A DNA stretch of 21,355 nucleotides from a virus, in the IMG/VR virus record IMGVR_UViG_3300046451_000052, positions 1 to 21,355 of that record. One strand, given 5' to 3'. Under the pieces are notes generated by a model, which had not been told where the DNA came from, searched no databases, and worked only from the letters and a program-made list of their open reading frames with translations. Below are positions 1-21,355 of the stretch, piece by piece; the first letter of the stretch is position 1, and each line of letters starts with the position of its first letter. A program made the translations under genes and the position numbers.

Positions 1-3000
1 CTTCGGGAAAGACTAGAAGAGACAGGAGCGTTGCAGCTCAAAGAAATTGACGTGCCGTTTAGCAGAGAGGATCTGGCTAAGTCTTTCAAGGACGGAAAGA
101 TAACGGATTACGGTCGAAGGATAGCTCGCTCTGCCTCGGCCAAGCAGATGGCTGAGCAGTTGCCAGAGATTAAGGCGTTGTCTGAAATCCTTGGCGACAT
201 GAACATACTCGATCAAAGAACCAAGATGTTTGTTACCCAGTCTGACAGGACGGGAACCATCGACGGTGCAGGCCCAGGATATCCGTTCATCGGACGGCAG
301 TACAACAAGATGTCCGAAGCTTTCAACGCTGAGTTCGGAGAGTATCCTGTGTCGAGGATGCTCGACTCTGACGGCAATAGCACTGACTATCCAGTATGGG
401 CAGTGGACGCTTCTCAAACGTCAACAGAGCTTACAAACAATATAAAAAGCCCCGACAGATACGGGTCACAACCGGACATAAAGCCAGACGGAACCTTGAT
501 CATTCCGCTGATAGGAGCTGCAGATCAGCTTCGCACAAACAAGGAAGTGTTCAAGAAGCTCAAGAAGGCGTGGTTCTCTGCGGCCAATAAGAACATGCTT
601 TCGCCAGAGCAGAGAGAGAAGATAAACATAAACCTAGAGGCTATCACGGGAGAGAAGTTAGACATACTGGACCCTAATACATGGGCAGTTCTTAGAGAGG
701 ATACCTTCAAGGGTAGATCCGATTTAGCTGACATAATGAGCGGCAGGAAGCCAGAGACAATAGTCACTGCAAAGAAAGTAATTGAGACTCGCGAAGCCCT
801 TAACAAGAAGCGTATTGATTCAGGTCTTGAGCCGCTTGATCCAAACCCTGTTACCGTGCCGCTCGGATCTCGTAAAGGACAGATATTTGACTACGAAAAG
901 ATTCTCTTAGACTCTACCGAGCCATCCCTTATTGGCGCGCCCACGCTTGCTTTAGGTCCGACAATCATTAGGCCGACGCCAGATAGAGGCGCTGTAACAA
1001 TGCCTGACGCTCACCCTGGGTTTAAAGAACAAATCATGGGAGAGGCGGCTTCTGATAGAATCTTTGAGCCTGTGCCTTTTGAGATAGGCATGCCTAATGT
1101 TGATCAATACGGTAGAGAGTTGTTTGAAGCTAAAAAGAGAGAAGGATTAATAGCAGAAAAGAGGCAGTGGGGTCCGCGTGAGTACGGGTACAACGCTAAG
1201 CTAGGATACACAAACAAGGGTCTTCCCAGTCAGACTATAGACGAAGAATACTTAAAGCATCTGCAGAGCATGGGCTATGCCGAGGGTGGAGGCGTGTCGT
1301 TTGACACCGACGACAGCACGATACTTGCGCTCGGCGACATTGGCGCAGACTTTGTGTCAGGCGTTGCGGGTCCGGTGATCTCTTCAGCCGCGTCATTGTC
1401 GGACCAGTTCTTTACCGACAAGACCATTGAAGAGCTGAAGGCTGACAACATTAGGTACAACGAGGCGCTGAACTACAACCCTAGAACCAGCACTGGTCGA
1501 GATGTTAACCAAGCGTTTACTGGCGCGATGAGCGAAGGAATGCAGGCTCTAGCTAGGAAGTACGAAGAGAACAAGGACAATCTCGGACCCATCCCCGAAG
1601 CTGCAGAATACATTGGCGATCGGTACGGTGAGCTTGACGAGCGGACTAGGTTTGGGCTAGAGAACGCATTTACTGTCGGCGAAGTTGTGCCGGTAGCCGC
1701 CGGAGTCAGCGCCCTAAGGAGAGCGACTGGGATGAACTCGGACAGTCCAGAGGCTCCGATTAGGCTAGATCCAGACAGGGTCGCGATCAATGAAGCTGCC
1801 GATCGTGCGGTTGACGCTGACTATAGTGACCTGCAGGAAATGTATGAGGCTATGGGAGCACGTCAACTGTCTACGAAGGAGAAGGGCGGTAACTGGCCGC
1901 TGGATGATGGAGATAGCTTATATTATTCATCAGACGGACCTAAACTTTCTCCAGAATTAGCTCTATACCCAATCAATCGAACTCCGATACTTAGAGATCA
2001 ATCAGGACGTTTCGATGCAGATTTTATAAGGGATGTGGCCGGACGCAGGCCGATCATAAAAGTCGCGGACCAACAGGAGCGTCAGAGCCTGCAACTTCAA
2101 GAGCTTAGGCGGCAACAGGTATTCCAGAAGGAGATTCAAGAGGGTTGGAAAGAATACGAGGATAATATCGACGGATATCCAGATATGAGCAATTCTCAGA
2201 AAAACGAAGTATTTTACAGATGGGTTAAAGCTAACTATGGAAAGGCTTATGACTCAGTGCTATCGAGGCAGCAGCCTGGAGCTGTTGAGCTAAACGAATG
2301 GATTAACAAGAAGCTGGTTGGTTATGTAAAAAACGATCTGTCTACGGCAGGAGATGGCATCAGAAAGATGGCCGACGAGGGTAAGCCAATTCATTCTCCT
2401 GATCCGTTCAATAGAGATGAATACGCTGGGCTAGGGGATGCCAACACTGGCTCTTGGGCAGGATCTGCCCATGCAGATAAGATTATCTCTCTAGACGGAA
2501 AGACAGATTTAGGAAGGGCTTGGGAAGTAGCCGCTGACTTTCAAATTGATAACGCGATGGTTGGTAACTTCATAGATCCGTCTCGCTCGGGTGGGTTCAT
2601 TGACGGTTATGAGAACATAACGGGAAACCAGTGGCTTAAAAATGCTGCCAATCAAAACGACAGGATAAACTATGTTGGAAACCCAAGCCTTGCGGAAAAC
2701 TTAAACTTTGATCACCTTGTAGATGAGCTGAGTAATTCTCGAGATCCTGATTCTGGCTTACCCGAAAAGCTTATGATAGACAAAGACAAGCTAGTTAAGA
2801 TGACTGTGCCGCAAGCCTCTAAGCATGTCGCTAAGGTTAACGCTTGGCGTCAAGGCGAAATAGACAAAGAGCTGCAGTCAATTATTCTCAGAAAACCAAA
2901 ATCGATAGACGAGGATCTTGATATCTCTTTTACAGAGAGCGGAAAGGGTGGCCGGTGGGTGGAGCTTCCAGACACAATGGAATCAAGCGCTAACATGAAA

Positions 3001-3927
3001 ACTTGCAAAGCAGTTGGAGGAGAGGCTGGCTGGTGTACGAAGCAAGAAGGTTATGCGCAGTCATACGGAAGCGAATATGACCAGCCAATATTTGGTCCAT
3101 CTCCCGCGTTTTTAACCGTTCTTCTTGATGCGGACGCTAGGCCACACGTTCAAATTAATACGGTTAAAGTTACTGGGAAGGAGGGCGAAGACCTCTACTT
3201 TGATGAGGATGAGTTTGAAATAATTAACGAAATCAAACCGCCTGAAAATTCGTTTGATGCGGAAGACGGTAGGTCGCAAGAGTACATGAGAAGAGATCCT
3301 GAGTATAGAGAAAAGCTTTCTCGCTCTACTAAAGACTTTTTAAACGAGACAAACCGCTCGACTAATCTTGCTGACGTTGCGATGGTAGATAAAGATTTGA
3401 ACCAGTTTGACTTATTAGACTTAGCTCCATTTAGAGACGGCGATAAAATACCAATAACAGAAGGTTATCAACCTCTTCAAGCAAGACTGGGTCAGATGAT
3501 TGGGGAAGGAGATTTTGGAAACGCTGACGGTCTTGGGGTTGAATACAACGCCGTCGCCTTGATCCAAGAAGCTACTGACATGCTTACTACACAAGGCCGT
3601 GATGCGATGCGCTTTAAGGAGGCTGACAGGTTCGTTAGCTTTTTAGAGCTGCCCGATTTAGTTGATAAGGTTTTTAGTGGTCCGATGTGGAGCAAACCAC
3701 AATATCCTAATTGGCAGAAGTTCAGATATGACATCGCTACTCAAAAAGATACAGGGGAGATTAACGGAATGAGCCGTGGAGGATTAGTTAGCGCAGAGTA
3801 TAATCCCGAGAGAATTAACTTGATGGCTCAAGAAATACTAGCCGATGGGTACGCTAAAGGCGGCTCAGTAACATACAATCCTGAACGAATTAATCGAATG
3901 GCTGAACTCATACTACAGGAAGCTTAA
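1..3927 (+). CDS. Very large modular phage protein (partial, 5' end outside window); probable virion-internal or polyvalent protein
   Basis: The frame is open from base 1, so this is the last 1308 residues of a longer protein; the TTG at 31 is not a convincing start. Residues below count from base 1. An N-terminal module around residues 60-280 has the pattern drtG..GaGpGYP...WA, which I have seen in large multidomain phage proteins. A Gly-rich motif GYAEGGGV (about residue 425) separates it from an Ala-rich, weakly hydrophobic stretch (residues 440-580). From about residue 900 comes a segment resembling the PcfJ-like/polyvalent-protein domain: LNFDHLVDEL, then a VPQASKHVAKVNAWR stretch, then CKAVGGEAGWCT (about 1003-1014), then LLDADARPHVQI (about 1041-1052). 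The C-terminus carries two copies of a YNPERIN module, each preceded by a GG motif. It lies directly upstream of the portal gene, with one base between stop and start. I infer a virion-internal or DNA-ejected protein; enzymatic activity is not demonstrable. Coding is certain, function is not. Confidence 0.6.
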   Translation, partial: LRERLEETGALQLKEIDVPFSREDLAKSFKDGKITDYGRRIARSASAKQMAEQLPEIKALSEILGDMNILDQRTKMFVTQSDRTGTIDGAGPGYPFIGRQYNKMSEAFNAEFGEYPVSRMLDSDGNSTDYPVWAVDASQTSTELTNNIKSPDRYGSQPDIKPDGTLIIPLIGAADQLRTNKEVFKKLKKAWFSAANKNMLSPEQREKININLEAITGEKLDILDPNTWAVLREDTFKGRSDLADIMSGRKPETIVTAKKVIETREALNKKRIDSGLEPLDPNPVTVPLGSRKGQIFDYEKILLDSTEPSLIGAPTLALGPTIIRPTPDRGAVTMPDAHPGFKEQIMGEAASDRIFEPVPFEIGMPNVDQYGRELFEAKKREGLIAEKRQWGPREYGYNAKLGYTNKGLPSQTIDEEYLKHLQSMGYAEGGGVSFDTDDSTILALGDIGADFVSGVAGPVISSAASLSDQFFTDKTIEELKADNIRYNEALNYNPRTSTGRDVNQAFTGAMSEGMQALARKYEENKDNLGPIPEAAEYIGDRYGELDERTRFGLENAFTVGEVVPVAAGVSALRRATGMNSDSPEAPIRLDPDRVAINEAADRAVDADYSDLQEMYEAMGARQLSTKEKGGNWPLDDGDSLYYSSDGPKLSPELALYPINRTPILRDQSGRFDADFIRDVAGRRPIIKVADQQERQSLQLQELRRQQVFQKEIQEGWKEYEDNIDGYPDMSNSQKNEVFYRWVKANYGKAYDSVLSRQQPGAVELNEWINKKLVGYVKNDLSTAGDGIRKMADEGKPIHSPDPFNRDEYAGLGDANTGSWAGSAHADKIISLDGKTDLGRAWEVAADFQIDNAMVGNFIDPSRSGGFIDGYENITGNQWLKNAANQNDRINYVGNPSLAENLNFDHLVDELSNSRDPDSGLPEKLMIDKDKLVKMTVPQASKHVAKVNAWRQGEIDKELQSIILRKPKSIDEDLDISFTESGKGGRWVELPDTMESSANMKTCKAVGGEAGWCTKQEGYAQSYGSEYDQPIFGPSPAFLTVLLDADARPHVQINTVKVTGKEGEDLYFDEDEFEIINEIKPPENSFDAEDGRSQEYMRRDPEYREKLSRSTKDFLNETNRSTNLADVAMVDKDLNQFDLLDLAPFRDGDKIPITEGYQPLQARLGQMIGEGDFGNADGLGVEYNAVALIQEATDMLTTQGRDAMRFKEADRFVSFLELPDLVDKVFSGPMWSKPQYPNWQKFRYDIATQKDTGEINGMSRGGLVSAEYNPERINLMAQEILADGYAKGGSVTYNPERINRMAELILQEA
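3799..3924 (+). repeat. Tandem YNPERIN repeat at the C-terminus of the large protein
   Basis: Two imperfect copies with a 75-base (25-residue) period start at 3799 and 3874. The shared core is YNPERIN followed by (L/R)MA and an IL pair. Each copy is preceded by a GG motif, MSRGGLV for the first and GYAKGGSV for the second. The last copy ends at the stop codon. The copies differ at many bases, so the duplication is old or maintained at protein level. Amphipathic helices are likely; the role is unknown. Confidence 0.8.
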
Positions 3928-3928
3928 C

Positions 3929-6700
3929 GTGGCTGATGAACTAGAAGTTGAAGTAGAGCAAGAAATCACGATGGTAGAGATTCCAGAGGAAGAGCTGGAC
4001 TTTGAAGACACCGAGGACGGCGGTGCTGTTGTTATGATGGAGAAGATCTCTGTCAGAGAAGCATCCGATCACTTCGCTAACATTGTTGACGATGTTGACG
4101 CCTCGCTGCTAAAGACCTCAATCAATGACTTGATGACGAAGATCGAGCGAGATAAAGAGGCCCGTCAGAAGAGAGACCTGCAGTACGAAGAAGGGCTAAG
4201 ACGTACTGGCCTTGGCGATGACGCACCAGGCGGTGCTCAGTTCAGTGGAGCCAACAAGGTTGTCCACCCGATGCTAGTCGAGGCTTGCGTCGATTTCTCT
4301 GCTCGATTCATCAAAGAGGTATTCCCTCCGACCGGACCCGTAAAGTCTAAGATACTGGGCGAGGCTGACAAGGCTAAGGTTGGCAAGGCTCAGCGTAAGA
4401 CTGAGTTTATGAACTGGCAGACGACCGAGCAGATGGTTGAGTTCAGGTCCGAGCTTGAGCAGCTCAGCACTCAGCTACCGCTGGGCGGCGGTCAGTACAT
4501 GAAGTTTATGTGGAACTCTAGATTCATGCGGCCAACGTCTGAGTTCGTTCCTATCGACGACATCTACCTGCCGTTCTCCGCGACTAACTTCTATACGGCT
4601 GAGAGAAAGACTCACGTTCAGTACATCACCGAGATGGAGTACGAAAAGAGAGTCGAGGCCGGCATGTACGCCGACGTGGACCTTCCGTCTCCGACAGAGC
4701 CTACTTTCAGCGCGGCAGAGAGAGCTAACGAAAAAATCGAAGGAAAGCAGAATACCTCTTACAACGAGGACGGCCTGCGAACAATCTTTGAGATATACAC
4801 CTTCATGGACTTTGAAGACGGAGAAGGCTTAGCGCCATACATTCTTAGCGTCGATAAGTCTAGCGAGCTGCCGCTGTGCCTTTACCGGAACTGGGAAGAG
4901 GACGACGATAGGCAGAAAGAACTCCACTGGCTTGTTGAATTTCCGTTCGTACCGTGGCGTGGCGCTTACCCTATCGGCCTGACTCACATGATCGGCGGAT
5001 TAAGTGGCGCTGCTACTGGAGCACTTAGAGCGTTGCTCGACTCTGCTTACATTCAAAACGTGCCAACCCTGCTCAAGCTCAAGGGCGGTCCTAACGGTCA
5101 GACGCTTAACGTGCAGCCTACTGAGATTGTAGAGATGGAAGGCGGCGCGCTAATTGACGACGTTAGAAAGCTGGCTATGCCGCTACCTTTTGCGGGACCA
5201 AGCCCTACGCTGTTTCAGTTGCTAGGATTCTTGGTTGACGCAGGCAAGGGCGTTGTCCAGACATCTTTCGAGAAGTTTAACGATCAGAACCCTAATGCGC
5301 CAGTTGGCACAACGATGGCTATCATCGAGCAGGGAATGGTTGTATTCAGCTCTATACACTCGCGCTTACACGCCTCTATGGCGAGAAGCTTTAACATCCT
5401 GCACCGCATCAACAGCATGTACTATACGGATGAAGAGCTAGACGCGCTTGATACAGGGCTTGAAATATCAGCGGAAGACTTTGACGGACCCGCAGACGTG
5501 GTCCCGATCAGCAACCCCGCGATCTTCAGCGAGGCTCAGAGGTTTGCTCAGATACAGGCCATCATGGCCCGTGCTCAGATTGTGCCTCAACTGTACGATC
5601 CAATCGCCATCGAGGAAATGTTCCTACGAACGCTAAAGGTTCCGGCGTCTGAGGTAATGGCCCCGAAAGTCGGAGAAGAGGACAGAGATCCGGTAAGCGA
5701 GAACGTGGCCGCTGCGATGGGACAGGGCATATACGTCCTTACCGAGCAAGATCACATGGCTCACTTGCAAGTTCACTTGCCGTTCTTGAAGTCGCCACTG
5801 TTTGGGTCTAACCCAGCTATCGCGAGCACGTTTTTGTATCCAATGTCAATGCATTTAAAAGATCATATCTTAAATTATTACTTGGCCGAGGCTCACAACG
5901 CGGTCGATATAGCCCAGAGCGAAGGATTAATCCCTGAAGAGGCTGAGGATCAAGTTAAGGTAATACTAGAGGTCCAAAGGTTCATTGAAGAGCAGCTTGG
6001 ATCTACCGGAATCGCTCAAGAGCTGGGTATGATTAACGAGGCTGCGGAGCAGTTCAAGCCTCAAGATCCTGCCGCGCAGCAAGGTGACGCGATGCAAATA
6101 GCGCAGCTCAGCGCAGAAATCAAGCAAGGAGAACTCCAGCAGCGCACCGAGCGTGACGGAGCTAGACTCCAGATTGATCAGGCCAAGATGCAGTCAGACA
6201 TGCAGACTGATCAGAATAAGATGCAGATACAGCAGGCTAAAATGCAGGCGGATATGCAGCTTGAGCAGGCTAAACTCCAGATAGAGCAGGCTAAGATGGA
6301 AACCTCCATGCAGCGCGATGGTGCCAAGATTCAACTAGACCAAGCCAAGCTGGACGCATCCACTCAGATTTCTCAACTTAAAATGCAGCAGGCTGCAGAA
6401 ATGGAGCTGGCTAAGCTTGCGTCTCAAGAAGCTGATCGGCAGGAGGACGCCGAGCTGGCTGGCCTTCGTGAGCTGTCCGCGACAGAGAGAAACAACATTA
6501 GCGAGATGTCCGAGACAGACCGCATGAATACTCGCGAGCAAAACGAGAACGCTCGTAAGGCGGAGGATTTAGCGGCAAGAGAGCGCATGAACACTGCGGA
6601 CAACATGACGGCTAAGGAGCTTGCGGCCTTAGAAGTTATTACCGGCGAGAAGACCTCGCTGACTAACGGCAAAGGAATTGACCCTGGGGCTGACGTTTAA
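3929..6700 (+). CDS. Portal protein (head-tail connector), with extended repetitive C-terminal coiled coil
   Basis: Portal proteins form the dodecameric ring at one head vertex through which DNA is packaged and ejected. At 923 residues this one is longer than P22 portal (about 725). The N-terminal acidic stretch (residues 1-45) precedes a core with features I recognise from podovirus portals: an RPTSEFVPIDDIYLPF segment near residue 195-210, and a conserved helical region around residues 445-500 (NAPVGTTMAIIEQGM, then SIHSRLHASMARSFNILHRIN). From about residue 725 to 900 it becomes a Gln/Met/Lys-rich coiled coil with an 18-residue tandem repeat. Translation starts at a GTG at 3929, one base after the preceding stop; AGGAAG at 3917-3922 is its Shine-Dalgarno and lies inside the upstream gene. 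The stop overlaps the next ATG by one base. The family call is strong; assignment to the P22-like rather than T7-like branch is a judgement by eye. Confidence 0.88.
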   Translation: MADELEVEVEQEITMVEIPEEELDFEDTEDGGAVVMMEKISVREASDHFANIVDDVDASLLKTSINDLMTKIERDKEARQKRDLQYEEGLRRTGLGDDAPGGAQFSGANKVVHPMLVEACVDFSARFIKEVFPPTGPVKSKILGEADKAKVGKAQRKTEFMNWQTTEQMVEFRSELEQLSTQLPLGGGQYMKFMWNSRFMRPTSEFVPIDDIYLPFSATNFYTAERKTHVQYITEMEYEKRVEAGMYADVDLPSPTEPTFSAAERANEKIEGKQNTSYNEDGLRTIFEIYTFMDFEDGEGLAPYILSVDKSSELPLCLYRNWEEDDDRQKELHWLVEFPFVPWRGAYPIGLTHMIGGLSGAATGALRALLDSAYIQNVPTLLKLKGGPNGQTLNVQPTEIVEMEGGALIDDVRKLAMPLPFAGPSPTLFQLLGFLVDAGKGVVQTSFEKFNDQNPNAPVGTTMAIIEQGMVVFSSIHSRLHASMARSFNILHRINSMYYTDEELDALDTGLEISAEDFDGPADVVPISNPAIFSEAQRFAQIQAIMARAQIVPQLYDPIAIEEMFLRTLKVPASEVMAPKVGEEDRDPVSENVAAAMGQGIYVLTEQDHMAHLQVHLPFLKSPLFGSNPAIASTFLYPMSMHLKDHILNYYLAEAHNAVDIAQSEGLIPEEAEDQVKVILEVQRFIEEQLGSTGIAQELGMINEAAEQFKPQDPAAQQGDAMQIAQLSAEIKQGELQQRTERDGARLQIDQAKMQSDMQTDQNKMQIQQAKMQADMQLEQAKLQIEQAKMETSMQRDGAKIQLDQAKLDASTQISQLKMQQAAEMELAKLASQEADRQEDAELAGLRELSATERNNISEMSETDRMNTREQNENARKAEDLAARERMNTADNMTAKELAALEVITGEKTSLTNGKGIDPGADV
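6179..6394 (+). repeat. Four tandem 54-base repeats (18 residues each) in the portal C-terminus
   Basis: Copies start at 6179, 6233, 6287 and 6341 (residues 751-822). The units are QAKMQSDMQTDQNKMQIQ, QAKMQADMQLEQAKLQIE, QAKMETSMQRDGAKIQLD and QAKLDASTQISQLKMQQA. An 18-residue period equals one heptad plus one 11-residue step, the spacing of a gently right-turning coiled coil. The first two copies are close at DNA level, so copy number could change by slippage. Confidence 0.9.
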
Positions 6701-7383
6701 TGGCGTTTCTTCAGGGCAACATACCGCACTTTAAGTGCTGGGTCAGGAAGGAATACACTCACAACCATGAGAAGTATCATGGTGAGTTTATTCACGCGAT
6801 GGCCGTAGCGGTAACGACACTGCCTAGCAGATGTCTAAGCTTTCAGATGATTTTTACGGGAGCTGAAACCTACGACACAGAGGAGCCGAATGTTCACGGC
6901 GGAGCTATGTGGGCGAGAATGCCTATAACAGCTCTGATGGGAGACACCGCTGTAGCGGAGTGGCCCGAGGCAATGGCTACACACGACGCTCAACCGTGGG
7001 ATTGTGCATCACGAACCCATAGCGTCTATGTCCTAGAAAGATGCTCGCCAAGTCCTTGGCTGGCAAAAATAGACGGAGAACTCTATCCGGCTAAGTATTA
7101 CTTTACTGTTGACTACACCGACTCAGAAGTTGCAGACGATCCAGCCCAGCATAAGCAGGCGCACGTCTTAGAACTTCTTGATGCTGGAAAGTGGACAGGA
7201 AACATAGTGGCGCTTCCAAATAACCGCGTGAGGGTAAGTCACCCTGCTTGGTTTGAGTTGGGCGAAGGCGCTCCTGACTTTAGGCCGTCTCAGCATATCC
7301 ATTACAGCAAGTCTGACTTGGATTACACGCTGGACGTTAATCGAGTTTTTGACAATCTCTATGCAGGGGAAAATAACGCTTAG
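6700..7383 (+). CDS. Conserved phage protein of unknown function (227 aa)
   Basis: I do not recognise a named domain. The sequence is soluble-looking, with no signal peptide or membrane segment. It is rich in Trp and His and has five cysteines, including a PWDCAS segment near residue 100-106, a long FTVDYTDSEVADDPAQHKQ block (about 134-152), and a WTGNIVALPNNRVRV stretch (about 165-180). Such dense conserved-looking motifs suggest a folded enzyme-like or binding domain, and I have the impression of similar proteins beside portal genes in uncultured marine phages. The ATG at 6700 uses the last base of the portal stop (TAATG), so translation is probably coupled to the portal. Position between portal and scaffold suggests a head-assembly or minor virion role, but that is inference only. 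Confidence 0.8.
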   Translation: MAFLQGNIPHFKCWVRKEYTHNHEKYHGEFIHAMAVAVTTLPSRCLSFQMIFTGAETYDTEEPNVHGGAMWARMPITALMGDTAVAEWPEAMATHDAQPWDCASRTHSVYVLERCSPSPWLAKIDGELYPAKYYFTVDYTDSEVADDPAQHKQAHVLELLDAGKWTGNIVALPNNRVRVSHPAWFELGEGAPDFRPSQHIHYSKSDLDYTLDVNRVFDNLYAGENNA

Positions 7384-7580
7384 TGAATATAGAATCTAAA
7401 TTTCTGAATATCCTCAAGGCAGATCAAGCAGAGTTTGCGCTTGAAGCGTTGAGGAAGCCTCAGAAGCGCGATGGTTTCGAGTACGGCTATCGCGTTGGAA
7501 TGGTTGCTGGATATGAAGCAGCTATTGACGTGCTCTTAAACTTAATAGATGAGGATGAAAATGGAAACAATGACTTATGA
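7383..7580 (+). CDS. Small conserved phage protein (65 aa), unknown function
   Basis: The gene starts with GTG at 7383, overlapping the previous TAG by one base, and ends 20 bases inside the next gene. The protein is mostly helical. A central segment FEYGYRVGMVAGYEAAIDVLLNL fits a small family seen near portal genes of podovirus-like phages, with pattern F..G...G...G...A...L; the acidic tail is DEDENGNNDL. No catalytic motif is visible. Coding is supported by the tight coupling on both sides rather than by a strong Shine-Dalgarno. Confidence 0.7.
   Translation: MNIESKFLNILKADQAEFALEALRKPQKRDGFEYGYRVGMVAGYEAAIDVLLNLIDEDENGNNDL
7551..7554 (+). promoter_or_regulatory. Shine-Dalgarno GAGG that decides the GroES-like start
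   Basis: Three in-frame ATGs lie at 7549, 7555 and 7561. GAGG at 7551-7554 overlaps or abuts the first two but sits six bases before 7561, which makes 7561 the best start. A further in-frame ATG at 7570 remains possible. Confidence 0.55.
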
Positions 7581-7980
7581 GGACGCGCTCGCGGAGGCTT
7601 TCCCAGCAGTAGATGCTGGTATTCGGCCTTTCGGTAGCCGTGTTCTGATCCAAATACGCACCGCTAAAAGCAAGACTTCTGGTGGAATAATACTAACTAA
7701 CGACACTACCGACACAGAGAAGTGGAATACTCAAATCGGAAAGGTTGTAGCAGTTGGTCCGTTAGCTTTCAAAAATCGAAACACGATGGAAAGCTGGCCT
7801 GAAGGAGATTGGTGCCAAGCTGGCGACATGGTCAGAGTAGCTAAGTATGGCGGAGACAGGTGGGAAGTTGAGCTGCCTGATGACGTGAAAGGCGATACCG
7901 CAATGTTTGTAATCTTTAATGACCTTGACATCATGGGCAGCGTTACTGGTGACCCACTTAAAGTCAAGGCGTTCATCTGA
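7561..7980 (+). CDS. Phage GroES-like co-chaperonin (Cpn10 family)
   Basis: GroES forms the heptameric lid of GroEL and helps newly made proteins fold. The 139-residue product aligns by eye with bacterial GroES (about 97 residues): IRPFGSRVLIQI at residues 21-32 matches the N-terminal strand; SKTSGGIILT at 37-46 matches the mobile-loop motif (KSAGGIVLT in E. coli) that docks on GroEL; IGKVVAVG matches RGEVLAVG; and AGDMVRVAKYGG matches the VGDIVIF strand. The C-terminus FVIFNDLDIMGSV corresponds to the final LIM..SDIL strand, followed by a 12-residue extension. It also has an N-terminal extension of about 18 residues and an insert between the central strands. It lies between portal and scaffold genes, which suggests service to head assembly, like T4 gp31 for gp23. 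The intact GGIIL implies it still binds a GroEL. Confidence 0.85.
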   Translation: METMTYEDALAEAFPAVDAGIRPFGSRVLIQIRTAKSKTSGGIILTNDTTDTEKWNTQIGKVVAVGPLAFKNRNTMESWPEGDWCQAGDMVRVAKYGGDRWEVELPDDVKGDTAMFVIFNDLDIMGSVTGDPLKVKAFI

Positions 7981-7994
7981 TAAGGAGATGAGTA

Positions 7995-8945
7995 ATGAGC
8001 GAAGAAAGAGATGACACCGTCTTGATAGAAGACGACGAAAGTAAAAGCGAGAACGAAAGCATTATTATTGTCGAGGACGATCCTGCAGAGGAAGCCGTAG
8101 ATGATGATGATCGAGTCTCAGTCGAGGTTGACGATGACGACGACTCCGAGCGTGAGGCTATTCGACAACGACGTCGAAAAGAGAAAGTTGATCGAAAGGA
8201 GCGCCGCGAGACCGCGATAAAGCGCGACAAGACTGAGCTGGACTTCTTGCGAGGGCGAAACGATGACCTCGAAAGACGATTAACAGATCAAGAGACTCGC
8301 GCCAGAAAGCAGGACCAGTCTGGATTTGATCAGGCAATAGCTCAAGCCAACAAGGAAATTGGCATGGCTGATCGAGTTATCGCCAAAGCTGTTGAAGACA
8401 ATAACGGTCAAGACGTAGCTAAAGCAATGAAGTATCGCGATGAAGCGAAAACTAAGGCTCAGCAACTAAGCTACAGGAAACAGCAAATTGCTCAGCAAGA
8501 AGCTCAGCAAGCCGCGTCTCCTCCAGTTGACGACAGGACCATGCACTTTGCCAGACAGTTTATGGAAGACAACCCGTGGTATGACAGCAACGGCTTAGAT
8601 GAAGACTCCGCCATTGTAATGGCTATAGATCAGTCTCTAAGCAGGGATGGCTACAATCCTCAAACTGAAGAATACTGGGAAGAGCTAACCTCAAGATCCG
8701 CTCGCAGACTGCCCGATCTCTTTGAAGATCACGTTCCTAGTAAGCCCGAAAAAAAATCTCGGAAGGCTAGAGGCGGTCCCGCTGTAGGATCAGGAAAGGA
8801 ACACGCGCCAAACTCTACTAGAAAAGAAGTGTACATCAGTCCAGAACGCAAAGCGGCTCTTATAGATGCCGGCGTTTGGGACGACCCAGTGTTAAGGACT
8901 CGATACGTTAAGCAGTACGCAGCTTACGACAAGAGCAACGTATAG
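7995..8945 (+). CDS. Probable capsid scaffolding protein
   Basis: Scaffold proteins line the procapsid interior and set its size before DNA packaging. This 316-residue product has the usual look rather than a diagnostic motif. There is a strongly acidic N-terminus (Asp/Glu runs over residues 1-55) and a charged coiled-coil region rich in Arg, Lys, Glu and Gln (about 55-175). A more folded segment follows (about 185-245), and then a basic patch KPEKKSRKARGG (near 249-260) ahead of a short helical C-terminus that could contact the capsid protein. AAGGAG at 7982-7987 is a good Shine-Dalgarno for the ATG at 7995. Its place upstream of the capsid gene is the canonical one. A different head-assembly role is possible. 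Confidence 0.68.
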   Translation: MSEERDDTVLIEDDESKSENESIIIVEDDPAEEAVDDDDRVSVEVDDDDDSEREAIRQRRRKEKVDRKERRETAIKRDKTELDFLRGRNDDLERRLTDQETRARKQDQSGFDQAIAQANKEIGMADRVIAKAVEDNNGQDVAKAMKYRDEAKTKAQQLSYRKQQIAQQEAQQAASPPVDDRTMHFARQFMEDNPWYDSNGLDEDSAIVMAIDQSLSRDGYNPQTEEYWEELTSRSARRLPDLFEDHVPSKPEKKSRKARGGPAVGSGKEHAPNSTRKEVYISPERKAALIDAGVWDDPVLRTRYVKQYAAYDKSNV

Positions 8946-9022
8946 GCGATAATAAAGCACTTGCGTTGTTGAGTATCTATGACACATACTAAATCAATCG
9001 CTGACTAAAGGAGCGACTAGAC

Positions 9023-9559
9023 ATGAGCAAAACAGACGAACGAGTAAAGAAATCCGTAGACGAAGGACGGGAAAACCGTGCGATGGTTGATCGCGCGCAC
9101 ACCGAAAATCGAGAAGTCACAGAAAGTGAGCGGGTAGAAATGTTCCGTCAACAATTATTTCAGACATCACTGCCTGATTTACCTGAATTACCCGGCTGGC
9201 ATATGTGCTGGCTTACGACGACTAACCCTCGCGATTCAATCCAAGCTCGTATCCGTTTAGGTTACGAGGCTGTAAAGCCAGAAGATATTCCTGGCTGGGA
9301 ATACGCTACCCTTAAATCTGGGGAGTGGACAGGATTCATTGGGGTTAACGAAATGCTGGCGTTCAAGTTGCCTATGTCTTTGTACGAGAAGTATATGATG
9401 GAAGCCCATCATGACGCTCCGCAAAGAGAAGAAGGCAAGTTGACAGATACGGCGGACTTCCTGCAGCAGCAGGCTGAAGCGAGCGGTAGTAGCATTAGTC
9501 AGGGCGACGGTAATAAAGAGCTTGGTGAAAAGCGACTTGGTCAATTTGACCTTGTCTGA
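9023..9559 (+). CDS. Conserved phage protein of unknown function (178 aa), probable head-assembly gene
   Basis: No named domain is recognised. The first 45 residues are charged and probably disordered or helical. The core, about residues 53-133, is rich in conserved-looking signatures: LPELPGWHMCWLTTTNPRDS, then RLGYEAV, GWEYATLKSGEW, NEMLAFKLP and AHHDAPQREE. The C-terminal 40 residues are low complexity. AAAGGAG at 9008-9014 is a strong Shine-Dalgarno. The gene follows a 77-base gap after the scaffold and precedes the decoration and capsid genes, so a minor head or assembly role is likely but not shown. Confidence 0.78.
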   Translation: MSKTDERVKKSVDEGRENRAMVDRAHTENREVTESERVEMFRQQLFQTSLPDLPELPGWHMCWLTTTNPRDSIQARIRLGYEAVKPEDIPGWEYATLKSGEWTGFIGVNEMLAFKLPMSLYEKYMMEAHHDAPQREEGKLTDTADFLQQQAEASGSSISQGDGNKELGEKRLGQFDLV

Positions 9560-9590
9560 CGAGCAATCTATTTAACCAAAGGAGTTCAGT

Positions 9591-10184
9591 ATGTCAGCGA
9601 CTACTGAAGCATTTGGCTTCCGCGCTTCCTATCACAACAGTGGTAGAATTACGGCGAAAGCCTACACTATTGCCTCTGGATATGCCCAAAACATATTCTC
9701 TGGCGACCCTGTAAAACTAGTTGATGCCGGTACTATTCAACTAGCAACTTCCAACGGAACTCGTGGCGGCACAGTTGCAGGTATCCTTAATTTGGGTATC
9801 TTTGCTGGCGTTCAATATGACGACGCTTTAGGAAAACCAACTCTCTCGCCATTTTGGCCTGCGAGCGCAACAGCAACAAATATTGTGGCATTCGTTTATG
9901 ACGATCCAGAAACTATATTTGATGTTGAGTACCCCAACCCAGCGGCTGGAACGACTGTTCAAACAGCGGTTGGCGAGGAGTGTGATTGGACCGTAGCAAC
10001 ACCAGGCGGTGCAACCGCAACAGGTTTGTCAAGCACTTCCCTCACAGCTATCCAAACTACCTCTGGTCAGTACCAGATTACAGGTATTGCGGGTGGTCCC
10101 AACAACTTGATTACAGATGCATTTGTAAAGGTCTCAGTTCGTATAAATGAGCACCAGTACAAAGCTTCCGTAAACTCAGTCTAA
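9591..10184 (+). CDS. Probable capsid decoration or head-stabilising protein
   Basis: The 197-residue product has a pattern I associate with phage proteins encoded directly beside the capsid gene: an N-terminal GFRASYHNSG, then a strand-rich region with SGYAQNIFSGDPVKLVDAG (about residues 29-47), LGIFAGVQYDD (about 66-76) and VYDDPETIFDVE (about 104-115), then Gly/Thr-rich strands ending in KVSVRINEHQ. Such proteins are often abundant in virions and may act as cement on the shell. There are no cysteines other than one in EECDW. GGAG at 9581-9584 precedes the ATG by six bases. It is followed 14 bases later by the capsid gene. The decoration role is inferred from position and beta-rich composition. 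Confidence 0.55.
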   Translation: MSATTEAFGFRASYHNSGRITAKAYTIASGYAQNIFSGDPVKLVDAGTIQLATSNGTRGGTVAGILNLGIFAGVQYDDALGKPTLSPFWPASATATNIVAFVYDDPETIFDVEYPNPAAGTTVQTAVGEECDWTVATPGGATATGLSSTSLTAIQTTSGQYQITGIAGGPNNLITDAFVKVSVRINEHQYKASVNSV

Positions 10185-10191
10185 AGGAGGT
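10183..10191 (+). promoter_or_regulatory. Near-perfect Shine-Dalgarno of the capsid gene
   Basis: AAAGGAGGT is fully complementary to the 3' end of bacterial 16S rRNA and sits seven bases before the ATG at 10199. With AGGAGG at 11771, it is among the strongest ribosome sites in the window, as expected for the most abundant virion protein. Confidence 0.85.
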
Positions 10192-10198
10192 CTAAGAC

Positions 10199-11113
10199 AT
10201 GGCTACTCCAATGCGTAGTACGGACTTCCGATCGGTAGTTGAGCCTATTCTCAACGAAGTATTTGACGGAGTTTATGAACAAAGAGCTGACGAATGGAAG
10301 GCGGTTTTCCGCGAGCAGAAAGGTATTCCACGCAACTATCATGAAGAACCCGTTCTTTATGGTTTTGGTGCGGCACCTGAGCTTCCAGACGGTATGGCTG
10401 TAACTTACCAATCAGGCGGCATCTTGTTTGTGCAGCGTTATCTTTATCACGTCTACGGCCTTGCTTTTGCACTGACCAAAGTCTTGGTTGAAGATGGCGA
10501 TCACATCCGTATCGGTCAAACTTACGCTAAGCACTTGGCGCAATCTTTGATTGAGACGAAAGAGACGCTAACGGCTAACATCATGAACCGTGCGTTTAAC
10601 GCAGCCTTTACAGGTGGTGATGGTGTGTCGTTGAGCAGTAATGCTCACCCGATTGTCAACGGAACTTTCAGCAACGTACTTAACGTCGCTGCTGCACTTT
10701 CTCAGACTTCTCTTGAGCAGATGCTCATTCAAATCCGCAACGCTGTTGACAACAACGGCAAGCGTATTCGTTTGACGCCTACTCAGATTGTTACTGGCCC
10801 AAGCAATGTTTTCCAAGCGGAAACTCTGCTCAAGTCAGTGCTGAGAAGCGGAACGGCTGACAACGACATCAACGCCATCAAGTCGATGGGTTTGTTGGCG
10901 GACGGTCAGGCTAACCTTTCCCGTATTACTTCTACCACCGCATGGTGGGTACAGACTGACGCGCCTGAAGGCTTAAAGCTTCTCATGCGTCGTGGTCTAG
11001 AGAAGTCTATGGAAGGCGACTTTGCAACGGACTCTATGCGCTATAAAGCGACAGAGCGTTACACTGTTGGCTGGACAGATCCTCGCGGTGTGTTCGGTAC
11101 GGCTGGTGTGTAA
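10199..11113 (+). CDS. Major capsid protein (HK97-like fold)
   Basis: The 304-residue product forms the icosahedral shell. The features match Mu gpT-like/HK97-fold capsid proteins. The helical N-terminus has FREQKGI, and a central segment near residue 145 reads LSSNAHPIVNG. It is followed by LSQTSLEQMLIQIRNAVDNNGKRI, then LTPTQIVTGPSNVFQAE, in which the P-loop strand and helix of the A domain can be recognised. The end is a C-terminal PEGLKLLMRRGLEKSMEGDF plus a strand closing on GWTDPRG. No protease gene lies in the window, and the N-terminus has no long delta domain, consistent with a separate scaffold. The gene has the best Shine-Dalgarno here and is followed by a strong terminator hairpin, as expected for high expression. 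Confidence 0.85.
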   Translation: MATPMRSTDFRSVVEPILNEVFDGVYEQRADEWKAVFREQKGIPRNYHEEPVLYGFGAAPELPDGMAVTYQSGGILFVQRYLYHVYGLAFALTKVLVEDGDHIRIGQTYAKHLAQSLIETKETLTANIMNRAFNAAFTGGDGVSLSSNAHPIVNGTFSNVLNVAAALSQTSLEQMLIQIRNAVDNNGKRIRLTPTQIVTGPSNVFQAETLLKSVLRSGTADNDINAIKSMGLLADGQANLSRITSTTAWWVQTDAPEGLKLLMRRGLEKSMEGDFATDSMRYKATERYTVGWTDPRGVFGTAGV

Positions 11114-11122
11114 GTAAGTGTC

Positions 11123-11181
11123 CTCCCTAACCTCAAGATTTTTTTGTACTCCCATTTTTGCTTGAGGTTGGGGAGAGTTTT
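11123..11181 (+). terminator. Strong hairpin terminator after the capsid gene
   Basis: Left arm CTCCCTAACCTCAAG (11123-11137) pairs with right arm CTTGAGGTTGGGGAG (11161-11175): 15 pairs with one G-U and no mismatch. The loop is 23 bases and itself T-rich. After the stem come AG and only four T, so termination may be partial, letting some transcripts continue into the tail genes. It lies 9 bases after the capsid stop. Confidence 0.7.
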
Positions 11182-11204
11182 ACCAAATTTAATTTTGTTG
11201 CTGA

Positions 11205-11217
11205 CAGTCTAAGACTG
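11205..11217. repeat. Short palindrome CAGTCT-A-AGACTG
   Basis: A perfect 6-base inverted repeat with a one-base centre lies between the terminator and the next gene. A second inverted pair, ACATGC (11221-11226) and GCATGT (11252-11257), brackets the leader just before the Shine-Dalgarno. Either could be a protein binding site or a leader stem; I see no promoter motif strong enough to call. Confidence 0.35.
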
Positions 11218-11269
11218 ACGACATGCAGACAGCGGCAAGATCTTTTAACTCGCATGTGAGGAATTTATT

Positions 11270-11752
11270 ATGGGTTCTACTACTTTTTCAGGTCCAATTA
11301 AAGCAGGCACAATCGCAGCAACTACAGGTACGACATTAGGTTCTGACATGAAAAACGTAGGGCAGGTCGTAATGGCTCAGTCCTACCAGTTTGGAACAGA
11401 GAGCGGCGCTCAAACAGCTACCGCTACGGGATTAGTGATACCCGCTAAATCTCAAATAATTGACGTGGTTATTGATGTTGTTGAAGTTATGGCAGGCGCA
11501 ACTTGTGTTTTGAGTATCGGCGACACTGTAGCGGGTAACGCTGCAATAATTAACGGCTACAGTGTTACTGTCGCTGGTGGGACTGGGCGTAGATATCCTA
11601 CGACAAACGCAGGTGGTTCTCTTTTGTGGGACAATACAGGAAACAACGATATTTCTGTAACTGTGACAACAACAGGCGCTACTACAAATGGCACTATTCG
11701 CTTCACAATTCTTTATCAACAAGCGGTCAACTACTCTGCTTACGCCTCCTAA
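11270..11752 (+). CDS. Beta-rich phage protein, probable minor virion component (160 aa)
   Basis: The N-terminus TFSGPIKAGTI followed by a Thr/Gly stretch and DMKNVGQVVMAQS resembles a family found in structural regions of marine phages. The rest is strand-forming and rich in Thr, Val, Gly and Ala, with a single cysteine and no charged clusters, which suits a capsid fibre, decoration or neck protein. GAGG at 11258-11261 lies eight bases ahead of the ATG at 11270. It is the first gene after the capsid terminator, so it may be expressed at a lower level. No function is proven. Confidence 0.65.
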   Translation: MGSTTFSGPIKAGTIAATTGTTLGSDMKNVGQVVMAQSYQFGTESGAQTATATGLVIPAKSQIIDVVIDVVEVMAGATCVLSIGDTVAGNAAIINGYSVTVAGGTGRRYPTTNAGGSLLWDNTGNNDISVTVTTTGATTNGTIRFTILYQQAVNYSAYAS

Positions 11753-11770
11753 CTCTTAATCTTAATAAAA

Positions 11771-11776
11771 AGGAGG
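11771..11776 (+). promoter_or_regulatory. Shine-Dalgarno AGGAGG that sets the start at 11784
   Basis: A TTG at 11778 also opens the frame, but it is one base from AGGAGG, too close to be used. The ATG at 11784 is seven bases away and is preferred. Confidence 0.75.
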
Positions 11777-11783
11777 ATTGGTT

Positions 11784-12455
11784 ATGAGACCAGTAAAGAT
11801 AGGGACGCTAACACCGTTAGACACTGCTCCTGCGTTTTTCAATGCACAGGGCTTTACTAGCACTGGCGCGGCTGTGGCCCCGACCACTACTAGTACCACT
11901 GACGGCTTAGCGCACAAAGTCACTTTAACTGCTCCTGTTCAGGCTACGTTGGCCGGAATTACTTTTACAATTATCGGCACTGATGGCGGGAGCAATCCTG
12001 TTCAAGAAAGTTTGATAGGGCCGGCAAGTGGCGCGACTGTTGCTACAAGCCGTCAGTTTAAGACTATTGTTTCTATTCAGCCCAGCGCGACTATGGGCGC
12101 AGGCGCAGGAGCATTAACTCTTGCGGTTGGTATTTTAGCGAATGAAGCCACAACAGCGTGGGTTAATTTAGAAAACACCACGACATCTCCGATGATATTT
12201 GTTCACGTTACAGGCACTATTAATTACACAGTGTTTCAAACGCCAGCCAATATTTTTGATGATTACACTCAAGATATTAACGATTCTGAGTTTTACTTAA
12301 ATTTAGGCGCTCCTATTACGGATTTGACTACTAAAACAACAGATACGTTGGCTAACGGAAATCCAAGCTGTCGAGCTGTATTGTTGAGAGTTAACTCATT
12401 CACCGCAGGAGCTACCATTACATTCTATGTAAATAGTGCCGGAGGCGGTTACTAG
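11784..12455 (+). CDS. Beta-rich phage structural protein, unknown role (223 aa)
   Basis: The product is Thr/Ala/Gly-rich and strand-forming throughout, with few charged residues and one cysteine. It begins MRPVKIGTLTPLDTAP. A central motif TFTIIGTDGGSNPVQESLIGP (about 52-72) looks like a repeated beta-sandwich edge found in phage virion proteins, and the C-terminus RAVLLRVNSFTAGATI is also beta. Together with the preceding gene it forms a pair of probable shell or neck proteins. The stop TAG shares its last base with the GTG of the next gene. I cannot name the function. Confidence 0.62.
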   Translation: MRPVKIGTLTPLDTAPAFFNAQGFTSTGAAVAPTTTSTTDGLAHKVTLTAPVQATLAGITFTIIGTDGGSNPVQESLIGPASGATVATSRQFKTIVSIQPSATMGAGAGALTLAVGILANEATTAWVNLENTTTSPMIFVHVTGTINYTVFQTPANIFDDYTQDINDSEFYLNLGAPITDLTTKTTDTLANGNPSCRAVLLRVNSFTAGATITFYVNSAGGGY

Positions 12456-12967
12456 TGACTATTAACTATACGGACGAATTTGAGTTCCCTTCGGACTTTG
12501 GATTTACTAAGTCATCTACTCCAAAGAAAATGAGTCGTGGCGGAAGAAATCTTCGGGACGAAGAAGCTCGCGTTATTGGCGTTCAAGACAACGCTTCTGA
12601 CGAAATGCGTAGAGTTAAAAGGCGCAAGCCAAAGGACGCTGCAGAGCGCAGAGATAAGCGCGCTCAAGAAGCTAGAGTTGGCTCTCGCGAGCGAAATGCT
12701 CGGGATGAAATGGGTCGTTTGCGAGATGAGGCAAAGCAAGGCTTCAGAGCGGCAGAAGGAGGCTCAAAAAAAGATTGGATTAAAGGCGCTGTAAAGAAAC
12801 CAGGTGCTCTGCGCGAGTATATGGATGTCAAAGAGGGCCAACCGATCCCTAAAGGCAAGATAAATAAGGTTGCATCTGGGAAACCAGCAACTGCAGGCGG
12901 TCCAAAGCCGTCAGCTAAAACAATGAAGCGAGCTAATCTCGCTAAATCATTTTCTAAGATGAATTAG
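12455..12967 (+). CDS. Small very basic phage protein with KKPGAL/IPKGK motif
   Basis: The 170-residue product is dominated by Arg and Lys, with a helical, charged middle (residues 30-100). The C-terminal half carries WIKGAVKKPGALREYM (about 108-123), then GQPIPKGKINKVASGK (about 130-145) and a final MKRANLAKSFSKM. This W..GA.KKPGAL...G..IP..K...A pattern is one I have seen in many phage structural regions; its role is unknown to me, though the charge suggests nucleic-acid contact or packaging with DNA. It also has an MSRGG peptide at residues 26-30 that matches one in the large protein. It starts with GTG at 12455, overlapping the upstream stop by one base. No cysteines are present. Confidence 0.7.
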   Translation: MTINYTDEFEFPSDFGFTKSSTPKKMSRGGRNLRDEEARVIGVQDNASDEMRRVKRRKPKDAAERRDKRAQEARVGSRERNARDEMGRLRDEAKQGFRAAEGGSKKDWIKGAVKKPGALREYMDVKEGQPIPKGKINKVASGKPATAGGPKPSAKTMKRANLAKSFSKMN

Positions 12968-12977
12968 GTGAATTAAT

Positions 12978-13229
12978 ATGATGAAGAGCAAAGGTTACGC
13001 GAAAGGCGGGATGAAGCAGGGCTACAATGATCGTTTAGACGACTCTATGGGCGCTCGAAATGGCAAGAAAAGCCAGCCAATGAAAGCTCGACGAAATGAA
13101 AGCAGGGGCATGGAGAAATCTATGGGAAACCGAGCTAATTCAGGTAATAAGAGCAGTGCTCAAGGCTATAGCAAGGGCGGATCAGTCACAGGCTTTACCA
13201 ACATGGGAACCATGAAGAACCACTGGTAA
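12978..13229 (+). CDS. Small basic phage protein with two GY(A/S)KGG motifs (83 aa)
   Basis: This is a low-complexity, Lys/Gly/Ser/Asn/Met-rich product, probably disordered in solution. GYAKGGM lies at residues 6-12 and GYSKGGSVT at 63-71; the second is nearly identical to GYAKGGSVT at the end of the large protein encoded at 1-3927. AGGTGA at 12966-12971 provides a Shine-Dalgarno for ATG 12978 or, equally plausibly, ATG 12981. It follows the other basic protein by 10 bases, so the two probably act together, perhaps as packaged DNA-associated proteins. I know of no function. Confidence 0.68.
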   Translation: MMKSKGYAKGGMKQGYNDRLDDSMGARNGKKSQPMKARRNESRGMEKSMGNRANSGNKSSAQGYSKGGSVTGFTNMGTMKNHW

Positions 13230-13300
13230 AACTAGCTACCATTCTTCAGAGGGTGTGCTGTATCAGCAACCATAATAGTTAAAATTTATGTGGAAACGAT

Positions 13301-14311
13301 ATGGCGTACTCAGGCAACATTGGCGTAAAAACATTCAACGCCCTGAAAGTGATCGATCATGCTTTTAGGAGATGTCGCCTACCAGCTCAAGCAATAACGT
13401 CAGAGATGCAAGAGTACGCTCTTGATTCTCTGTCGTTTATGCTCGACGAGCTTGCAAACATTAGGACGCCTGCTTGGTGCGTAGAGCAGCAAATCCTGCC
13501 GCTTTACGAGAACAATCAAATTGTTACGCTGCCAAAAGGCACGATAGATGTTCTTAATTTAAACCTGAACGTGCTTCAGGAGTTGAGCGGAACTGTTACA
13601 GCCGTTAATACTTCCTATTTAGTCAACTTTACTACGCCAACAATTGTTAATTTTATTGGCATAAAGTGGTCCGCAGCAGCTATTCCCGTCACTTTTCAGA
13701 CAAGTCCAGACAATATTACTTGGACTGACGTCGGAACCTCTACTAGCCTAGATTTATCGACTAATTTGACGGCAGTTGCTGGAAACATCACTTGGACTCA
13801 AATAACTGGCGCTTTAGCGAGGCAATACTTCAGGATAGTGCCTACTGACGGCGCTTCAACAATTTCTTATACGTCAATAACGCTAGGAAATATGCCTCAA
13901 GCCATCCCTTTAGGGATCTTGAGCAGAGATAATTACGTCAATCAGAGTAATTTGGTCTTTTCTGGGCGTCCGAGCAGTTTTTATTATCAGCGCGATATAC
14001 CGCAGCCGTTAGTTAACCTATGGCCTGCCCCAAACGCTGCTTCTGAAAAATATCAGTTAGTTCTTTGGCGACATCGTCAGATTATGGACACAGATAATTT
14101 GCAGCAGGAGATAGAGATACCTAATCGCTGGCTTGAAGCGATAATTAACGGATTGGCCTCTAGAGTGTGCGCTGAAACGCCTTCTGCTGACGCTGCTCTA
14201 ATGCCAATGCTTGAGGCTAAAGCTGCTCAGAGCGTACAGAGAGCTTGGGACGGTGACAATGATGGATCTCCGATTCAAATCAACCCAGGTATAGGAGCTT
14301 ACACCGCGTGA
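13301..14311 (+). CDS. Head-tail adaptor (P22 gp4-like) with an inserted beta-sandwich domain
   Basis: This protein should bind the portal from below and continue the DNA channel. The N-terminal part (about residues 10-85) has the adaptor pattern: AFRRCRLPAQ, then a helix ending in LDSLSFMLDELAN, then W at a spaced position and LPLYENNQIVTLPKG. The adaptor resumes at about 207 with PLGILSRDNYVNQSN, GRPSSFYYQRDI, VNLWPAPN and the helix IPNRWLEAIINGLASRVCAE. Between them (about 95-195) sits a beta domain with IKWSAAAIPVTFQTSPDNITWTDV and YFRIVPTDGAST, which resembles a discoidin/F5-8C-like galactose-binding fold. P22 gp4 is about 166 residues, so the insert explains the 336-residue length. The Shine-Dalgarno is weak (GGAA at 13292). 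The end overlaps the next gene by four bases. Confidence 0.75.
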   Translation: MAYSGNIGVKTFNALKVIDHAFRRCRLPAQAITSEMQEYALDSLSFMLDELANIRTPAWCVEQQILPLYENNQIVTLPKGTIDVLNLNLNVLQELSGTVTAVNTSYLVNFTTPTIVNFIGIKWSAAAIPVTFQTSPDNITWTDVGTSTSLDLSTNLTAVAGNITWTQITGALARQYFRIVPTDGASTISYTSITLGNMPQAIPLGILSRDNYVNQSNLVFSGRPSSFYYQRDIPQPLVNLWPAPNAASEKYQLVLWRHRQIMDTDNLQQEIEIPNRWLEAIINGLASRVCAETPSADAALMPMLEAKAAQSVQRAWDGDNDGSPIQINPGIGAYTA

Positions 14312-14613
14312 GCGTTTATCTTGACCCTCAAGGACAGCCAACATTCGGACTCGCTATATGCGCTCGATGTTCTCGGAATTTTTTCCTAGCTGACCTGTCT
14401 CCTGATCCTAACTTTCCAGGACTTATGGTTTGTGCCGCTGACAAAGATGAGTACGACCCTTATCTTTTGCCTCCGCGCCGTCCTGATCAAATTGTCTTGC
14501 CATTTACTCGGCCAGACACAAATATAGACACGCACCCGTCGGGAGTCATTCAAGAGGCCGGCGATGAGTTTATTGTCACTGAAGACGGCAATAAATTTTT
14601 GGAGATGGATTAA
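14308..14613 (+). CDS. Small phage protein with partial zinc-ribbon-like motif (101 aa)
   Basis: The sequence CARCSRNFFLADLSPDPNFPGLMVC follows a family pattern C..C....l.dL..Dpn.pGL.VC..C.D seen in small phage proteins next to head-tail genes. Here the fourth cysteine is missing: VC is followed by AADKDEYDP, so classical zinc binding is doubtful unless His or Asp substitutes. A PPRRPD stretch and a second FTRPD follow. GTG at 14308 starts inside the adaptor gene, giving a four-base GTGA overlap. The role is unknown; position suggests a neck or tail-assembly function. Confidence 0.7.
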   Translation: MSVYLDPQGQPTFGLAICARCSRNFFLADLSPDPNFPGLMVCAADKDEYDPYLLPPRRPDQIVLPFTRPDTNIDTHPSGVIQEAGDEFIVTEDGNKFLEMD

Positions 14614-16286
14614 TGACCGTAGATGTTCCTAGTAATTTAATACCTAGCAGGGTAACTCAGTTACCCGTAGCTCCAGAGGCATCGCCTGACGGACTGCTTC
14701 TTTTTACTTATCAAGGCGTAAGCTATCAGGTCCGCGCTGGAGACTTGCTTCAAGTTGCAGGCGTTCCAACGACTCGACAAGTTATTGCCGGAACCGCCCT
14801 GACAGGCGGCGGATCGTTAGCCAATAACGTGACGCTAAGCGTTGCGAACGGAGGTATCGGGACTACGCAACTAGCGACAAGCGGAGCTGCTGCGGGAACT
14901 TATGGTAGCGGAACCGCTATTCCCGTTGTGACCGTAGACGCCACAGGGCGCATCACAGCGATAAGCTCTGTTGCGGCCACACTAACGGGCTATGTCCCTA
15001 TAAGCCGCCAGATCATAGCCGGAGCAGGCTTAGAAGGCGGAGGCAACCTTAACGCTAACGTAACTTTGACCGCTGACTTTGAAGACACGGCACCTCTGAC
15101 GGGAACTACTAACGGTTCAGCGGGTACTTTAAACGAGCTTTCTAGGGGAGATCACCGGCACCCTCCTGTAGACCTCAATAATCAAGATCAAATTGACGGT
15201 ACGCTGCCGATCGACCAAGGCGGCACAGGAAGGTCAAACACTAACACGCCAGGTGGCGTTGCTTACGGCGGCGGAAATGACATTAGCCTCAGTGTTGTAG
15301 GGCTTTCTGGGCAAGTGCTAGTTTCCGGCGGAGCCGGAGCGCCGACATGGGGGTCTGCTTTAATTGCGACCGATCAGCCGGCAAACGTGTTCTACGGAGG
15401 ACCAGCGGCTGGAGCTGACGCTCCTACATCCTTTAGGACGATGGTCAACGCTGATCTTCCGGCTTCTGGTGTAACGGCTGGGACTTACGGTAGCTCATCG
15501 TTAATACCTGTCGTTACTGTGGATGCCAAAGGCGTAGTAACCGGCGTTTCAACGACTGCTTTTCAGACAGGATTGTCGTATCAAGGCACTTGGAACGCGA
15601 CCACAAACACTCCGACTTTGGCTTCTGGAGCAGGAGTTCAAGGCTATTACTACATTGTTGCTGTAGCAGGCACGACTAATCTAGACGGTATAACCGACTG
15701 GGCCGTGGGTGACTGGGCTGTATTTAGCGGCGCTGTCTGGCAGAAACTTGATCAGTCCAACACTGTTGTGTCGGTGAACGGTCAGACAGGCGTTGTTGTC
15801 TTAACTGCGGCAAATGTGGGCGCAGCCGCAACTGACGGAACTGGCGCTACGGGAACTTGGAATATATCAATATCTGGAACGGCTGCAAGCGCAACTACGG
15901 CTACGAGCGCAAACAACGTCCTTGGGGGGGCTGCCAATCGCATAGTATATAATACAGGCTCTGGGGCGAGTAATTTTTTAGCAGCTCCCACAGTAACTAA
16001 CACCTTTTTAAAATGGAATGGCGCTGCTTTTGTTTGGACTTCTGCTGTTACCTCTGCTGTTGCATCTTTCAGTGGGGGGAGCACAGGATTTACTCCAAAT
16101 ACTGGAACCACTGGAGATATTACTTTAGCGGGAACCTTAGTCGCAGGAAATGGCGGTACAGGATTGACAGCGGCGGGTACGAGCGGAAATGTCCTAACCT
16201 CGGACGGCACAAATTGGACCTCGGCCACACCAGCGGTTGGAGTGACTACTGACGACGTGATTGCATTAGCGATTGCATTAGGATAG
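14613..16286 (+). CDS. Tail fibre protein (557 aa)
   Basis: Tail fibres bind the host surface. The product has hallmark fibre sequence: low charge, Gly/Thr/Ala/Val-rich strands, and repeated units. Two paired repeats are visible: VIAGTALTGGG and IIAGAGLEGGG followed by NVTL, and TYGSGTAIPVVTVDATG (from residue 96) and TYGSSSLIPVVTVDAKG (from residue 291). RGDHRHPPVD (about 178-187) holds an HxH motif as in iron-binding fibre trimers. Later come SVNGQTGVVVLTAANVGA (near 388-405) and a WNISISGTA segment, both common in phage fibres. The N-terminal 60 residues are more ordinary and probably attach to the tail. ATG 14613 overlaps the previous stop (TAATG), which couples translation. No C-terminal chaperone domain is evident. 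Confidence 0.85.
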   Translation: MTVDVPSNLIPSRVTQLPVAPEASPDGLLLFTYQGVSYQVRAGDLLQVAGVPTTRQVIAGTALTGGGSLANNVTLSVANGGIGTTQLATSGAAAGTYGSGTAIPVVTVDATGRITAISSVAATLTGYVPISRQIIAGAGLEGGGNLNANVTLTADFEDTAPLTGTTNGSAGTLNELSRGDHRHPPVDLNNQDQIDGTLPIDQGGTGRSNTNTPGGVAYGGGNDISLSVVGLSGQVLVSGGAGAPTWGSALIATDQPANVFYGGPAAGADAPTSFRTMVNADLPASGVTAGTYGSSSLIPVVTVDAKGVVTGVSTTAFQTGLSYQGTWNATTNTPTLASGAGVQGYYYIVAVAGTTNLDGITDWAVGDWAVFSGAVWQKLDQSNTVVSVNGQTGVVVLTAANVGAAATDGTGATGTWNISISGTAASATTATSANNVLGGAANRIVYNTGSGASNFLAAPTVTNTFLKWNGAAFVWTSAVTSAVASFSGGSTGFTPNTGTTGDITLAGTLVAGNGGTGLTAAGTSGNVLTSDGTNWTSATPAVGVTTDDVIALAIALG

Positions 16287-16295
16287 GAGAAATAA

Positions 16296-16628
16296 ATGGC
16301 TAACGTATTTGCACGAAAACTATCTACGGGAGTTGGCACCGCGTTGACTGCTGTAGGCGGTTATGTTGTTGGGTCTTCAACTCAAACAACGGTGATCGGC
16401 TTGACCGTATCAAACACAACCGCGTCAACAGTAGATGTAGACGTGACATTAAACAATGGATCAACTGACTTTTACTTAGTAAAAAACGCGCCCGTTCCTG
16501 TTGGCGGCGCTCTCGTCCCTATTGGCGGAAACCAAAAAATAGTGCTTGTCACGGGAGACTCTATAAAGGTTAACTCAAGCGCGGCTTCTTCGATTGATGC
16601 AGTGCTGAGCGTTCTGGAGATAACCTAA
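16296..16628 (+). CDS. Small beta-sandwich phage virion protein (110 aa)
   Basis: The whole protein is strand-forming: GVGTALTAVGGYVVGSSTQTTV, then GLTVSNTTASTVDVDVTLNNG, YLVKNAPVPVGGALVPIGG, and a final LVTGDSIKVNSSAASSIDAVLSVLEI. This sequence pattern is one I recognise as recurring beside tail-fibre genes in marine phages, usually without an assigned role. A trimeric fibre cap, collar or decoration function would fit. TAGGAGA ahead of the ATG at 16296 is a clear Shine-Dalgarno, and its stop overlaps the next ATG by one base. Confidence 0.68.
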   Translation: MANVFARKLSTGVGTALTAVGGYVVGSSTQTTVIGLTVSNTTASTVDVDVTLNNGSTDFYLVKNAPVPVGGALVPIGGNQKIVLVTGDSIKVNSSAASSIDAVLSVLEIT

Positions 16629-17425
16629 TGTCTGATCTTTCGTACATCGGCAATCAACCTAGCTCTGTACCTCTGACATCGGACCAACTGCCAGACGGTA
16701 TTGTCACTACTCCAAAGATAGCTGACTTAGCCGTTACTACAGCAAAATTAGCTGATCTTAATGTAACGACAGGAAAAATAGCTAACCTAGCCGTTACCAC
16801 GGGGAAGATAGCCCTCGACGCTGTAACGGGAGCACAGCTTGCTAACAACATTGATATCGCAGGAACGCTTGATGTTACAGGGCTGCTCACGGCAGATGCT
16901 GGGGTAACCGTAGTTGGTGCGCTTACTTTGGGCGGTACTGCTGTTACATCTACAGCCGCAGAGCTTAATATCCTTGATGGAGTCACTGCTACCGCAGCAG
17001 AGGTAAACTACTTAGATATTGCCGTTTTAGGGTTAACACAACCGTCTAAGGCGGTAACGGCAGACGCTAATGGTGTAGTAACGCACGATGCTGGTATCTC
17101 TGAAGAGTACACATCGGTTACCTCATCAAGCAACGTAGTTTCCTTGAATTTACAGCTAGGCAACAATTTTAGCCATGACTTGACTGAGAACACTACGATT
17201 TCTTTTACCAATCCCGCAGACAGCGGAAAGGTAAGCGCAGCTACATTGCGTATCATACAAGGCTCAACGGCTAGAACGATAACGTGGAACTCAAGCATCA
17301 AGTGGGCGGCTGCTACAGCCCCAGTTTTGAGCACGGGGAGCGGTAACGTAGATGTGTTTGTGTTCTACACGGTGGATAATGGTACAACCTACTATGGATT
17401 CACAGCCGGACAGGTAATGAGCTAA
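16628..17425 (+). CDS. Tail fibre with decapeptide repeats, paralogue 1 (265 aa)
   Basis: The N-terminus YIGNQPSSVPLTSDQL is followed by five 10-residue repeats (VTTPKIADLA, VTTAKLADLN and variants, residues 26-75), then NIDIAGTLDVTGLLTADAG. The same order of elements occurs in the fibre encoded at 20493. Next come two copies of an ELNILDGVTA/EVNYLD unit typical of fibre shafts. The C-terminal half (about 140-265) is a unique beta domain with ISFTNPADSGKVSAATLRII and TITWNSSIKW, probably the receptor-contacting tip or trimerisation domain. The regular shaft implies a trimer. The gene overlaps neighbours by one base on each side (TAATG), suggesting coupled synthesis with the LamG/SPRY adhesin. 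Confidence 0.82.
   Translation: MSDLSYIGNQPSSVPLTSDQLPDGIVTTPKIADLAVTTAKLADLNVTTGKIANLAVTTGKIALDAVTGAQLANNIDIAGTLDVTGLLTADAGVTVVGALTLGGTAVTSTAAELNILDGVTATAAEVNYLDIAVLGLTQPSKAVTADANGVVTHDAGISEEYTSVTSSSNVVSLNLQLGNNFSHDLTENTTISFTNPADSGKVSAATLRIIQGSTARTITWNSSIKWAAATAPVLSTGSGNVDVFVFYTVDNGTTYYGFTAGQVMS
16703..16852 (+). repeat. Five 30-base repeats encoding a fibre shaft
   Basis: Units in order are VTTPKIADLA, VTTAKLADLN, VTTGKIANLA, VTTGKIALDA and a diverged VTGAQLANNI. They share sequence with the eight-copy array at 20562-20801. Confidence 0.88.
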
Positions 17426-19875
17426 TGACCGTTGCTACTAAAATAATGATGGGCAGTGGTGCTGTAGAAAGTGCCTACGAGATAGAGCAGTCTATTATTT
17501 ATAACAGTGCCAGCAACTCACAAATGTACTTTGATCCGTCATCAAACTTTACTTCTGAAACAGTATTTACATTCTCAACGTGGGTAAAAAGAGCGAGTAC
17601 TGGAGCTAGTCAACGCTTGCTAACCGCTGGTTATTATACTGACGCTAATAATCAAAGTGGTATGAGTATACAGTTTCATAGCTCAGACGTATTGCGTGTA
17701 AATTTGAAAAGAGTAGGAGGTGTAACCTACAATAATCAAAATATAGAGAGCGCAGCCGTCTTTAGAGATCCTGCCGCTTGGTATCACATTTTAGTGACCA
17801 GAAACGGAACTGCAATAAAAGGTTACGTTAATGGAGTTGAAGTATTAAGCGGAACAATGACGGCAAACTCTGTTGTTGGTATACAGAATACTTACCCCGT
17901 AATGGTTGGTGTATCTTCTAAACCGACAAGCAGTCCTATCGGCGCGTATGAAAGTTTTAACGGAAATCTAGCAGAAACACATTTTATCGACGGCACTGCA
18001 AAAGCAACAAGTGACTTTGGAGAAACCAACGAAGACACAGGACAGTGGATACCCAAAGAATACAGCGGTAGCTACGGCACTAATGGTTTTTATCTAAAGT
18101 TTGTAAGCGGTGCTTTAGGCACAGATAGCTCTGGACAAGGCAACACAATGACTGTTGCTAACCTCGCCAACTCTGACGTTGTTCCTGACTCGCCTACGAA
18201 TAACTTTGCTACGATGAATCCTTTAGTATATCGACCAGCTAATGGATCACAGGGATATTCTGAAGGAAATCTAAAATATGGACAACCAACTGCTAATAGT
18301 TGGGGGTTTGGATTTACTACATTAAATGTTAAATCTGGAAAATGGTATGCAGAAATGAGATGTGTATCGGATGTTACTGGTGGAGTTACAGCAGGAGTTA
18401 GTAACGTAGGGCATTATGGCCTTCAACATTTTTTAGGTCAAAACCCACAAGATGCAACTGGTCAATGGATATTATATATGTATTATACTGCTAATACCTA
18501 TTCGAGATTTAATGGTAGTTTAGCTAGTGAAACTTATAGTGCATTTAACTCTGGTCAAATTCTTGGTATAGCTTTAAATGCAGACGATAAAGAGTTAAGT
18601 TTTTATGTTGATGGCACGTTACAAAGTTCATTAGGTTCTAGTGGAGTAGTTGATATTTCTACTGGCGGTAGTGCTAACGATGAATGGTCATTTTTTGCAA
18701 ATACATATTATGGCGCTAGTGGAGCTATGACTTGGAATTTTGGTCAAAATTCATCATTTTTAGGAACAGAAACACCTACATCTAATTCGGATGAAAATGG
18801 AGTTGGTGCGTTTCATACAACACCTCCATCAGGCTATTTAGCTCTCTGCACCGCCAACCTCCCAGACCCAGCAATCCCCCTGCCGGAAGAGCATTTTAAT
18901 ACTGTGTTGTACACGGGTAATGAAACGGCTCGTTCGATAACTGGCGTTGGCTTTGAACCTTCTTTCGTTTGGATTAAAGAAAGAAGTGCTAGTGGATCGC
19001 ATAGATTGTTTGACCAGCCAAGAGGCGTTAACAAGGTTTTACAAAGTGATGCCGCTACAGCAGAGCTTGATAGAACAGAAGTTACCGCATTTAACGCTGA
19101 TGGTTTTTCTTTGTCTGATTCAGTTACAGTTAATCAAAACGGGGTAACACATGTCTCTTGGAACTGGAAAGGAAATGGATCAGGTTCAACAAACACAGTA
19201 GGAAGTTTAGATGCAGTTGTTTCTGCAAATGCAGCCGCAGGGTTTTCAATTGTTACTTATACAGGCAACGGCAGCGCACAGAGTATTGGTCACGGTCTTT
19301 CTAAAGACCTAGAGTTTTTAGTTGTAAAAAATAGAGACGCTAATGCTTCTTGGGTTGTCCAAGTTAGCACTACTGTAAATGATTATATGTACTTAAATGG
19401 TACTGGCGGCATTCAACAAAGCTCTATATTTGGACTAGACATAACAAGAAGTAATGATGGCACATTTTATTATGGCGGCCCTAATTATATGGGCGCAAAC
19501 GGCGTTGATTATCTGGCGTATTGTTTTCACTCAATTGAAGGTTATAGCAAAATAGGCTTTTATACCGGGAATGGATCTTCGGAGGGGCCAATGGTTAACA
19601 CGGGTTTCAAGCCCGCTTGGTTGATGATTAAAAACACATCTAATGCGCAGGATTGGATTTTGTTTGATAACAAAAGAGATCCGTTTAACGTGACTCAACA
19701 GTTTCTTTATCCAAACTTATCTGCTGCTGAAGCTGCTGGAGGAGCAAGTGTTTTAGATATGGTTAGTAACGGCTTCAAGTTGCGCGGCACTACTAGAAAT
19801 AGAAATTATAACGGTGATGTCTATTTATTTATGGCCTTCGCTGATTCACCTTTCAAAAGCGCCACCGCCCATTAA
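17425..19875 (+). CDS. LamG/SPRY adhesin with three C-terminal repeats (816 aa), probable receptor-binding protein
   Basis: Residues about 20-215 form a LamG/concanavalin-like domain: FTFSTWVKRAS, then WYHILVTRNGTAIKGYVNGVEV and NGNLAETHFIDG. Residues about 264-445 form a SPRY-like domain: NVKSGKWYAEM, GQILGIALNADDKELSFYVDG, and a WNFGQNSSF close. A linker, PPSGYLALCTANLPDPAI, is followed by three repeats beginning about 491, 607 and 707, each with (L/T/F)YTGN, a GF or GL, then a W/F(V/L)(W/V/M)IK-type strand (FVWIKER, FLVVKNR, WLMIKNT). This architecture recurs in marine phages. Lectin-like domains suit binding of surface glycans. The 18241-18840 part is much more AT-rich than the flanks. 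The ATG overlaps the previous stop. No signal peptide or catalytic triad is seen. Confidence 0.82.
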   Translation: MTVATKIMMGSGAVESAYEIEQSIIYNSASNSQMYFDPSSNFTSETVFTFSTWVKRASTGASQRLLTAGYYTDANNQSGMSIQFHSSDVLRVNLKRVGGVTYNNQNIESAAVFRDPAAWYHILVTRNGTAIKGYVNGVEVLSGTMTANSVVGIQNTYPVMVGVSSKPTSSPIGAYESFNGNLAETHFIDGTAKATSDFGETNEDTGQWIPKEYSGSYGTNGFYLKFVSGALGTDSSGQGNTMTVANLANSDVVPDSPTNNFATMNPLVYRPANGSQGYSEGNLKYGQPTANSWGFGFTTLNVKSGKWYAEMRCVSDVTGGVTAGVSNVGHYGLQHFLGQNPQDATGQWILYMYYTANTYSRFNGSLASETYSAFNSGQILGIALNADDKELSFYVDGTLQSSLGSSGVVDISTGGSANDEWSFFANTYYGASGAMTWNFGQNSSFLGTETPTSNSDENGVGAFHTTPPSGYLALCTANLPDPAIPLPEEHFNTVLYTGNETARSITGVGFEPSFVWIKERSASGSHRLFDQPRGVNKVLQSDAATAELDRTEVTAFNADGFSLSDSVTVNQNGVTHVSWNWKGNGSGSTNTVGSLDAVVSANAAAGFSIVTYTGNGSAQSIGHGLSKDLEFLVVKNRDANASWVVQVSTTVNDYMYLNGTGGIQQSSIFGLDITRSNDGTFYYGGPNYMGANGVDYLAYCFHSIEGYSKIGFYTGNGSSEGPMVNTGFKPAWLMIKNTSNAQDWILFDNKRDPFNVTQQFLYPNLSAAEAAGGASVLDMVSNGFKLRGTTRNRNYNGDVYLFMAFADSPFKSATAH
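18241..18840. other. AT-rich block covering the SPRY domain
   Basis: By hand count the block holds 215 G+C in 600 bases (36%). The 120 bases before it hold 55 (46%), and the 60 bases after it hold 35 (58%). The reading frame is continuous. The right edge is abrupt at the linker encoded from about 18826. A composition step that matches a domain edge suggests the domain was acquired by recombination. Confidence 0.6.
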
Positions 19876-19889
19876 AGCAGGAGAATAAT

Positions 19890-20480
19890 ATGTACGCACA
19901 AATCACAGACGGGGCGATATCGGCGACAGGTACGCTCAAGCAGTTGTTCCCTAACACCAGCTTTCCCGGCGGCATAGCCGATAGCGATTTTAAGACTGAG
20001 AACGGGTTACAAGACGTCGTGCTTGGGGATCAGAAGGACCGTAAGTATTACTTCGTCAATCAAGGCGAGATCACACTAGCGGGAGGTGTAGCGACTCAAG
20101 AATTCACTAACACCGCAAAGGCTATCGAGGACGTTGACGCTAAAGACTCAGACGGCAATCAGTTGTATGTGCAGGTCTTTGACCCAGATGAAGGCGATGA
20201 GGGGGCAATGGTTGATACAAGCGAGAAGATGATCACCCGTGGACTCAAGTACAGCTTTAAGAACCAAATTAAAGAACAAGCTAACAGCGCACTAGCTGGC
20301 ACAGATTGGATGGTTATCCGAAAGGCAGAACGCGATGTTCCTATACCCTCTGCTACATCCACGTACCGCGCAGCCGTGATTACAGAATGCGCTAGACTAG
20401 AAACAGCAATTACTGGGGCAGCAGATATAGATGCTTTAGCAGTTGTTATGCAGGCACAGAACTGGCCCGAACAAGGATAA
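19890..20480 (+). CDS. Probable tail-fibre assembly protein or phage tail accessory protein (196 aa)
   Basis: The N-terminal half (residues 1-75) starts MYAQITDGAIS and has strands ending in KYYFVNQGEITLAGGVATQ. The C-terminal part contains NSALAGTDWMVIRKAERDVPIP followed by TYRAAVITECARLETAI. The pairing of a TDWMVIR strand, a proline-rich turn and a helical TYR..V segment is characteristic of phage tail-fibre-associated proteins (DUF4376/XkdW-like and related assembly chaperones). Its position just after the adhesin and before a second fibre fits a chaperone for folding or attaching them. CAGGAG at 19878-19883 is the Shine-Dalgarno. The link to a defined family is by motif recognition only. 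Confidence 0.6.
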   Translation: MYAQITDGAISATGTLKQLFPNTSFPGGIADSDFKTENGLQDVVLGDQKDRKYYFVNQGEITLAGGVATQEFTNTAKAIEDVDAKDSDGNQLYVQVFDPDEGDEGAMVDTSEKMITRGLKYSFKNQIKEQANSALAGTDWMVIRKAERDVPIPSATSTYRAAVITECARLETAITGAADIDALAVVMQAQNWPEQG

Positions 20481-20492
20481 AGGAAAAGTAAA

Positions 20493-21332
20493 ATGGGTGG
20501 ATACTTAGGAAATCAACCGGCAAATGTCCCTTTAACGACATCTCAGTTAGGGACTGGCATAGTCACGACCCCAAAGATAGCAGACTTAGCGGTCACTACT
20601 GCAAAGATAGCTGATTTGGCTGTAACTACCGCAAAGATAGCTAATCTAAACGTAACCAGCGGTAAAGTGTCAGACTTAGCGGTAATAACAGCAAAGATAG
20701 CTGATTTAGCGGTCACTACTGCAAAGATAGCTGATTTAAATGTAACAACTGGAAAGATAGCGAACTTAGCGATAACGGGCGGAAAACTTGAAACCAACAT
20801 TGACCTAGCGGGAACTCTGGATGTGACAGGGTTGCTTACCGCAGATGCAAGTGTCTCGGTAACAGGTAATGTAGATATCTTGGCTCAAGGGGATCTTAGG
20901 CTCCAAGATTCAGCGGGTGGTCAGTATGTAGCTATGCAAGCTCCCGCCACTATTGGCACTTCTTACACACTGACGCTTCCCGCAGATGACGGAAACGCTG
21001 ATCAAGTCCTAGCCACAGACGGATCTGGCGTAACAAGCTGGGTGACGAGTGGCGGGCTATATAATGCGTGGCTTATAAAGACAGCAGCATATACTGCCCT
21101 TTCTGGGGATCAGCTTATTGCGAATGCGCCTTCAACAGCGTTCACGATAACTTTACCGGCCAGCCCATCAGCCGGCGATACTGTTAGCTTTAAAAACGTC
21201 GGAGCGGCTTTGTTAACAGTGGGTCGCAACGGCAGCAACATTCTCAGCCAGGCATCTGACGCTACGATGCCTACGTCAAACGCGGCACAGCTAGTCTTCG
21301 TGGATGCCACAATAGGATGGACAGTATTATGA
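20493..21332 (+). CDS. Tail fibre with decapeptide repeats, paralogue 2 (279 aa)
   Basis: The N-terminal GNQPANVPLTTSQL, eight decapeptide repeats (residues 24-103) and the following NIDLAGTLDVTGLLTADAS closely match the fibre encoded at 16628. After about residue 125 the two diverge fully. Here the C-terminal part contains QGDLRLQDSAGGQYVAMQAP, SYTLTLPADDGNADQVLATDG and a TITLPASPSAGDTVSFKNVG domain, both common in phage fibre tips. A shared attachment/shaft with different tips suggests the fibres bind different targets or form a mixed assembly. AGGA at 20481-20484 is an adequate Shine-Dalgarno. Confidence 0.82.
   Translation: MGGYLGNQPANVPLTTSQLGTGIVTTPKIADLAVTTAKIADLAVTTAKIANLNVTSGKVSDLAVITAKIADLAVTTAKIADLNVTTGKIANLAITGGKLETNIDLAGTLDVTGLLTADASVSVTGNVDILAQGDLRLQDSAGGQYVAMQAPATIGTSYTLTLPADDGNADQVLATDGSGVTSWVTSGGLYNAWLIKTAAYTALSGDQLIANAPSTAFTITLPASPSAGDTVSFKNVGAALLTVGRNGSNILSQASDATMPTSNAAQLVFVDATIGWTVL
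20562..20801 (+). repeat. Eight 30-base repeats encoding a fibre shaft
   Basis: Units in order are VTTPKIADLA, VTTAKIADLA, VTTAKIANLN, VTSGKVSDLA, VITAKIADLA, VTTAKIADLN, VTTGKIANLA and ITGGKLETNI. The DNA is also repetitive, with AAAGATAG recurring at 30- or 60-base intervals, so copy number could change by recombination or slippage. Confidence 0.9.
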
Positions 21333-21345
21333 AGGAGATATTGAA

Positions 21346-21355
21346 ATGATTATCG
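21346..21355 (+). CDS. Start of the next gene (cut by window end)
   Basis: ATG ATT ATC follows AAGGAG at 21332-21337 with eight bases between. Only three codons are visible, so no product can be named; the same operon probably continues. Confidence 0.55.

Follow-up and report, generated by a model that had tools for sequence, protein, structure and literature searches.

We interpret the locus described here, with fairly good confidence, as a hypervariable receptor-binding region carrying plug-in cassettes that are exchanged between phages, two of them mounted on duplicated stems. The DNA analyzed (hereafter the window) was a 21,355-base record of a marine phage, holding a tailed-phage structural region, with portal-like, GroES-like, capsid, and tail genes. 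By portal, its closest named phages were Caulobacter phage RW (46%) and Roseobacter phages CRP-901/902 (34%). The GroES-like co-chaperonin gene (7549-7980; PF00166 Cpn10, E = 9.7e-11) lay between portal-region and scaffold-like genes.

In the mechanism that we propose, the receptor-binding region would lie between conserved tail genes, and each cassette would combine a distal fibre-gene part (linker plus XD1-type tip) with genes for a partner and an assembly chaperone. The stem would come from the resident phage and comprise an N-terminal segment, with a probable tail-binding role, and a decapeptide shaft of variable length. Duplication of the stem gene would have given room for two cassettes (A, with a LamG/SPRY/DUF7483 adhesin, and B, with a small 102-aa partner), with a third fibre cassette after them. 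When phages, often unrelated ones, infect the same cell, recombination would transfer cassettes between them through two crossovers, one within the 77-bp linker and one where the chaperone gene meets the next gene. The tip trimer may hold its cognate partner, and the chaperone may fold the tip-partner pair. Both fibres would be present in virions, giving two receptor specificities on one virion; the mixed receptor-binding apparatus suggested by the original prediction is plausible.

Fibre A (16628-17425) and fibre B (20493-21332) were both open reading frames on the + strand (Table 1), and cassette A began at the linker within its fibre gene and ended with the assembly-gene stop codon. A relative, L001, was 99.8% identical to the window over the end of the latter and extended its sequence. 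The order in L001 was fibre B, 102-aa gene, PF16778 chaperone, third fibre (231 aa), 113-aa gene, and PF16778 chaperone; past this third fibre cassette came conserved tail genes of 210, 400, and 724 aa. Because the continuation reached conserved tail genes, the 110-aa and 210-aa genes could be taken as the limits of the variable region. It measured 4.1-7.3 kb between the core flanks and differed in content among the 14 distinct relative contigs with both flanks. The fibre duplication had been described as bracketing the adhesin, which does lie between the two fibres; however, the adhesin belongs to the cassette of fibre A, because the partner genes of fibre B are located immediately beyond the window, with a third fibre cassette after them. 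In the opening stretch of L001 (contig positions 1-45), which coincides with the adhesin gene start, the first residues were unlike those of the window, a mismatch that could reflect variant cassettes within the same sample. A G-Y-A-K/E/R-G-G motif recurred in several otherwise unrelated proteins (window 1-3927 and 12978-13229; L001 10673-12343).

Table 1. Features of the variable locus and its left flank (window coordinates).
Feature	Position	Strand	Basis
Conserved tail protein, 557 aa; left core flank of variable locus	14613..16286	+	Syntenic in dozens of relatives, 49-98% identical; PHROG tail protein matches
Conserved 110-aa gene; last core gene ahead of variable locus	16296..16628	+	74-99% identity; position fixed in relatives
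Stem A N-terminal segment (MSDLSYIGNQPSSVPLT...GIVTTPKI); likely tail anchor	16628..16726	+	Directly 3′ of 110-aa gene, 28 relatives
Stem A array of 5 decapeptide (30-nt) units	16703..16852	+	7 units in L002, ~2 in L081
77-bp linker (TGAQLANNIDIAGTLDVTGLLTADA); exchange joint of cassette A	16823..16899	+	L165 identity begins at 16823, L002 identity ends at 16899; 22 non-redundant instances
Tip A; C-terminal XD1/gp9-type domain at ~residues 157-265	16900..17425	+	AlphaFold2 pLDDT >90; VIA-align
Cassette A adhesin, 816 aa: LamG - SPRY-like - DUF7483	17425..19875	+	Pfam; internal conserved joints
Cassette A assembly protein (chaperone), 196 aa	19890..20480	+	Weak PHROG 4912 tail fiber assembly match; homologues usually follow this adhesin
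Right-hand boundary of L002 cassette exchange	20479..20492	.	L002-window identity resumes at 20479
Stem B, second copy of N-terminal segment (MGGYLGNQPANVPLT...)	20493..20591	+	Second copy in window/L001 lineage and L002 only
Stem B array of 8 decapeptide (30-nt) units	20562..20801	+	10 units in L002
Cassette B linker	20773..20849	+	Cassette B DNA common to L004, L005, L003, and L008 starts here
Tip B; C-terminal XD1/gp9-type domain at ~residues 187-279	20850..21332	+	AlphaFold2 pLDDT >93; VIA-align to TSP4
Fibre B 102-aa partner gene, start; cut by window end	21346..21355	+	Continued in L001 3915-4223, then PF16778 chaperone 4216-4563

The resemblance of the two stems was confirmed in each of the features originally listed: the N-terminal start (GNQPSSVPLT in one fibre, GNQPANVPLT in the other), the arrays of 30-nt units (5 at 16703-16852 and 8 at 20562-20801), and a common segment (AGTLDVTGLLTAD, also given as AGTLDVTGLLTADA). 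Arrays A and B aligned over a 110-nt block with 61-77% DNA identity. In the 28 relatives with a GNxP segment directly 3′ of the 110-aa gene, the segment was usually a separate protein of 72-93 aa; thus, fibre A occupies a common position. Two copies of the segment were confined to L002 and the window lineage (window/L001), which makes the stem duplication a feature of this lineage. Between the window and L002, array A differed by 5 vs. 7 units and array B by 8 vs. 10; these differences of whole units indicate that shaft length changes through intra-array slippage or unequal exchange. The free GNxP protein (L100 13310-13528 and 26 other relatives) ended in ...GISGGTF, with its stop overlapping or near the start of the next fibre gene. 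In the window lineage, unlike in most relatives, the segment was fused to shaft and tip.

Comparison with relatives located the cassette boundaries. L002, which has the core and stem A of the window, agreed with the window at 96% identity as far as 16899 and once more from 20479 onward; between the equivalents of these positions, its tip was a different one (64% like tip B), its partner was a Gly_rich_2 protein, and its chaperone was another PF16778 member. The best DNA match to this cassette in a donor search was L017 (74%). L165, with an unrelated core (adaptor 25% identical), showed 95.4% DNA identity to the window from 16823 to 18212, and base-level alignment assigned the L002 and L165 changes to the one 77-bp linker. 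The core of L004 was likewise unrelated (adaptor 22% identical). This contig carried cassette B followed by cassette A on other stems; its cassette A had 88% DNA identity over 19148-20470 (adhesin end and chaperone). Homology to cassette B in L004, L015, L016, and L026 ended at L001:4547, the end of the chaperone. L081, with the core of the window (adaptor 96%), had one GNQP fibre, a Gly_rich_2 partner, a sulfotransferase gene, and no cassette B, and matched L001 again 30 bp before the third fibre. The breakpoints in relatives fell in the linker and at the boundary between chaperone and fibre B. A DNA search of the cassette B partner genes against named phage records gave no match. The sulfotransferase-domain gene of L081 (15521-16297; PF00685, E = 1.8e-7) lay within the variable receptor-binding region, beside a glycine-rich protein, and sulfotransferase-like genes were present in other relatives, e.g., as weak matches in L209, L109, and L110.

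The linker was reused across stems and tips. A scan with its peptide recovered 24 contigs, and in the 22 non-redundant instances it joined at least five stem types (five named classes) to four tip classes in 10 combinations. Pairs that differed on both sides were 79% identical in the linker vs. 29-38% in neighbouring intervals. Third-position identity in the linker was modest (44-64%), so protein-level constraint contributes to its conservation, which may be mainly of this kind.

Beyond the linker, the fibres had been said to diverge completely. This was correct for tip sequence (profile-profile probability 1.9%) but not for fold, as the same XD1/T4-gp9-type fold was predicted with high confidence for tips A and B. 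The AlphaFold2 models were monomer predictions built from alignments of relatives and were confident in the tips only, with low confidence in the stem parts. Tip B matched residues 79-175 of CBA120 TSP4 (VIA-align Z 13.8, rmsd 1.6, 91 residues, 22% identity) and T4 gp9 (Z 10.3). Tip A gave weaker matches (Z 6.5-8.7): 7.1-7.5 to the XD1 domain of TSP4, 6.6 to T4 gp9, and, as the best, 8.7 to the Pa223 spike; gp10 was also matched. Both predicted tips therefore have the XD1 fold, common to TSP4 residues 79-179 and T4 gp9. Among the structure matches listed for the tips, only XD1-like domains appeared, and XD2/XD3 may still be present. The function of XD1 in TSP4 is not fully understood, possibly that of a spacer; XD2 and XD3 are the docking domains (PMC8825819). 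Because the matched domain was XD1, we dropped the fold alone as proof of partner docking; it suggests that tips A and B are probably of one kind. A sequence search of solved structures with fibre B and the adhesin as queries gave no matches.

Tip type predicted the next gene. Among non-redundant cases with the tip at the very C-terminus of the fibre, the next gene was glycine-rich or small (102-aa type) in 0 of 20 for tip A and 19 of 29 for tip B (Fisher P = 2e-6, shared ancestry ignored). Tip A partners included LamG, DUF7483, and propeller-like proteins; PF21722 Gly_rich_2 partners occurred in L002 and L081 and in neither cassette of the window. In cultured phages chosen by tip (CRP-4 and CRP-603) or by adhesin (CRP-811, MEP301, and SS120-1), tip A ended the gene directly upstream of a LamG/DUF7483 or DUF7483 gene, and an asm196-family gene then followed in four of the five. 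No tip A was detected upstream of the adhesin in HTVC011P, HTVC103P, and RB11-B. Adjacent genes can travel together without binding, which weighs against reading this link as docking of tip and partner.

The prediction of a LamG/SPRY adhesin was correct for LamG (Laminin_G_3, E = 7.7e-15); the SPRY match fell below threshold in the window (E = 0.038), although the homologous L004 module gave a clear one (E = 2e-8), and the 816-aa protein also carried DUF7483 (E = 3.5e-107). The adhesin was itself a mosaic. Compared with L165, the LamG part was nearly identical, whereas the SPRY-like and DUF7483 parts differed; compared with L004, DUF7483 showed the reverse pattern. Short conserved joints (~17425-17493, 17969-18226, and 18823-18984) separated the modules, with swapped modules between them. 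In pelagiphages HTVC103P (L301) and HTVC011P (L302), LamG/SPRY and DUF7483 were two adjacent genes, split at the module joint. The suggested assembly role of the 196-aa protein was backed by a weak PHROG 4912 match (E = 2.5e-4) but by no Pfam match above the cut-off; PF16778 tail assembly chaperones above the Pfam cut-off were encoded by the 115-aa and 119-aa genes of L001 and the 101-aa gene of L002. A gene in the chaperone position of Roseobacter phage CRP-811 (L298 5870-6412), annotated as N-acetylmuramidase/lysin, matched the asm196 assembly-protein profile (E = 5e-23); given this match and position, the annotation may be wrong.

The arrays had been proposed to let recombination delete or swap the genes between them. 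Genes at this locus are indeed exchanged in nature, and the interval does vary in size (3.9 kb from fibre start to fibre start in the window vs. 1.9 kb in L002), but we consider intragenomic recombination of array A with array B highly improbable. In its favor, the arrays are direct repeats of up to 77% DNA identity whose length varies by whole units between strains. However, the longest identical run between the fibre genes was 13 bp (9 bp between their linkers), whereas Red-beta and RecA reportedly need at least 23-34 bp to pair (PMC3945230). Orthologous stems and arrays of the window and L002 (stem A and upstream genes 96%; fibre B ~93%, gaps excluded; range ~93-98%) were closer than the paralogous A and B within the window (67-80%), so arrays A and B are not being homogenised. 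The expected deletion product, stem A with tip B and its 102-aa partner, was not found among relatives, and the observed breakpoints fell outside the arrays. On these grounds, together with the direct orientation of the arrays, array-by-array recombination was rejected; the inversion junctions also envisaged are impossible between direct repeats. The signs of an invertible or phase-variable fibre system were likewise missing: positions 14500-21355 contained no long inverted repeat, only one 21-nt pair at 76%, and no invertase was recognised among the window ORFs. Neither was a reverse transcriptase or template repeat of a diversity-generating retroelement recognised among these ORFs.

Three further readings were weighed against exchange of cassettes at the linker. 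The linker could be a structurally required segment rather than a crossover site, the mosaic arising from illegitimate recombination and selection for functional joints. Its stronger conservation at the protein level than at third positions fits this reading, as do exact runs of only ~10 bp in most phages that differ on both sides and the outcome of a search of eight relatives of 50-58 kb, which found no ERF, RecT, RecA, or Rad52 family recombinase; but in each of two independent close pairs the switch in identity fell within the one 77-bp linker, and some pairs had runs of 20-32 bp, so we regard it as unlikely, though worth serious consideration. It is less likely still that the tips themselves are receptor-binding (glycan-binding) domains, with the downstream proteins being separate adhesins or lysis-related. 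The XD1 fold is also found in the glycan-binding domains of CpaA and StcE (PMC8825819); yet tip A had 99% protein identity between the window and the unrelated L165, with divergence in the downstream adhesin, and tip type predicted the class of the neighbouring gene. Finally, L002 and L165 were each a single metagenome contig and could be chimeric assemblies, which would make the exchange an artefact. We consider this very unlikely: exact runs at the linker between stem A and other stem/tip types were mostly ≤20 bp, with 29 bp in one L189 pair, which is on the low side for assembler overlaps; the L081 type (other cassette, same core) recurred in contigs of two samples, and the tip-adhesin order recurred in cultured phages.

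With cassette exchange as the preferred reading, the locus illustrates with unusual clarity an established way for phages to alter their attachment targets. A broader rule, which we hold tentatively and at somewhat below an even chance, is that marine phages of unrelated families share a plug standard, made up of a conserved 25-residue linker and an XD1-type tip whose type would specify the partner class, so that a whole cassette could swap in one step and several could be mounted on duplicated stems of one virion. For marine phages not in culture, host range is commonly guessed by comparing whole fibres. Should the rule hold, the exchange unit could be read from sequence alone (linker to chaperone stop), the receptor-binding partner class would be predictable from tip type, adhesins could be tracked as they spread among phage communities, and the fit of tip and partner would be open to a clear biochemical test.

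In T-even phages, the distal fibre gene (gp37) is followed by a separately encoded, exchangeable glycine-rich adhesin (gp38). The window likewise had a distal fibre gene followed by an exchangeable adhesin, and some of its relatives encode glycine-rich partners; unlike in T-even phages, a dedicated chaperone gene follows each partner and the tip fold differs. The likeness drawn here is one of gene arrangement. PP01 is an example of the gp37/gp38 type (PMC12892980).

Shared host-recognition modules (PMC10579305), tailspike exchange (PMC11414711), and metaviromic islands (PMC3909814) have already been published. In Alteromonas phages A5, V22, and P24 (PMC10579305), as here, a fibre with its cognate chaperone is common to marine phages of unrelated families; the module there is a block of approximately ten genes, whereas here it is a smaller cassette starting at a 77-bp linker inside the fibre gene, and the window, unlike the Alteromonas module, carries two cassettes on two stems of one build. 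The tailspike complex of Ackermannviridae (CBA120 TSP4, PMC8825819; PMC11414711) is similar in its XD-type beta domains and its several receptor-binding proteins per virion, and its tailspikes are also exchanged by recombination at conserved segments (PMC11414711); however, the window tips match XD1 rather than the docking XD2/XD3, are C-terminal, and have their partner encoded downstream. Haggard-Ljungquist (1992) and Sandmeier (1994), as summarized in PMC3945230, described exchange of tail-fibre segments between unrelated phages, mosaic genes, and conserved motifs at exchange points; the systems in that summary are enterobacterial and often use site-specific inversion, which is absent in the window. 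Marine metaviromic islands (PMC3909814) also contain tail fibre, carbohydrate-binding, and gp38-like genes that are hypervariable between conserved genes; under-recruitment was shown there, whereas the joints and the cassette unit are located here.
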